The translations under genes and the position numbers were made by a program. Source: Stenotrophomonas sp. 57 (GTDB lineage Bacteria; Pseudomonadota; Gammaproteobacteria; Xanthomonadales; Xanthomonadaceae). From it: 64,000 nt of DNA. Of the stretch, positions 1 through 64,000 are shown piece after piece. The notes under the pieces were generated by a model. That model was not told the origin of the DNA. It saw only the letters and a list, made by a program, of their open reading frames with translations, and did not search any database. Location of the stretch: NCBI RefSeq assembly GCF_030291075.1, contig NZ_CP127407.1, forward strand, positions 3,656,001 through 3,720,000. Reading direction: 5' to 3'. Position 1 is the first letter of the stretch, and each line of letters opens with the position of its first letter.

Positions 1-1
1 C

Positions 2-1078
2 ATCGTCCACGTGATTGCGCCGGAACAGGGCTTCACCCAGCCGGGCATGACCATCGTCTGCGGCGACAGTCACACCTCCACCCATGGTGCGTTCGGTTCG
101 CTGGCCTTCGGCATCGGCACCAGCGAAGTCGGCCACGTACTGGCCACGCAGTGCCTGCTGCAGCGCAAGGCCAAGACCTTCGCGATCACCGTTGATGGCC
201 CGCTGGCGCCGGGCGTCGGTGCCAAGGACGTGGTGCTGCACATCATCGGCGTGATCGGCGTCAACGGTGGCACCGGCCACGTCATCGAGTTCCGTGGCAG
301 CACCATCGAAGCGATGGACATGGAACAGCGCATGACGCTGTGCAACATGTCGATCGAAGCCGGCGCGCGTGCCGGCATGGTGGCGCCGGACCAGGTCACC
401 TTCGACTTCGTGGCCCGCACGCCGCGTGGCCCCAAGGGCGCCGACTTCGACGCTGCCGTCGCGCGCTGGCAGAAGCTGCGCAGCGATGAAGGTGCGCGCT
501 TCGACAGCGAAGTGCACATCGATGCCGCCGATATCCGCCCGACCCTGACCTGGGGCACGCATCCGGGCACCGCCATCGCGGTGGATGCGCCGATTCCCGC
601 CGCCAACGATGCGGCCGCACAGAAGGGCCTGGACTACATGCACTTCCAGGCCGGCAAGGCGCTGGCCGGCACGCCGGTGGACGTGGTGTTCGTCGGCTCG
701 TGCACCAACGGCCGCCTGAGCGACATGCGCGAAGTCGCGCAGGTCCTGCGCGGCCGCCGCGTCGCTGACCGCGTGCGCATGCTGGTGGTGCCGGGCTCGG
801 AGATCGTCAAGCGCGAGGCCGAAGCCGAAGGCATCCACGAAATCGTGCGCGCGGCCGGTGCCGAGTGGCGCGAGCCGGGCTGCTCGATGTGCATCGCCAT
901 GAACGGCGATCTGGTCGCGCCCGGCCAGCTGGCCGTGAGCACCAGCAACCGCAATTTCGAAGGCCGCCAGGGCCCCGGTTCGCGCACGCTGCTGGCGTCG
1001 CCGATGAGCGCGGCGTGGGCCGCTGTGAACGGGCACGTTGCCGATACCCGCGAACTGTTCGCACAGGAGGTGGCGTGA
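2..1078 (+). CDS. leuC: 3-isopropylmalate dehydratase large subunit, 5' end missing
   Basis: The frame is open from the left edge, so about the last 358 residues are present and the start lies outside. The enzyme is the large subunit of the aconitase-type isomerase that converts 2- to 3-isopropylmalate in leucine synthesis. The segment [12 protein letters not shown] near the edge is typical of the family. The three cysteines that hold the [4Fe-4S] cluster are visible in VGSCTNGR (Cys codon 701-703) and GCSMCIAMN (Cys codons 881-883 and 890-892). The stop TGA shares one base with the leuD start, so the two subunits are translationally coupled. Identification is secure. Confidence 0.97.
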
Positions 1079-1656
1079 TGGCCGGTTTCCGTACCCTGAC
1101 CTCGGCCAGTGTGGTGCTGCGCCAGACCAACATCGACACCGACCAGATCATCCCGGCGCGGTTCCTGTCCACCACCGAACGCGCCGGCCTGGGCCGCAAC
1201 GCCTTCAATGACTGGCGCTGGCAGGCCGACGGATCGCCGGTGACCGACTTCGCCTTCAACCAGCCGCACAACGCCGGCCGCAGCATCCTGCTGGCCGGCC
1301 GCAACTTCGGCTGCGGCTCCTCGCGCGAGCATGCGCCGTGGGCGCTGACCGACCTCGGCCTGCGCGCCATCGTCAGCAGCGAGATCGCCGACATCTTCCG
1401 CGGCAACGCGCTGAAGAACGGCCTGCTGCCGATCGTGCTGGACGAGGCCGACGTGCAGGTGCTGATGCAGTGCCCGGACGATGAACTGACCATCGACGTG
1501 GCGGCGCGCGAGCTGCGCACGCCCGATGGCCGGGTGTATTCCTTCCCGCTGGATGGCTTCTCGCAGACCTGCCTGCTGGAAGGTGTCGACCAATTGGGTT
1601 ATCTGTTGGGCCGTGTCCCTGAAATCGAACGTTACGAGAGTGAGCATGCACGCTGA
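1078..1656 (+). CDS. leuD: 3-isopropylmalate dehydratase small subunit
   Basis: 192 residues, close to the roughly 200 usual for LeuD. It is the swivelling small subunit that completes the active site with LeuC. The segments [12 protein letters not shown] near the N terminus and [15 protein letters not shown] around residue 75 are family hallmarks. The ATG start overlaps the leuC stop. The frame is open further upstream, but only this start gives normal length and coupling. The 3' end overlaps leuB by 11 bases, so leuC, leuD and leuB form one tight operon. Confidence 0.97.
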
Positions 1657-2707
1657 AATTGTTGTCCTGCCCGGTGATGGCATCGGCCCGGAAGTGGCCG
1701 CCGCCGCGGTTGCTGTACTGAAGTCCGTCGCCGGACGCTTCAACCACACCTTCACGTTCAGCGAGCACGATATCGGTGGCATCGCCATCGACCGCCATGG
1801 CGAGCCGCTGCCGGCGTCGACCCTGGCCGCCTGCCAGGCCGCCCATGCGGTACTGCTGGGCGCGGTCGGCGGCCCGAAGTGGTCCGACCCGAACGCCAAG
1901 GTGCGCCCCGAACAGGGCCTGCTGGCGATCCGCAAGGCGCTGGGCCTGTACGCCAACCTGCGCCCGGTGCGCACCCACGAGGCCGCACTGCACGCGTCGC
2001 CGATCAAGGCCGAGCTGCTGCAGGGCGTGGACTTCGTGGTGGTGCGCGAACTGACCGGCGGCATCTACTTCGGCGACAAGACCCGCGATGCCGGCAGCGC
2101 CAGCGACCTGTGCCGCTACAGCGTGGCCGAGATCGAGCGCGTGCTGCGCAGCGCCTTCCGCCTGGCGCAGCAGCGTCGCGGCAAGGTCACCTCGGTGGAC
2201 AAGGCCAACGTGCTGGAAACCTCGCGCCTGTGGCGTGATGTGGCCGCGCGCATCGGCCGCGAGGAGTTCCCGGACGTTGCCCTGGAGCACCAGCTGGTCG
2301 ATTCGATGGCCATGCACCTGCTCGCCAAGCCGCGCGAGTACGACGTGATCGTGACCGAGAACATGTTCGGCGACATCCTCACCGACGAAGCCTCGATGCT
2401 GGCCGGCTCGCTGGGCCTGCTGCCGTCGGCTTCGCTGGGCGAGCCGGGTGCGGTCGGCATCTACGAACCGATCCATGGTTCGGCACCGGACATCGCCGGC
2501 AAGGGCATCGCCAATCCGTACGCAACGATCTTCAGCGCGGCCATGCTGCTGCGCCACTCGCTGGGATTGGAGGCCGAAGCGGCCGCAGTGGAAGCCGCCG
2601 TGCATGCGGTGCTGGACGATGGGGTGTTCACCGCCGACCTGGCCGCCAAGGGCCAGGCCGTGAGCACCGCTGCAGCCACCGACGCGGTGCTGGCCAAGCT
2701 GCGCTGA
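1646..2707 (+). CDS. leuB: 3-isopropylmalate dehydrogenase
   Basis: 353 residues. It catalyses the NAD-dependent oxidative decarboxylation of 3-isopropylmalate. It starts with the family pattern [11 protein letters not shown], and the C-terminal half carries the motif [19 protein letters not shown], which binds metal and NAD. The chosen ATG lies 11 bases inside leuD. A longer open frame starts at 1526 but would add about 40 unrelated residues. It is the last gene of the leu operon here, and the bases after it hold only palindromic repeats. Confidence 0.97.
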
Positions 2708-2724
2708 CCCGTCGGGCAACGCCT

Positions 2725-2781
2725 GTAGAGCCGAGCCATGCTCGGCTCATTCAACAGCAGTCGAGCATGGCTCGACGCTAC
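2725..2781. repeat. SMAG-type REP dimer
   Basis: Two facing copies of a short palindrome. The first starts GTAGAGCCGAGC and folds on itself around CATG; the second ends in its inverse, GACGCTAC. Repeats beginning with GTAG are the known REP family of S. maltophilia. It lies just after the leu operon, where it may protect the 3' end of the mRNA. Confidence 0.85.
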
Positions 2782-2798
2782 AGATAGCAGGCAGCCAG

Positions 2799-2829
2799 GT
2801 AGGAGGCAGCCACGCCATGCGTGGCTGCC
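2799..2829. repeat. REP monomer between convergent genes
   Basis: GTAG followed by a perfect 10-bp stem (GGCAGCCACG at 2805-2814, CGTGGCTGCC at 2820-2829) with loop CCATG. It abuts the stop codon of the SDR gene on the minus strand and lies downstream of leuB, so it could end or stabilise both transcripts. There is no T-run. Confidence 0.7.
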
Positions 2830-3603
2830 TTACTTGGTGGTGTACCCACCATTGACCAGAATCGTCTGCCCGGTCATCCACCAGCCATCGGTCACCAGGA
2901 ATCGGATCCACGGCACGATATCGGCGATATCGGTCAGGCCGGTGCGGGTGAATGCGGACAGCGCCGCCGCGGTCTTGTGGTACGCCTGCGCGTCGGCACT
3001 CTCTGCCGGGTAGAAGAACGGCGTGTCCATCGGACCGGGGCCGATCGCGGTCACCGAGATGCCGCGCTCGCCAAACTCCTTCGACGCCGCGCGGGTGAAG
3101 TGCTCCACCGGCGCCTTGGTGCCGGCGTAGCTGGAGTAGAACGGCGTGTAGGCACCCAGCAATGAGGTGACCAGGGTGCAGATGCGGCCACCGTCGTTGA
3201 CGTGACGGCCGGCTTCCTTGAGGAAGAAGAACGCCGCCTTGGCGTTGACCGCGCTCATCTCGTCGTACTCGGCCTCACTGATCTCCAGCAGCGGCTTCTT
3301 CAATACCTTGCCCACCGTGTTGATGGCGATGTCAGGACGACCGACTGCGGCCACGGCGTCGGCGAACAGGCGCTCCATCGCTGCCGCCGACGTCAGGTCG
3401 CCCTGCAGGGCCACCGCCTTGCTGCCGGTGGCCTGCACCGCAGCGACGGTCGCCTCTGCATCGGCGTGGGTGGCGGCACTGTTGTAGTGAACCACGATGG
3501 CCCTGGCGCCTTGTGCGGCGAAGTCGCGGGCGATCAGTCCGCCCAGATTCTTGGCGCCACCGGCAATCAGCACGGTCTTGCCCTTGAGGGAATGGTCGGT
3601 CAT
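2830..3603 (-). CDS. SDR family oxidoreductase
   Basis: 257 residues, the normal length for a classical short-chain dehydrogenase/reductase. The nucleotide-binding loop reads GGAKNLGG in place of the usual TGxxxGxG, as in some NADP-dependent 3-oxoacyl reductase-like members. The catalytic Tyr and Lys are in SSYAGTK near residue 150, and IGPGPMDTPFF follows where the substrate lid begins. Substrate unknown. It is divergent from a LysR gene 117 bases away, so that regulator probably controls it. Confidence 0.9.
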   Translation of the reverse strand: MTDHSLKGKTVLIAGGAKNLGGLIARDFAAQGARAIVVHYNSAATHADAEATVAAVQATGSKAVALQGDLTSAAAMERLFADAVAAVGRPDIAINTVGKVLKKPLLEISEAEYDEMSAVNAKAAFFFLKEAGRHVNDGGRICTLVTSLLGAYTPFYSSYAGTKAPVEHFTRAASKEFGERGISVTAIGPGPMDTPFFYPAESADAQAYHKTAAALSAFTRTGLTDIADIVPWIRFLVTDGWWMTGQTILVNGGYTTK

Positions 3604-3720
3604 GGCCTAGGTCTCGGAAGGGGGCTGCCCGGGGTGGCAACCCTGCCCTGACGACGATATCGTGCAGAAAAGGCGGATAAAGCCCGCCACATTGACTTGA
3701 CTTTCCAGAGCCAGCGAACA
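3604..3720. promoter_or_regulatory. divergent SDR/LysR promoter region
   Basis: Short space between the divergent SDR and LysR genes. It contains the perfect 10-bp palindrome ACGATATCGT at 3654-3663, a reasonable place for LysR binding. That it is the operator is inference from position. Confidence 0.4.
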
Positions 3721-4626
3721 ATGGACCGGATCGATCGCTTCCGCATCTTCACCCGGGTGGTGGAGTGCGCCAGCTTCACCCGCGCCGCGGATCAGCTCGG
3801 TCTGCCCCGCTCAACCGTCTCGGCGGCGGTGGCGGACCTGGAGCAGCGGCTCGGCACCCGCCTGCTGCAGCGCTCGACCCGCCGCGTCTCCACCACCCAC
3901 GACGGCGATGTGTTCCATGCGCGCTGCCTGCGCCTGATCGCCGAAGTCGAGGACGCCGAAACGCTGTTCCGGCAGGACGATGCGCAGCCGATGGGCCTGC
4001 TGAAGATCGACGTGCCCAGCCGCATCGGCCGCCGCATCATCGCCCCGGCCCTGCCCGACTTCTTCGCCCACTACCCGCAGGTGGAAGTGGACCTGGGCAT
4101 GACCGACCGCGCGGTGAACCTGATCGAAGACGGCTGCGATGCCGTGCTGCGGGTCGGCCAGCTGGGTGACTCCAGCCTGGTGGCGCGCACGCTGGGGCAG
4201 CTGGATTTCGTCAACGTTGCAGCGCCGGCATACCTACGCGAACACGGCATGCCGCAGCAGCCTGCCGACCTGCAGCAGCACCGTGCGGTGAACTATGCGT
4301 CGCCGACCACCGCGCGGGTGGAACCGTGGGAGTGGCAGGAGGGCGGCCAGCTGCGCACATTGCCGATGCCTGGCTGGGTGCGGGTGAACAGCGCAGAAGC
4401 GTCGATCGCGTGCTGCGTGGCCGGGCTGGGGCTGCTGCAGATTCCGCGTTACGACGTGCAGGTCGAACTGCAGTCAGGCGCGTTGGTGGAGGTGATGCCG
4501 CAGCATGTGGCGCAGCCGTTGCCGGTAACCCTGCTGCAGCCGCATCGGCAGCACCGTGCGCAACGTGTGCAGGTATTTCTGGAGTGGCTGCTACCGGTGC
4601 TGCGAACCGGCCTGCAATTGAAGTAG
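3721..4626 (+). CDS. LysR family transcriptional regulator
   Basis: 301 residues. The N-terminal winged helix-turn-helix starts MDRIDRFRIFTRVVECASFT and continues with ADQLGLPRSTVSAAV. The effector-binding LysR_substrate domain follows from about residue 90. The ATG at 3721 matches usual family starts; an in-frame TTG at 3697 would add eight residues. It is transcribed away from the SDR gene, its likely target. The stop TAG is part of the GTAG head of a REP repeat. Confidence 0.92.
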   Translation: MDRIDRFRIFTRVVECASFTRAADQLGLPRSTVSAAVADLEQRLGTRLLQRSTRRVSTTHDGDVFHARCLRLIAEVEDAETLFRQDDAQPMGLLKIDVPSRIGRRIIAPALPDFFAHYPQVEVDLGMTDRAVNLIEDGCDAVLRVGQLGDSSLVARTLGQLDFVNVAAPAYLREHGMPQQPADLQQHRAVNYASPTTARVEPWEWQEGGQLRTLPMPGWVRVNSAEASIACCVAGLGLLQIPRYDVQVELQSGALVEVMPQHVAQPLPVTLLQPHRQHRAQRVQVFLEWLLPVLRTGLQLK

Positions 4627-4643
4627 ATCCACGCCATGCGTGG
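4623..4643 (+). repeat. REP monomer overlapping the LysR stop codon
   Basis: GTAG followed by a palindrome built from CCACG and CGTGG around CCATG. Bases 4624-4626 of the GTAG head are the LysR stop codon. Similar units occur at 15827-15899 and 52203-52226. Confidence 0.75.
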
Positions 4644-4703
4644 CGGGATGCCCCCGTGCCCACCAAGGTCGGCCCCCCCGGGAAGGGACCAACCGGCATG
4701 GGT

Positions 4704-4744
4704 GGGGCCAGAGCCCTTTCCCCGAGGGAAAGGGATCCGACCCC
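4704..4744. repeat. GGGGTCGGATCC-type palindrome
   Basis: A 41-base imperfect palindrome with an inner CCCTTTCC/GGAAAGGG stem and outer GGGG/CCCC arms. The same element occurs in the opposite orientation at 52127-52166. Here it lies between the convergent LysR and smeP genes and may act as a bidirectional terminator, although it has no T-run. Confidence 0.75.
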
Positions 4745-4753
4745 GGTCGGGTA

Positions 4754-7700
4754 TTACGCCCCGGCTTCGTCCGGCTTCACCCGGAACCACGCCGCGTACA
4801 GCGCCGGCAGGAACACCAGGGTCAGCACCGTGCCCACGATCAGCCCGCCCATGATCGAGATCGCCATCGAGCCGTAGAACGCACTGCGCGACAGCGGAAT
4901 CATCGCCAGCACGGCCGCCAGCGCGGTCAGCACGATCGGGCGGAAGCGGCGCACGGTGGCGTCGATGATCGAATGCCAACGGTCATGCCCGGCATCGATG
5001 TCCTGCTGGATCTGGTCGATCAGGATCACCGAGTTGCGCATGATCATGCCCGCCAGCGCAATCGTGCCCAGCAGTGCCACGAAACCGAATGGCGCGCGGA
5101 ACAGCAGCAGGAACAACGTCGCACCGATGATGCCCAACGGCGCGGTCACCAGCACCATCGCCGCGCGCGAGAAGCTGCGCAGCTGCAGCATCAGCAGCGT
5201 GGCCACCACCACCAGGAACAGCGGCATGCCGGCCTTGATCGAGTCCTGGCCTCGCGCCGAATCCTCCACAGTACCGCCGGTTTCCAGCAGGTAGCCGCTG
5301 GGCAGCTCGGCACGGATGCCGTCCAGCGTCGGCAGGATCTGGTGCACCACGTCCAGCGGCTGCATGCCATCGCTGATGTCGGCGCGCACGGTCACCGTCG
5401 GCAGGCGGTTGCGGTGCCAGATGATGCCGTCCTCGAAGCCGTACTCCATCGTCGCCACCTGCGACAGCGTGATGCTGCCGCCGTTGGTGGTGGGCATCGA
5501 CAGGCTCGACAGCAGCTCCAGCTGGTTGCGCTCGTCGGCCGGGCCACGCAGCAGCATCTCGATCTGGCGGTTGCCTTCGCGATACACGCTCACCGACTGC
5601 CCGGCCAGCGAACTGGACAGGAACTGGCTGACCTGTGCGCTGCTTACGCCCAGCGCGCGGGCACGCTCCTGGTCGATCACCAGCCGCACCACCTTGCTCG
5701 GCTCACTCCAGTCCAGGTTGACGTTCATCACGTGCGGGTTCCCGCGCACCTTGGCCTCGACCTGGCGTGCGATCGCCTGCACCTTCTCGATGTGCTCGCC
5801 GGAAATCCGCATCTGCACCGGATAGCCGACCGGCGGGCCGTTCTCCAGGCGGGTCACGCGCATCTGCACGTCCGGGAACTTCGGGATCACCTCCTGCAGC
5901 AGCCAGTCGCGGGTGCTTTCGCGCGATTTGATGTCCTTGGCCAGCACCACGAACTGGGCGAAGTTGGTGGCTGGCAGCTGCTGGTCCAGCGGCAGGTAGA
6001 AGCGCGGCGAACCGGTGCCCACGTAGGACACATAGTTGGCGATGCCCTCGCGGCTGGACAGCAGTTTCTCCAGCTTCTCGGCCTGGGCCTGGGTCGAGCG
6101 CAGCGACGCGCCCTCGGCCAGCTCGATGTCCACCATCAGTTCCGGCCGGGTCGAATCCGGGAAGAACTGCTGCGGCACGAAGCGGAACAGCATCAGCGAA
6201 CCGATGAACAACGCGATGGTCGCCGCGATTACCCACCAGCGATGGCGCAGGCAGGTATCGAGGAAGCGGCGGAAGCTGCGATAGAACGGGCGCTGGTACG
6301 GGTCATGGTCATGCCCGTGCTGCGGCGGCGCGATCAGATTGGCCAGCGCCGGGTAACGGTCGGCCCACTGCTGGCGCTTGGCGTGCCAGCGCGCAGGCAG
6401 GCTGCCCGGCTTCGGCGGCTGCGGATTGAACAGGTCCGGCAGCATCTTGTCGCCCAGGTACGGGATGAACAGCACCGCTGCGATCCACGACACCACCAGC
6501 GCGATGGTCACCACCTGGAACAGCGAGCGGGTGTATTCACCGGTACTCGATGCCGCCGTTGCAATGGGCAGGAAGCCTGCCGCGGTGATCAGGGTACCGG
6601 TCAGCATCGGGAACGCAGTTGATTCCCAGGCAAAGCTGGCCGCGCGCAGGCGGTCATACCCCTGCTCCATCTTGGTGGCCATCATCTCCACCGCGATGAT
6701 CGCATCGTCCACCAGCAGGCCCAGCGCCAGCACCAGCGCACCCAGCGAGATCTTGTGCAGGCCGATGTCGAAGTAGTGCATGACGAAGAACGTCATCGCC
6801 AGCACCAGCGGAATGGTCACGCCCACCACCAGGCCAGTGCGCAGGCCCAGCGAGAAGAAGCTGACCAGCAGCACGATCACCACCGCCTCGGTCAGTACCT
6901 GCACGAACTCGCCGACCGACTCTTCCACCGACTGCGGCTGGTCGGACACCTTGCGCAGCTGCATGCCCGCCGGCAGGGTCTTCTGCAGGCGCTCGAACTC
7001 GGCATCCAGGTTGGCGCCGAGTTTGAGGATGTCACCGCCATCCTTCATCGCCACCGCCAGGCCAATCGCCTCCTCACCCATGAAGCGCATCTTCGGCGAC
7101 GCGGGATCGGCGAAGCCACGCTTGACCTCGGCGATGTCGCCCAGGTGCACGGTGCGGTCACCGGCGCGGATCGGGAACTGGCGGATCGCTTCGATGTCGT
7201 TGAACTGGCCGGTCACGCGCAGCTGCACGCGATCGGTGGCGGTCTCGAAGAAGCTGGTGCCGGTCACCGCATTCTGGTCGGCCAGTGCCTGCTGCACCTG
7301 CTGCATCGACACGCCCAGCGTGGCCAGCCGGGTGTTGGACAGCTCGATCCACACCTTCTCGTCCTGCAGGCCGACCAGGTCGATCTTGCCGACGTCGGGC
7401 ACGCGCTGCAGTTCCAGCTGGATGCGGTCGGCGTAGTCACGCATCACCGCGTAGTCGAAGCCTTTGCCGGTCAGCGCGTAGATGTTGCCGTAGGTGTCGC
7501 CGAACTCGTCGTTGAAGAACGGACCGACGATCTCACGCGGCAGCGTCGCGCGGATATCGCCCACGCGCTTGCGCACCTGGTACCACAGGTCAGGAATCTG
7601 CCTGGAACGCAGGCTGTCGCGGGCCATGAAGATGACCTGCGATTCGCCCGGGCGCGAGTACGAGCGGATGAACTCGTACTCGCCGGTGTTCATCAGCGCC

Positions 7701-7915
7701 TTCTCGATCGGCTCGGTCACCTGCCGAGAGACCTGCTCGGCGGTGGCGCCCGGCCACAGCGTGCGCACCACCATCGCCTTGAAGGTGAACGGCGGGTCTT
7801 CGGACTGGCCCAGGTGCTTGTACGACCACGCGCCGATGAGGGCGAAGGCGAGCATCGCAAACAACACCAGCGGACGATTGGCCAGCGCCCATTCGGAAAG
7901 ATTGAAGCGGCGCAC
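4754..7915 (-). CDS. smeP: RND multidrug efflux transporter SmeP
   Basis: 1053 residues, full length for an RND inner-membrane pump. A first membrane helix (PLVLFAMLAFALIGAWSY) is followed by a large periplasmic domain, a helix bundle containing GLLVDDAIIAVE (the proton-relay aspartates of helix 4), a second periplasmic domain from about residue 550, and a final bundle. The start is GTG, 4 bases after the smeO stop, so smeO-smeP is one operon. Gene order with smeO, smeRo, pcm and tolC matches the SmeOP-TolCSm pump of S. maltophilia. The symbol rests on this order and family, not on an alignment. Confidence 0.9.
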   Translation of the reverse strand: MRRFNLSEWALANRPLVLFAMLAFALIGAWSYKHLGQSEDPPFTFKAMVVRTLWPGATAEQVSRQVTEPIEKALMNTGEYEFIRSYSRPGESQVIFMARDSLRSRQIPDLWYQVRKRVGDIRATLPREIVGPFFNDEFGDTYGNIYALTGKGFDYAVMRDYADRIQLELQRVPDVGKIDLVGLQDEKVWIELSNTRLATLGVSMQQVQQALADQNAVTGTSFFETATDRVQLRVTGQFNDIEAIRQFPIRAGDRTVHLGDIAEVKRGFADPASPKMRFMGEEAIGLAVAMKDGGDILKLGANLDAEFERLQKTLPAGMQLRKVSDQPQSVEESVGEFVQVLTEAVVIVLLVSFFSLGLRTGLVVGVTIPLVLAMTFFVMHYFDIGLHKISLGALVLALGLLVDDAIIAVEMMATKMEQGYDRLRAASFAWESTAFPMLTGTLITAAGFLPIATAASSTGEYTRSLFQVVTIALVVSWIAAVLFIPYLGDKMLPDLFNPQPPKPGSLPARWHAKRQQWADRYPALANLIAPPQHGHDHDPYQRPFYRSFRRFLDTCLRHRWWVIAATIALFIGSLMLFRFVPQQFFPDSTRPELMVDIELAEGASLRSTQAQAEKLEKLLSSREGIANYVSYVGTGSPRFYLPLDQQLPATNFAQFVVLAKDIKSRESTRDWLLQEVIPKFPDVQMRVTRLENGPPVGYPVQMRISGEHIEKVQAIARQVEAKVRGNPHVMNVNLDWSEPSKVVRLVIDQERARALGVSSAQVSQFLSSSLAGQSVSVYREGNRQIEMLLRGPADERNQLELLSSLSMPTTNGGSITLSQVATMEYGFEDGIIWHRNRLPTVTVRADISDGMQPLDVVHQILPTLDGIRAELPSGYLLETGGTVEDSARGQDSIKAGMPLFLVVVATLLMLQLRSFSRAAMVLVTAPLGIIGATLFLLLFRAPFGFVALLGTIALAGMIMRNSVILIDQIQQDIDAGHDRWHSIIDATVRRFRPIVLTALAAVLAMIPLSRSAFYGSMAISIMGGLIVGTVLTLVFLPALYAAWFRVKPDEAGA

Positions 7916-7919
7916 CGGC

Positions 7920-9050
7920 TTACTCCTTGGCCTTGGCGGCGGCAGCCGGCGCGGCCGGCTTCAGCACCGGGCGGTTCTGCCGGTCCACCGCAATCACCGG
8001 TTGGCCGGCGCGCAGCAGGTGGCCACCGGCGGCGACCACCCAGTCACCGGCACCGACGCCCGACAGCACCGGCACCGATTCGCTGCCATAGGCACCGGTG
8101 GTGACCGATGCAGCCTTCAGCGTGCTGTTGGCCGGATCGACCACCCACACGCTGGCGGTACCGTTGGCACCGCGCTGCAGTGCGCCCAGCGGCAGCTGCA
8201 GGGTGCCGTGGCGGCCGGCGCTGCTGTAGACGCGCGCGCTCTGGCCCAGTTCGACATCGGCCAGCGCATCGGCGGCCAGGCTGACGCGGGTGGCATAAGT
8301 GCGTGCCTGCGGATCGGCGGCGGCGGCGATCTCACGGATCGTGCCCGGCAAGCGCTGGCCCGGGCGGTTCCACAGCTCCACCTCGACCGGCTGGCCCACC
8401 GCGTAGTCGCGGATGGTGGCTTCGGGCAGGTCGATCAGCACTTCGCGGCCACCGTCGGCGGCCAGGTTGAAGATGGTCTGCCCGGCGGACACCACCTGCC
8501 CGGCCTCGGCCTCGCGGCTGGCGATCACGCCATCGGCCGGTGCGCGCAGTTGTGCGTAGTCGGCCTGGTTGCGCAGCACATCAAGGTTGGCACGGGCAGC
8601 ATTGGCCTGGCCCTGCGCAGCCTTGAACGCCGCGGACTGCTGGTCCAGCTGCGAGCGGCTGACCAGTTGCTGGTCGGCCAGCACCTGGTAGCGCTTGAGA
8701 TCGTCACGGGCGCGCACCAGGTCGGCTTCCGCCGCCGCCAGCTGGGCTTGCGAGGCACGCGCCTGAAGCGCGAAGTCGGCCACGTCCAGTTCGGCCAGCA
8801 CGTCGCCCTTCTTCACCCGCTGGCCAGCATCGACATGGCGCTTGACCAGGTTGCCGCCGACGCGGAACGACAGCGGGCTTTCCTGGCGGGCACGCACGGT
8901 ACCCGGGAACGCCGCCGGCGCCTGACCGGCCTGTTCGCCGGGGTGAACCACCAGTACCGGCACGGCCGCCTGCGGCGCCTGCTCCTGTCCCGAACAGGCT
9001 GCCAGCGCAGCCACCCACACCATACCGCCCATCCAGCGCACGATCTTCAT
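7920..9050 (-). CDS. smeO: RND efflux membrane fusion lipoprotein SmeO
   Basis: 376 residues. A lipoprotein signal with lipobox LAAC (Cys about residue 19) anchors it to the inner membrane facing the periplasm. The rest is a HlyD-type adaptor: lipoyl half-motif (ESPLSFRVGGNLVKRHVDAG), a long alpha-hairpin rich in Ala and Gln (about 100-165), second lipoyl half (QLRAPADGVIASREAEAGQ), and beta-barrel/membrane-proximal domains. It would link SmeP to TolC. Its promoter is shared with the divergent regulator gene. Confidence 0.9.
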   Translation of the reverse strand: MKIVRWMGGMVWVAALAACSGQEQAPQAAVPVLVVHPGEQAGQAPAAFPGTVRARQESPLSFRVGGNLVKRHVDAGQRVKKGDVLAELDVADFALQARASQAQLAAAEADLVRARDDLKRYQVLADQQLVSRSQLDQQSAAFKAAQGQANAARANLDVLRNQADYAQLRAPADGVIASREAEAGQVVSAGQTIFNLAADGGREVLIDLPEATIRDYAVGQPVEVELWNRPGQRLPGTIREIAAAADPQARTYATRVSLAADALADVELGQSARVYSSAGRHGTLQLPLGALQRGANGTASVWVVDPANSTLKAASVTTGAYGSESVPVLSGVGAGDWVVAAGGHLLRAGQPVIAVDRQNRPVLKPAAPAAAAKAKE

Positions 9051-9114
9051 CGGTCAACGTCCTGAAAACGCAGGGTTGCAACAAGGGGGAGCCGCGACTG
9101 CCGGCCCGATTTAA

Positions 9115-9130
9115 TAAACCGGCCGGTATA
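9115..9130. promoter_or_regulatory. candidate SmeRo operator and divergent promoter
   Basis: The perfect palindrome ACCGGCCGGT (9118-9127) lies in the only AT-rich stretch (9111-9160) between smeO and the TetR gene, next to TATA-like boxes on both strands. TetR-family repressors usually bind such palindromes over divergent promoters. Binding by SmeRo is inferred. Confidence 0.45.
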
Positions 9131-9167
9131 GTATAAATATCGAACCGCTTGGTCTAGTATTGTTGCG

Positions 9168-9845
9168 ATGAGTTCTTCCACTTCCCGCAAGCCGTCGGCC
9201 AAGCCTGCTGCCAAGGCCGCCGGACCCGGGCGCCCCAAGGATCTGGGCAAGCGCGCGGCGATCCTTGAAGCAGCCAAGGCCCTGTTCATCGAACAGGGCT
9301 ATACCGGCGTGAGCATGGACGCCATTGCCGCCCAGGCCGGCGTCTCGAAGCTGACCGTGTACAGCCACTTCGGCGACAAGGAAACCCTGTTTTCCGAGGC
9401 CGTGCAGTCCAAGTGCATTGAAATGCTGCCCGACGCCCTGTTCGTGGCCGACGCGGACGGCCCGCTGCGCGACCAGCTGATCGGCATCGGCCTGGCCTTC
9501 TTCGAGCTGATCACCTCCGATGCGGCGATCTCGATCCAGCGCATGATGATGGCGCCGGAGACCGACGAACGCCTGCGCGAGCTGTTCTGGCGGGCCGGTC
9601 CGGAACGCACCTGCGAGGCCCTGGCCGACTTCCTGCGCGCCCGTGGCGAACGCGGCGAGCTGGCGATCCCCGACTACTCCCTGGCTGGCCAGCAGTTCCT
9701 GACCCTGGTGAAGGGCGAAGTGCACATGCATATGATGTGCGGAATGCCACTGTCACCGGTGGAATGCGATCCTCTTGCCCATGTGACCGCCAGCATCGAC
9801 TTCTTCCTGCGCGCCTATGCGCCACGAGGGGCGGGAACCGGCTGA
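9168..9845 (+). CDS. smeRo: TetR family repressor of the SmeOP pump
   Basis: 225 residues. A basic, low-complexity N terminus precedes a TetR helix-turn-helix at about residues 25-72 (AAILEAAKALFIEQGYTG, then GVSKLTVYSHFGDKETLF). The C-terminal ligand-binding domain is all helical and of the AefR type. It is divergent from smeO and upstream of pcm and tolC, the place of smeRo in S. maltophilia. It probably represses smeOP. Confidence 0.88.
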   Translation: MSSSTSRKPSAKPAAKAAGPGRPKDLGKRAAILEAAKALFIEQGYTGVSMDAIAAQAGVSKLTVYSHFGDKETLFSEAVQSKCIEMLPDALFVADADGPLRDQLIGIGLAFFELITSDAAISIQRMMMAPETDERLRELFWRAGPERTCEALADFLRARGERGELAIPDYSLAGQQFLTLVKGEVHMHMMCGMPLSPVECDPLAHVTASIDFFLRAYAPRGAGTG

Positions 9846-9876
9846 AACGGCAAACCTGAATGAACCGGAGGTCGCG

Positions 9877-9996
9877 ATGACTTCCGGCACTGCGACCCCG
9901 GCCCCCCGGCAGCTGATGCTCTGGGCGCGCCGCCGGCCTCCGGCACCGGTAAAATGGCCGGCCCACTGCGCTGGATTTGAACCTCATGACGATTGA
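9877..9996 (+). CDS. possible 39-residue leader ORF upstream of pcm
   Basis: A short ORF starting MTSGTATPAPRQ. It has a textbook ribosome site, GGAGG at 9867-9871, five bases before its ATG. It ends inside pcm, overlapping the pcm start by 11 bases in another frame. pcm itself has no clear ribosome site, so translation of this ORF could feed pcm-tolC by coupling. It has no recognised family and may be non-coding. Confidence 0.35.
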   Translation: MTSGTATPAPRQLMLWARRRPPAPVKWPAHCAGFEPHDD

Positions 9997-10633
9997 TTAC
10001 GCCCACGCCCGCGAACTGATGGTGGAACAGCAGATCCGTCCCTGGGACGTGCTGGACATCAAGGTGCTCGACGTCCTGGCCCGCCTGCCGCGCGAGGCCT
10101 TTGTCGCCGATGCACACCGTGCGCTGGCCTACGCCGATGTCGAACTGCCGATCGGCAACGGGCAGAAGATGATGAAGCCGGTCATCGAGGGCCGTACCCT
10201 GCAGGCACTGGATCTGCAGCCGGGTGACGAAGTGCTGGAAATCGGCACCGGCAGCGGCTTCCTGTCCGCCTGCATCGGCGCGCTGGCGCGCGACGTGCTG
10301 AGCCTGGAGATCGACCCGGAGCTGGCCGCCGCCGCGCGTGCCCGCCTGGACGCCTCCGGCCTGGGCACCAACGTCCGCGTGGACGTGGCCGACGCCCTCT
10401 CCTGGCAGACCGAACGCCGCTTTGACGTGATCTGTGTCACTGGTGCCGTCGACGTGGTGCCGTCACAGTTCGCCTCGTGGCTGCGTCCGGGGGGTCGCCT
10501 GTTCGTGATCCACGGCCGCTCGCCGGCGATGGAGGCCCTGCTGGTCAAGGCCGACGGCAGCACCGAATCCCTGTTCGAGACCGATATCGATTACCTGCGC
10601 GGTGCCGCCCCGGCACCCCAGTTCCACCTCTGA
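9986..10633 (+). CDS. pcm: protein-L-isoaspartate O-methyltransferase family protein
   Basis: 215 residues, a Rossmann methyltransferase. Motif I is VLEIGTGSGFLSACIGAL near residue 78, and the N-terminal segment MVEQQIRPWDV is typical of the PCMT family as found in xanthomonads. The classical role is to methylate damaged isoaspartyl residues for repair; this branch is divergent and may have another substrate. The ATG at 9986 is preferred over a TTG at 9977. It lies 16 bases before tolC and is co-transcribed with it, as described for the SmeOP-TolCSm locus. Confidence 0.85.
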   Translation: MTIDYAHARELMVEQQIRPWDVLDIKVLDVLARLPREAFVADAHRALAYADVELPIGNGQKMMKPVIEGRTLQALDLQPGDEVLEIGTGSGFLSACIGALARDVLSLEIDPELAAAARARLDASGLGTNVRVDVADALSWQTERRFDVICVTGAVDVVPSQFASWLRPGGRLFVIHGRSPAMEALLVKADGSTESLFETDIDYLRGAAPAPQFHL

Positions 10634-10649
10634 GTCCAAGGAAGCCGCA

Positions 10650-12008
10650 ATGATCCGCCGATCCCTCGCTGTTGCGCTGGCCACTGCCCTGCTGCCGTTG
10701 TCCGCCCATGCCGCCGACCTGCTGCAGGTCTACGAGATGGCGCGCAACGGCGATCCGCAGCTGTCCGCCGCCGAATCGACCCGGCTGGTCGACAAGGAAG
10801 GTGCCGTGCAGGCGCGCGCCGCCCTGCTGCCGCAGATCAACGGCCAGGCCACGCTGAACCGCACCCGCAGCGAGCCCAACGCCGATGCCAATTCGGGCTC
10901 CTTCACCAGCAAGCGCCGCACCTACACGATCGATGGCAGCCAGACGCTGTTCAACTGGACCCAGATCAACAACCTGCGCTCGCAGCGTGAGCTGAGCAAG
11001 GCGGCGGATTTCACCCTCGATTCGGCCAACGACAGCCTGATCGTGCGCACCTCGGCGGCTTACTTCAACGTGCTGGTGGCGATCGAATCGCTGAACGCCG
11101 CACAGACCAATGAAGCGGCCGCGAAGAAGCAGTTCGACTTCGCCGACAAGCGCCTGGAAGTGGGCCTGGCGCCGATCACCGACGTGCACGAAGCCCGCGC
11201 CCAGTACGACCAGGCACGCGCCAACACCATCGTGGCGCAGAACACCCTGGCCGATAACTACCAGGCCCTGACCGAACTGACCGGCCAGCCGGTGGTCAAC
11301 CTGCGCGGCCTGCCGGCCGACTTCCGTCCGGAAGTGCCGGCCAACCGCGGCAACATCGACGAGCTGGTGCACCAGGCCACCACCCAGAATCCGGCGCTGA
11401 AGGCGCAGGAACTGAAGGTCAGCGCGGCCGAAGCCGGCGTGCAGGCCGCCCGGGGTGGTCATTACCCCACCCTGTCGCTGGGCGGAAGCTGGGGCAAGTC
11501 CGCCACCTGGGGTGACAGCACCGGTGCCGGCTCGCTGTCGCCGGATGCACGCACCAACAGCATCGGCCTGACCCTGAGCGTGCCGATCTTCGCCGGCGGT
11601 GCCACCCAGTCCGGCGTGCGCCAGGCGTTGGCCCAGCGTGACATCGCCCAGGACGGCTACGAGCAGCAGAAGCGTGCCCTGGACCGCAACACCCGCAATG
11701 CCTACCAGACCCTGGTACAGGGCATCAGCGAAGTGGAAGCGCGCCGCCTGGCGGTGGTCTCGGCACAGAGCGCCTACGACGCCTCGCAGGTCGGCCTGGA
11801 AGTCGGTACCCGTACCGTGCTGGACGTGATCCAGAACCAGCGCATCCTGTTCTCGGCGCAGCTGGACTACGCCCAGGCACGCTACACTTTCCTGCAGAAC
11901 CGCCTCCTGCTGAGCCAGTCGCTGGGTGCGCTGGACGTGGCCGAGCTGCAGGACATCAACCGCCTGCTGACCCAGGACGCGGGCAACCCGGCCACGACCA
12001 CGCACTGA
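10650..12008 (+). CDS. tolC: outer membrane efflux channel TolC
   Basis: 452 residues. The signal peptide ends at about residue 22 (LLPLSAHA). The mature protein starts ADLLQVYEMARNGDPQL, the standard TolC beginning, and has two OEP repeats of long coiled helices. The start at 10650 follows a GGAAG ribosome site; an upstream in-frame start would bury the signal peptide. This is the probable outer-membrane duct for SmeOP and other exporters. A strong terminator follows. Confidence 0.95.
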   Translation: MIRRSLAVALATALLPLSAHAADLLQVYEMARNGDPQLSAAESTRLVDKEGAVQARAALLPQINGQATLNRTRSEPNADANSGSFTSKRRTYTIDGSQTLFNWTQINNLRSQRELSKAADFTLDSANDSLIVRTSAAYFNVLVAIESLNAAQTNEAAAKKQFDFADKRLEVGLAPITDVHEARAQYDQARANTIVAQNTLADNYQALTELTGQPVVNLRGLPADFRPEVPANRGNIDELVHQATTQNPALKAQELKVSAAEAGVQAARGGHYPTLSLGGSWGKSATWGDSTGAGSLSPDARTNSIGLTLSVPIFAGGATQSGVRQALAQRDIAQDGYEQQKRALDRNTRNAYQTLVQGISEVEARRLAVVSAQSAYDASQVGLEVGTRTVLDVIQNQRILFSAQLDYAQARYTFLQNRLLLSQSLGALDVAELQDINRLLTQDAGNPATTTH

Positions 12009-12033
12009 GTCGTCAGCCTGCCGGCAACGAAGA

Positions 12034-12058
12034 AGCCACCCGCAAGGGTGGCTTTTTT
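12034..12058 (+). terminator. Rho-independent terminator after tolC
   Basis: Perfect 8-bp stem AGCCACCC / GGGTGGCT (12034-12041, 12046-12053) with GCAA loop, followed directly by a T-run. Confidence 0.93.
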
Positions 12059-12077
12059 CGTGGGCGCTGCACGGCCC

Positions 12078-13304
12078 TCAGCCGGGCCACGCCAGCACCC
12101 GCGCCACGGCAGCCAACAGGCAGAGTGCGGCGGCCACAAGCGCCAGCACCGCGCGGGCACCTGCCACCGGTGACTGTCCGCGCAGTACGGCCAGGCACAG
12201 GGCCACCATCACCAGCAGCACGACCGGGCCGGGCAGCACCGGCAGGATGCCCACAGGAACGCCCAACGCCAGCAGCGCCGCTGACAGGACCAACGCGACC
12301 GGCACCGTCCGCGCACGCATGCCGAATGCTTCTTCGCGGAGCGCGGTCCACAGCTGCATCGCCAGGCACATGGCCACCCGCAGCAGGACCAGCAGCAGCG
12401 CGGCCAATCCGGCTGCGCCGGCCAGCGGCAGCAACGGCATCATCCAATGCAGTTGCGGGTGCTGTTGAAGCGCTACCGACAGCGGTCGCGTGCTGCCCAA
12501 TGCCGGGAACTCGACCAGACCTGCCTGCAAGGCAGCAACCACGATCAGCAACAGCATGGCCAGCAGCAGCACACCCGCCAGCAGCAGCGACTGTCGCGCC
12601 CTCGCCTGCCCGTCCATGCCAGGAAACCCAAGTGCCAGGCCAACGGTGGCGAACACCCCCAGCAGCGGCACGCTCGCTGCCAGTACCCCGCCGGGCCCGA
12701 AGCGATAGGGTGCCGTTGCCTCCGGCAGCCAGGGAATCCAATGCGCGTACTGCACGTGGCGGGCTGCCAGCGCCACCAGCAGCAGACCGGTGCCGAGCTT
12801 CACCGTCAGCAGCGCACACGCCGCCAGAGCCGCACCTCGTGGCGGCAGCCACCCGACCACACCGATCAGAAGCAGTGCGAGGCTGGCCATCAGCGGATCC
12901 GGCACCGCGATGCCCGCATCGATGTCGCAACAGGCGAGCAGCGCGCGCAGATGACGGGCCAGGGACTGCGCCACGCCCCCCAGGGTCGCCACCAGTTCCA
13001 ACAGCAGCGCGCCGCCGAGCAGACCGGCGGATACCCGGCCCCAGCGCGCCCGCAACACTCCGTGCAGGCCATCGGCAGCCGGCAGCTGCCGGCTCAGGGC
13101 ATGCAGGCAATACAGCAGCGGCATCGCACCCAGCGCGGCCAGCAACAGGCTCAGCACGATGGCCGGCCCGGCCTCGGCCGCCGTGTGCTGGCCGACCAGC
13201 GCGATCACATTGCTCCCCAACAGCAGGGTCAGCGCCACCACCGCAAGATGATCCATGCCGGGCCGGACATCATCGATGCCCTCCGGCCTGCTGTCGCCAT
13301 CCAT
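12078..13304 (-). CDS. multi-pass membrane protein, amino-acid-permease-like
   Basis: 408 residues with about 11-12 hydrophobic helices spread evenly. The start of the first helix, LLLGSNVIALVGQHTAAEAGP, resembles the helix-1 region of APC-superfamily amino acid transporters, but the family signature is weak. Substrate unknown. The start ATG at 13302-13304 was chosen for its ribosome site AAGGGAG seven bases away. It is convergent with tolC, whose terminator lies between the stops. Confidence 0.6.
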   Translation of the reverse strand: MDGDSRPEGIDDVRPGMDHLAVVALTLLLGSNVIALVGQHTAAEAGPAIVLSLLLAALGAMPLLYCLHALSRQLPAADGLHGVLRARWGRVSAGLLGGALLLELVATLGGVAQSLARHLRALLACCDIDAGIAVPDPLMASLALLLIGVVGWLPPRGAALAACALLTVKLGTGLLLVALAARHVQYAHWIPWLPEATAPYRFGPGGVLAASVPLLGVFATVGLALGFPGMDGQARARQSLLLAGVLLLAMLLLIVVAALQAGLVEFPALGSTRPLSVALQQHPQLHWMMPLLPLAGAAGLAALLLVLLRVAMCLAMQLWTALREEAFGMRARTVPVALVLSAALLALGVPVGILPVLPGPVVLLVMVALCLAVLRGQSPVAGARAVLALVAAALCLLAAVARVLAWPG

Positions 13305-13529
13305 CGCAAGCTCCCTTGATATCCGTCCAAGCGCGGTCGACAGCAGGCTGGCAGCCTGCGCCAAGGGGCGGTATCAGATTCGGTGCCGCGCACGCCGCGG
13401 TGTGACCGCAGACACGCTTGATGGCGCGCGCCCGGTCCTGTCGCGACAGGAATACGCTCGCTAAGCAGAATTGATGCAGTCGATCACGTCAGTCGACGGC
13501 TTGACCGCAGGCTTGTGCGGCCCGTGGAC
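13305..13529. promoter_or_regulatory. intergenic region between waaA and the permease gene
   Basis: Leader of the permease-like gene on the minus strand. It contains the perfect 14-bp palindrome CCTGTCGCGACAGG at 13437-13450, a candidate operator. No promoter box stands out. Confidence 0.3.
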
Positions 13530-14828
13530 TCAGCTGCGGGGCGGCGGCAGATGCGGTGCCACCAGGGCCAGCGTGCGCTGCAATGCGCCGCGGCCGTTGC
13601 TGACCAAGGTGCAGCCCGCGCGCGCCATGTCCTCGCGTGCCTGCGGGTCATCCAGCAGGTGCTGCAGCAGGTCGCCGACCGCCTGCGCGTTCTCGCCGAT
13701 CAGCAGGGCCCCGGCTTCGCGCATGCGCCGTGATATCTCGGAGAAGTTGTGCAGGTGCGGACCAGTCACCGCGGCGGTACCCATGGCTGCCGGCTCCAGC
13801 AGGTTGTGGCCGCCGATGGGCTGCAGGCTGCCACCGACGAACGCCACCTGCGCACACGCATAGAACGGCATCAGCTCGCCCAGGGTGTCGATGACGAACA
13901 CGTCGGTGTCCGTGTCCGGCCACTGCTTCGCGCGCCTCGTCGCCACGTTCCAGCCCTGCTCGCGCACCAGTGCCTCCACCTTCGGGAAACGCTCCGGGTG
14001 GCGCGGCGCCCACAACAGCAACAGATCCGGATGCTGCTGGCGCAGCCGCCGGTGCAGGTCGATCACCGCCTGCTCCTCGCCATCATGGGTGCTGGCGGCG
14101 ATCCACACCGCTCGCCCGACGGGCACCCGGGCATGGAACTGCTCGACGAAGTCCTGAACCTCCGGCGTGGCGATGTCGAACTTCAGGTTGCCCAGCGCCT
14201 GCACCTGCTCGGGCGCAGCGCCCAGCTGCACGAAACGGTCGGCATCGTCCTGCGACTGCGCGGCCACGCAGGTCACCGTGCGCAGCGCGCGGCGGATCAG
14301 CGCCGCCAGCAGCCGGTAGCCACGCAGCGAACGTGCCGACAGCCGTGCGTTGAGGATATAGACCGGAATGCCACGGCCACGGCAGCCGAACAGCATGTTC
14401 GGCCACAGTTCGGTTTCCAGGATCAGCGCAAGGCTGGGCTGGAAGTGGCCGAGGAAGCGGTTGACGCTGCCGGGCACGTCATACGGCAGGTAGACATGGT
14501 CCAGCGCGTCGCCCCACAGCGCACGTACCCGCTCAGAACCGGTCGGGGTGATGGTGGTGATGACCCAGCGGATGTCCGGGCGCTGCTTGCGCAGGGCGTT
14601 CACCAGCGGCGCGGCGGCGTTGACCTCGCCCACCGAAACCGCGTGCAGCCAGACCCGGGGCTGCCCGGTCGGCTGCGGATAGGAGGCGTAACGTTCGTCC
14701 CAGCGCCGGAAGTATTCACGGACCCGGAAGCCGCGCCAGACCAGGTGGTACACGGTGATCGGCAGCAGGATGTAGAGCACGACCGAGTACAGGCCGCGCA
14801 GGATCCATTCGACAGGGTCTTTACGCAT
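13530..14828 (-). CDS. waaA: 3-deoxy-D-manno-octulosonic acid (Kdo) transferase
   Basis: 432 residues, standard for WaaA/KdtA. An N-terminal membrane anchor (residues 9-28) precedes a GT-B glycosyltransferase of family GT30. The segment WLHAVSVGEVNAAAPL holds the catalytic Glu of the family, and FVGGSLQPIGGHNLLEPAA in the C-terminal half binds the donor CMP-Kdo. It adds Kdo to lipid IVA on the inner face of the inner membrane. It is divergent from an LpxL-type acyltransferase 60 bases away, the next step of lipid A assembly. The start is the ATG that gives the membrane anchor. Confidence 0.95.
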   Translation of the reverse strand: MRKDPVEWILRGLYSVVLYILLPITVYHLVWRGFRVREYFRRWDERYASYPQPTGQPRVWLHAVSVGEVNAAAPLVNALRKQRPDIRWVITTITPTGSERVRALWGDALDHVYLPYDVPGSVNRFLGHFQPSLALILETELWPNMLFGCRGRGIPVYILNARLSARSLRGYRLLAALIRRALRTVTCVAAQSQDDADRFVQLGAAPEQVQALGNLKFDIATPEVQDFVEQFHARVPVGRAVWIAASTHDGEEQAVIDLHRRLRQQHPDLLLLWAPRHPERFPKVEALVREQGWNVATRRAKQWPDTDTDVFVIDTLGELMPFYACAQVAFVGGSLQPIGGHNLLEPAAMGTAAVTGPHLHNFSEISRRMREAGALLIGENAQAVGDLLQHLLDDPQAREDMARAGCTLVSNGRGALQRTLALVAPHLPPPRS

Positions 14829-14888
14829 GCGGCAAGGATACGGGAGCCCCCCGGGAAAGACACGCGGCCGCCTTGGTAGAATGGGGCA

Positions 14889-15806
14889 ATGTCCGATGCC
14901 ACCACTGCCGTCCGCCCGTCGCTGCGCGATCCCCGCAACTGGCCGATGTTCGCCGCCATGTTCGGCGCCTTCGCCATCGCCCGCCTGCCATGGATGCTGC
15001 AGCGCGCGCTGGGCCGGGGCGTTGGCTGGATCACCTGGCGCCTGCTGGGCAGCCGCCGCCGCGCCGCCGAGGTCAACCTGCAGCTGTGCTTCCCCGAAAA
15101 GGACGAGGCCTGGCGCCAGCGCCTGGTGCGCGACAGCTTCGATGCGCTGGGCGTGGGCGTGTTCGAGTGCATCCGCGCCTGGTGGGGCAGCATCGACAGC
15201 ATCCGCCCGCAGGTGCAGATCGAAGGGCTGGAACACCTGCGGCAGATGCAGGCCGAGGGCCGTGGCGTGCTGCTGGTGTCGGGTCACTTCATGACCCTGG
15301 AAATGTGCGGCCGCCTGCTGTGCGACCACGTTGATCTTTCGGGCATGTACCGCAAGCACAAGAACCCGGTGTACGAGTGGGCGGTGAAGTTCGGTCGCCT
15401 GCGCTATGCCAAGGCGATGTTCGCCAACGAGGACATCCGTGCCACCGTGCGCCACCTGAAAAAGGGCGGGTTCCTCTGGTATGCGCCGGACCAGGACATG
15501 CGCGGCAAGGACACCGTGTTCGTGCCGTTCTTCGGGCACACGGCGTCAACCATCACCGCCACCCACCAGCTGGCGCGGATGACCGGCTGCGCGGTGATCC
15601 CGTATTTCCATCGCCGCGAAGGCGGGAAGTACTTCCTGAAGATCGGTGCACCGCTGGAGAATTTCCCCAGCGAGGATGTGGAAGCCGATACCACGCGGGT
15701 CAACCAGGCCATCGAAGAGATGGTGCGCGAGGCCCCCGACCAGTACCTGTGGATCCACCGCCGCTTCAAGCGGCAGCCGGGTGGGCGGAGCGATTTCTAC
15801 AAGTAA
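14889..15806 (+). CDS. lpxL: LpxL/HtrB-type lipid A acyltransferase
   Basis: 305 residues. One N-terminal hydrophobic segment is followed by the lysophospholipid acyltransferase-type fold. The catalytic HX4E motif is in SGHFMTLEM at about residue 138. Other family segments are KKGGFLWYAPDQDM and VPFFGHTAST. It transfers a secondary acyl chain from acyl-ACP to Kdo2-lipid IVA. The subclass (LpxL or LpxM) cannot be settled by eye. The divergent waaA neighbour supports a lipid A role. Confidence 0.88.
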   Translation: MSDATTAVRPSLRDPRNWPMFAAMFGAFAIARLPWMLQRALGRGVGWITWRLLGSRRRAAEVNLQLCFPEKDEAWRQRLVRDSFDALGVGVFECIRAWWGSIDSIRPQVQIEGLEHLRQMQAEGRGVLLVSGHFMTLEMCGRLLCDHVDLSGMYRKHKNPVYEWAVKFGRLRYAKAMFANEDIRATVRHLKKGGFLWYAPDQDMRGKDTVFVPFFGHTASTITATHQLARMTGCAVIPYFHRREGGKYFLKIGAPLENFPSEDVEADTTRVNQAIEEMVREAPDQYLWIHRRFKRQPGGRSDFYK

Positions 15807-15826
15807 CGGTGGGACCGGGGTGCGTC

Positions 15827-15899
15827 ATCCACGCATGGCGTGGATTCACCCTGGCAATGTTCGATTGGCACGGGCGCTAGGGCCACGCCATGCGTGGAT
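15827..15899. repeat. REP pair between convergent genes
   Basis: Two facing palindromes of the CCACG-CATGG-CGTGG type (15827-15845 and 15883-15897). They fill the space between the stops of the acyltransferase and O-antigen-ligase-like genes, like units at 4623 and 52203. Confidence 0.75.
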
Positions 15900-15905
15900 G
15901 TGCCG

Positions 15906-17237
15906 TTACGTCTCCGTCGGTGTGTCATCCGCGTCCCGCGCCAGCAGGCTGCCGGCGAACAGTGCGGCCAGCAGCACGGTCAGGCCGCCCCAGAACGCCG
16001 AATAGAAGGCCAGGTGGGTGTTGAGCGGAAACACGGTCACCGCCAGCGCCAGCATCGCCGGGCGGGCGCGATCACGCGCAGCCGCCGGCGCATAACGCCA
16101 GGCCCGCCAGGCCTGGGCCACCGCCGCCAACCACAGCAGCAGGCCGAGCACACCGGTTTCGGCCAGGATTTCCAGCACGATCTGGTGGGCGTGCAGCGCA
16201 GGGGCAGTGCCCCACACCGCGGGGCCTTCATCGGCCACGCAGGCCGGATAGGCGTCGCGGAAGCCACGTGCGCCCACACCGTTGATCGGGTGTTCCTCGA
16301 TCATGCACGCCGCGGCTTCCCAGATCCGCGCGCGCCCGGACAATGCCTGGTCGACACTCCGCTCGCCGTCATCCCAGGCCATCGCCGTGCGTGCGAAGCG
16401 TTCGCGCAGCTGTGGCACGCTGGCGGTCAGCGCGCCCGCGCCGAGCACCGCCACCAGCGCCAGCACGGCCAGCCGTTTCCAGCCGAACTGGCGCACGCCG
16501 CTGTAGGCCAGCACCAGCGCGAAGGTGATCCACGAGGCCCGCGAACCGGCCAGCAGCAGCACGCTGCCCAGCGCAGCAGCCGCAAGCAGCCAGCCGACGT
16601 TGCCGAAGCGGCGCGCCACGGGCAGCAACAGGAACGGCGACAGGCTGGCCAGCACCTGGCCGAACTTCAGGTTGCAGGGTCCCAGCGCGCCACTGAGCCG
16701 GTCGGCCACGGCGGCCTCGTCGGCCGGGCACAGTGCATGGCCGCTCACTGCCAGCTTCAGCTGTTCCAGTGACCAGAACCATGGGCTGGTACCGGCCACG
16801 GCCTGCACCAGTGCATCCAGCGTCCAGGCGCCAGTGATCAGCGCCAGGCCACCGAAGGTCAGCCGTCGCCGTTCCGGTGTGGCCACCGCGATCGCCACCA
16901 GCCACATGAAGGGCAGGTAGCGCAGACCGGCGGCCGCTTTGGTCCACGACGCCGCCGGATCGATCGCATCGAACGCGGAAAACGCCTGCGGCAGCCAGTA
17001 GCCGAGGAACAGGATCGAGGTCAGTGCCCAGGCTGCCGTGCTCAACAGATGCGGACGACGCTGCAGTCGGCGCATGACCATGCGCGCGGCGGCGTAGACC
17101 GCGCCAAGACCGAGAATGGTTTCGGCGATGCCCGGCAACGGCCACATCGCCACGTATGCCAGCACCCACCAGGGCGCCCAGCGTCCGGCGCGGTCGTCGC
17201 GCACGATGACGGCAGGGTCAGCCGGCGAGGTCGGCAT
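15906..17237 (-). CDS. O-antigen ligase-like polytopic membrane protein
   Basis: 443 residues with about 10-12 membrane helices. A long periplasmic loop near residues 290-390 contains RARIWEAAACMIEEHPINGVGARGF in outline, the Wzy_C/WaaL-type region, with a conserved Arg and a downstream HAHQIVLEILAETG segment (His-x-His-x7-Glu) typical of O-antigen ligases and polymerases. It probably joins or polymerises polysaccharide on an undecaprenyl carrier in the periplasm. Its 5' end overlaps the upstream glycosyltransferase by 20 bases, so the two act together. Acceptor and donor are unknown. Confidence 0.78.
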   Translation of the reverse strand: MPTSPADPAVIVRDDRAGRWAPWWVLAYVAMWPLPGIAETILGLGAVYAAARMVMRRLQRRPHLLSTAAWALTSILFLGYWLPQAFSAFDAIDPAASWTKAAAGLRYLPFMWLVAIAVATPERRRLTFGGLALITGAWTLDALVQAVAGTSPWFWSLEQLKLAVSGHALCPADEAAVADRLSGALGPCNLKFGQVLASLSPFLLLPVARRFGNVGWLLAAAALGSVLLLAGSRASWITFALVLAYSGVRQFGWKRLAVLALVAVLGAGALTASVPQLRERFARTAMAWDDGERSVDQALSGRARIWEAAACMIEEHPINGVGARGFRDAYPACVADEGPAVWGTAPALHAHQIVLEILAETGVLGLLLWLAAVAQAWRAWRYAPAAARDRARPAMLALAVTVFPLNTHLAFYSAFWGGLTVLLAALFAGSLLARDADDTPTET

Positions 17238-18333
17238 AGAGGCGGAGGGTATCGCGCTGCATGGCCTGCAGGGTAAACGGGATGCGGGTCGGCAAGGACG
17301 GCGGCTGCGCCAGCAGGGCCAGCGCGCGTTCACCCAATGCGTGCGCATCGCCCAGCGGCACGGCACCTGCGGGTTGCAGCTGCCGCAGCAGTTCGCCGAC
17401 GCCACCGTGGTCCCAGCCCAGCACCGGGCGGCCCACCGACAGCGCCTCGACCACGGTGCGGCCGAACGCTTCGGGCTTGTCCGACAGCTGCAGTACCAGA
17501 TCGCTGGCCGCGTAGGCCTGAGCGATGCGCGCGGTTGGCGTGCTGATCTGCACGGCGTCGGTCACGCCCAAGGCAGCGGCCTGCCGGCGCAGGTCGGCCA
17601 CGTAGGCTTCACGACCGGGTTCATCGGTGCCCAGCATCCACAGCTGCGCCGGCACACCCGCGGCGCGCACGTCGGCCAGCAGCTGCAGCGCATGTGCATG
17701 GCCCTTCAGGCGGGTGCCCCGCCCCGGCAACAGCAGCAGCGGGCCATCCACCTGCGCCAGCCACGGGTAATCGGCTGCCAGCGCCAGACGCGGCCGGCGG
17801 TCGGCGCGCGCCACCCGCGGGAACTGGGCGACGTCGACGCCACGCGGGATCACCTGCAGCGTCTGTTCGGGCACGGTCGGGTAGTGCCGCTGCACGTATT
17901 CGCGCACGGTGTTGGACACGCAGATCACGCGTTCACCGCTGGTCATCACCGCGCTGTAGCGGCTGGGCGAATTCAGCCCGTGCACGGTGGTCACCCAGTG
18001 CGGGCGCTGCGCGGCGGGCAGGGCGCGGATCGCGTACAGCCCCAGCCAGGCCGGCAGCCGCGAGCGGGCATGCACGATGTCCGCGCCCACCTCGGCAAAC
18101 AGGCGGCGCAGGGTCGGCAGATGGCGCAGGGTCAGCAGCGACTTTCGGCCGATGTCCAGAGTGAGGTGCTCGGCACCGCTATCGAGCAGCGGCTGTACCA
18201 GCCGGCCGCCGGCCGACACTACCAGCGCGCGATGGCCGGCGGCGACCAGGGCCGCAGCGATTTCCAGGGTCGAGCGCTCGACGCCGCCGGAGTGCAGCGC
18301 CGGCAGCAACTGCACCACGGTCAATCGGCGCAT
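17218..18333 (-). CDS. glycosyltransferase family 4
   Basis: 371 residues, a two-Rossmann GT-B enzyme. The N-terminal segment HSGGVERSTLEIAAAL is the acceptor-side loop. The C-terminal segment DKPEAFGRTVVEALSVGRPV carries the E-x7-E motif that binds a nucleotide sugar. It works at the inner membrane on a surface glycan, and the coupled O-antigen-ligase-like gene points to LPS or exopolysaccharide. The sugar is not predictable. It starts 15 bases after the zinc-finger gene on the same strand. Confidence 0.87.
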   Translation of the reverse strand: MRRLTVVQLLPALHSGGVERSTLEIAAALVAAGHRALVVSAGGRLVQPLLDSGAEHLTLDIGRKSLLTLRHLPTLRRLFAEVGADIVHARSRLPAWLGLYAIRALPAAQRPHWVTTVHGLNSPSRYSAVMTSGERVICVSNTVREYVQRHYPTVPEQTLQVIPRGVDVAQFPRVARADRRPRLALAADYPWLAQVDGPLLLLPGRGTRLKGHAHALQLLADVRAAGVPAQLWMLGTDEPGREAYVADLRRQAAALGVTDAVQISTPTARIAQAYAASDLVLQLSDKPEAFGRTVVEALSVGRPVLGWDHGGVGELLRQLQPAGAVPLGDAHALGERALALLAQPPSLPTRIPFTLQAMQRDTLRLYADLAG

Positions 18334-18348
18334 CGAGGGGGCAGCCGC

Positions 18349-18546
18349 TTAGTCGGCCAGCACGAACACGGAACCGCAGTACGGGCACTGCGCTTCGCCA
18401 TTGGGCTCGTCTTCGATCGGCAGGTACACGCGCGGATGCGAGTTCCACAGCGCCATTTCCGGGGTCGGGCAGCTCAGCGGAAGATCGCTGCGGTGCACGG
18501 TGTAGCGCTTCTCGGCGTTGGCGGGCGCGGTGGCGGTATGGCTCAT
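18349..18546 (-). CDS. small zf-CHCC zinc-finger protein
   Basis: 65 residues. It has the pattern LSCP...NSHPRVYLPIED...CPYCGSVF, with ligands Cys, His, Cys, Cys, like the zinc domain of the mitochondrial complex I subunit NDUFS6 and its short bacterial relatives. The function of the bacterial stand-alone proteins is unknown. The start is the ATG of MSHTATAP; a longer frame has no ribosome site. It heads a minus-strand run with the glycosyltransferase and ligase-like genes. Confidence 0.82.
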   Translation of the reverse strand: MSHTATAPANAEKRYTVHRSDLPLSCPTPEMALWNSHPRVYLPIEDEPNGEAQCPYCGSVFVLAD

Positions 18547-18967
18547 GGCAGATGTCGATGAACGGGTTGCGAGGCCTGTGATTCTAGCATCCGGGCCGCC
18601 CGGACATGGCGCCACGACAGGTCTTTGGGCGCGCAGGGGCGATTCCCCATGCCATTGGCTGGCACCGCGAGACGGGCCATCGACGGGAATTGCCCGGCCA
18701 ATCCCGCAGGTTCACGCCGAAAAACGGCTGACCGCGATATTTCCTGCATTTGGATCGAACTAAATGGCACTTGTCAGGTCGCTGCCGCTGTTGCAGGATC
18801 GGGCCCGGGTCGTGCAGCGACCCGTCCAATCGACCCGATCGCATGGCCCGCCCCCGCCGGACCGGCATCGTCTCTTCCACTGCCATCCCGGCGGGCGGAG
18901 CGTTGCTGTCCGTGGTGTCCGCCGATGCGGGTTCTGCCCGCCGCCTGCCCTTCCGGGAGACCCCTGC
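18547..18967. promoter_or_regulatory. 421-bp divergent region upstream of the GH92 gene
   Basis: No gene is supported. The only AT-rich stretch, about 18715-18775, is the best promoter candidate for the GH92 gene. No clear operator palindrome is visible. The minus-strand side must carry the promoter of the zinc-finger gene. An open frame runs in from 18764, but the GH92 signal peptide fixes its real start at 18968. Confidence 0.4.
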
Positions 18968-21900
18968 ATGACCCTGTCCGATCCACGCCGCGCCCTGCTT
19001 CCGCTTGCCCTGGCCCTGGCCTGTGCAACCACTGCGATGCCGGTGCTGGCACAGGGACTGCAGACCTCGTTCGAACCCGGCGAACCTGCACCGGCGCAGG
19101 CCGCTGGCGCGCTGCAGGTGAGCATCGGCAACGGTCCGGCCGCGCCTTACACCGCCAAGCGCAACGCCGGCTACAGCGGGCTGCATGCCCTTCGCTACAG
19201 CAGTGCAGGGGGCAACGCGCGGCGCGAACTGTTCAAGACCGACCTGCCGATCGAGGCCGATACCACCCTGTCGTGGCTGGTGCTGCCGGAAATCGTCGGC
19301 AAGGACAGCGTGGCCTCGACCTATGTCTCGCTGGACCTGCGGCTGGACGATGGCAGCCGCGTGTCGGCCGGTGCGGCACGCGACCAGCACGGCGTGGCGA
19401 TCGGCGCACGCGCGCAGGGCGATTCGAAGACGCTGTACCCGCAGCAGTGGGCGCGCAAGGCGGTACGACTGGGCGACGTGCCCGCGCTGAAGGGTCGCCG
19501 CGTAGTGGCGATCGAACTGGAGGTGGCCAGCGCCGATGGTGCGCCAGTGTCCGGCTGGATCGACGACGTACGCCTGGATGCTCAGCCGCGACAGCGACCG
19601 CAGCGCGTCTCCGACTGGGTGCTGACCACCCGTGGCACCCAGGCCAACGGCACCTTCTCGCGCGGCAACAATTTCCCGGCCACGGCGGTGCCGCACGGGT
19701 TCAATTTCTGGACCCCGGTGACCGATGCCGGTGCGCTGAACTGGCTGTACCGCTGGAACGAGCAGAACGATGCGCAGAACCGTCCGCAGCTGCAGGCGCT
19801 CGCGCTGAGCCACCAGCCCAGCCCGTGGATGGGCGACCGCCAGACCTTCCAGGTGATGCCCTCGGCCAGCCGCGGCGTACCCGAGGCCGACCGCCGCAAG
19901 CGCGCGCTGTCGTTCGACCGCACCCACGAGAGCGCCCGCCCCTACCGATACGACGTGCGCTTCGACAACGGCGTCGCGGCATCGATCGCGCCGACCGACC
20001 ATGCCGCGCTTTTCCGCTTTGATTTCCCCGAGGGCGGCGACGCCAACCTGCTGTTCGACAACGTCGATGCACATGGCGGCCTGACCCTGGACGCCGCCAC
20101 GCAGACGCTGTCCGGCTACACCGACACGCGCAGCGGCCTGTCCAACGGTGCCAGCCGCATGTACGTGGTCGCCAGCTTCGACAAACCCTGGCGCAGCAGC
20201 GGTCGCATCGACACCGGCCGCCCGACGGGCTACATCAAGTTCGAGGCCGGCAGCCAGCGGCAGGTGACCATGCGCATCGCCACGTCGCTGATCTCGGTGG
20301 AGCAGGCACGACATAACCTGGCGCTGGAAATCGCTGCTGCCGACACGCTGGAGAGCGTGGCCGGCCGCGCGCAGGATGCGTGGGATGCGCGCCTGGCCCG
20401 CTTCGATATCGGCACGGCCAGCGACGACCAGAAGACCACGCTGTACTCCAGCCTGTACCGGCTGTACCTGTACCCCAACTCCGGCCACGAGAACGTGGGC
20501 AGCGCGGCTGCACCCGACTGGCGCTACGCCAACCAGGCCAGCGCCAGCGACGACAACACCGATGGCAGCGCGACCCGCACCTTTGCCGCCGTGCGCGATG
20601 GCAAGGTATTCGTCAACAACGGTTTCTGGGACACCTTCCGCACCACCTGGCCGGCCTACGCGCTGTTCACGCCCGCCGATGCCGGCCAGATGGTTCAGGG
20701 CTTCATCGAGCAGTACCGCGCGGGTGGCTGGATCGCACGCTGGTCGTCGCCGGGCTACGCCGACCTGATGGTCGGCACCAGTTCGGATGTGGCGTTTGCC
20801 GATGCGTGGCTGAAAGGCATCGGTGGCTTTGATCCGGCCGAAGCCTACGCCGCCGCAGTGAAGAACGCGACCGTGGTACCGCCGGACCGCCATGTCGGCC
20901 GCAAGGGCATGGACCGCTCGACCTTCCGCGGCTACGCCAGCGCCGACGTGCACGAGGGCATGTCGTGGACGATGGAAGGCGCGCTCAACGACTTCGGCAT
21001 CGCCAACATGGCCGACGCCCTGGCCAAGCGCGCAACCTCGCCCGCCGCACGCGAACGCTACAGCACCGAGGCCGACTACTTCCGCCACCGCGCCGCCAGC
21101 TACGCGACGATGTTCGATGCGGCGGCAGGCTTCTTCCAGGGCCGCACGGCCGACGGCCGCTGGCGCGTGGATGCCAAGGATTACGACCCGCGCGTGTGGG
21201 GCCACGACTACACCGAATCCAATGGCTGGACCTTCGCCTTCACCGCCGCCCACGACGGTGAAGGCTTGGCCGCCCTGTACGGTGGCCGCGACAAGCTGGC
21301 TGCCAAGCTCGACACCTTCTTCGCCACACCGGAAACCGCCGACGCGGCGTTCGCCGGCTCCTACGGCGGCACCATCCATGAAATGACCGAAGCGCGCGAC
21401 GTGCGCATGGGCATGTACGCGCACAGCAACCAGCCGGCGCACCACATCCCGTGGATGTACCTGTACGCCGGGCAGCCGTGGAAGACCCAGCAGCACGTGC
21501 GCGAGATCCTGTCGCGGCTGTACGTGGGCAGTGAGATCGGCCAGGGCTATCCCGGTGACGAGGACAACGGCGAGACCTCGGCCTGGTACGTGCTGGCCTC
21601 GCTGGGCCTGTACCCATTGCGCATGGGCGCCCCGGAGTATGTGATCGGCTCGCCGGCATTTGAGCATGCACGGGTGGAACTGCAGGGCGGTGCCGTGCTG
21701 ACCGTGAACGCGGCCAACAACTCGCGTGAGAACGTCTACGTGCAGTCGCTGAAGATCAACGGCCAGCCCTGGACCAAGACCTGGGTGCCGCACGAGCTGA
21801 TCGCCAAGGGTGCGACCCTGGACTTCGTGATGGGCCCGCAACCTTCGCGCTGGGGCAGCGGCGTGGATGACGTGCCGCGCTCGCTGACTGCCCGTGGCCA

Positions 21901-22312
21901 GCGCCCACAGATGCTGCACGACCTGCTGGGCAGCGGCGCGAAGGCCACGCTGGCCGATGGCCGTGACCTTGCGGCACTTGTCGATGACGATGCGGCCACG
22001 ACGGTGGGCCTCGGCGGCGGCGCGGCCATCGCGCTGACCGGCCTGGCCGACGGCACCGCGACGATGTACACGCTGACCAGTGGTGACGGCCGCATCCGTG
22101 GCGGTGAATGGACGCTGGAGGCGCGCAATGGCAGCGGCAGCTGGACCGTGCTCGACCAGCGCAGTGGCGAAGACTTCGAATCTGCCCGCCAGACCCGTCC
22201 GTTCCGCATCGCCAAACCCGGTCGCTACAGCGAGTACCGCCTGCGCTTGGCAGCCCCAGGGCGGCTGCCACTGGCGGAGATCGAACTGCTGGCGGTCGGC
22301 ACCGTACAATGA
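18968..22312 (+). CDS. secreted GH92 family alpha-1,2-mannosidase
   Basis: 1114 residues. The signal peptide ends near residue 31 (AMPVLAQG). A beta-sandwich-like N-terminal region (about 35-210) precedes the GH92 core, which begins near RGTQANGTFSRGNNFPATAV. Core hallmarks are NGFWDTFRTTWP (about 550), HSNQPAHHIPWMY (about 817) and GDEDNGETSAWYV (about 863), the last two around the calcium and catalytic site. A C-terminal galactose-binding-like domain covers about 1010-1114. GH92 enzymes remove mannose from N-glycans. The start has GGGAG nine bases upstream. The stop overlaps the next gene start. Confidence 0.92.
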   Translation: MTLSDPRRALLPLALALACATTAMPVLAQGLQTSFEPGEPAPAQAAGALQVSIGNGPAAPYTAKRNAGYSGLHALRYSSAGGNARRELFKTDLPIEADTTLSWLVLPEIVGKDSVASTYVSLDLRLDDGSRVSAGAARDQHGVAIGARAQGDSKTLYPQQWARKAVRLGDVPALKGRRVVAIELEVASADGAPVSGWIDDVRLDAQPRQRPQRVSDWVLTTRGTQANGTFSRGNNFPATAVPHGFNFWTPVTDAGALNWLYRWNEQNDAQNRPQLQALALSHQPSPWMGDRQTFQVMPSASRGVPEADRRKRALSFDRTHESARPYRYDVRFDNGVAASIAPTDHAALFRFDFPEGGDANLLFDNVDAHGGLTLDAATQTLSGYTDTRSGLSNGASRMYVVASFDKPWRSSGRIDTGRPTGYIKFEAGSQRQVTMRIATSLISVEQARHNLALEIAAADTLESVAGRAQDAWDARLARFDIGTASDDQKTTLYSSLYRLYLYPNSGHENVGSAAAPDWRYANQASASDDNTDGSATRTFAAVRDGKVFVNNGFWDTFRTTWPAYALFTPADAGQMVQGFIEQYRAGGWIARWSSPGYADLMVGTSSDVAFADAWLKGIGGFDPAEAYAAAVKNATVVPPDRHVGRKGMDRSTFRGYASADVHEGMSWTMEGALNDFGIANMADALAKRATSPAARERYSTEADYFRHRAASYATMFDAAAGFFQGRTADGRWRVDAKDYDPRVWGHDYTESNGWTFAFTAAHDGEGLAALYGGRDKLAAKLDTFFATPETADAAFAGSYGGTIHEMTEARDVRMGMYAHSNQPAHHIPWMYLYAGQPWKTQQHVREILSRLYVGSEIGQGYPGDEDNGETSAWYVLASLGLYPLRMGAPEYVIGSPAFEHARVELQGGAVLTVNAANNSRENVYVQSLKINGQPWTKTWVPHELIAKGATLDFVMGPQPSRWGSGVDDVPRSLTARGQRPQMLHDLLGSGAKATLADGRDLAALVDDDAATTVGLGGGAAIALTGLADGTATMYTLTSGDGRIRGGEWTLEARNGSGSWTVLDQRSGEDFESARQTRPFRIAKPGRYSEYRLRLAAPGRLPLAEIELLAVGTVQ

Positions 22313-23052
22313 GCCGCATGCGCTACCGTCTTCTGCCCCTGGCCCTTGTTGCCCTGTCCTTCTCCAGCTTCGGCCAGACCCAGGCGTTCGATACGCAGCT
22401 GACCCGCGACGGCGTGACACTGAACTACCAGGACGCGCGTGGCGCCCTGTCGGCGCCGCAGCGCAAGCGGGTGATCGATACGTTCTTCTTCGCCTACCTG
22501 CGCGAGCGGGCTGACTTCCATCCCACCGCGCCGTCGAGGGTGCGCATCGTGATCGATCCGGCCTACACCGGCATCGCCTTCGTCGGCGACAAGGACCAGG
22601 CCGCAACCATCACCATCAATCCCGGCTGGTTGGCGCAGCATCCGAACGACATCGACCTGGTCACCCACGAGGCGATGCACATCGTGCAGGGCTATCCCGG
22701 CTACGGCGATGCACGGGTACCGGGCTGGCTGGTGGAAGGCATCGCCGACTACGCACGCGACCGCTATGGCATGGACAACGCCGCCGCCGGCTGGGCGTTG
22801 CCGGTCAAGGTCGAGAAGGGGCAGAACGTCGACAGTGGCTACCGGGTGACCGGCGCCTTCCTGAAGTGGGCGGAGAGCGAGCATCCCGGCCTGGTGCTGG
22901 CGCTGGACAAGGCCCTGCGTGATGGCCGCTATACGCCTGCGCTGTGGCAGAAGCACACCGGAAAGGCACTCCCGGCATTGTGGTCGCAGTACGCCAAGCC
23001 GCGTTCGGATGCACCACCGCCGGCCCCGGCACGCCGCGGCAAGCGGCACTGA
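22309..23052 (+). CDS. basic secretory protein family metallopeptidase
   Basis: 247 residues with a signal peptide (RYRLLPLALVALSFSSFGQTQA in outline). The mature part has the zinc motif HEAMH in LVTHEAMHIVQ, followed by PGWLVEGIADYAR, the layout of plant basic secretory proteins (PR-17 type) and their bacterial homologues. It is presumed to be a secreted protease, but activity is not established for most of the family. The ATG overlaps the GH92 stop (ATGA), so the two are co-translated; both may attack host glycoproteins. A second ATG nine bases later is also possible. Confidence 0.85.
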   Translation: MSRMRYRLLPLALVALSFSSFGQTQAFDTQLTRDGVTLNYQDARGALSAPQRKRVIDTFFFAYLRERADFHPTAPSRVRIVIDPAYTGIAFVGDKDQAATITINPGWLAQHPNDIDLVTHEAMHIVQGYPGYGDARVPGWLVEGIADYARDRYGMDNAAAGWALPVKVEKGQNVDSGYRVTGAFLKWAESEHPGLVLALDKALRDGRYTPALWQKHTGKALPALWSQYAKPRSDAPPPAPARRGKRH

Positions 23053-23071
23053 CGCCCAGGCACCACGCATT

Positions 23072-23094
23072 CGCCGGGCATTGCCCGGCGCTAC
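23072..23094 (-). repeat. REP unit with CGCCGGGC stem
   Basis: GTAG head on the minus strand, then CGCCGGGC and GCCCGGCG arms around AAT. The same type occurs at 38004-38026 and inside a gene at 55160-55182. Confidence 0.8.
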
Positions 23095-23106
23095 CGCATC
23101 GCTGCC

Positions 23107-23181
23107 TCAGCGCGACTGCACGAAACCTGCGTACAGCGCGAAAAGCTGCTGGAAATACCGCCGCGTCACTCGATTGCGCAT
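23107..23181 (-). pseudogene. 24-residue ORF, possible remnant of a gene end
   Basis: Reads MRNRVTRRYFQQLFALYAGF and four more residues. The composition is protein-like, and a REP unit follows the stop 12 bases on, the pattern seen after several real genes here. It could be the last codons of a decayed gene or a small peptide. No family recognised. Confidence 0.25.
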
Positions 23182-23337
23182 GACACTTTCGCCGATGGGG
23201 AGGTGGTCGGGCCCAGGGTGGGAAGGCCGGTCCGGTCCCTTCCCACGGCCGGGCCGCGTGGGCGTATTGGGCCGCAACGGCGTTGCAGGGAAATGACCGG
23301 GTTGCGTAGCGTGTGTGGCAGCGATGGCATCGGCATC

Positions 23338-23393
23338 GGGACCGGCGTTGGGACCGGCGTTGGGACCGGCGTTGGGACCGGCGTTGGGACCGG
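23338..23393. repeat. 12-bp tandem repeat
   Basis: Four exact copies of GGGACCGGCGTT (23338-23385) plus a partial fifth that runs directly into the GTAG head of the following SMAG dimer. Confidence 0.93.
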
Positions 23394-23480
23394 TAGAGTC
23401 GACTGTTAGTCGACTATCGCGCGATCGCGCGGGGTTTTCGGCGTCCGAATCAAGAGCAGTCGACTAACAGTCGCCTCTAC
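23393..23480. repeat. SMAG-type REP dimer, AGTCGACT variant
   Basis: Begins GTAGAGTCGACT and ends with the inverted AGTCGCCTCTAC. Each half folds through AGTCGACT arms. The same core is seen at 33339-33357. Confidence 0.83.
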
Positions 23481-23500
23481 CCGTTTCCGCTGCGCGGAAA

Positions 23501-23530
23501 CAGAAACGCGCCCCGTGGGGCGCGTTTCTG
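23501..23530 (-). terminator. bidirectional hairpin after maeB
   Basis: Perfect 14-bp inverted repeat (CAGAAACGCGCCCC with its complement, 2-base loop), lying 23 bases after the maeB stop. The AAA/TTT flanks give short T-runs on both strands. Confidence 0.8.
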
Positions 23531-23553
23531 CAGATCGAATCGGGAAGAAGGCC

Positions 23554-25845
23554 TCAGGCCTTCTTCTCCGCTTCGATCTGCTTGCGGATCTGCGCATCGA
23601 CCGCGGCGATCGCGGTCATGTTCAGGATCCGGCGCGAGGTCGCGCTGGTGGTCAGGATGTGCACCGGCTTGTTCACGCCCATCAGGATCGGGCCGATCGC
23701 CACGCCGTCGGTGAACACGCGCACCAGGTTGTAGGCGATGTTGGCCGCTTCCAGATTCGGCAGCACGAACAGGTTGGCGCGGCCCTGCAGGGTCGAGCCC
23801 GGCAGCAGCTTCTGGCGCAGCGCTTCGTCCCACGCGGTGTCGCCCTGCATTTCACCGTCCACGTTCAGACGCGGGTTGCGCTTGAGCAGCAGCTCACGCA
23901 CCTGGCGCATCTTCAGCGCGTCCTTCGAATCATGGCTGCCGAAGTTGGAGTGCGACAGCAGCGCCACCTTCGGCTCGATGCCGAACAGCTTCATGCGGTA
24001 GGCCGCCTGCAGGGTCGCTTCGCACAGCTGCTCGGCGGTCGGGTCTTCCTGCACGTGGGTGTCCACGAAGAAGAACACGCCCTGCTGGTTGATCACGCCG
24101 GTCATCGCCGAGGTCGAGGTGACCTTCGGCTCCAGCGGCAGCACGCTGCGCACGTAACCCAGCTTCTTGTGGAAGCGGCCGACGATGCCGGTCAGCATCG
24201 CATCGGCTTCGCCACGGGCCACCATCACCGCCGCGATCAGGGTCGGGCGCGAACGCATCAGGTTCTTCGCCGCGGCCACGGTCACGCCACGACGACCGGT
24301 CAGGCCGTGGTAGTACTGCCAGTATTCGTTGAAGCGCGGGTCGTCGTTGATGTTGGTGACTTCAACGTTCTCGCCGATCTTCAGGCGCAGGCCGAGGCGT
24401 TCGATGCGTGATTCGATCACTTCCGGGCGACCGATCAGGATCGGGTGCGCCAGGCCGTCGTCGACCACGTTCTGCACCGCCTGCAGCACCACTTCCTCTT
24501 CACCTTCGGCGTACACAACGCGCTGCTTGTCGCTGCGCGCGCGGTCGTAGACCGGCTTCATCATCAGGCTGGTGCGGTAGACGAACTGGGCCAGCTTGTC
24601 GCGGTAGGCGCCCATGTCCTCGATCGGGCGCGAGGCCACGCCCGAGTCCATCGCGGCCTGGGCCACAGCGGCCGACAGCTCCACCAGCAGGCGGCGGTCG
24701 AACGGGCGCGGGATCAGGTATTCACGGCCGAAGCTCGGGGTCTCGCCGCCGTAGGCCGAGCCCATGTCGGTGGCGGCACGGCGTGCCAGCGCGGCGATGG
24801 CGCGCACGCAGGCGATCTTCATTTCCTCGTTGATGGCGGTCGCGCCCACGTCCAGCGCACCGCGGAACAGGTACGGGAAGCACAGCACATTGTTGACCTG
24901 GTTCGGGTAGTCCGAACGGCCGGTGCCGATGATCGCGTCCGGACGCGCGGCGCGCGCCACCTCCGGCATGATTTCCGGAGTCGGGTTGGCCAGTGCGAAG
25001 ATCACCGGGTCCGGCGCCATGGTCTTGACCATCTCGGCGGTCAGGATGCCCGGGGCCGACAGGCCCAGGAAGATGTCCGCGCCGTCGACGATCTCGGCCA
25101 GGGTGCGCTTGTCGGTGTCGCGCGCATAGCGCTGCTTTTCCGGATCCAGGTCGGTACGACCGGTATGGATCACGCCCTCGCGGTCGAAGGCCAGGATGTT
25201 CTCCGGCTTCAGGCCCAGCTGCACCAGCATGTTCACGCAGGAAATGCCGGCGGCGCCCATGCCCGTGGTCGCCAGCTTCACGTCCTCGATCTTCTTGCCG
25301 GTGATCGCCATGGCGTTGAGCACCGCTGCGCCGACGATGATCGCCGTGCCGTGCTGGTCGTCATGGAACACCGGGATCTTCATGCGCTCGCGCAGCTTGC
25401 GCTCGACCACAAAGCATTCCGGAGCCTTGATGTCTTCCAGGTTGATGCCGCCGAAGGTCGGCTCCAGCGAGGCGATGATGTCGACCAGCTTGTCCGGGTC
25501 GGTTTCATCCACTTCGATGTCGAACACATCGATGCCGGCGAACTTCTGGAACAGCACGCCCTTGCCTTCCATCACCGGCTTGCCGGCCAGCGCGCCGATG
25601 TTGCCCAGGCCCAGCACCGCGGTGCCGTTGGAGATCACCGCCACCAGGTTGCCGCGCGCGGTCAGCTCGCTGGCCTGCTGCGGGTCGGCCTTGATCGCTT
25701 CACAGGCGTACGCCACGCCCGGCGAATACGCCAGCGACAGGTCGCGCTGCGTCAGCATGGGCTTGGTAGCGGAAACCTTGATCTTGCCGGGCGGAGACAT
25801 CCGGTGGTAATCGAGGGCGGCCTGTTTGAAATCTTCGTTGGACAT
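23554..25845 (-). CDS. maeB: NADP-dependent malic enzyme, MaeB type
   Basis: 763 residues, the long two-domain form. The N-terminal malic enzyme domain (about 1-430) includes [16 protein letters not shown] with the catalytic Tyr, and [19 protein letters not shown]. The C-terminal phosphotransacetylase-like domain (about 430-763) is regulatory in this class. It converts malate to pyruvate and CO2 in the cytoplasm. It lies next to dctA on the same strand with 230 bases between, so malate import and use are linked by position. The start ATG is unambiguous. Confidence 0.95.
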
Positions 25846-26023
25846 CGATGTGGGTTACATGAATGGGCAGAAGGGACAGGGGATGATACCCCCGTTGGAG
25901 CGTCTGGACCTGTCGCTATCCTGTCGCAGGCATGCTGCGACCGCACAATCCTGTGCCGTATGCGACGGTACCGCGAGACCAGCTTCGGCGCCTCCCGTGA
26001 CAGCCGTGGGACGCCTTGAAACG

Positions 26024-26060
26024 CCGCGGGGCCGTACCACTTTCGTGATCGGCCCCGCGG
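26024..26060 (-). terminator. hairpin after dctA
   Basis: Ten-bp perfect stem CCGCGGGGCC / GGCCCCGCGG (26024-26033, 26051-26060), with further weak pairing inside the loop, 15 bases beyond the dctA stop. Only a short T-run follows on the minus strand. Confidence 0.6.
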
Positions 26061-26075
26061 TACCACACACCTGTG

Positions 26076-27419
26076 TCAGCCCTTGGCGGGCAGAGCCTCC
26101 GGCACGGCATCGACCGGCGGCGGCAGCTCGCTCTCGCGGCCGTCCAGCGCCAGCTTCAGGCGGTCACGGTCCAGCGCGCCTTCCCAGCGCGACACCACCA
26201 CCGTGGCCACCGCATTACCGATGAAGTTGGTCAGCGAGCGGCATTCGCTCATGAAGCGGTCCACGCCCAGGATCAGCGCCATGCCCGCCACCGGCACTTC
26301 CGGCACCACGGCCAGGGTGGCGGCCAGGGTGATGAAGCCGGCACCGGTGACGCCGGCCGCGCCCTTGGAGCTGAGCATGGCGACCAGCAGCAGGGCGATC
26401 TGGTGGCCCAGAGTCAGTTCGGTGTTGGTGGCCTGGGCGATGAACAGCGCGGCCAGGGTCATGTAGATGTTGGTGCCGTCCAGATTGAACGAATAGCCGG
26501 TGGGGACCACCAGGCCGACCACCGACTTGCTGCAGCCGGCGCGTTCCATCTTCTCCATCAGCGACGGCAGCGCCGATTCCGAGGACGAGGTGCCCAGCAC
26601 CAGCAGCAGCTCGGCCTTCAGATAGCGGGCCAGCTTGAACACCGAGAACCCGCACAGGCGGCAGACCAGGCCCAGGATCACCGCCACGAACAGGAAGGCG
26701 GTGAGGTAGAACGAGCCCACCAGCCAGGCCAGGTTGATCAGCGAGCCGACGCCATACTTGCCGATGGTGAAGGCGATCGCGCCGAAGGCACCGATCGGGG
26801 CGGCCTTCATCAGGATGTGCACCAGCTTGAACACCGGGGCGACCAGCGCCTCCAGGAAGTTCAGCACCGGCTTGCCCTTCTCGCCCACCATCGCCAGTGC
26901 GATGCCGAACAGCACGGCCACGAACAGCACCTGCAGGATGTTGCCGTCGACGAAGGCGCTGAGCAGCGTCTTCGGGATGATGTCCATCAGGAAGCCGACC
27001 AGGGTCAGGTCATGCGACTTCTCGACGTAGCTGTGCACCGCGGTCTGGTCCAGCTCGGCCGGGTTGATGTTCATGCCGGCGCCGGGCTGCACCACGTGCG
27101 CCACGATCATGCCGACGATCAACGCCAGCGTGGAGAAGAACAGGAAGTACGCCATTGCCTTGGCAAACACGCGGCCCACCGTGCGCAGGTGGGTCATGCT
27201 GGCGATGCCGGTGACGATGGTCAGGAAGATCACCGGTGCGATGATCATCTTCACCAGATTGATGAAGGCATCGCCCAGCGGCTTCATCTTCTCACCGATC
27301 AGCGGTTCGTAGTGGCCGAGGATGGCGCCCAGGACGATCGCCACGATCACCTGGAAATACAGCTGGCGATAGATCGGCAACGGCTTTGCAGGCGCCGGGG
27401 CTGCGGACGGGATGTGCAT
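26076..27419 (-). CDS. dctA: C4-dicarboxylate:cation symporter DctA
   Basis: 447 residues, DAACS family, with eight membrane helices and two hairpin loops. Clear motifs are [12 protein letters not shown] (HP1), [18 protein letters not shown] (helix 7, substrate and cation site) and [12 protein letters not shown] (HP2). It imports succinate, fumarate and malate with H+ or Na+. The start at MHIPSAAP removes 38 residues of unlikely upstream frame. The divergent neighbour is an OprP-like porin followed by a DctB-like kinase, its likely porin and sensor. Confidence 0.95.
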
Positions 27420-27752
27420 GGCGGACTCCGGAAGGGGCGTTTTCAGGCACGTACGGACCCGGGACAGCGCGGGAACCGTTACCGTGGAAACTGATCGCAG
27501 GCCCTGTGCACGACGCGCAGCGGGTGCGACCAATGGACGCCTTTGTACGCGCCGGGCACGCCGGCGCAGATAACCTATTGGTACTAGCCCCCCGGTTCAG
27601 GTGGCGGCGATGCCTACACTGGCGACGCACCGCCCGATCCTGGGGGAGGCCGGTGGCCCAGGCTGAACGGCCGGGCGTGTCCTTGCGAAAGTTTCGGCCC
27701 CGACGGCCGTTGTTGTCCTGTCCACACGCAATCTGAGAGAGCCGCACCCAAC
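27420..27752. promoter_or_regulatory. 333-bp divergent dctA/porin regulatory region
   Basis: No gene is supported. The most AT-rich spot, around 27570-27590 (AACCTATTGGTACTAG), is the best candidate for a promoter or activator site, probably for the LuxR-type regulator encoded at 33401. A GG-N10-GC spacing near 27673-27686 resembles a sigma-54 promoter only weakly. Confidence 0.4.
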
Positions 27753-28919
27753 ATGCGCCCGATTCCCACCTTGCTGGCCCTGTCCCTGGCCGCCCTTCCC
27801 GCCTTCGCTTCGGCTGCGGATTTCGACAACTGGCCGACCAAGTACACCTTCGGCAACGGCACCGAACTGGCCGCCACCGCCAACATCGCCTACGACTACA
27901 ACGACTTCTCCTCGGGCAGCGGCCTTGAGGACGACGACGCCGTGCGCCGCAAGGAGTTCGGTGCGACGCTGAAGAAGAAGGGCGTCTATGACGCAATGGT
28001 CTACTACGACTTCCAGTCCGACACCTGGCTGGACGTGTTCGTGCGCTTCGAGAGCAAGGCCTTCTTCGGCCGTGACGTCGGCCGCTTCCGCTTCGGCTAC
28101 ATGAAGACCCCGGTCGGTCTGGATGCGAACACGTCCTCGCGCGCCGGCACGTTCCTGGAGACCGCGCTGCCCGTGCAGGCCTTCTATGCCGGCCGCCGTA
28201 CCGGCGTGGAATGGGTGCTGGAGCGCCCGCAGTACCTGCTGCAGGCCGGCGCCTACGGTGGCAAGGACCTGCAGGGCGACAACCCCGGCACCACCCAGGC
28301 GGTGCGTGCGGTGTGGACGCCGGTGAAGGCGCCGGGTGACGTGATCCACCTGGGCGTGGCCTATTCGCAGGAAAATCCGCGTGGCTACAGCGATGGCCGT
28401 GATGTGCACCATGAGGCCAGCGCACGCCTGCGCGCACGCCCGGAAGCTGGCCTGACCGACATCCGCTTCGTCGATTCCGGCGCGCTGGTCACCGCCGACC
28501 AGATCCGTCGCACCGGCCTGGAAGGCATCTGGATCCGCGGCCCGTTCTCGCTGCAGGCCGAAGCGCTGCAGGCCACCGTCACCCGCAAGGGCCTGCCGGA
28601 TTACACCGGCAGCGGCCAGTACGCGATGGCCAGCTGGGTGCTGACCGGTGAATCGCGCCCGTACAACGCTGGTGCCGTGGCCAACATCAAGCCGGCGCAC
28701 GACTACGGCGCGCTGGAACTGGTGGCCCGCTACAGCCGCCTGGACCTGGACGACGGCAGCATTCTCGGTGGCCGCCAGCACGACCTGACCCTGGGCGCGA
28801 ACTGGTACCTGACCAGCCACTTCAAGTTCCAGGCCAACTACGTGAAGGTCGACGCCAGCCGCCGTGGCGTGCACAGCACGCCGGAGATCTTCGAACTGCG
28901 CGCGCAGATGCACTTCTGA
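27753..28919 (+). CDS. OprO/OprP family outer membrane porin
   Basis: 388 residues. Signal peptide cut after about residue 22 (PAFASA). The mature protein is a beta-barrel with alternating hydrophobic strands and the terminal Phe typical of outer membrane proteins. RFRFGYMKTPVGLD and the following SSRAGTFLETALPV are the OprP-type region. The family is named for phosphate channels, but many members take carboxylates. Its place between dctA and a DctB-like kinase points to dicarboxylates. A second member is at 38151. Confidence 0.87.
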   Translation: MRPIPTLLALSLAALPAFASAADFDNWPTKYTFGNGTELAATANIAYDYNDFSSGSGLEDDDAVRRKEFGATLKKKGVYDAMVYYDFQSDTWLDVFVRFESKAFFGRDVGRFRFGYMKTPVGLDANTSSRAGTFLETALPVQAFYAGRRTGVEWVLERPQYLLQAGAYGGKDLQGDNPGTTQAVRAVWTPVKAPGDVIHLGVAYSQENPRGYSDGRDVHHEASARLRARPEAGLTDIRFVDSGALVTADQIRRTGLEGIWIRGPFSLQAEALQATVTRKGLPDYTGSGQYAMASWVLTGESRPYNAGAVANIKPAHDYGALELVARYSRLDLDDGSILGGRQHDLTLGANWYLTSHFKFQANYVKVDASRRGVHSTPEIFELRAQMHF

Positions 28920-28937
28920 CCCCTTCCACGTCAGATC

Positions 28938-28966
28938 CCGGCGGGCGTGCATGCCACGCCCGCCGG
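28938..28966. terminator. hairpin between porin and kinase genes
   Basis: Perfect 12-bp stem CCGGCGGGCGTG / CACGCCCGCCGG with CATGC loop, no T-run. It may limit read-through or stabilise the porin mRNA. Confidence 0.5.
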
Positions 28967-28985
28967 CCCTGCGTAGACTGCCGCC

Positions 28986-31628
28986 ATGTACTGGCTCAAC
29001 CGCCATCGGATGCTGTTGCTGACCGTCCTGGTGATGGTCGGCGGCACCGTGCTGTGTGCCGTCGCCGCAGGCCACTACGCCTGGCGCCGCGCACTGGGCC
29101 AGGAAAGCAGCCAGGTACAACGCCAACTGCAGTTGTATGGCCAGGGCCTGCAACAGCGCATCGACCGCTTCGGCACGCTGCCGCAGGTGCTGGCGCTTGA
29201 TCCGGACCTGCTGCATGCCCTGCGCGTACCGCCCTCGCCTGCCGAACGGCAGCGGCTGAACCTCAAGCTGCAACGCGCCAATGAGGTCACCCGGGCCTCG
29301 ACCCTGACCCTGGTCGGCCACGACGGCGTGGCGGTCGCAGCGAGCAACTGGGACCAGCCGACCACCAATGTCGGCGAGAACTACAGCTACCGCCCCTATT
29401 ACCGTCAGGCGCTGGCCAAGGGCCGTGGCCGCTTCTACGGCATCGGCATGACCACCGGTGTGCCCGGCTACTACCTGTCGCAGGCGATCGAGGAAGATGG
29501 CCAGCGGCTGGGCGTGGTGGTGATCAAGGTCGAGCTGTCCGCACTGGAACAGGAATGGTTGAGCAGTCCGGACGTGGTGCTGGCCAGCGACGATCACGAC
29601 GTGGTCTTCCTCGCCAATCGCGACAGCTGGCGCTACCGGCTGCTGCGCCCGCTGGGCGCCGACGAGCGCCGCGAGATGCTCGATGCCCGCCAGTACGCCG
29701 ACCGCGCATTGCAACCACTGCGTGCGCGTACCGAAGACGTGCTGGCCGATGGCGGCCGCATGGTGCGCCTGCTGGACCCGACGTTGCCGCAGCCGATGCT
29801 GTGGCAGAGCCTGCCGCTGCCCGCCGAAGGCTGGAACCTGCACCTGCTGCACGATGCCAGTGCAGCCACATCTGCCGGGCGCGCGGCCGCACTCACCGGC
29901 GGTGCCGCATGGCTGGCGCTGGGCTTCCTGGTGCTGTTCGTGCAGCAGCGCCGGCGCCTGGCCAAACACCGCCTGCGCAGCCGCCGCGAACTCGAAACCC
30001 TGCTCAAGCAGCATGCACAGGAACTGCGCACCGCACAGGATGGCCTGCTGCAGGCTGCAACCGACGCTGACAGCGGCCTCAGCCGCAGCCTGGCGCACCT
30101 GCCGCAGGGCGTGGTGGTGATCGACCGCGAGCTGCGGCTGGTGGCATGGAATGCGCGCTATCTGGAACTGTTCCGGTTCCCGGCAGACCTGGTTCGCGTC
30201 GGCCGGCCGATCGAGGAACTGTTCCGTTTCAATGCACGCCGTGGCCTGCTCGGTCCCGGCCCGGTGGACGAAGCCATCGAGCGTCGCCTGAACCACCTGC
30301 GCAGCGGTCGCCCGCACATGCGCGAAAGCGAGAAGGACGACGGCACGGTGCTGGAGATCCGTGGCAATCCGCTGCCCGACGGCGGTTTCGTCACCAGCTA
30401 TGCCGACATCACCAGCTACAAGAACGCCGCGCGCGAACTGCGTTCGCTGGCCGATGCGCTGGAGCACCGCATCGCCGAGCGCACCCGTGACCTGGACGAA
30501 GCACGCCGTGAAGCCGAACAGGCCAACCGCTACAAGACCCGTTTCGTCGCCTCGGCCGTGCACGACCTGCTGCAGCCACTCAACGCTGCACGCATGTTCG
30601 TCTCGGTGCTGCGCGGCAAGCTGAGCGACCCGGCGCAGCAGCAGACCAGCGACCACATTGATGCCGCGCTGGCTGCGCAGGACGCCATCCTCAACAGCCT
30701 GCTGGATATCGCGCGACTGGAATCGGGCAGCCTGCCCACGCGCGTACAGGCGTTCCGGCTGGGCCCGCTGCTGCAGACGCTGGCGCGCGAGTTCGGCATC
30801 GCCGCACAGTCCCGTGGCCTGGTAGTCGACTGGGTCGATACCGCTGCGGTGGTGGTCAGCGATGAAGCGCTGTTGCGTCGCATCCTGCAGAACTTCCTGT
30901 CCAATGCCCTGCGCTACAGCGAGCGTGGTCGCGTGCTGCTTGGCTGCCGTCGCCGTGAAGGGTTGCTGTGGATCGAAGTGCACGACCAGGGCCCTGGCAT
31001 TCCGGACGCGTTGCAGGGCGAAATCTTCGAGGAATTCCGCCGCCTGCACGACGGCCAGCAGCGCGGCGCCGGTCTCGGCCTGGCCATCGTCGACCGCATC
31101 GGCCGCCTGCTCGGCCATCCGATCCGGCTGCGTTCACAGCTGGGCCAGGGCAGCGTGTTCGCGGTGGGCGTGCCGTTCGGCGAGGCCAGCGCGATTCCTG
31201 CCAAGGCACCGGCGCCGGTGCTGGTGCAGGAACCGGCTGCGGACAATCCACTGCGCGGGCGCCGGGTGTGGGTGATCGATGATGATCCGCACGTCTGCGC
31301 AGCCAGCCGTGCACTGCTGGAGCGCTGGGGCTGCGAGGTGATGCTGGCCGATGGCCCGCAGGCCGCGTTGCAGCTGGCCAGTGTCGAAACGGTGCCGGAG
31401 CTGGTGCTGCTGGATGTGCGCATGGGTGATCACCACGGGCCGGTGTTGTACGAGACCTTGGCGGAGCTGTGGCGGGCGCGCCCGCCGGTAGTGCTGGTCA
31501 CTGCAGAGCGCGATGCCGGGCTGCGCGAGATGGCCGCCGAGCGCGGTTGGGGAATGATGGCCAAGCCGGTGAAGCCGCCGGCGCTGCGGGCGCTGATGAG
31601 TCAGTTGCTGATCCGCCATCGCGGGTAG
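28986..31628 (+). CDS. hybrid sensor histidine kinase with DctB-like sensor domain
   Basis: 880 residues. Helix 1 (about 9-30) and helix 2 (about 303-323) flank a periplasmic double-Cache domain. That domain carries NYSYRPYYRQA and GVPGYYLSQAI, the pattern of the succinate-binding DctB sensor. Then come a PAS domain (about 365-480), coiled coil, HisKA with phospho-acceptor His526 in SAVHDLLQPLNAAR, HATPase with NFLSNALRYS and GAGLGLAI, and a receiver with Asp810 (LLDVRMG). The cytoplasmic half resembles NahK/CrbS-type hybrids, not DctB. It probably senses dicarboxylates and signals to the LuxR-type regulator at 33401. The stop TAG lies in an inverted repeat. Confidence 0.88.
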   Translation: MYWLNRHRMLLLTVLVMVGGTVLCAVAAGHYAWRRALGQESSQVQRQLQLYGQGLQQRIDRFGTLPQVLALDPDLLHALRVPPSPAERQRLNLKLQRANEVTRASTLTLVGHDGVAVAASNWDQPTTNVGENYSYRPYYRQALAKGRGRFYGIGMTTGVPGYYLSQAIEEDGQRLGVVVIKVELSALEQEWLSSPDVVLASDDHDVVFLANRDSWRYRLLRPLGADERREMLDARQYADRALQPLRARTEDVLADGGRMVRLLDPTLPQPMLWQSLPLPAEGWNLHLLHDASAATSAGRAAALTGGAAWLALGFLVLFVQQRRRLAKHRLRSRRELETLLKQHAQELRTAQDGLLQAATDADSGLSRSLAHLPQGVVVIDRELRLVAWNARYLELFRFPADLVRVGRPIEELFRFNARRGLLGPGPVDEAIERRLNHLRSGRPHMRESEKDDGTVLEIRGNPLPDGGFVTSYADITSYKNAARELRSLADALEHRIAERTRDLDEARREAEQANRYKTRFVASAVHDLLQPLNAARMFVSVLRGKLSDPAQQQTSDHIDAALAAQDAILNSLLDIARLESGSLPTRVQAFRLGPLLQTLAREFGIAAQSRGLVVDWVDTAAVVVSDEALLRRILQNFLSNALRYSERGRVLLGCRRREGLLWIEVHDQGPGIPDALQGEIFEEFRRLHDGQQRGAGLGLAIVDRIGRLLGHPIRLRSQLGQGSVFAVGVPFGEASAIPAKAPAPVLVQEPAADNPLRGRRVWVIDDDPHVCAASRALLERWGCEVMLADGPQAALQLASVETVPELVLLDVRMGDHHGPVLYETLAELWRARPPVVLVTAERDAGLREMAAERGWGMMAKPVKPPALRALMSQLLIRHRG

Positions 31629-31662
31629 TTTCCAGCCAACGGCGCAGCCCCTCGTGGGTGGT
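31625..31662 (+). repeat. left arm of a 38-bp inverted repeat
   Basis: Starts GTAGTTTCCAGCC. It matches the complement of 33367-33404 with one mismatch in 38. Bases 31626-31628 are the stop codon of the hybrid kinase. Confidence 0.95.
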
Positions 31663-31700
31663 GTCTGGTTGGTCGTGGAAAGCAAAAGCCGTGGGTGGAC

Positions 31701-31774
31701 CGGTCGGGCTGGGTGCGCGGGGGGCGCCGTGAATCCGTCCCTGGAGGCTTGGCAGCCGCATCCATGCGGCTGAC
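31701..31774 (+). repeat. left stem and 50-nt loop of a hairpin element, split by the IS
   Basis: The arm GGTCGGGCTGGGTGCGCGGG (from 31702) is followed by a 50-nt loop (31725-31774) with central GGCT and CATCCATG segments. The loop aligns without gaps to that at 44619-44668. The matching right arm is beyond the IS at 33031-33052. Confidence 0.8.
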
Positions 31775-31812
31775 TGATCTGGCCCCCTGAAAACGGACGC
31801 CATGAAGCCGTT

Positions 31813-32673
31813 TCATGCGACAGCCGGGAGCTGCCGGGCGTAGTTGTTAGGCGAGCGATAGCCCAGCGCCGAGTGTAGCCGGGCTGGATTATAGAAGCCG
31901 TGGATGTAAGCAGCGATGGATTGGCTGGCTTGTTCCCTACTGGCGTAAGGCTCGGCAGCCTCTTCTGTCTTGAGCGTCGCAAAGAAGCTCTCGGCCACCG
32001 CGTTGTCCCAGCAATTGCCAGGCCGGCTCATGCTTTGGACCACGTCATGGGACTGCAGCAGCTGGCGAAACTGGTTCCCCCAGTACTGCCCACCACGATC
32101 TGAATGGAAGATCAGGCCGGGTCGTTGTGGATGCAGAGCCCAAGCATTGGCAAATGCTTTCACCACCAGCTCTTCAGTCAGGCGCTTGGAAACGCTGTAG
32201 CCCAGCACCTGCCGGGTCTGGACGCTGATGACCACGGCCAGATGCAGCCATCCCTGACGGGTGGGGACATACGTGATATCCCCGACCCACGCCGTCGGTC
32301 CGGTTCCGGGGGCAAATTGCCGATCCAGCAGGTTGGGGGCGAGCTGAGATGAGCCGCCGGAGGACTTGGGTCGAGATCGGCCTTTGGTCTTGCCCTGGAT
32401 TCGCTCCTGGGCCATTAGCCGTGCCACGCGCTTGTGGCCGACCGGGTGATTCCTGGCTCGTAAGGCCTCGACCAGCCGACGTCGCCCATAACTGCGCTTG
32501 CTGGTCACATGAATGGCCCGAAGCTCGGTACGGAGGGCCGAATCGACATCGCACGTTTGGGCACACTGCCGGCGCAGGTAGTCATGGAATCCAGAGATAG
32601 AAACTCCAAGAACCCGACACAACAACCTAGTCGGGTAGTGAGTCCTTTGACTGGCGACGAAGGCGTACCTCAC
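31813..32673 (-). CDS. IS3-family transposase OrfB, catalytic part
   Basis: 286 residues. An N-terminal HTH_21-type region (SYGRRRLVEALRARNHPVG) precedes an RNase H-like integrase core. The DDE triad is visible: Asp in WVGDITYV, Asp in FHSDRGGQYW, Glu in NAVAESFFATLKTE. It has a GTG start overlapping orfA by four bases. The active protein is expected to be the OrfAB fusion made by a -1 frameshift. Confidence 0.95.
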   Translation of the reverse strand: MRYAFVASQRTHYPTRLLCRVLGVSISGFHDYLRRQCAQTCDVDSALRTELRAIHVTSKRSYGRRRLVEALRARNHPVGHKRVARLMAQERIQGKTKGRSRPKSSGGSSQLAPNLLDRQFAPGTGPTAWVGDITYVPTRQGWLHLAVVISVQTRQVLGYSVSKRLTEELVVKAFANAWALHPQRPGLIFHSDRGGQYWGNQFRQLLQSHDVVQSMSRPGNCWDNAVAESFFATLKTEEAAEPYASREQASQSIAAYIHGFYNPARLHSALGYRSPNNYARQLPAVA

Positions 32674-32963
32674 TTGGACTCTCTGGCAAAGAACGCCGCC
32701 GCTTTTTTTAGGATTTCCCGCTCCATCTTCAGATTGGCGTTCTCGGCCCGAAGGCGGCTGATCTCGCTTTCCAGATCGGTGGCCGGCCTGCGAGCCTCAG
32801 AGGTCAACGACCGGCCAGCACGGACCGCGTCAAGCCAATTTGCCAGCGTCTTGACCGACATCTCTAGCTGACGGGCCGCTGCGGCAGGCCCGAGCGACTC
32901 GGCCAACTCCACGGCTTGGTGCTTGAACTCATCGGTGTAGCTACGACGGGTGAGACGGGACAT
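32670..32963 (-). CDS. IS3-family transposase OrfA, DNA-binding part
   Basis: 97 residues. A helix-turn-helix (RRSYTDEFKHQAVELAE, then GPAAAARQLEMSVKTLANW) is followed by a leucine-zipper-like segment (LESEISRLRAENANLKM) that mediates multimer formation. It binds the IS ends. The frame ends just after the slippery site at 32702-32709. Confidence 0.94.
   Translation of the reverse strand: MSRLTRRSYTDEFKHQAVELAESLGPAAAARQLEMSVKTLANWLDAVRAGRSLTSEARRPATDLESEISRLRAENANLKMEREILKKAAAFFARESK
32702..32709 (-). other. programmed -1 frameshift site of the IS
   Basis: On the coding strand the site is seven A residues followed by G. Slipping back one base moves orfA directly into the orfB frame without a stop, giving a continuous OrfAB protein. 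This is the usual IS3-family arrangement. Confidence 0.85.
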
Positions 32964-33030
32964 AAGGGACCTCCAAGTGCGATCAAAGTATCGCTTCTTG
33001 GCGTCCGCTGACGGGGGGCCAGATCAGACA

Positions 33031-33052
33031 CCCCCGCGCACCCAACCCGACC
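33031..33052. repeat. right stem of the split hairpin, also a 22-bp direct repeat
   Basis: CCCCCGCGCACCCAACCCGA plus CC. It pairs with the left arm before the IS (one mismatch) and occurs again exactly, in the same direction, at 33290-33311. Confidence 0.85.
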
Positions 33053-33059
33053 AGCCTCC

Positions 33060-33279
33060 GACAGATTTCGGTGGCCTGCACCCACGAAGAAGAAAATAAG
33101 ATCAAAAGCGGGTCGCGCGCTGCGCTTGCTCGTGTAGAGCCGAGCCCATGCTCGGCTTCGCGGATCGGCCGCAAAGCAGCCGAGCGTGGGCTCGGCTCTA
33201 CAAAAGGCGGCCTGCCAGGCTGCTTTTGCTTTTGATTTTCTTTTTCTTATCCGCGGGTGACGGGCCACCGAAATCTGTC
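33060..33279. repeat. nested palindrome with a SMAG dimer at its centre
   Basis: Outer arms GACAGATTTCGGTGGCC (33060-33076) and its exact complement (33263-33279). Inner A-rich arm (33086-33109) is largely complementary to the T-rich 33229-33251. The centre is the SMAG dimer at 33134-33201. No gene lies in the whole stretch 33027-33400. Confidence 0.85.
33134..33201. repeat. SMAG-type REP dimer
   Basis: Starts GTAGAGCCGAGCCCATGC and ends with the inverted GGGCTCGGCTCTAC. Each half forms its own hairpin around CATG or GTGG. Confidence 0.88.
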
Positions 33280-33338
33280 AGCGCTGCGTCCCCCGCGCAC
33301 CCAACCCGACCGGCCAGGCATGGCCACGCACGGCGCAA

Positions 33339-33357
33339 GTCGACTAACAGTCGACTG
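33339..33357. repeat. AGTCGACT palindrome
   Basis: AGTCGACTAACAGTCGACT, an 8-bp perfect stem with AAC loop. Same core as the SMAG dimer at 23393-23480. Confidence 0.7.
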
Positions 33358-33366
33358 TATCGACTC

Positions 33367-33404
33367 ACCACCCACAAGGGGCTGCGCCGTTGGCTGGAAA
33401 CTAC
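33367..33404 (-). repeat. right arm of the 38-bp inverted repeat
   Basis: The complement starts GTAGTTTCCAGCC. Bases 33401-33403 are the stop codon of the LuxR-type regulator. Pairs with 31625-31662. Confidence 0.95.
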
Positions 33405-34051
33405 AGCCCCGCGCCGGCGTCGCCTTCCGGCTCCAGCGCCTTCACCAGCACCGCCGCCTGTGTGCGGCTGTGGCATTCGAGCTTCTTCAGGATCGCGGTG
33501 ACATGCACCTTCACCGTGTTCTCGGCCAACCCCAGCGTGTAGGCGATCTGCTTGTTGAGCAGGCCATCGGCCAGGCACAGCAGCACCCGGAACTGCTGCG
33601 GCGTCAGCTGCGCCAGGCGGCTGGCCAGCAACGCATCAGCCTCGGAACGTTCAGCGGCCATCGCCGGGAACCACAGGCCACCATCAAGTACCGCCTGCAC
33701 CGCCTCGCCGATGGTCTCGGCGGGGGCCGACTTCGGGATGAAGCCAGCGGCGCCGAACTGCTGGGCGCGGCGGATCACCCGTGGATGATCGTTGGACGAG
33801 AGGATCACCACCGGAATGTCCGGATGCGAGCCGCGCACGTGCAGCAGCGCGGAAAAACCGTGTGCGCCGGGCATGGTCAGGTCGAGCAGCACCAGGTCCA
33901 CATCCGGGTGCGCGTCGAGTGCTTCGGCCAATGCCTCGGCGCTGGCGACCTCGCGCACCTGCGCCAGCGGCAGGCTCTGCCGCAAGGACTGCACCACCGC
34001 CGAACGCAGCAGCGGGTGGTCATCGGCGATCAGGATGGTGTATTCGCTCAT
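33401..34051 (-). CDS. LuxR-type response regulator, CrbR/ErdR-like
   Basis: 216 residues. The receiver domain (1-120) has the acidic pocket ADDH (Asp10, Asp11), phospho-acceptor Asp57 in LLDLTMPG and Lys in IPKSAP. A linker leads to a LuxR/GerE helix-turn-helix at about 148-208 (LTPQQFRVLLCLADGLLNKQIA). The domain order resembles CrbR/ErdR regulators of carbon-acid use, which partner with hybrid kinases of the same type as the convergent gene at 28986. It probably activates dctA and/or the porin. Its start lies inside the end of the upstream ORF. Confidence 0.87.
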   Translation of the reverse strand: MSEYTILIADDHPLLRSAVVQSLRQSLPLAQVREVASAEALAEALDAHPDVDLVLLDLTMPGAHGFSALLHVRGSHPDIPVVILSSNDHPRVIRRAQQFGAAGFIPKSAPAETIGEAVQAVLDGGLWFPAMAAERSEADALLASRLAQLTPQQFRVLLCLADGLLNKQIAYTLGLAENTVKVHVTAILKKLECHSRTQAAVLVKALEPEGDAGAGL

Positions 34052-34718
34052 GAGGCAAGTTTGGCACGTCTCCCACCACCAAGTCGTCCTCCACCGGCTG
34101 ATCAGTTTCCGGAGGACGAGAGATGGCCATGCTCGCGGTATGCGCCAACTGCTCAATGCGGACAACCACAGCGACATAGAGCAGCAGCTGCACTGCCATT
34201 GCCAGAGCCACACCGAGAGGACTTACCAAGGCTTTCATCCACTTCCCATGAACCCCTGAAATGTGATCCCTGTCCCACGCCATCTCGATCCGCCGCAACT
34301 GCTGCAGATAGTCCAGCACCATTGCCGAGTAAGCCTTCGCAGCCAGTACTTCTTGGCGACGTTCTTCGAGTATCCCCAGACGCGCCTCCGCGTATAGACG
34401 TTCTGCAGCTGGGCAGTGAACTTCAGCATCTGTCGATCCTGACTGACGTGCGATGGAACACTGTTCTGCAGATTCCATACCCGCCTTTACAAGATCCTCC
34501 TGCAAGGCTCGCTCATACCGCTCTACCCCTTCAGCCCCTTCCTGAGTCGATTGGTGGAATGACACCAGAAGAATCACGCAGTAGCCGGATACCAGCAGCG
34601 ATGCGAACGCGAAAACAATGCACAGACGCCGCCAACGATGAAGCGCTGCCCAGCGTAGAAGGACATCGAACCTTCTGCCGGACTCGATGGCAATCGTGGC
34701 CAACCTGCTTGCATCCAT
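34020..34718 (-). CDS. unknown two-helix membrane protein, atypical composition
   Basis: 232 residues, not recognised. Helix 1 (about 31-55, LCIVFAFASLLVSGYCVILL) and helix 2 (about 167-188, GVALAMAVQLLLYVAVVV) flank a roughly 110-residue hydrophilic, probably periplasmic helical part with two Cys. A short charged tail ends inside the start of the response regulator gene (32-base overlap). Codon use differs from all neighbours: many codons end in A or T (GTA, CTT, GAA, TCA) and GC content is visibly lower. It is probably acquired DNA. The overlap suggests a link to the regulator, but function is unknown. Confidence 0.55.
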   Translation of the reverse strand: MDASRLATIAIESGRRFDVLLRWAALHRWRRLCIVFAFASLLVSGYCVILLVSFHQSTQEGAEGVERYERALQEDLVKAGMESAEQCSIARQSGSTDAEVHCPAAERLYAEARLGILEERRQEVLAAKAYSAMVLDYLQQLRRIEMAWDRDHISGVHGKWMKALVSPLGVALAMAVQLLLYVAVVVRIEQLAHTASMAISRPPETDQPVEDDLVVGDVPNLPHERIHHPDRR

Positions 34719-34784
34719 CCTCGTTCCGCTTCAAAGGGAAGGATCATGGATATCGGCCGACAGCTCCATTCATGAAGCGATAGG

Positions 34785-35840
34785 TCAGCGCCCGGCCGGC
34801 TCCACGCTGCTGCGCCAGGCGTCCAGGAACTGGCGGCGCTTGAGCGCATCCAGGTACACCAGCAGGCCCGGGCCGAGCTGGATCGGGCGGCGGCTGCGGC
34901 CGGGGGCATCGTCGCCGCGCGCGTTGCCGGTCACGATCGGCATCAGCCGCGCTTCGCGCGACAGTACCTGCTGGCCGCGCGGCGACAGCAGGTAATCGAG
35001 GAAGCGCCGGGCTTCTTCCGGGTGTGGGCCGGTACGCGGGATCACTGCGGTGCGCAGTACCACCAGCGTATAGTCCTCGGGCTCGACGATGGCCAGCGGC
35101 GCGCCGGCATCGACACGCGCCTGCGCGTAGGAGCCGAGCACGTTGTAGACCAGTGACAGCTGGCCGCTGGCAACCTGGTCCAGCAGCACGCCGGTGCGTT
35201 CCTCGCGCACCACGTCGTTGTCGCCGAGTGCGCCCAGCAACGCGCCGGCGATGCTGCCGCGCTGTGCATCCTGGGTCGCCAGCAGGTAGCCGACGCTGCT
35301 GCGCTCGATGTCATAGGTGCCGACCCTGCCGCGCAGTGGCGCGCCTTCGGCACGCAGGCGGTCAAGCAGCTGGCGGCGCGTGTGCGGCACCTTCGCCGCG
35401 GCCATCGCGCGGGTGTTGTAGACCATCACCACCGGCTCGTAGCTGATGCCGAACGCCTCGTTGCGCCACTGCGCCCAGCCCGGCAGCGCAGCGGTCTGCG
35501 CCGAGCGATGCGGCAGGGCGTGGCCATCGTTGACCAGCTTGGTCTGCAGGTCCATGCCACTGGAGATCAGCAGGTCCGGCGACGCCGGCCCGGTGCGGTC
35601 ATGCAGGTAACGCGCGTACAGGTCCTGGGTGATGATGTCCTCGTACACCACTTCGGTGCCGGGATGCAGGCGCTGGTAATCGGCGATCACCACCGCGAAC
35701 ACTTCGATATCGGTGGTGCCGTGGATGCGCAGCTGCGCCGTCGCGGCCCCCTTCGCAGGAAAACGGCGCACGTCGCCGGGCGCGGCCAATACCGGCAGGG
35801 CCAGCAGCAGGGCAACGGCAGCGACGAACAGGCGGATCAT
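34785..35840 (-). CDS. periplasmic solute-binding protein of the TctDE locus
   Basis: 351 residues. Signal peptide ends near residue 19 (ALPVLAA). The fold is that of iron- or polyamine-type ABC binding proteins (HGTTDIEVFAVVIADYQRLHPG; YEPVVMVYNT; hinge and C-terminal HPEEARRFLDYLLSPRGQQVLS). No permease or ATPase gene lies near. Its ATG overlaps the stop of the tctE-like kinase gene (ATGA), so it is made with the kinase and may act as its periplasmic co-receptor, probably for tricarboxylates. Confidence 0.8.
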   Translation of the reverse strand: MIRLFVAAVALLLALPVLAAPGDVRRFPAKGAATAQLRIHGTTDIEVFAVVIADYQRLHPGTEVVYEDIITQDLYARYLHDRTGPASPDLLISSGMDLQTKLVNDGHALPHRSAQTAALPGWAQWRNEAFGISYEPVVMVYNTRAMAAAKVPHTRRQLLDRLRAEGAPLRGRVGTYDIERSSVGYLLATQDAQRGSIAGALLGALGDNDVVREERTGVLLDQVASGQLSLVYNVLGSYAQARVDAGAPLAIVEPEDYTLVVLRTAVIPRTGPHPEEARRFLDYLLSPRGQQVLSREARLMPIVTGNARGDDAPGRSRRPIQLGPGLLVYLDALKRRQFLDAWRSSVEPAGR

Positions 35841-37228
35841 GGCGTACTCCGGGGCAGGCGGATGGTGGCGATCAGCCCCCCCTGCGGACGATTGCTCAGA
35901 TCGATACGGCCGCCGTGGCTGTCGACCACGCGCTTGACGATGGCTAGGCCCAGCCCCGCGCCTCCAGACGGTGCTCCGTCGCCACGTGCGAAGCGTTCGA
36001 AGACGCGCTCGGCATCGGCGGCCGCGATCCCCGCACCGTGGTCGGCGATGGTCAGCACCGCTTGTCCGCCGTCGACGGTCAACGCGATCTGCAACGGACC
36101 GTCGCCGCCGTACTTCAGTGCGTTGTCGACCAGGTTCTTGATCGCCTCGCGCAGCAGCAGCGCGTCGCCGTGCACCTGCACCGGCTCGGCGGTCATCGCC
36201 AGTTGCACGCGCGGCGCCGGTCCGGCCTGCGGCAAGGCTTCATGCAACGCCTGGTGCACGGTATCGGCCAGGTCCACCGCGGCAAAACGCTGCAGGTGCG
36301 AACGGTGGATCACACTGGCATCGCTGAGCAGCTGGTTGAGCAGGCGGCTCATATGGGTGGCATTGCGCTCGATCGCCTGCAGGCTGCGGCGCATGTCGTC
36401 CGGATCGTCATCATCGAGCGCCAGCTGTGCCTGCGCACGCAGCGCCGCCAACGGCGTGCGCATCTGGTGCGCGGCCTCGGCCATGAACGCGCGCAGTGTC
36501 TCGTTGCTGCTGGACAGGCGCTCCATGAAGCGGTTCAACGCTGCCACCATCTGGTCCATCTCGCGCGGCACGCGCGCGTCGAGGGGCTTCAGGTCGGACG
36601 GTTCGCGGCGCGACAGCTCGCGTTCCACCCGCACCAGTGGGCGGAACGCGCGGTGCACGCCAAAGGCCACCAGCGCCAGCAGCAGGCCGGACAGCACGCC
36701 GATCGCCAGCAGTGCGCGATTGACCATGTCCTGCGCGACCGCTTCGCGCGCGCGTCGGGTCTGGCCCACCTGCACCTGCACTTCGCCCTGCGCCGACGCC
36801 GCGGCGAAGCTGCGGCCGACCACCACGAAGCGCACGGTCTCGCCGCTGTAGGTGGCATCGAACAGTTGCGGCTGCGTGCCGGGGCGACGCGGCGGTGCCG
36901 GCAGCTCGCCATAGCCGGTGATCAGGTTGCCGCGGCTGTCGGCCACGCGATAGAACACGCGGTCTTCCGGGGCCATCGCCAGCAGATCCAGCGCGGCGTA
37001 GGGCAGATCGACCTGCCACTGGCCGTCGACCAGCGCCACCGAATCGGCGATGGACAGCGCCGAAGACACCAGCAGGTGATCGTAGGAACGGTTCGCCGCG
37101 CGCTGGCCATAGTCGCGCGCGGCGAACAGCAGTGCCACCGCGAACACTGCCAGCAATGCACCGAGGTAGAGCAGCAGCGTGCGGCGCAGCGAGCCCGGTG
37201 CCGCGTTCGCAGCGCGTACGTCAGCCAT
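35837..37228 (-). CDS. tctE: TctE-like sensor histidine kinase
   Basis: 463 residues from the ATG at 37228, which overlaps the stop of the regulator gene; other ATGs lie up to 21 bases upstream. Helix 1 (RRTLLLYLGALLAVFAVALL), a periplasmic domain of about 140 residues of the 2CSK_N type, helix 2 (LLAIGVLSGLLLALVAFGV), HAMP, HisKA with AEAAHQMRTPLAAL and HATPase with NLVDNALKYGGDG. TctE senses tricarboxylates such as citrate. The neighbouring porin and CitMHS carrier fit that role. The symbol is by similarity of layout. Confidence 0.85.
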   Translation of the reverse strand: MADVRAANAAPGSLRRTLLLYLGALLAVFAVALLFAARDYGQRAANRSYDHLLVSSALSIADSVALVDGQWQVDLPYAALDLLAMAPEDRVFYRVADSRGNLITGYGELPAPPRRPGTQPQLFDATYSGETVRFVVVGRSFAAASAQGEVQVQVGQTRRAREAVAQDMVNRALLAIGVLSGLLLALVAFGVHRAFRPLVRVERELSRREPSDLKPLDARVPREMDQMVAALNRFMERLSSSNETLRAFMAEAAHQMRTPLAALRAQAQLALDDDDPDDMRRSLQAIERNATHMSRLLNQLLSDASVIHRSHLQRFAAVDLADTVHQALHEALPQAGPAPRVQLAMTAEPVQVHGDALLLREAIKNLVDNALKYGGDGPLQIALTVDGGQAVLTIADHGAGIAAADAERVFERFARGDGAPSGGAGLGLAIVKRVVDSHGGRIDLSNRPQGGLIATIRLPRSTP

Positions 37229-37910
37229 CGGCGTCGGCGCTGCCATCACTGGCTTCCAGCAGGTAGCCGACGCCGCGCACGGTAGTGATGCGCAGCGGTG
37301 CGCCGGCCAGTTTCTTTCTCAGGCGACCAACATACAGCTCGATGGCATTCGGCCCAGCCTCGTCATCGAAGCCGAACAGGCCGTTGCCGATCTCGTCCTT
37401 GCCCACCACCTGGCCCAGCCGGCCGACCAGGATCTCCAGCAGCCGATATTCGCGGTTGGGCAGCTCGATCGGCTCGCCGTCGAGCGTGACCCGGTGCGCT
37501 GCGTTGTCGAACTGGAAGCCGCCGATCTGCACCACTTCGCTGGCCTGGCCACGCGCGCGCCGCAGCAGCACGCGGCAGCGCGCTTCGAATTCACGGAAAT
37601 CGAACGGCTTGCCCAGGTAGTCATCTGCACCGACGTCCAGTGCCTGCACGCGGTCTTCGATGCCATCGCGCGCGGTCAGCATCAGCACCGGCGTACTGTC
37701 GCCGCGCTCGCGCATGCCGGCCAGCACGCGCAGGCCGTCGAGCTTGGGCAGGCCGATGTCCAGCACCACCAGGTCGAAGCTCTGGTAGCGCAGCACGCTG
37801 GCGGCGGCCAGGCCATCGGCCTGCCAGTCCACGGCATGCCCACTGCGACGCATGCGACGGATGATCGCATCGGCCAGATCCGGGTTGTCTTCGACCAGCA
37901 GCAGGCGCAT
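37221..37910 (-). CDS. tctD: OmpR-type response regulator, TctD-like
   Basis: 229 residues. Receiver domain with Asp51 (VVLDIGLPKLDG) and winged-helix DNA-binding domain from about residue 125 (ELPNREYRLLEILVGRLGQVV, ending VRGVGYLLEA). It is first in a three-gene operon with the kinase and binding protein, all overlapping. It is divergent from the porin and citrate carrier genes, its likely targets. The start was taken at MRLLLVEDNPDL; the frame stays open far upstream by chance. Confidence 0.9.
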   Translation of the reverse strand: MRLLLVEDNPDLADAIIRRMRRSGHAVDWQADGLAAASVLRYQSFDLVVLDIGLPKLDGLRVLAGMRERGDSTPVLMLTARDGIEDRVQALDVGADDYLGKPFDFREFEARCRVLLRRARGQASEVVQIGGFQFDNAAHRVTLDGEPIELPNREYRLLEILVGRLGQVVGKDEIGNGLFGFDDEAGPNAIELYVGRLRKKLAGAPLRITTVRGVGYLLEASDGSADADG

Positions 37911-38150
37911 GGGCACGACGGTGGGAGGGGAAGCGAATGCTACCGCATGGCGCCGGGTCCGCCCGCCGGTCATGGACCGGCGCTCCCGGGATACACCACA
38001 TGGGTAGCGCCGGGGCGTGCCCGGCGGCCTTTTACGCTGCACCGCACAAACCGCTGACAGGACGATGACAGCTACGGCGACCCAGACTGCGGCCGCGCAC
38101 CGTCCGGTGCCCACGATTGCCGCGCGCCTGGCGCGCACCTGGGAGGGTTT
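37911..38150. promoter_or_regulatory. divergent tctD/porin region
   Basis: 240 bases that must hold the promoters of the tctD operon and the porin operon. It includes a REP unit at 38004-38026. AT-richer spots at 37935-37950 and 38040-38065 are promoter candidates. No convincing TctD site could be recognised. Confidence 0.4.
38004..38026 (+). repeat. REP unit with CGCCGGG stem
   Basis: GTAGCGCCGGGGCGTGCCCG followed by GCG. A GTAG head and short hairpin, unusual here because it lies between divergent promoters and not after genes. Confidence 0.75.
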
Positions 38151-39326
38151 GTGGAATTCACGTTTGCCTGGCGGCGTCCTGCCGCCATGATGGCGCTGGC
38201 GGCCCTGTCGGCGCCGGCCTTCGCTGCCGAAGACGATCGTCCGGTCACCGCCACCCTGGGTGGCCGCCTGCACCTGGACTTCGCCACCTTCGACAACGAC
38301 AACCGCGGCGCCCCGAACAAGGACGACACCGAAATCCGCCGCGCGTGGGTTGACGTGTCCGGCAAGTTCTTCGTAGTCGACTACAAGCTGGAGGCCGATT
38401 TCTCCGGCGACCGCGTCGAGGCCAAGGATGTATACCTGGCGCGCAGCTTCGGCAAGGCCGGCAAACTCACCGTCGGCCAGTTCAAGCAGTATTTCTCGCT
38501 GGATGACCGCACCAGCTCCAACTACGGCAGCTTCCTGGAGCGCGGCAACGCCGGCACCACGCTGGCACCGCTGTACCGCCTGGGCGCGTCGTGGCAGGCC
38601 AATCCGGGTGACTTCACCTGGGCGGCCAGCATCTACAGCCTGGAAAGCATCGATGCCTGGCAGGTGAAGGGCCGCGCCGCCGGTGGTCGCGTTACCTGGG
38701 CGCCCTCGCCCGCCGACGGTGACGTGCTGCACCTGGGCCTGTCGCTGGCCCGCGAGGCCTATGACAACCCCGGCGCTAACGGCGTTCCGGGCCTGAAGAT
38801 CCGCCCGCGCCCGGCCGGCCACCTGTCCGACAACAGCCGCCTGACCCTGGTCGACTTCTCCACCGGCCGCGATACCGACGTCAACAAGTGGTCGCTGGAG
38901 TACGCGCAGGTGCGCGGCCCGCTCTCGTGGCAGGGCGAGTTCAGCGGCGCCACCTTCGATGACGGCGCGCAGCGTGGCGACGTGATGGCCGCCTACGGCA
39001 TGGTCAGCTGGTTCGTCACCGGCGAAAGCCGCGCCTACGACCGCAAGACCGGCCGCTTCGCGCGGGTGAAGGACATCCGCCACAAGGCCGGCGCCTTCGA
39101 AGTGGCGCTGCGCTATGACCAGATGTGGGGCGCGCAGCATCTCGATGGCGCACCGGACCTGCGTCGCGGCAGCACCGAAGCGTGGACGCTGGGTGGCAAC
39201 TGGTACCTGCGCGACAACCTGCGCTTCATGCTCAACCTGATCGAAAGCCGCAACCGCGACCGCCTGGCCGGGGTGACGGTGGATCGCACGCGCGCGGTCA
39301 CCGGCCGCCTGCAGTACGACTTCTAA
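38151..39326 (+). CDS. OprO/OprP family porin, probable tricarboxylate porin
   Basis: 391 residues. GTG start six bases after GGGAGG; a later ATG at 38187 has no such site. Signal peptide ends near residue 26 (SAPAFAA). Beta-barrel with terminal Phe; RTSSNYGSFLERGNA marks the OprP-type channel region. Paralogue of the porin at 27753. Divergent from tctDE and 72 bases before the citMHS gene, so it is probably the outer-membrane entry for citrate-like acids. In pseudomonads the analogous TctD-controlled porin is OpdH, of another family. Confidence 0.86.
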   Translation: MEFTFAWRRPAAMMALAALSAPAFAAEDDRPVTATLGGRLHLDFATFDNDNRGAPNKDDTEIRRAWVDVSGKFFVVDYKLEADFSGDRVEAKDVYLARSFGKAGKLTVGQFKQYFSLDDRTSSNYGSFLERGNAGTTLAPLYRLGASWQANPGDFTWAASIYSLESIDAWQVKGRAAGGRVTWAPSPADGDVLHLGLSLAREAYDNPGANGVPGLKIRPRPAGHLSDNSRLTLVDFSTGRDTDVNKWSLEYAQVRGPLSWQGEFSGATFDDGAQRGDVMAAYGMVSWFVTGESRAYDRKTGRFARVKDIRHKAGAFEVALRYDQMWGAQHLDGAPDLRRGSTEAWTLGGNWYLRDNLRFMLNLIESRNRDRLAGVTVDRTRAVTGRLQYDF

Positions 39327-39398
39327 GCCCGGATTCCCGGGCATGCCGCCCGGGCCCCTTCCACTCACCCACGTCCTGTTTTCGCAAGGAGTCCGCAG

Positions 39399-40730
39399 AT
39401 GATGCTGAGCATCCTCGGCTTTGGCATGGTCATTACGTTCATGTACTTGATCATGAGCAAGCGCCTGTCGCCGCTCGTCGCCCTGATCACCATCCCCATC
39501 CTGTTCGCGCTGATCGGCGGGTTCGGCGCCGGCATCGACGAGATGATGCTGGAGGGCATCAAGAAGATCGCGCCCACCGGCGTGATGCTGATGTTCGCCA
39601 TCCTCTACTTCGGCGTGATGATCGATGCCGGCCTGTTCGATCCGCTGGTGCGGGTGATCCTGCGCTTCGTCAAGGGCGATCCGATGAAGATCGTACTCGG
39701 CACCGCGGTGCTGGCGATGCTGATCTCGCTCGATGGTGATGGCTCGACCACCTACATGATCACCGTCTCGGCGATGCTGCCGCTGTACCAGCGCCTCGGC
39801 ATGAACGCGCTGAACATGACCTGCGTGACCATCCTGGCCGGCGGCGTGATGAACCTGACCCCGTGGGGCGGCCCGACCGCACGCGCGGCCACCGCGCTGC
39901 ACGTGGACCCGGCCGATGTGTTCGTGCCGCTGATCCCTTCGATGGTGATCGCCTGTGCCGGCGTGCTGCTGCTGGCCTGGTACCTGGGCCTGAAGGAACG
40001 CCGCCGCCTGGGCGTGGTAACCCTGCCGCAGGGTGGCAGCTGGATGGACAACAGCGTGTCCGATGACAACAACGCGCTGCCGTCGGTGGAGGACGCCGAA
40101 GACATCAAGCGGCCGAAGCTGCTGTGGGTGAACCTGGCCCTGACCGTAGCGCTGATGACTGCGCTGATCATCGGCGTGCTGCCGATGCCGGTGCTGTTCA
40201 TGGTCGGCTTCGCCATCGCGCTGGTGATCAACTACCCTAACCTGGCCGAACAGCGCCGCCGCGTGGTCAACCACGCCGGCAACGTGCTGTCGGTGGTGTC
40301 GCTGATCTTCGCTGCGGGCATCTTCACCGGCATCCTCAACAACACCGGCATGGTCGAAGCGATGTCCCACAGCTTCCTGGCCGTGATCCCGGAATCGTGG
40401 GGACCGTACCTGGCGGTGATCACCGCTGTGGCGTCGATGCCGTTCACCTTCTTCATGTCCAACGATGCCTTCTACTTCGGCGTGCTGCCGATCCTGTCCG
40501 AGGCCGCCGGCAACTACGGCATCACCCCGGTGGAAATGGCGCGTGCATCGCTGGCCGGCCAACCGGTGCATCTGCTCAGCCCGCTGGTGCCGTCCACCTA
40601 CCTGCTGGTGGGCCTGGCCAAGGTCGAATTCGCCGACCACCAGAAGTTCACCCTGAAGTGGGCCATCGCCATCTCGATGCTGCTGATGATCGGCAGCCTG
40701 CTGTTCGGCCTGTATCCCCTCGCCGCCTGA
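39399..40730 (+). CDS. citM: CitMHS family citrate-metal:proton symporter
   Basis: 443 residues with about 12 membrane helices. MLMFAILYFGVMIDAGLF and SLDGDGSTTYMITVSAML near residues 65 and 110, and TPWGGPTARAATAL near 155, are marks of the CitMHS family, which takes up citrate complexed with a divalent metal. A strong ribosome site AAGGAG precedes the ATG. It follows the porin gene in the same direction. The symbol is given by family only. Confidence 0.88.
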   Translation: MMLSILGFGMVITFMYLIMSKRLSPLVALITIPILFALIGGFGAGIDEMMLEGIKKIAPTGVMLMFAILYFGVMIDAGLFDPLVRVILRFVKGDPMKIVLGTAVLAMLISLDGDGSTTYMITVSAMLPLYQRLGMNALNMTCVTILAGGVMNLTPWGGPTARAATALHVDPADVFVPLIPSMVIACAGVLLLAWYLGLKERRRLGVVTLPQGGSWMDNSVSDDNNALPSVEDAEDIKRPKLLWVNLALTVALMTALIIGVLPMPVLFMVGFAIALVINYPNLAEQRRRVVNHAGNVLSVVSLIFAAGIFTGILNNTGMVEAMSHSFLAVIPESWGPYLAVITAVASMPFTFFMSNDAFYFGVLPILSEAAGNYGITPVEMARASLAGQPVHLLSPLVPSTYLLVGLAKVEFADHQKFTLKWAIAISMLLMIGSLLFGLYPLAA

Positions 40731-40754
40731 CCCTTTGCCAAGGAGCCTTCTGCA

Positions 40755-41495
40755 ATGACGCTTCGAATCGCTTACGTCACCAGTGGAATGGGCAGTGTCG
40801 GCACTGCCATCTGCCAGAGCCTGGCCCGCAGCGGCCACACCGTGGTTGCCGGCTGCGCGCCGAACTCGCCGCGCAAGGCCAACTGGCTGCGCGAGCAGCG
40901 CGAACAGGGCTTCGACTTCATCGCCTCCGAAGGCAACGCGACCGACTGGGTCTCGACCAGCGCGGCGTTCGCCAAGGTCCGCGCCGAAGTCGGTGAGGTC
41001 GATGTACTGGTCAACAACTCCGGCGGCAGCCGCGACCTGCTGTTCCGGCAGATGACGGTGGAGGACTGGAACGCGGTGATCGCCTCCAACCTCAACGCAC
41101 TGTTCAACCTGACCAAGCAGGTGGTCGACGGCATGGCCACGCGCGGCTGGGGCCGCATCATCAACATCGGCTCGGTCAGCGCCCACAAGGGCCAGATCGG
41201 CCAGGTGAACTACGCCACCGCCAAGGCCGCGATGCATGGCTTCAGCCGTGCGCTGGCCGCCGAAGTGGCTTCGCGCGGCGTCACCGTCAACACGCTGTCG
41301 CCAGGCTACATCGCCAGCCAGGCGATCAGCAGCTTCCCGCCGGATGTGCTGGACCGGCTGGCGGCGTCGGTGCCGGTGCGTCGCCTGGGCCGCCCCGAGG
41401 AAGTGGCCGGCCTGTGCGCCTGGCTGGCGTCGGATGAAGCCTCGTATGTGACCGGTGCCGACTACGCCGTCAATGGTGGCCTGTACATGGGCTAA
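40755..41495 (+). CDS. acetoacetyl-CoA reductase-like SDR (PhaB type)
   Basis: 246 residues. The cofactor loop is SGMGSVGTAI. The catalytic triad is Ser in NIGSVSAHKGQ, Tyr and Lys in NYATAKAAMHGF, followed by VNTLSPGYIASQAI. Sequence style is that of PhaB, which reduces acetoacetyl-CoA with NADPH. No phaA or phaC is near. It lies 24 bases after the citrate carrier with its own AAGGAG site, so it belongs to that operon; its role there is unclear. Confidence 0.82.
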   Translation: MTLRIAYVTSGMGSVGTAICQSLARSGHTVVAGCAPNSPRKANWLREQREQGFDFIASEGNATDWVSTSAAFAKVRAEVGEVDVLVNNSGGSRDLLFRQMTVEDWNAVIASNLNALFNLTKQVVDGMATRGWGRIINIGSVSAHKGQIGQVNYATAKAAMHGFSRALAAEVASRGVTVNTLSPGYIASQAISSFPPDVLDRLAASVPVRRLGRPEEVAGLCAWLASDEASYVTGADYAVNGGLYMG

Positions 41496-41517
41496 GCCCT
41501 CCCCCACGGAGTGCGCC

Positions 41518-41563
41518 GGGGCCGGAGAACCTTCGCATGCGAGGGGGATCCGGCCCCTTTTTT
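41518..41563 (+). terminator. Rho-independent terminator after the citrate operon
   Basis: Stem GGGGCCGGA / TCCGGCCCC (41518-41526, 41549-41557) with an inner palindrome, followed by six T residues. Confidence 0.92.
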
Positions 41564-41620
41564 CTGCCTGTACTGCGCCCGTGCTATACCGGCGACGAGC
41601 CAGGCACCGGGAGTGTGCGC

Positions 41621-42265
41621 ATGCAGCCCTGGGGGTGGACCATCGCGATGATGCTGTTGCCCGCGCTGTGCGTGGCGGCTACCCCGGCTGCGATGCCCAT
41701 GGCTGATGAGATGCAGGCCGACCGGCTGGTGGAACTGAGCCGGCGCTGGGCGGCGCCATGGCCGCGCACACCACGGCTTGCCGACCTGCATTCGGTCATT
41801 CCTGCGCCAGCGGCGGCCATCGAAACGCGCGCGGCGCCGCCGCACCTGACATTGCCTTCGATGCCGCTTTCACCGCCGCTGCGGGTCACGGCCGGCGTGG
41901 TGACGCTGCACCCGGACCATCAACGCGTGCAGTCCGTGCGCCTGGGCATCGGCGGTGCCTGCGTGACCCGCCAGCAGGTCAATCAGCGCTTCGGCCGCCC
42001 CGATCGCGTACGTCCGCCCAGTGGTCATGCGCCGGAACAGGTACTGACGCTGAGCTACGCCGAGGCTGATCGCTGGATCAGCTATCTGTTCCCCGGCGTG
42101 GATCACCGTTGCGTCTCGCAGGTGGTTCTCACGATTGCCGTGCCTCGTTCGTTGGATTTTCGTAAAGAAGGTTTCATGTTCCGTTCGCATAGTGGCCATG
42201 CACCGCGCACGCATGCCGGTGACCACCCCCAATGCAACGGACCACCATGCAGACCCGACACCTGA
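41621..42265 (+). CDS. hypothetical exported protein
   Basis: 214 residues, family not recognised. The N terminus (MQPWGWTIAMMLLPALCVAA) is a signal peptide. The middle is rich in Pro and Ala; the segment GGACVTRQQVNQRFGRPDRV and a later CVSQVVLTIAV look structured, with two Cys that could pair. The start follows GGGAG. The 3' end overlaps the TonB receptor start by 19 bases, so the last 40 residues, of poor composition, may be a run-on. Confidence 0.6.
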   Translation: MQPWGWTIAMMLLPALCVAATPAAMPMADEMQADRLVELSRRWAAPWPRTPRLADLHSVIPAPAAAIETRAAPPHLTLPSMPLSPPLRVTAGVVTLHPDHQRVQSVRLGIGGACVTRQQVNQRFGRPDRVRPPSGHAPEQVLTLSYAEADRWISYLFPGVDHRCVSQVVLTIAVPRSLDFRKEGFMFRSHSGHAPRTHAGDHPQCNGPPCRPDT

Positions 42266-44550
42266 CGATCGCCGTGGCGATCGCGCTCTCCGCCGCCGCC
42301 AGCGCACATGCCGCCACCGTGTCCGACACCGGCGCCAACGCCAGCACCGACGCCGCGCTGAGCGCGCAGACGCTGGATACCGTCTCCGTGATCGGCCAGG
42401 GCGAGACCCGCCAGGTGCAGCGCATCACCGCCGTCGACAAGCAGGTTCTGCCGCCGGGCACCAGCGGCCAGAAGATCCTCGATCGCCTGCCGGGCGTGTC
42501 GGTGCAGTCCAACGATGCCTTCGGCGCCAACGAGGAATCGCAGACCATCAGCCTGCGCGGCTTCGACAAGAGCCGCCTGGGCTATACGCTCGATGGCATT
42601 CCGCTGGGTGACAACAGCTACGGCAACTACAACGGCCTGAGCATCGCCCGCGCGATCATCGCCGAGAACCTGGCCGGCGCCGAACTGTCGCAGGGCATCG
42701 GCTCGCTGGGCGTGGCGTCGACCAGCAACCTGGGCGGCACCATCCAGTACTTCTCGATGGACCCGTCCACCGAATTCGGTGGACGGGCCAGCGTCACCGT
42801 GGGTGACAACAACCAGCGTCGCGGCTACCTGCGCGTGGATACCGGCGACATCAACGGCTTCTCGGCCTATGTCTCCGGCGTGCACCAGGACCAGGACATG
42901 TGGGCCGCGCCGTACCAGAACCAGACCACGCGCCAGTTCAATGCCAAGGCGGTGTGGAATGTCGGCGACCACCGCTTCGGTGCGTTCGTGGCCACCTCGC
43001 GCGCCAGCCAGGCCAACTACGCCTACCTGTCCAAGGACATGCTGGCACGCGGGCTGGGCTACGACTGGAACATCTATGCACCGGACTGGGACCGCGCCGT
43101 CGCTGCCGCGTACTGCGCACCGGGCACCTACAACAAGGCACGCTGCAAGTTCAGCGGCGGCGTCAACAGCATCGACGATGCCTACTACCAGAGCCGTGCG
43201 CTGCGCGACGACAACCTGTACTCGGTCGATGCCGATCTGCGCCTCGGCGAGCAGGGCCGCCTGAAGCTGCTGGCCTACCACCATGACAACCGTGGCCAGG
43301 GCCACTGGTGGGCCCCGGGCCAGCCGTCCTACCCGGGCACCGACAAAATGCTGCCGATCTCGATCCGCAGCACCAACTACACGATCAACCGCGATGGCCT
43401 GACCGCCGCGCTGTCGTGGACGGTGGGCATCCACGAGCTGGAGGCCGGGCTGTGGTACGAGCAGAACGACCATAACGTCTCCCGCAACTTCTACTACATC
43501 AGCGGCCCGTTCCTGGACGACCTGTACCTGAAGAACCCGGACCGCCTGCTGTTCAACCAGGACTTCGACATCCGCACGCGCCAGTTCTACGTGCAGGACC
43601 GCATGCGCTTCCTGGACCAGCGCCTGACCGTGGATGTCGGCATCAAGAGCCCGAACACCCGCATGCGCGCCACCGCCAAGCCTGGCGTGGAAACCAGCAT
43701 CGCCTCGGGCACGCTGACCGCCAAGGAATCGGTGCTGCCGCAGGTGGGTCTGGGCTTCAAGCTCAACGCCAACAACGAGCTGTTCGCCTCGTACGCCGAG
43801 AACATCGCCGCGTTCGTCGGTGGTGGCAGCGGTGGCCCGCTGCAGGTGTCGCCGGAATCGTTTGCGGCCAGCGCCGGCCTGGAGCCGGAGAAGTCCAAGA
43901 GCCTGGAAGCCGGCTTCCGCACCTTCGGTGAGAAGTACCAGGCCTCGATCGCCGCCTACAACGTGAAGTTTGACAATCGCCTGCTGTCGCTGAACCCGTG
44001 CTCGAGCATCGAAGTCGGTACGCGTCCGGAGTGCGTGACGCGCTTCATCAACGTCGGTTCGGTGAAGAGCCACGGTGCGGAGCTGACCTTCATCCTCAAG
44101 CCGATCGACGGCCTGCAGTGGTACAACGCGCTGTCCTGGAACAAGACCACCTACGAGGATGACTACACCTCGGGCGGCGCGATCGTGCCGGTAGCCGGCA
44201 AGATCACGGTGGATACGCCGCAGCGCATGGCCTCCAGCGAGATCAGCTGGAACCGCGACGGCTTCTTCGCCAGCCTGCGTGCCAAGTACACCGGCAAGCG
44301 CTACTACACCTACACCAACGACCAGTCGGTGCCGGGCGTGACCACCTTCGACGCCGGCGCGGGCTACGACTTCGGCCCGGGCCTGGGCCTGCGCAACGTG
44401 CGGGTGTCGTTGAACGCGACCAACCTGACCAACAAGCGCTATGCGGGCCAGCTGAGTTCGTTCGCGCCGACCGATCCGAAGGGCACGCGGTATGCGATCC
44501 ATGCGAGCGCGCCGCGGCAGTTGTTCATGACGGTGGCGGCGGAGTTCTAA
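42247..44550 (+). CDS. TonB-dependent outer membrane receptor
   Basis: 767 residues from the chosen ATG (five more from an ATG at 42232). Signal peptide ends near residue 22 (AAASAHA). A likely TonB box LDTVSVIG is followed by the plug domain (about 55-165, SLRGFDKSRLGYTLDGIPLGD) and a 22-strand barrel ending in Phe (FMTVAAEF). It takes up an iron complex or another large ligand using TonB energy. The ligand cannot be predicted. No Fur-like site was recognised upstream. Confidence 0.92.
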   Translation: MQTRHLTIAVAIALSAAASAHAATVSDTGANASTDAALSAQTLDTVSVIGQGETRQVQRITAVDKQVLPPGTSGQKILDRLPGVSVQSNDAFGANEESQTISLRGFDKSRLGYTLDGIPLGDNSYGNYNGLSIARAIIAENLAGAELSQGIGSLGVASTSNLGGTIQYFSMDPSTEFGGRASVTVGDNNQRRGYLRVDTGDINGFSAYVSGVHQDQDMWAAPYQNQTTRQFNAKAVWNVGDHRFGAFVATSRASQANYAYLSKDMLARGLGYDWNIYAPDWDRAVAAAYCAPGTYNKARCKFSGGVNSIDDAYYQSRALRDDNLYSVDADLRLGEQGRLKLLAYHHDNRGQGHWWAPGQPSYPGTDKMLPISIRSTNYTINRDGLTAALSWTVGIHELEAGLWYEQNDHNVSRNFYYISGPFLDDLYLKNPDRLLFNQDFDIRTRQFYVQDRMRFLDQRLTVDVGIKSPNTRMRATAKPGVETSIASGTLTAKESVLPQVGLGFKLNANNELFASYAENIAAFVGGGSGGPLQVSPESFAASAGLEPEKSKSLEAGFRTFGEKYQASIAAYNVKFDNRLLSLNPCSSIEVGTRPECVTRFINVGSVKSHGAELTFILKPIDGLQWYNALSWNKTTYEDDYTSGGAIVPVAGKITVDTPQRMASSEISWNRDGFFASLRAKYTGKRYYTYTNDQSVPGVTTFDAGAGYDFGPGLGLRNVRVSLNATNLTNKRYAGQLSSFAPTDPKGTRYAIHASAPRQLFMTVAAEF

Positions 44551-44590
44551 ATCAAAAGCGGGCGCTGCGGCGCATCAATACCGCAGCGGG

Positions 44591-44696
44591 GCGAGGTGGG
44601 ACGGGCCGAGGCAGGACCCGCCGCAAGTACGTCCATGTAGGCTCGGTCGGCGCATCCATGCGCCTCACGGTCCTGCCTCGGCCCGTCCCACCTCGC
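44591..44696 (+). repeat. long-stem hairpin element 1
   Basis: Perfect 28-bp stem: 44591-44618 (begins GCGAGGTGGGACGGGCC) pairs with 44669-44696. The 50-nt loop 44619-44668 contains GTCCATGTAGGCTCGG and CGCATCCATGCG. Confidence 0.95.
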
Positions 44697-44750
44697 TCGA
44701 CAATTCCCTGCGCCGGCGCGGAGGCAATGGAAAGCAAGAGCAAAAGCAAA

Positions 44751-44779
44751 GAGCCGGGCATTGCCCGGCTCTTTGCTTT
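44751..44779. terminator. hairpin with T-run between the two long hairpins
   Basis: Perfect stem GAGCCGGGCA / TGCCCGGCTC (44751-44770) with no spacer, followed by CTTTGCTTTT. The AAAGCAAA/TTTGCTTT flanks extend the stem, so it could terminate both convergent transcripts. Confidence 0.7.
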
Positions 44780-44844
44780 TCAAGCTCTTCAAGCGCAATT
44801 CCTTCGGCGCGGTGATGTGCTGCCGCCCGCGCGGGAAACTGTCT

Positions 44845-44952
44845 GGCGGCGGTGGCGCACCCTGGCCAGGACCGTGAGGCGCATGGATGCGCCGATCGAG
44901 CCCCCATGGATGGGTTTACGGCGTGTCCTGGCCAGGGTGCGCCACCGCCGCC
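44845..44952 (-). repeat. long-stem hairpin element 2
   Basis: Perfect 28-bp stem: 44845-44872 (begins GGCGGCGGTGGCGCACC) pairs with 44925-44952. The loop on the minus strand matches the loop of element 1 at 42 of 50 positions, while the stem sequences are unrelated. Confidence 0.95.
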
Positions 44953-44998
44953 CAGCGATATCAATCGAGGCGCCAGCGCATCATCCCGCCAACGCATT

Positions 44999-46252
44999 TC
45001 ATTCCGGCGCCAGCTGGTCCATCCGTATCCGGTTGGCGAACAGCGAGAACGCCAGCATCCCGGCCAGGCCGTTCGCCCGGCTCACCCAGTGCGGCAGCCA
45101 GCGCGGCGGCTTCAGCACACCCGCTTCGAACAGCGGCGAGAACGCGATCGCATCGGCCAGGCTCATCTTGCCGGCGAACAACCAGCGGCAGACCTGCAGG
45201 CGGTCCTCGGCCAGCATGTGGCGGAAGAAGGTGTGCACGGACACCAGGCCGCGCAGATACACCGTGTCTTTGGTAAAGGCCAGGCCGCCACTCGGCGGTA
45301 CCCCACGGAACACGCGCTGCGCCGAAGCGAAGCTCTCCTCGGCGTTCTGCCCGGCATCGCAGAAGTAGTGGAACACCTCGATGAAGTCGGCGCCTTCGCG
45401 GGCCATCGCGATCGCTTCGGTGCGCAGGCTGATGCGCTTCAGGCGCTCGATGTCGATGCTGCCGGTGATCTGCTCGGCAAACGTCGCCAACCCTTCCTGG
45501 GTAGCGGTCACTCGCGGCGACGACAATGCCAGGCTGGGCAGCACCTGCTGTTCCCGACCGTTCAATGCGGTCAGCGAATGCACCAGTGCTTCATGGTGGA
45601 ACAGCTGCGCGCGGTCGTAGGCGCTGAAGCGCGCACTGGTGCGCAGGCGGATGCGGGTCGGGCCGGCAGCGGCCTTGGACACCAGCTCCGGATCCAGCTG
45701 CACCTGGATGATGCGCGATTCGAAGAACGCATCGAGGTCGTTCTGCAGCTGCAGCTGCAGGGCAATGGCCGAGACCGGCACCTGCTCTTCCGGCGCCAGC
45801 AGTTCGTGATCGAGTTCGGCAGCAATCTGGATGAAGTGACGCGCGGCTTCGCGCGTGCTCGGGCCATTGCCCGGCAGCGGCTGCTCGGGCGCGCCGAACA
45901 GCTGTACTGAACAGGTATCGACCGCCGCGGTTCCCAGACCTTCCAGCAGCTGCGCGGCCAGGTCCCAGCTCTGCGCCGACTGCCGCACGTAGTGGCCCAG
46001 CGGATGCGTGTCATCGCAGTCGGCGGCGATCGCGGCCAGCGCGCGGCGCTCTTCGCTGAAATCCAGTCGCGGGTAGTCCACCTTCGGCAGCACCGGTTGC
46101 CCACGTGCCACACTTTCCAGGAAAGGTGCCTGCAGCGTGGCCGGCCAGCTGGTCAGGCCGAGCAGGCGGATGCCCCCGACGGCCTCGACCAGGCGCGCGT
46201 CGAGCGCTGCATGGTGGGCCACATCACGATCCAGCGTTGCGGTCGGTTCCAT
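44999..46252 (-). CDS. QEGLA-motif putative metallopeptidase (DUF1704)
   Basis: 417 residues. It carries HEALVH in LFHHEALVHSLTALNG (an HExxxH metal motif) and TATQEGLATFAEQ, the QEGLA motif of proteins once annotated as flavohemoglobin expression modulators. Eukaryotic relatives (MATCAP) are tyrosine carboxypeptidases acting on tubulin, so a protease role is plausible, but the bacterial substrate is unknown. No signal peptide, so cytoplasmic. The start is MEPTATLDRD; an upstream frame is open without a ribosome site. Confidence 0.82.
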   Translation of the reverse strand: MEPTATLDRDVAHHAALDARLVEAVGGIRLLGLTSWPATLQAPFLESVARGQPVLPKVDYPRLDFSEERRALAAIAADCDDTHPLGHYVRQSAQSWDLAAQLLEGLGTAAVDTCSVQLFGAPEQPLPGNGPSTREAARHFIQIAAELDHELLAPEEQVPVSAIALQLQLQNDLDAFFESRIIQVQLDPELVSKAAAGPTRIRLRTSARFSAYDRAQLFHHEALVHSLTALNGREQQVLPSLALSSPRVTATQEGLATFAEQITGSIDIERLKRISLRTEAIAMAREGADFIEVFHYFCDAGQNAEESFASAQRVFRGVPPSGGLAFTKDTVYLRGLVSVHTFFRHMLAEDRLQVCRWLFAGKMSLADAIAFSPLFEAGVLKPPRWLPHWVSRANGLAGMLAFSLFANRIRMDQLAPE

Positions 46253-46296
46253 GGGCGGACTATAGCGCCCTGCCGTATCCGGCGCAGTGCGCCGCC

Positions 46297-46374
46297 GCCC
46301 GAGCATCGGCTCGGGCGCTACAGGGAATGATTCCACCGCGAACCAAGTGTAGAGCAGAGCCCATGCTCGGCTGC
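46297..46374. repeat. two back-to-back REP units
   Basis: A unit ending GGCTCGGGCGCTAC (46297-46321) and another starting GTAGAGCAGAGCCCATGC (46349-46374), with GTAG heads facing each other across 27 bases. They lie between two minus-strand genes. Confidence 0.75.
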
Positions 46375-46378
46375 CTTG

Positions 46379-47479
<1,101 letters not shown>

Positions 47480-47578
47480 CGCCACCATTCTACCTGTGCC
47501 GATGCCCTGCCAGCCCAATAACGGCAAGCCCTGCGCCCTTGCCATGCAGTGCAGCAATTCCGGTAGGATGGAAGTCCC

Positions 47579-48877
47579 ATGCCTTTTGACGGCCCAGCGC
47601 CCATGTCCACCAACTCGCCCAAGCCCCTGGCCATCCGCGAGCGCCTTTCCGAAGTGCGCTACGAAATCCGCGGAGAACTGGCGCGGCGAGCCCGGGAGCT
47701 GGAGGCGCAGGGCCGCAAGCTGATCAAGCTCAACATCGGCAACCCGGGCGCTTTCGGTTTCCGCGCGCCCGAGCACCTGCAGCGCGCGATCGCCGACGAC
47801 ATGGGCCGCACCGACCCGTACACCCACCAGCAGGGCCTGCCGATGGCGCGCGAAGCCATCGCCAGCTACTACGCCCGTCGTGACGCGCCCGATGCGCACC
47901 CTGACCGTGTCTTCCTCGGCAACGGCGTCAGCGAACTGATCGACCTGTCGCTGCGCGCGCTGCTCAACCCGGGCGACGAAGTGCTGGTGCCCTCGCCCGA
48001 CTACCCGCTGTGGTCGGCCTCGACCATCCTCAACGATGGACGGCCGGTGTACTACCGCTGCGCGCCGGAGAACGGCTTCCAGCCGGACCCGAGCGAGATC
48101 GAGACGCTGGTCTCTTCGCGCACCCGCGCCATCGTGCTGATCAATCCGAACAACCCCAGCGGCGCCAGCTATCCGCGCGAGCTGCTGGAGCGGGTGGTGG
48201 AAATCGCGCGCCGCCACAACCTGCTGCTGCTGGTCGATGAGATCTACGACCAGATCCTGTACGACGACGCGGTGTTCCAGCCGGTCGCGCCGCTGGCCGG
48301 CGACCACCCGTGCCTGACCTTCAGCGGCCTGAGCAAGGTGCACCGCGCCTGCGGCTGGCGCGTGGGCTGGGCCCACCTCAGCGGTGACGATGCCCGGCTG
48401 GGCGACTTCCGCGCCGCGCTGGACCTGTTGGGCGCGCTGCGCCTGTGTGCCAACGTGCCGGGCCAGTACGCCATCGAGGCGGCGGTGAACGGTCCGGACA
48501 CCATCTCCGAGCTGTGCACGCCAGGCGGCCGCCTGTATGAAACCCGCCGCGCGGTGATCGAAGCCTGCGAAGCCAGCGAGCACCTGTCGCTGGTCGCACC
48601 GGCCGGCGCGCTGTATGCGTTCCCGGCCGTGGTCGGTGCCGCTGCGAAGGGCTTCGACGACCACAACTTCGCGCTGGACCTGATGAACAACGAAGGCGTG
48701 CTGGTGGTGCCGGGCTCGAGCTTCAACGTGCCCTACCGCCATCATTTCCGCGTGACCCTGATGCCGGAAGCTTCGGTGATGCGCGATGTGTTCGCCCGCA
48801 TCGACCGTGTGCTGGCGCGCCGTGCCGAGGATGCGACCAAGGTCGTGCCGCTGAAGCCGCGCCGTTCGGTGGCCTGA
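47579..48877 (+). CDS. alaA: PLP-dependent aminotransferase, alanine-forming AlaA type
   Basis: 432 residues, class I/II fold. NIGNPGAFGFRAPEHL near the N terminus, PDYPLWSASTIL, INPNNPSGA with the conserved Asn, VDEIYDQILYD, and the PLP lysine in FSGLSKVHRACGWRVGW (an expected Lys within SKVHR). This pattern is that of AlaA/YfbQ, which makes alanine from pyruvate and glutamate. An ATG eight codons later (47603) could also serve as start. Followed by a gene only 3 bases away. Confidence 0.88.
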   Translation: MPFDGPAPMSTNSPKPLAIRERLSEVRYEIRGELARRARELEAQGRKLIKLNIGNPGAFGFRAPEHLQRAIADDMGRTDPYTHQQGLPMAREAIASYYARRDAPDAHPDRVFLGNGVSELIDLSLRALLNPGDEVLVPSPDYPLWSASTILNDGRPVYYRCAPENGFQPDPSEIETLVSSRTRAIVLINPNNPSGASYPRELLERVVEIARRHNLLLLVDEIYDQILYDDAVFQPVAPLAGDHPCLTFSGLSKVHRACGWRVGWAHLSGDDARLGDFRAALDLLGALRLCANVPGQYAIEAAVNGPDTISELCTPGGRLYETRRAVIEACEASEHLSLVAPAGALYAFPAVVGAAAKGFDDHNFALDLMNNEGVLVVPGSSFNVPYRHHFRVTLMPEASVMRDVFARIDRVLARRAEDATKVVPLKPRRSVA

Positions 48878-48880
48878 GCC

Positions 48881-49498
48881 GTGGCATTGTCCTACCTGGC
48901 GCTCGGCGATTCGTACACCATCGGTGAAGCGGTTGCGATCGAAGGCCGCTGGCCGCACCAGCTGGCCGCGGCGCTGCGTGCGCAGGGCATCGACCTGTCC
49001 GATCCGCAGACCATTGCGACCACCGGCTGGACGACCGACGAGCTCGATGCCGGCATCGACGCGGCCGCAGCGCAGGGCCCGTTCGATTTCGTCAGCCTGC
49101 TGATCGGCGTCAACAACCAGTACCGCGGGCGTCCGCTGGACGAGTACCGTCTCCAGTTCCAGGCCCTGCTGCAGCGGGCAATCGGCTTCGCCGGTGGCCG
49201 CCCCGAGCGTGTGCTGGTGCTGTCGTTTCCCGACTGGGGTGCGACGCCGTTCGGTGCCGGCAGCGGCCGCGACCTGGCCGCGATCGAGATCGAAACCGAC
49301 GAGTTCAACGCCGCCGCCGAGGTGATCAGCACCCAGCAGGGCGTGGCCTTCGTCGACATCACCGATATCAGCCGTGCACAGGGCGACGATCCGGCGATGA
49401 TCGCCGACGACGGCCTGCATCCCTCGGCGCGGATGTACGCGTTGTGGAGCGCGCGGGCATTGCCGGTGGCCGCGCATCTGCTTGGCGGCACGGACTGA
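48881..49498 (+). CDS. SGNH/GDSL-family esterase
   Basis: 205 residues. Block I GDSYTIGE with nucleophile Ser11, block III GVNNQYRG, and block V DDGLHPSA with catalytic Asp and His. Gly of block II is around ATTGW. No signal peptide, so probably cytoplasmic. GTG start 3 bases after the aminotransferase stop and 4 bases before the next gene, so these three form an operon. Substrate unknown. Confidence 0.88.
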   Translation: MALSYLALGDSYTIGEAVAIEGRWPHQLAAALRAQGIDLSDPQTIATTGWTTDELDAGIDAAAAQGPFDFVSLLIGVNNQYRGRPLDEYRLQFQALLQRAIGFAGGRPERVLVLSFPDWGATPFGAGSGRDLAAIEIETDEFNAAAEVISTQQGVAFVDITDISRAQGDDPAMIADDGLHPSARMYALWSARALPVAAHLLGGTD

Positions 49499-49502
49499 GT
49501 CG

Positions 49503-50222
49503 ATGGGCGGCACGCCACGGAACGGCCCGCCCCTGCCCTGCACGCCACTGTCAGCCCTACAGGCCCGTTCGATTGCCGAGGCGTTCCGCCCGGCACACGC
49601 CTTGGGCAACCGTCGCGATTACTACTACACCCTCAGCAAGCTCTGCAGCGACCCACTCTACGACGGCGTGCTGCGACACCTTCCGGATGACGCGCAGCCG
49701 GTACTGGACCTGGGGTGCGGGCTGGGCCTGTTCGCCCATGTGCTGCGCCAGCGCGGCGGCACCCGGGGCTACGTCGGGGTGGACGTGGATGCCGGCAAGA
49801 TCACCCGCGCGCAACGTGCCGCCGTCGAGCTGCCTGACGTGCGCTTCGACTGCGCGGACGTGCAGGCGCCACTGCCGGCGCAGGCCGGGCATGTCCTGCT
49901 GCTGGACGTGCTGCACTACCTGGACGCGGGCCGACAGCAGGCACTGCTGCGCGTGGCCAGTGCGCGGGTGGGCCCCGGCGGCCGTCTGCTGCTGCGTACG
50001 CCACTGGCCACCGGCGATGGCCGCGACCGCACCACGCGGGTGGCCGACCGGTTGGCCTGGCTGGTCGGCTGGATGCGCACGCGGCCGCGGCACTACCCCG
50101 ATCCGGACGTGCTGCAGACGACGCTTGCCGAAGCTGGATTGCAGGTGACCGCCCCCCGGCCGCTGCATGGGCGTACGCCGTTCAACAGCTGGCTGCTGGT
50201 GGCCGAACGCCCCGCGCTGTAG
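49503..50222 (+). CDS. class I SAM-dependent methyltransferase
   Basis: 239 residues. Motif I VLDLGCGLGLFAHVL, motif II GVDVDAGKI and post-motif HVLLLDVLHYLD. The target is unknown. The ATG at 49503 is 4 bases after the esterase stop; an upstream in-frame ATG would overlap the esterase. The stop TAG is inside the GTAG head of a REP repeat. Confidence 0.85.
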   Translation: MGGTPRNGPPLPCTPLSALQARSIAEAFRPAHALGNRRDYYYTLSKLCSDPLYDGVLRHLPDDAQPVLDLGCGLGLFAHVLRQRGGTRGYVGVDVDAGKITRAQRAAVELPDVRFDCADVQAPLPAQAGHVLLLDVLHYLDAGRQQALLRVASARVGPGGRLLLRTPLATGDGRDRTTRVADRLAWLVGWMRTRPRHYPDPDVLQTTLAEAGLQVTAPRPLHGRTPFNSWLLVAERPAL

Positions 50223-50285
50223 AGCCGGGCTGCGACGTTTTTCCGGTGCTGCGTACCGCCACCCGAGCATCGGCTCGGGCGTTAC
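50219..50285. repeat. REP dimer overlapping the methyltransferase stop
   Basis: Starts GTAGAGCCGGGC; bases 50220-50222 are the stop codon. The far unit ends ATCGGCTCGGGCGTTAC. The spacer carries a T5 run. Confidence 0.75.
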
Positions 50286-50300
50286 AGTAGCGCCTCCCTT

Positions 50301-50331
50301 GTAGAGCCGAGCCCATGCTCGACTGCTCTAC
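50301..50331. repeat. SMAG-type REP unit
   Basis: GTAGAGCCGAGCCCATGCTC, ending GACTGCTCTAC; one hairpin bounded by GTAG and CTAC, just past the stop of the deacetylase gene. Confidence 0.8.
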
Positions 50332-50347
50332 ATCACCAGGGCCGGCG

Positions 50348-51127
50348 TTACGGGACCGGCGGCTGCGCTTTCAGCCCGCGTTCGTCCAGCGCCTGCAGCA
50401 CGCGCGCGATGATCACCAGGTTGTGGCCGTGGGCGGCGCCTTCATGCAGCAGCACGATCGCGCCGGGGCGCAGGTCAGGCAACAGCCGCGCCAGCACACC
50501 CTCCGGCGTGCAACCAACGCCGTCATAGCCACGGGCACTCCAGCCCACGCGCACCAGGCCGAGCGCCTTCAACACCGGCGCCACGAACGGGTTGGTCATG
50601 CCCACCACCGAGCGATACCAGCGCACCGGATGCCCGCTCAGGGCCTGCAGCGCATGCTGGCAGCCTTCGATCTCCGCCCGCATCGCCGCTGGACCCAGGC
50701 GCCAGAATCGGGCCTGCGGGTGGCTGAGACTGTGATTGCCGAGATCGTGGCCACGGCGCAGGATCTCGGCCACCAGTTCAGGCTGCGCCAGCGCGCGCTC
50801 GCCTACGAGGAAGAAGGTGGCACGCGCCTGGTGGCGGTCCAGCAGATCCAGCACGGCAGGGGTTTCCGCGCTGGGGCCGTCATCGATCGTCAGCCAGACA
50901 CTCTTGCCGGGGTCCGGTACCCGGCTCAGTACCGGCGCATAGAAACGGCTGTTGGGCAGGAACACCGGCACCATGAACAGTGCATGGCTGGCCACCATCA
51001 GCATTACCCCCCAGGCCCAACCGGCCAGGGCCCAGACCAGGATCACGGCCAGCTGCGACGCTACCAGCCAGGGCAACCAGCGCCAGGGCCGGCCGGGGAT
51101 GCGATGCAATGTTCCTGCGTTGCTCAT
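50348..51127 (-). CDS. membrane-anchored polysaccharide deacetylase
   Basis: 259 residues. Two N-terminal hydrophobic helices (about 17-60) are followed by a NodB domain: motif 1 TIDDGPS with the catalytic Asp pair, motif 2 NHSLSH (HxxxH metal site), motif 3 around RWYRSVVG, and motif 5 VLLHEGAAH with the general-acid His. It probably removes N-acetyl groups from a glycan in the envelope. Start is uncertain: an ATG five codons upstream (51142) is also possible. It is divergent from the glutaredoxin gene. Confidence 0.85.
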   Translation of the reverse strand: MSNAGTLHRIPGRPWRWLPWLVASQLAVILVWALAGWAWGVMLMVASHALFMVPVFLPNSRFYAPVLSRVPDPGKSVWLTIDDGPSAETPAVLDLLDRHQARATFFLVGERALAQPELVAEILRRGHDLGNHSLSHPQARFWRLGPAAMRAEIEGCQHALQALSGHPVRWYRSVVGMTNPFVAPVLKALGLVRVGWSARGYDGVGCTPEGVLARLLPDLRPGAIVLLHEGAAHGHNLVIIARVLQALDERGLKAQPPVP

Positions 51128-51186
51128 CCCCCATGATGCCATGGGGGGTAGAATTGATGATTCGAATTCCCGGAACCCCGACGTCC

Positions 51187-52113
51187 ATGTCCCTCGATCC
51201 CGCCCTGCGTTCGCGCATCGAATCCATCCTCAACGCCAACCGCGTCGTGCTGTTCATGAAGGGCCAGCCGTCGATGCCGCAGTGTGGTTTCTCGGCCAAG
51301 GCCGTGGGCGCCCTGCAGGACCTGGGCGTCGAGTTCGCCCACGTCAACGTGCTGGCTGACCAGGAAATCCGTGAAGGCATCAAGGCCTACGGCGACTGGC
51401 CGACCATCCCGCAGCTGTACATCGACGGCGAACTGGTCGGCGGCAGCGACATCGTGCTGCAGATGGCCGCCAGCGGCGAGCTGAGCAGCGTGCTGGGCCT
51501 GGCCGCACCGGACCGCACCCCGCCGAGCATCACCGTCACCCCGGCTGCCGTGGAAATGCTCAAGGGCGCGCTGGCCGACGCCCCGGGTGCCGCCCTGCAG
51601 CTGACCATCGATGCCGGCTTCCAGCCGAACTTCCAGCTGGCCCCGCATGACGAAGGCGCGATCGCTGCCGAGTCCAACGGCCTGCGCGTGCAGTTCGACC
51701 TGTCCAGCGCCCGTCGCGCCAACGGCATCACCATCGACTGGGTGGACGACATCCGCGGCAAGGGCCTGGCGATCGACAACCCGAACGCGCCGAAGCCGGT
51801 GCAGGAAATCAGCGTGCGTGATGCCGATGACCTGGTGCGCGCCGGCAACATCACCCTGGTGGACGTGCGCCCGGCCGACGAGCGCGCCATCGCCGCCGTC
51901 GGCGTGCCGTTCAAGAGCTTCGACGGCAATGGCCGCGCCGAGCTGGAAGCCCTGCCGAAGGACACCGCACTGGCCTTCCTGTGCCACCACGGCGGCCGCA
52001 GCGCACAGGCTGCCGAGCAGTTCCGTGCACTGGGCTTCACCAAGGTGTTCAACGTCACCGGCGGCATCAATGCCTGGTCGGAAGATGTCGATAACGGCGT
52101 GCCGAAGTACTGA
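51187..52113 (+). CDS. grxD: Grx4-type glutaredoxin fused to A-type carrier-like and rhodanese domains
   Basis: 308 residues against about 110 for ordinary GrxD. Residues 1-105 are a monothiol glutaredoxin with Cys33 in PQCGFSAK and WPTIPQLYIDGELVGG. Residues about 112-205 look like an A-type Fe-S carrier (ITVTPAAVEMLKGAL, then IDWVDDIRGKGLAIDNPNA), but the three cluster cysteines are absent. Residues about 208-305 are a rhodanese domain with Cys266 in LCHHGGRSAQAAEQF. It probably works in Fe-S cluster delivery or sulfur transfer in the cytoplasm. The start aligns with other GrxD; an ATG at 51157 would add ten residues. Confidence 0.87.
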   Translation: MSLDPALRSRIESILNANRVVLFMKGQPSMPQCGFSAKAVGALQDLGVEFAHVNVLADQEIREGIKAYGDWPTIPQLYIDGELVGGSDIVLQMAASGELSSVLGLAAPDRTPPSITVTPAAVEMLKGALADAPGAALQLTIDAGFQPNFQLAPHDEGAIAAESNGLRVQFDLSSARRANGITIDWVDDIRGKGLAIDNPNAPKPVQEISVRDADDLVRAGNITLVDVRPADERAIAAVGVPFKSFDGNGRAELEALPKDTALAFLCHHGGRSAQAAEQFRALGFTKVFNVTGGINAWSEDVDNGVPKY

Positions 52114-52126
52114 TCGGCCGCAGCAT

Positions 52127-52166
52127 GGGGTCGGATCCCCTTTCCGCAGGAAAGGGCTCTGACCCC
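52127..52166. repeat. GGGGTCGGATCC-type palindrome, second copy
   Basis: GGGGTCGGATCCCCTTTCC and GGAAAGGGCTCTGACCCC around GCA; inverted relative to the copy at 4704-4744. Again between convergent genes. Confidence 0.8.
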
Positions 52167-52170
52167 ACCA

Positions 52171-52202
52171 CAGAAAACGCCGGCATTCGCCGGCGTTTTC
52201 TG
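52171..52202. terminator. bidirectional terminator between grxD and the DUF924 gene
   Basis: Perfect 14-bp stem CAGAAAACGCCGGC with its complement, loop ATTC, giving AAAA/TTTT flanks on both strands. Confidence 0.88.
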
Positions 52203-52226
52203 CATCCACGCCTGGCGTGGATCTAC
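52203..52226 (-). repeat. REP unit overlapping the DUF924 stop
   Basis: On the minus strand GTAGATCCACGCCAGGCGTG and four more bases. The GTAG head contains the stop codon TAG (52223-52225) of the DUF924 gene. Confidence 0.8.
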
Positions 52227-52762
52227 CCGGTGAAACCACCTTCGGCCAGGTAATCCAGCTCTTCCGCCGTCGGGAAGCGACCGAGCACGGCATTGCGATG
52301 CGGGAAACGGCCGAAGCGGCGGATGATGTCGCGGTGCAGTTCAGCGTACTGCAGGTATTCCTTGTCACCCAGCACGTCGAACATCGCCACCGAACGGTCC
52401 TGGTCCATCGGATCCTCGGAGTGCTCGAATGGCAGGTAGATGAAGGCGCGCAGCTTCGGGACCAGCTGCAGGTCCAGGCCTTCTTCGATCGCACGCATGG
52501 CGTAATGCCGCGCCAGGCCATCGGTGGCGTAGGAATGGGCGGTCCCACGGAAGCAGTTGCGCGGGAACTGGTCCAGCAGCAGCATCAGCGCCAATGCCCC
52601 TTCGGCACTGCCCAGCCAATGCTCGCGCGCGCGCGACGCCGCAGCGAAATGCTCATCCAGAAACAACTGGCGGAACTGCGCGTCGAACACATCGTCGCGG
52701 GCGAACCACTTCGCAGGGCCCGCTTCCTTCCAGAATTCCACCACTTGCGCGGCAACGTCCAT
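52223..52762 (-). CDS. DUF924 family protein
   Basis: 179 residues, an all-helical TPR-like fold of unknown function. Family marks are VVEFWKEAGPAKWFARDDVFD at the start, LALMLLLDQFPRNCFRGTAHSYATD and YLPFEHSEDPMDQDRSV. ATG chosen; a GTG one codon earlier is possible. It follows the AMP nucleosidase gene by 40 bases on the same strand. The stop codon comes from a REP head. Confidence 0.88.
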   Translation of the reverse strand: MDVAAQVVEFWKEAGPAKWFARDDVFDAQFRQLFLDEHFAAASRAREHWLGSAEGALALMLLLDQFPRNCFRGTAHSYATDGLARHYAMRAIEEGLDLQLVPKLRAFIYLPFEHSEDPMDQDRSVAMFDVLGDKEYLQYAELHRDIIRRFGRFPHRNAVLGRFPTAEELDYLAEGGFTG

Positions 52763-52802
52763 CACCTACTCCCCAGGGCCGGCGCGCCGCGCCAGGCCAT
52801 CA

Positions 52803-53579
52803 TCATTCGTCGAAGCGCATGTGGCGGACCGACTTGCCGTTGCGCCGGATAAGCTTAAGCGCCTCGATACCGATCTGGATATGGTTTTCCACGAACTGGG
52901 AGCTGACCTTGGCATCGGAGGCCTCGGTCTTGACCCCGTCGGGGATCATCGGCTGGTCCGACACCAGCAGCAGCGCGCCACTGGGAATATGGTTGGCAAA
53001 GCCGGCGGCGAACACCGTGGCGGTCTCCATGTCGATGGCCATGCAGCGCATCGCCCGCAGCCGTTCCTTGAACGCCTCGTCGTGCTCCCAGACCCGGCGG
53101 TTGGTGGTGTAGACCGTGCCCGTCCAGTAGTCGTGGCCGAGGTCGCGGATCATGGTCGACACCGCCCGCTGCAGCGCGAACGCCGGCAGCGCCGGCACTT
53201 CCGGCGGCAGGTAGTCACCCGAGGTACCCTCGCCACGGATCGCAGCGATCGGCAGCACCAGGTCGCCCAGCTGGTTCTTGCGCTTCAGGCCACCGCACTT
53301 GCCCAGGAACAGCACCGCCTTGGGCATCACCGCCGACAGCAGGTCCATGATGATCGCGGCATTGGGGCTGCCCATGCCGAAGTTGATCATGGTGATGCCA
53401 TCGATGGTGGCACTGGCCATCGGCCGGTCCAGGCCGATGACGGGGGCGCCGGTCAGTTCGGAAAAGGTGTGCAGGTAGCCCCCGAAGTTGGTCAGCAGGA
53501 TGTGCTGGCCGAACTGGTCCAGGGGCACGCCGGTGTAGCGCGGCAGCCAGTTGTCGACGATTTCCTGCTTGCTCTTCAT
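52803..53579 (-). CDS. amn: AMP nucleosidase, short form
   Basis: 258 residues, phosphorylase/nucleosidase fold. GKCGGLKRKNQLGDLVLPIAA, RGEGTSGDYLPPEVPAL and AIDMETATVFAAGFAN (substrate Glu) match the catalytic half of E. coli Amn, which is 484 residues long. The N-terminal regulatory half is missing, as in other short bacterial forms. It would split AMP into adenine and ribose 5-phosphate. Confidence 0.88.
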   Translation of the reverse strand: MKSKQEIVDNWLPRYTGVPLDQFGQHILLTNFGGYLHTFSELTGAPVIGLDRPMASATIDGITMINFGMGSPNAAIIMDLLSAVMPKAVLFLGKCGGLKRKNQLGDLVLPIAAIRGEGTSGDYLPPEVPALPAFALQRAVSTMIRDLGHDYWTGTVYTTNRRVWEHDEAFKERLRAMRCMAIDMETATVFAAGFANHIPSGALLLVSDQPMIPDGVKTEASDAKVSSQFVENHIQIGIEALKLIRRNGKSVRHMRFDE

Positions 53580-53729
53580 GGGCGGTCCGGTACGGCGGGG
53601 GCGGCTATTTTCGGCCAGCCGGGAGGCGCCGTCGAGCCGCCGTCGGCCAGCCTGTGAAGAAGGTCACTTGGCAAGCCCACCGCCGCCCGGCTAGCGTCGA
53701 CGGCTGAACCAAGCTGCAAGGGGAACTGC

Positions 53730-55138
<1,409 letters not shown>

Positions 55139-55139
<1 letters not shown>

Positions 55140-56401
55140 TGGGCGCGGTGAACAAGCGTCGCCGGGCATGGCCCGGCGCTACCGTAGTGGCATTGCTGTT
55201 GCTGGCAACCACGGCATCGGCGCAGGACCTGCTGGTGCGCAATGCCACGGTGCATACCGCCAGCGCGCGCGGCAGCCTGCAGAACGCCGATGTACTGGTG
55301 CAGGGCGGGATCATCCGCGCGGTCGGCCCCGGCCTGTCCGCGCCGGCCGGGGCCAGCGTGATCGAGGCCGAAGGCCGCCCACTGACGCCGGCGCTGTTCG
55401 GGGGCATCACCGAGATCGGCATCGAAGAGGTTTCCGGTGAAGCGAGCACGGTCGACAGCACCCTGAAGATGGGCGAACAACCGTTGCGCCCCGAGTTCGA
55501 CGTCACCCTGGCCTACAACCCGGCGTCGGTGCTGATTCCGGTGACGCGGCTGGAAGGCATCGGCTTCACTGCACTGGGTGCGGCCACCGGCGGTGGCTTC
55601 GTGGCCGGCCAGGGCGGCGTGATGCGCCTGGACGGCAGCGTTGACCCGCTTGGTCCGCGCGCGCTGTTCCTGCGCATCGGCGCAGCCGCTTCCGAACTGA
55701 CCGGTCATTCGCGTGCCGCGCAATGGATGCTGCTGCAGCAGATGGTGGACGAAGCACGCGGCCAGGTTGCGGCGGATTCGCCGCACGCGCTGCTGACCCC
55801 GGCCGGGCGTCGCACGCTCAGCCGCTATCTGGCCGGCCAGGGCCGCGTCGTGGTGGAGGTGGACCGCGCATCGGACATCCGCCAGCTGCTGCGCTGGTCC
55901 GCCCGCGAGAAGGTGAAGATCGCCATCGCCGGTGCCAGCGAAGCCTGGCAGGTGGCGCCGGAGCTGGCCGCCGCCCACGTGCCGGTGTTCGTCGATGTGC
56001 TGGCCAACCTGCCGGCCAGTTTCGACCAGATCGGCGCCACCCTGGAAAACGCGGCGCGACTGCAACGCGCAGGCGTGGCGGTTTCCTTCGTGCAGCGGGG
56101 TGATGCCAGCCACAACGCGCGCAAGATGCGCCAGCTGGCGGGCAACGCCGTGGCCAACGGCCTGCCCTGGGCCGACGGCCTGGCCGGGCTGACCCGGGTG
56201 CCGGCACAGGCCTTCGGCGTAGCCGACCAGATCGGCAGCATCGAGCCGGGCAAGCGCGCCGACCTGGTGCTGTGGGAAGGCGACCCGCTGGATGTAGCGC
56301 ACTATGCCGAACAGGTCTGGCTGGGCGGCCGCGCGATGCCGATGCGCTCGCGCCAGACCGACCTGCGCGACCGCTACCTGCAGCGCAACGCGCAGCCCTG
56401 A
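55139..56401 (+). CDS. amidohydrolase paralogue lacking the HxH metal site
   Basis: 420 residues. Same architecture as the upstream gene, including LLVRNATVHTASARGSLQNAD and PGKRADLVLWEGDPLD. Where HxH should stand the sequence reads TPALFGGITEIGIEEV, with no His. Later His and Asp ligands are also not recognisable. It is likely a non-catalytic partner or has another chemistry. Signal peptide AATVVALLLLATTASA-like; a REP repeat encodes part of its N-terminal region (55160-55182). Co-translated with its neighbour. Confidence 0.82.
55160..55182 (-). repeat. REP unit inside a coding region
   Basis: CGCCGGGCATGGCCCGGCGC followed by TAC, the same unit as at 23072-23094. Here it encodes about RRRAWPGAT of the signal peptide of the second amidohydrolase. 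Confidence 0.85.
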
Positions 56402-56421
56402 TCGCATTGGATGACCCACCC

Positions 56422-57054
56422 ATGACAACACTGCGCTGGTACTTCGATTTCGTCTCGCCCTACTCCTACCTGCACTGGCAGAAGCTGAAGCAGCTGCCGC
56501 AGTTCGCGCAGATCCAGGCCGTACCGATCGCCTTCGGTGCGGTGCTGCATCACCTGGGCAACCTGGGCCCGGCGGAAATTCCGGCCAAGCGTCGCTTCGC
56601 CTACCGCCACCTGCAATGGACCGCGCAGGCCGAAGGCACCCCGATGCGCTTCCCGCCCGGCCATCCGTTCAATCCACTGGCGGCGCTGCGCCTGTGCCTG
56701 GCCGCGGGTGCCAGCGCGCAGGCAGTGGACGTGCTGTTCGACTGGATCTGGCGCGATGGCCACGCCGGCGACAGCGCCGAAGCCCTGCGCGAACCCGGCG
56801 CACGGCTGGGCATCGAGGATGTCGCATCCGCCATTGCCGGGCCTGCGGTGAAGGAGCAGCTGCGGCGCAACACGGAGACCGCGATCGCGGCCGGCGTGTT
56901 CGGCGTACCCACCCTGGCCATCGGCGACGAACTGTTCTGGGGCAACGACGCACATCCGCTGATGGCCGCGGTGCTGGCCGATCCGGGCATGCTGCAGCAG
57001 CCCGCCTGGCAGCACCTGGACAGCCTGCCTGTGGCGGTGCAGCGCAATCGCTGA
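56422..57054 (+). CDS. 2-hydroxychromene-2-carboxylate isomerase family protein
   Basis: 210 residues, thioredoxin fold of the kappa-class GST/DsbA type. The N-terminal WYFDFVSPYSYLHW includes the Ser that binds glutathione in this family. GVFGVPTLAIGDELFWGNDA is the cis-Pro region and C-terminal mark. Members isomerise hydroxychromene carboxylates in naphthalene breakdown, but most chromosomal copies have unknown substrates. Starts 20 bases after the amidohydrolase pair and may share the operon. Confidence 0.87.
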   Translation: MTTLRWYFDFVSPYSYLHWQKLKQLPQFAQIQAVPIAFGAVLHHLGNLGPAEIPAKRRFAYRHLQWTAQAEGTPMRFPPGHPFNPLAALRLCLAAGASAQAVDVLFDWIWRDGHAGDSAEALREPGARLGIEDVASAIAGPAVKEQLRRNTETAIAAGVFGVPTLAIGDELFWGNDAHPLMAAVLADPGMLQQPAWQHLDSLPVAVQRNR

Positions 57055-57149
57055 ACAGGGCGCGACGCCTTTCCCTCGCGCGCCCGGCCAGGTTTTGAGA
57101 TAGTTTTCACATTTCCGAACCTACAACCGCCCTGGAGGGGGAGCTGCGG

Positions 57150-58091
57150 ATGCGCATCGGAATCGTCGTCGACTCGGCCTGCGACCTGCCGCAGGACTTC
57201 ATTGCCGAGCACAACATCGTGCTGCTGCCGATCACTGTACGCATCGGCGAAGCGGTGCTGGCCGATCACCGCGATGAGCAGGCCACGCTGAGCTTCCTGC
57301 ACGCGCATGTGGCCGAACATGGGGCTGAAGCGGAGACCATCCCCTTCAGCGTCAACCAGATCCGCGACCTGTTCCTGCAGCAGCTGGTGATCGATTACGA
57401 CCACGTATTCTGCATGACCATCACCAAGACCCGCAGCCCGATCCACGACAATGCGCTGCAGGCCAGTTTCGCCATCCTCAACGACTACAAGCCGGTGCGG
57501 CAGGCGGCGGGCTACAACTCGCCGTTCGCGCTGCGCGTGCTCGACACGCAGAACCTGTTTGCCGCGCAGGCCGTGACCGCGGTGGAGGCGGTGCGCCTGC
57601 GCGACAGCAACGCCAGCGTGCAGCAGATCCGCGAACGGCTGGAGGAACTGGCCGGCAACGTACACGGCTACATGGTCACCCGCGACCTGTACTACATGCG
57701 CGCACGTGCGCGGCACAAGGGCGACCGCAGCGTCGGCCTGCTCAGCGCGGCGCTGGGCAGCGCGCTGGACATCAAGCCGGTGCTGCACGGCTACCGCGGC
57801 GAGACCGGGCCGGTGGCCAAGATCAAGGGCTTCGACAACGCCGTGCAGAAGCTGTTCGCGGTGGTCGGCCAACGCGTGCGTGCGGGGCTGATGACACCGA
57901 CCGTGTGCGTCAGCTACGGCGGCGAACTGGACGAACTGCGCACCCTGCCTGGCTACGCACAGCTGAAGGAGGTCTGCGCCGGCCACGGCGTGACCGTGTA
58001 CGAATCGGTGATGAGCCTGACCGGCATGGTCAACGTCGGCAAGGGTGCGGTCACCGTGGGCTTTGCCGATGGGCCGCATCGGTTTGAATGA
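57150..58091 (+). CDS. DegV family fatty-acid-binding protein
   Basis: 313 residues. Begins IGIVVDSACDLPQDFI with the conserved DSACDLP loop, then ETIPFSVNQIRDLF and MTITKTRSPIHDNALQ around the lipid-binding Ser or Thr. DegV/FakB proteins bind a fatty acid for phosphorylation by FakA; no FakA gene is near. It has the ribosome site GGAGGGGGAG. A separate promoter is likely in the 95-base gap upstream. Confidence 0.9.
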   Translation: MRIGIVVDSACDLPQDFIAEHNIVLLPITVRIGEAVLADHRDEQATLSFLHAHVAEHGAEAETIPFSVNQIRDLFLQQLVIDYDHVFCMTITKTRSPIHDNALQASFAILNDYKPVRQAAGYNSPFALRVLDTQNLFAAQAVTAVEAVRLRDSNASVQQIRERLEELAGNVHGYMVTRDLYYMRARARHKGDRSVGLLSAALGSALDIKPVLHGYRGETGPVAKIKGFDNAVQKLFAVVGQRVRAGLMTPTVCVSYGGELDELRTLPGYAQLKEVCAGHGVTVYESVMSLTGMVNVGKGAVTVGFADGPHRFE

Positions 58092-58168
58092 AGGCCGACC
58101 GTGGCGGGAATCTGCACATCGATTCCACCGCGACTGTGCCAGCCTTGCCGCACTTCAAGGAGAACACC

Positions 58169-58507
58169 ATGCCTGCGCAGTACCACATCAGCCTGCCCGA
58201 CCCGTCCAAGGCCCGCGGCAACGATCCTGACCTGTCCTTCCATTCGCAGGGCGCCGCCGGTTTCGCCGAAGAGCTGCAGGACGCCCTGCGCAGCGGCACG
58301 CTGTTCGAGCGCTGGAAGGCCAAGCAGCCCGACCCGGATGCGGTGGAGCCGCAGTGGGGGGCAACCGATCCGGATGCCACCGTGACCGGCGAGCAGAAGG
58401 ATCTGCGCATCAACCTGGTGGCCACCACCCGCATCGACAGCGACGTGTTCAAGCAGCGCCTGCGCCTGCTGGCCGGCCACCATTGGGAACTGCGCGACGT
58501 GCGTTGA
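58169..58507 (+). CDS. conserved-looking hypothetical protein
   Basis: 112 residues, family not recognised. No signal peptide or membrane helix. Acidic and hydrophilic (HISLPDPSKARGNDPDLSFH; LFERWKAKQPDPDAVEPQW), with an ordered C terminus TTRIDSDVFKQRLRLLAGH. The start was chosen for a perfect AAGGAG site seven bases away; the frame is open 81 bases further upstream into degV. Confidence 0.7.
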   Translation: MPAQYHISLPDPSKARGNDPDLSFHSQGAAGFAEELQDALRSGTLFERWKAKQPDPDAVEPQWGATDPDATVTGEQKDLRINLVATTRIDSDVFKQRLRLLAGHHWELRDVR

Positions 58508-58537
58508 GGCATCCGCCGGCGTCGCCGGTGAAATTTG

Positions 58538-58566
58538 GCGCGCTCGACTCTTCCGGTCGAGCGCGC
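58538..58566. terminator. hairpin after the hypothetical gene
   Basis: Perfect 11-bp stem GCGCGCTCGAC / GTCGAGCGCGC with a 7-base loop, no T-run. It lies between convergent genes. The rest of 58567-58743 shows nothing further. Confidence 0.5.
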
Positions 58567-58743
58567 TGTCGTGCCGCCGCCCATGCAGGTTGCACGGAGT
58601 GCACACAGCCACTACCCGGCGCGGCCAGAGTGTCCAGCGTGATGCGCTGGGGGACGGCACTTCAAGCAGGTCGATTCTGAGCGACGAGAGCAGGATGCGG
58701 TCCGGAGGCAATGCGCCGTCAGCGCGTCACCGACGGATCCGGA

Positions 58744-60201
58744 TCAGCAATCCATCGTGCCGTGCGTGCTGCCTTCGTCATCCAGCACGTGCGCATGCAG
58801 GATCACCTGGTTGCGGCCGGCCCGCTTGGCCGCATACAGGCCGGCATCGGCATCGGCCAGCAGCTGATCGGCACTGGCCATCGCTGGCGGATGCAGGTAC
58901 CCCACACCGATGCTGATGCTGACCGATCCTTCCGCCAGTGGCAGCGCTTCCACCGCCTCGCGTAGGCGCTCAGCCAGCGCCAGTACGCTGGACAACGGGC
59001 TTCCTGGCACGATCACCGCGAATTCCTCGCCCCCGTACCGCGCAACACTGTCGCCCGCACGGCCCGCGCCTGCCTTCAGAATCGCAGCAACCGCCTGCAG
59101 ACAGCGGTCCCCCGCAGGATGGCCGTGCTGGTCGTTGAAGGCCTTGAAGTGGTCGATATCCAACAGCAGCAGGCCCAGCTCGGTGCCACTGCGCCGTGCG
59201 CGGTTCCACTCGGCCAGCAGCAGCGCGTCGAACTCGCGCCGGTTGGCCACGCCGGTCAGGCCATCCTGGCGCGCCAGCTGGTCCAGCGACGCCTGCCGTT
59301 CCATCAGGTCCACCTGCAGCAGGATGCTGCGCAGGCCGAAGCCCAGCGTCGCCACCACGAACCCGCTGACCGCCAGCGGTCGCGCATGGTCGACCACCAG
59401 GGTGCCGACCACCAGCAGCAGCAACGGCAGGATCATCGGGCCGGCCGCCTGCACCGTGCGCGCCATCCGTGGATGCGGCGCAAGGATCCGCGCGGGTGCC
59501 TGGCTGAGTGCGAGCAGCGCCAACAACAGGAACGGCAGATCGATCAGCAGGTCGGCATAGGCACCGAACGCATCGTCGGAGGTGTAGTGGTTGATGTAGT
59601 ACGCCACCAACAGGTAGGTGACCGCATACATCGCCAGCGCACGGAAAAAGGTGCGCCGCTCGGGAACGTCGCCGGCCAGCCAGCGCACCACCGCGAACAT
59701 GGCGATGCACAGGTTCTGGATATCGAACATGCGCTGCATGTTGGACAACGCGTGGTCGTCGATGTCAACACGGGCGGCAAACGACTGCGCGTGCACGAAG
59801 AACAGCACACCCAGCAGCGCCGCCATCGCCGCATCGATCAGGCTGATGCTGACCCGTTCCCGGCGCGCCCGGGCCAGGATGAACACCAGGGGCACACCGT
59901 AAAGCACGTAAAGGAACAGGCTAGCCCGCGGGGTGAAATCGGCACGGCCGGCGCCCAGAGCGTCGATCATGTTGAACGCCATGCCGCCGGCCCACAGCAG
60001 CAGCGCCAACGCCGTGGCCCGCCACCCCAGCGCCGCGCGGTCGCGGCGGGCCCGCCACAGGCAGGCGACCGCAGCCAGCAACGGGGCGCCGGTCAGGAAA
60101 ACGAAGGAACCCGCCCCGGCGGGACCGGGCCACAGGGCCAGCACCACGCCATGGCACAGCACATACAGCAGCGCCAGCACTACCGGCATGCCTTCCCCCA
60201 T
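58744..60201 (-). CDS. membrane-bound diguanylate cyclase
   Basis: 485 residues. About eight hydrophobic helices (residues 5-310) form an unnamed integral sensor. The GGDEF domain follows (about 325-480) with active site YGGEEF and an inhibitory RxxD site (RAGD) five residues before it. It should make cyclic di-GMP and be product-inhibited. Start uncertain: ATG at 60201 or 60189, or TTG at 60207. Confidence 0.88.
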   Translation of the reverse strand: MGEGMPVVLALLYVLCHGVVLALWPGPAGAGSFVFLTGAPLLAAVACLWRARRDRAALGWRATALALLLWAGGMAFNMIDALGAGRADFTPRASLFLYVLYGVPLVFILARARRERVSISLIDAAMAALLGVLFFVHAQSFAARVDIDDHALSNMQRMFDIQNLCIAMFAVVRWLAGDVPERRTFFRALAMYAVTYLLVAYYINHYTSDDAFGAYADLLIDLPFLLLALLALSQAPARILAPHPRMARTVQAAGPMILPLLLLVVGTLVVDHARPLAVSGFVVATLGFGLRSILLQVDLMERQASLDQLARQDGLTGVANRREFDALLLAEWNRARRSGTELGLLLLDIDHFKAFNDQHGHPAGDRCLQAVAAILKAGAGRAGDSVARYGGEEFAVIVPGSPLSSVLALAERLREAVEALPLAEGSVSISIGVGYLHPPAMASADQLLADADAGLYAAKRAGRNQVILHAHVLDDEGSTHGTMDC

Positions 60202-60292
60202 CCGCAAGGCCGTATGGGCGCACGATAGCGCGCCGGCACGCTACAGCGGCGTGATCCACTGCGGCAAAACAACACGCCGCGGGCACCGCCCG

Positions 60293-60365
60293 GTAGTGCC
60301 GGCCAGTGGTCGGCAACCTGCAGCTCCGTGTCTCCCTGGGTGGGCCGGCCAGCGGCCGGCACTAC
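60293..60365. repeat. REP dimer, GTAGTGCCGGCC variant
   Basis: Two hairpins, the first starting GTAGTGCCGGCCAGTGGTC, the second ending GCGGCCGGCACTAC. Lies downstream of fghA and upstream of the diguanylate cyclase. Confidence 0.82.
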
Positions 60366-60375
60366 CGCAGACGCC

Positions 60376-61206
60376 TCAGGCGTTGAGGGCGCGGGCGTGG
60401 TGGGCGATGTGCTCGCCGATGAAGCTGCCAATGAAGTAGTAGCTGTGGTCGTAACCAGGCTGCAGGCGCAGGGTCAGCGGATGGCCGGCGGCCGCGCAGG
60501 CCTCCTGCAGGCGCTGTGGCTGCAGCTGGGTCTGCAGGAACTCGTCGGCCTCGCCCTGGTCGACCAGCAGCGGCAGTCGCTCTTCGGCGGTGGCCAGCAG
60601 CGCACAGGCATCCCACGCAGCCCAGTCGGCGGGGTTGTCGCCGAGGTAAGCATGGAAGGCCTTTTGACCCCACGGCACGTGGCTGGGCGCGACAATCGGC
60701 GAAAACGCCGACACGCTGCGATAGCGCCCCGGGTTGCGCAGCGCGATCACCAGCGCGCCATGGCCGCCCATCGAATGGCCACTGATCGCGCGGGCATCGG
60801 TCACCGCGAAGTTCGCTTCGATCAGCGCCGGCAGCTCCTGCGCCACGTAATCGTGCATGCGGTAGTGCGTCGCCCACGGCACGCGGGTGGCATTGAGGTA
60901 GAAGCCAGCGCCCTTGCCCAGGTCGTAGCCCTCGGCATCGGCCACATCGTCACCGCGCGGGCTGGTGTCGGGTGCGACGATGATCACCCCATGCTCGGCC
61001 GCATAGCGCTGCGCGCCGGCCTTGGTGATGAAATTCTGCTCGGTGCAGGTCAGGCCGCTCAGCCAGTACAGCACCGGCAGCGCCTGAGTATCCGCCTGCG
61101 GCGGCAGGTACACGGCGAACTGCATGTCGCAGCCCAGCGTGGTCGAATGATGGCGGTAGACGTCCTGCCAGCCACCGAAACAGGCGCGGTGTTCAATGCG
61201 TTCCAT
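60376..61206 (-). CDS. fghA: S-formylglutathione hydrolase
   Basis: 276 residues, alpha/beta hydrolase of the esterase D family. Nucleophile Ser in GHSMGGHGA, Asp in [12 protein letters not shown] and His in [13 protein letters not shown]. It splits S-formylglutathione to formate and glutathione, the last step of formaldehyde detoxification. Start ATG follows AGGAG; an upstream frame is ignored. Last gene of the frmR-adhC-yqcC-fghA run. Confidence 0.94.
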
Positions 61207-61228
61207 GGGACTCTCCTGCGTGCCGGCG

Positions 61229-61573
61229 TCAGCCGTCACGTGTGTTGATCAACTCATCCAGCTGCGACAGCAGGCGCAGCAGCGGCTCGACGCCGGGCTG
61301 GCCATCCAGGTTGCGGTACGCGGCCACCGCCACATCGCTGCGCGGTGGCCATCGGCCATCGGCGCGGGCCTCGTGCAGCCGCGGCAGGAAGACCTGCGCC
61401 AGCCAGTGCTCGAACGGCATCTCATCGATGCCGAACGGTGAATCCACCGGGCGCGGGGCACCGACCTCGCCTTCGACCCAGCCCAGCGCGCGCAGCACCT
61501 GCTCAATCGGGGCGACCAGGGCCGCGCGCGGGTCTTCCGCACGCGGCCCGCGCAGGGCATCCAGCCAGCCCAT
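61229..61573 (-). CDS. YqcC-like (DUF446) small protein
   Basis: 114 residues. [14 protein letters not shown], then [18 protein letters not shown], then [12 protein letters not shown] match the YqcC family, four-helix proteins usually found beside the tRNA pseudouridine synthase truC. Here it sits between adhC (8 bases) and fghA (22 bases) in a formaldehyde operon. Function unknown. Confidence 0.82.
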
Positions 61574-61581
61574 GCCGTGGC

Positions 61582-63025
<1,444 letters not shown>

Positions 63026-63044
63026 GACGGAGGCAGCTCGGAAC

Positions 63045-63063
63045 TATACTAGGGGATAGTATA
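63045..63063. promoter_or_regulatory. FrmR-type operator and promoter
   Basis: TATACTAGGGGATAGTATA: a G-tract between 7-bp inverted AT-rich arms, the shape bound by RcnR/CsoR-family repressors, 19 bases before the frmR start. TATACT on the minus strand can also serve as a -10 box, so binding would block transcription. Confidence 0.75.
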
Positions 63064-63096
63064 CACTCCAGGTTTCCTGACTCAATCCGGGGGGCC

Positions 63097-64000
63097 TCAG
63101 TCGAACGCTCCCCGACCCGCCAGCCGCGCCAGTTCATCCACCACATAGCGCACCTTCGGTCGCAGGTGGCGGGTCGGTGGCCACAGTGCGTGGATGTCGA
63201 TATGCCGCTGCATGTGCGCATCCAGCACCGAGTGCAGCGCGCCGGACTCCAGATGACGGCGCACCAGTGAGATGGGCATCTGGCAGATGCCGAGCCCAGC
63301 GATGGCCGCGTCGATCACCGCGTCGCCGTCGTTGAGCTGGTAGGCCGCATTCGGAATGAAGGTTCCTTCCGCATCATCGCTACCGATCCGCCACGCCACC
63401 GGCTGGCCGTGGCGGAAGCCGACGATGCTGCGGTGCTGCGCCAGCTCCTCGACAATGTGCGGGGTACCATGTGCCTGCAGGTACGCTGGCGATGCACAGG
63501 TGACCAGCCGCTGGCGCCCCAGCCGGCGTGCCACCAGATGCTCGGCCTGGTGCAGCCCACCGAAGCGGATCAGCAGGTCGATGCCTTCCTCGACGGGATC
63601 GATGAAGTGATCGGTGAAGGTCATCGTCAGCTGCAGGTCCGGGTACTGCCGGCACAGCCGCAGCAGCACCGGCAGCACCACCAGCCGCCCGAACGAGGAC
63701 GGCATGTCGATGCGCAGCCGCCCGCTGGGCAGCCCGGCCGACCCCAGGCAGGCCTCGGCGGCGGAGATTTCTTCGAGCGCCGCCGCACACGATGCGTAGT
63801 ACGCCTCGCCGTCGGTGGTCAGCGCGATGCGCCGCGTGGTGCGGTGGAACAGGCGCACGCCCAGCCGCGCTTCCAGCCGGGCGATGGCTTTGCCCACCGC
63901 CGAGCGCGAGATGCCCAGCGCATCGGCGGCTTCGGTGAAGCTGCCCGAGCGCGCTGTGGTGACGAAGGTCACCAGGCCATTCAAGGATTCCAGTGGCAAC
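63097..64000 (-). CDS. LysR family transcriptional regulator, start probably outside
   Basis: About 300 residues visible. Helix-turn-helix LVTFVTTARSGSFTEAADAL and GISRSAVGKAIARLEARLG, then a LysR_substrate domain from about residue 90. A TTG at 63999 could be the start, but the frame is open to the window edge and most relatives have two or three more residues, so the true start may lie beyond. It is on the same strand as and upstream of frmR. Target unknown. Confidence 0.88.
   Translation of the reverse strand, partial: LPLESLNGLVTFVTTARSGSFTEAADALGISRSAVGKAIARLEARLGVRLFHRTTRRIALTTDGEAYYASCAAALEEISAAEACLGSAGLPSGRLRIDMPSSFGRLVVLPVLLRLCRQYPDLQLTMTFTDHFIDPVEEGIDLLIRFGGLHQAEHLVARRLGRQRLVTCASPAYLQAHGTPHIVEELAQHRSIVGFRHGQPVAWRIGSDDAEGTFIPNAAYQLNDGDAVIDAAIAGLGICQMPISLVRRHLESGALHSVLDAHMQRHIDIHALWPPTRHLRPKVRYVVDELARLAGRGAFD

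Follow-up and report, generated by a model that had tools for sequence, protein, structure and literature searches.

The window, that is, the whole stretch of 64,000 nucleotides from Stenotrophomonas sp. 57 analysed here, carries two long hairpins, elements A and B, between a TonB-receptor gene (42232-44550, plus strand) and a MATCAP-domain gene (44999-46336, minus strand), whose 3' ends flank the pair. A third copy, element C, is interrupted by an IS3-type element with rve and HTH_21 domains. The strand on which the loops of an element read GGA is referred to as its GGA strand, the opposite one as its UCC strand. The features are:

44591-44696, GGA strand on minus: element A, a perfect 28-bp clamp (44591-44618 with 44669-44696) round a two-armed interior; covariance-model match
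44628-44639, minus: arm H1 of A, UAC-[AUGGAC]-GUA on the GGA strand
44649-44664, minus: arm H2 of A, GGCGC-[AUGGAU]-GCGCC on the GGA strand
44742-44780, no strand: inverted repeat between A and B, perfect over 18 bp with A-/T-rich flanks, present in most aligned orthologous loci; putative bidirectional intrinsic terminator
44845-44952, GGA strand on plus: element B, a perfect 28-bp clamp (44845-44872 with 44925-44952), head to head with A; covariance-model match
44878-44893, plus: arm H2 of B, GGCGC-[AUGGAU]-GCGCC
44903-44914, plus: arm H1 of B, CCC-[AUGGAU]-GGG
31702-31774, GGA strand on minus: first stem arm and interior of element C, with H1 at 31734-31745 and H2 at 31755-31770
31775-33026, no strand: IS3-type insertion inside C, 1252 bp, flanked by the target duplication GAC (31772-31774, 33027-33029)
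33031-33052, minus: second stem arm of C, pairing with 31702-31723 at 21 of 22 positions; the one mismatch, C.A, is G.U on the GGA strand
33286-33311, plus: lone arm corresponding to the stem of C, inverted, with neither loop nor second arm; probably the remnant of a deleted inverted partner of C

Anatomy of the elements and their fate at the locus

Recomputation confirmed the original prediction of perfect 28-bp stems in A and B, facing in opposite directions, and of loops alike at 42 of 50 positions. The 50-nt interiors align without gaps (A-B 42/50, A-C 38/50, B-C 38/50), and the stems of A and B are unlike each other except for the innermost CAGGAC. RNA folding of both strands of A and B yielded z-scores from -9.6 to -11.1. 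Element C had been proposed as a further copy with a stem of its own; its interior indeed aligns with that of A without gaps, and its stem comprises 22 bp with one mismatch and is split by the IS.

What had been described as a conserved 50-nt loop is conserved, but in reality consists of two small hairpin arms, H1 and H2, with matching hexaloops and no open loop. Moreover, the informative strand is the opposite (GGA) strand, whose CsrA/RsmA consensus had been missed. On the UCC strand, H1 has a 3-bp stem (CCC/GGG, TAC/GTA or TCC/GGA) and a hexaloop N-TCC-N-T; H2 is the longer arm with the same type of loop, and further pairs co-vary. Among 24 elements taken from 23 further genomes of the class, 97.8% of cells are paired, and both-sided changes occur in 24 of 28 pairs. 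Slid and shuffled controls gave far lower values in five pairing measures, except for further pair types (43/500). Across distinct elements the clamp has a median length of 27 bp and reaches 36 bp; in 23 of them it is not extendable past the model's 14 bp. H1 is rebuilt on another stem in four elements that belong to a single genus (L313, L314, L325 and L326; seen for G385 and assigned to G381/G385), with a loop that is again of the A(N)GGAX type.

The A/B region found a match in 60 of 61 genomes of the genus when used as a query. For an alignment of orthologous loci, 25 of 30 were used, as five lacked a flank. Of these 25 loci, 22 retain A and 23 retain B: A is absent in L269, L271 and L272, and B is absent in L271 and half-replaced in L272. 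Judged by eye, A and B each show three stem types, which are replaced as blocks; two stem types of B share the inner half, and those of A share short inner stretches. The H2 types change independently at these loci. A double change from C-G to T-A is found in B of L260, L262 and L268, with L258 as an intermediate that has U.G on the GGA strand. In L249, the interior of A is inverted within an unchanged stem, so that both elements have GGA on the plus strand. Palindromic inserts occur in the loops in L266 (H1 of A) as well as in L267 and L268 (H2 of B). The insert in L266 resembles that at position 563278 of the own genome, where, as in the partner of 3051648, a small palindromic sequence is inserted in an H1 or H2 loop.

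The IS3-type element lies at the same base inside five of the 81 parsed copies of the genome (see below), namely in the window and at 776775, 2014463, 2885627 and 3214350. Both of its ends were verified in the window copy; the other four were recognized by one IS end, in both orientations. Positions 658206 and 1818989 of the same genome look like IS excision footprints. The IS3-type element may target the hairpin repeat.

Copies, pairs and distribution

A pattern of the loop core with up to three mismatches matched the own genome 80 times and its reversed control not once; GCATCCATGC gave 126 matches versus 5 for the control. A covariance-model search, of the kind that the original prediction had proposed, brought up further copies both here and in other genomes of the class. 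Model R1 has 80 positions and was built from 28 of the 61 distinct sequences in a table of 62 copies. It found at least 125 copies in the own genome at E ≤0.001, which is a lower bound because only the best 150 of 5146 candidates were scored. For parsing, 135 motif sites were reduced to 85 by an element filter, and four of these (510986, 1148795, 3313218 and 3504788) were dropped by eye, leaving 81 copies. A further 19 failed the gap-free/TCC/arm filter that leads to the 62-copy table; as this filter demands TCC, TCC in H1 is fixed there by selection.

Grouped by the inner 14 nt of the stem, the 62 cleanly aligned copies make up 12 families, with 34, 15, 3 and 2 members and eight singletons. 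A has a singleton stem, and B belongs to the family of three; the two largest families (49 of 62 copies) share flanks. Thus, the claim of freely varying stems stands for the class, across which stems differ widely, but not for the own genome, where many recur. Among the 125 copies, 68 form 34 pairs with less than 500 bp between partners, all of them head to head; 57 are unpaired, although some of these do have a partner with a different H2 apex. Identical stems (≥0.8) within a pair were found in 1 of 33 pairs versus 5.1 expected, with 49 of 3000 shuffles as low, and the mean stem identity within pairs is not below that of shuffled pairs (501/3000). No bias towards a replication strand was seen (right arm 31 plus, 33 minus; left arm 32 plus, 29 minus), with the origin assumed near the start of the record, as backed by GC skew.

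The repeat is widespread beyond this genome. Copies were found in 48 of 274 genomes of a class sample, own genome included (17 candidates scored per genome), and in 19 of 299 genomes of a phylum sample (15 candidates scored), all 19 belonging to the same class, the Gammaproteobacteria. The exact pattern of the GGA strand matched at least 119 stretches of named genomes. Among the 80 stretches listed are Xanthomonas, Stenotrophomonas, Halopseudomonas, Rheinheimera, Methylomonas, Shewanella, Cellvibrio, Idiomarina, Aquisalimonas, one Yersinia and others; listed titles that name a group give Gammaproteobacteria, about three of them Proteobacteria alone. A deeper search of twelve positive genomes revealed 3 to 60 copies each. 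Within the own genus, 29 of 39 genomes carry copies, and the number per genome runs from 0 to at least 120. This range, with ten genomes lacking any copy, argues against a core function.

At the named loci, neighbors at less than 500 bp comprise 40 head-to-head, 11 tail-to-tail and 13 same-direction cases, and 85 of 190 elements are singles. In L237, three head-to-head pairs repeat about every 303 bp, and L315/L327 contain several same-direction copies about 227 bp apart. With the distant copy L174 as a query, 5 of 5426 E. coli genomes were matched at 78% identity over 70% of the query, four of them on plasmids. In two wastewater E. coli cases (L338 and L339), a copy lies about 105 nt behind a gene for an iron-containing alcohol dehydrogenase, beside IS remnants in an imported segment. 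A phage or plasmid origin was rejected: element B had no match among phage and PLSDB records, and the exact GGA pattern matched two viral contigs.

The folding strand and candidate CsrA/RsmA sites

Mismatches in the clamp differ between the two strands. They were counted over the innermost 14 bp of the clamp in 169 distinct arm pairs from other genomes, grouped in 83 clusters, with position and type counted once per cluster; 33 of 268 stems with too few pairs were left out. Read on the UCC strand, A.C exceeds G.T (55 vs 19, p 3e-5) and C.T exceeds G.A (38 vs 5, p 3e-7); C.C was found 10 times vs 2 for G.G, T.T 6 times and A.A 5 times. With one element per cluster, the counts are 31 vs 7 and 26 vs 1, respectively. 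Looser grouping into eight clusters gives 26 vs 13 for the first comparison (p 0.053) and 21 vs 5 for the second (p 0.0025); the loosest grouping, into three clusters, gives 23 vs 12 for the first (p 0.09) and 19 vs 5 for the second (p 0.007). When the largest cluster is removed from these loose sets, almost no mismatches remain and the asymmetry vanishes. The full stems of the own genome show A.C 34 times, G.T 14 times and other mismatches 27 times in the same reading.

The mismatches favored on the GGA strand are hence G.U, G.A and G.G. Strand-symmetric mutation would yield equal numbers of A.C and G.T at any base composition. The covariance model gives credit for G-U on the UCC strand, so that a bias arising from it would run the opposite way. 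Selection thus acts on folding of the GGA strand, be it as RNA or as single-stranded DNA, a conclusion that weakens with loose clustering. The GGA strand also has the more stable fold in 232 of 300 elements. Covariation and mismatch bias together support the earlier proposal of a single-stranded feature, RNA or DNA, with conserved loops and a stem that is a mere clamp; the asymmetry itself cannot separate RNA from single-stranded DNA.

On the GGA strand, both loops have the form C-[A N G G A X]-G, rarely as a pentaloop A-G-G-A-X. Among 239 distinct foreign elements, 203 carry two C-A(N)GGAX-G sites, 35 keep one intact site alone and 1 has none, while two sites occur in 2 on the UCC strand and in 0 on the reversed strand; many of these loci were fetched by a pattern that contains the H1 site and are thus selected for it. 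The 59 elements found by the model only (sets A2 and A5) have two sites in 55 cases and a single intact one in 4, with two on the UCC strand in 0. The 61 distinct copies of the own genome, for which TCC in H1 was preselected, have two sites in 59 cases and one in 2. Elements with two hexaloops space them 23 nt start to start in 164 of 188 cases (range 22-28), which leaves a gap of 20 nt between the two GGAs.

A high-affinity Csr/Rsm site is described as an ANGGAX hexaloop placed directly on a C-G-closed stem, with N and X looped out; N is absent in two RsmZ loops (PMC4005645). One CsrA/RsmA dimer bridges sites 10 to 63 nt apart, with an optimum above 18 (PMC7652899). The varying loop positions of our elements are N and X of this site. 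In sequence and distance, the two loops agree with these published descriptions, which makes them candidate high-affinity sites. A csrA match is present in 44 of 48 element-bearing genomes and in 191 of 226 other genomes of the class (p 0.26); G196, rated 98% complete, bears elements and has no csrA match.

Interpretation and alternatives

Our preferred explanation is that the GGA strand of these dispersed repeats folds as RNA and is predicted to bind CsrA/RsmA dimers, to which we assign a probability of roughly 0.55. A clamp of about 27 bp would close a junction with two short protruding arms, each presenting its A-N-G-G-A-X loop on a C-G pair as a putative high-affinity site, and the gap of 20 nt would let a single dimer hold both. 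As any pairing clamp would suffice, its sequence could drift or be swapped while loops and geometry stay. Template switching in quasi-palindromes might help to keep drifting stems perfect. Since close pairs in the own genome are always head to head, transcription from either side would yield one GGA hairpin. The outcome might be that CsrA/RsmA is titrated, or that the carrier transcripts are protected or processed in a CsrA-dependent manner. Action as RNA rather than as single-stranded DNA, the binding and its outcome are what we infer from these features. Kissing between the UCC and GGA loops of a pair is noted as conceivable. Wider in scope and correspondingly more tentative, with less than even odds in our view, is the idea of class-wide interspersed CsrA/RsmA traps, with up to more than 100 dimer-sized double sites per genome, free clamps and inverted pairs, which would couple 3'-end and read-through transcription to CsrA.

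The main weakness of the RNA reading is that mRNAs show no preference for the GGA strand. All copies had been said to lie between convergent genes, which is true of A/B and C within the window but not genome-wide: by genes from our own caller, the 81 parsed copies comprise 31 convergent, 40 tandem and 10 divergent cases, none inside a called gene, and the tandem ones are GGA-sense in 23 and UCC-sense in 17 cases. Among 87 singles elsewhere, 27 are convergent, 48 tandem and 12 divergent, by a crude choice of ORFs and with 29 edge and 19 far cases among all elements set aside. Here the tandem singles are GGA-sense in 18 and UCC-sense in 30 cases (p 0.11). This non-significant excess is what speaks for the converse assignment, in which the UCC strand is the functional RNA and its two loops pair with or bind another partner; the mismatch asymmetry, however, favors the GGA strand wherever the counts are useful, and we consider this assignment very improbable. 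In a head-to-head pair, a transcript from either side runs through UCC before it reaches GGA; in A/B, the GGA hairpin would lie beyond the putative terminator. The elements themselves were rejected as intrinsic terminators, as inspection by eye of the flanks of A, B and the listed elements revealed no U-run directly after the stem. Nor was a flank conserved across the class seen by eye among the elements listed.

The most serious competitor of the CsrA/RsmA reading is a selfish, REP-like mobile palindrome, whose folded strand (DNA or RNA) would be the intermediate of mobilization and whose double loop would be the recognition site of an enzyme, the CsrA likeness being coincidental or secondary. 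Copy numbers from none to at least 120 within one genus, the inverted pairs, and the 49 of 62 own copies in two stem families with shared flanks, as after a recent spread, are all in line with it. Copy number also correlates with the count of Y1_Tnp genes across 39 genomes (rho 0.66, or 0.55 as a partial correlation that accounts for genome size; kinship uncorrected). However, none of the elements lies within 1.5 kb of the three Y1_Tnp genes of this genome, seven of the ten element-free genomes possess Y1_Tnp, the conserved part has no GTAG/CGTC tag, and a replication-strand bias is lacking. Furthermore, the persistence of A and B at most aligned loci resembles vertical inheritance, and the loop constraint is that of a known RNA-protein site. 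We regard the selfish reading as less likely than the CsrA-site reading, and the two could hold together. The earlier suggestion of a mobile element with ends remade at each site found no confirmation: block-swapped stems, an inverted loop and variable copy number were seen, but no mobilizing enzyme or insertion mechanism was found.

A cruciform or structural insulator that acts between genes as double-stranded DNA would account for long, perfect and exclusively intergenic palindromes. Both strands would then fold and A.C should equal G.T, which is not what was seen, so that a cruciform as the only form was rejected; loops conserved at the resolution of a protein site would be unexpected as well. 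The chance that such a DNA structure is the right explanation appears slight.

Known repeats share several of these features. REP elements (GTAG/CGTC families, SMAG) and BIMEs are, like the hairpins described here, extragenic, multicopy, palindromic and often arranged as inverted dimers, and they lie mostly between convergent or unidirectional genes (PMC3733652). In contrast to REPs of 20-40 bp with short conserved stems and a GTAG/CGTC end, our hairpins have a free clamp with a median of 27 bp and a conserved two-armed GGA apex. No conserved GTAG or CGTC end was present in the 80-column alignments or, by eye, in the flanks, and an exact-match scan, too strict to carry much weight, detected no GTAG palindromes near Y1_Tnp genes. 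An ordinary REP was rejected on stem, tag and RAYT.

On the RNA side, CsrB/RsmZ-type sRNAs carry several sites per RNA, likewise as A(N)GGAX loops on stems closed by a C-G pair, with pentaloop variants among them (PMC4005645); they are single sRNA genes, whereas our hairpins have two sites per unit, up to more than 100 dispersed copies and a long free clamp. RsmU of Xanthomonas, from the same bacterial family, is an RsmA-binding RNA that derives from a 3'UTR and lacks Rfam relatives (PMC7694677). RsmA still bound it after all four of its predicted GGA motifs had been altered (PMC7694677), so that GGA content alone is an imperfect guide. RsmU differs from our hairpins in sequence and architecture, and it was rejected as their identity because the covariance model had no match in 25 comEA loci from 24 genomes of the family (best E 1.3). 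Many hairpin motifs of the CAGGA type occur 3' of comEA in several genera of the family (L282, L287, L288 from the own genome, L291, L293 and L299), as expected for RsmU-like RNAs outside Xanthomonas. CsrR1/CsrR2 of Alcanivorax were also rejected, being described as single loci (PMC9788540).

The original prediction knew of no name for the family, and searches of Rfam and of open-access papers brought up no description of it either. The window had no Rfam match at the gathering score, and those at E ≤10 were all far below gathering and mostly to microRNA models. The literature search covered open-access papers, with subscription papers and preprints outside its scope.

If the CsrA/RsmA reading is true, more than 100 double CsrA/RsmA sites per genome would have been overlooked as anonymous palindromes. 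They would bear on the setting of free CsrA/RsmA in Stenotrophomonas, Xanthomonas and many other Gammaproteobacteria. The fields of interspersed palindromic repeats and of Csr/Rsm regulation would thereby be joined, and the family would provide a clear example of repeats that are recognized by their loops, with the stem as a free clamp.
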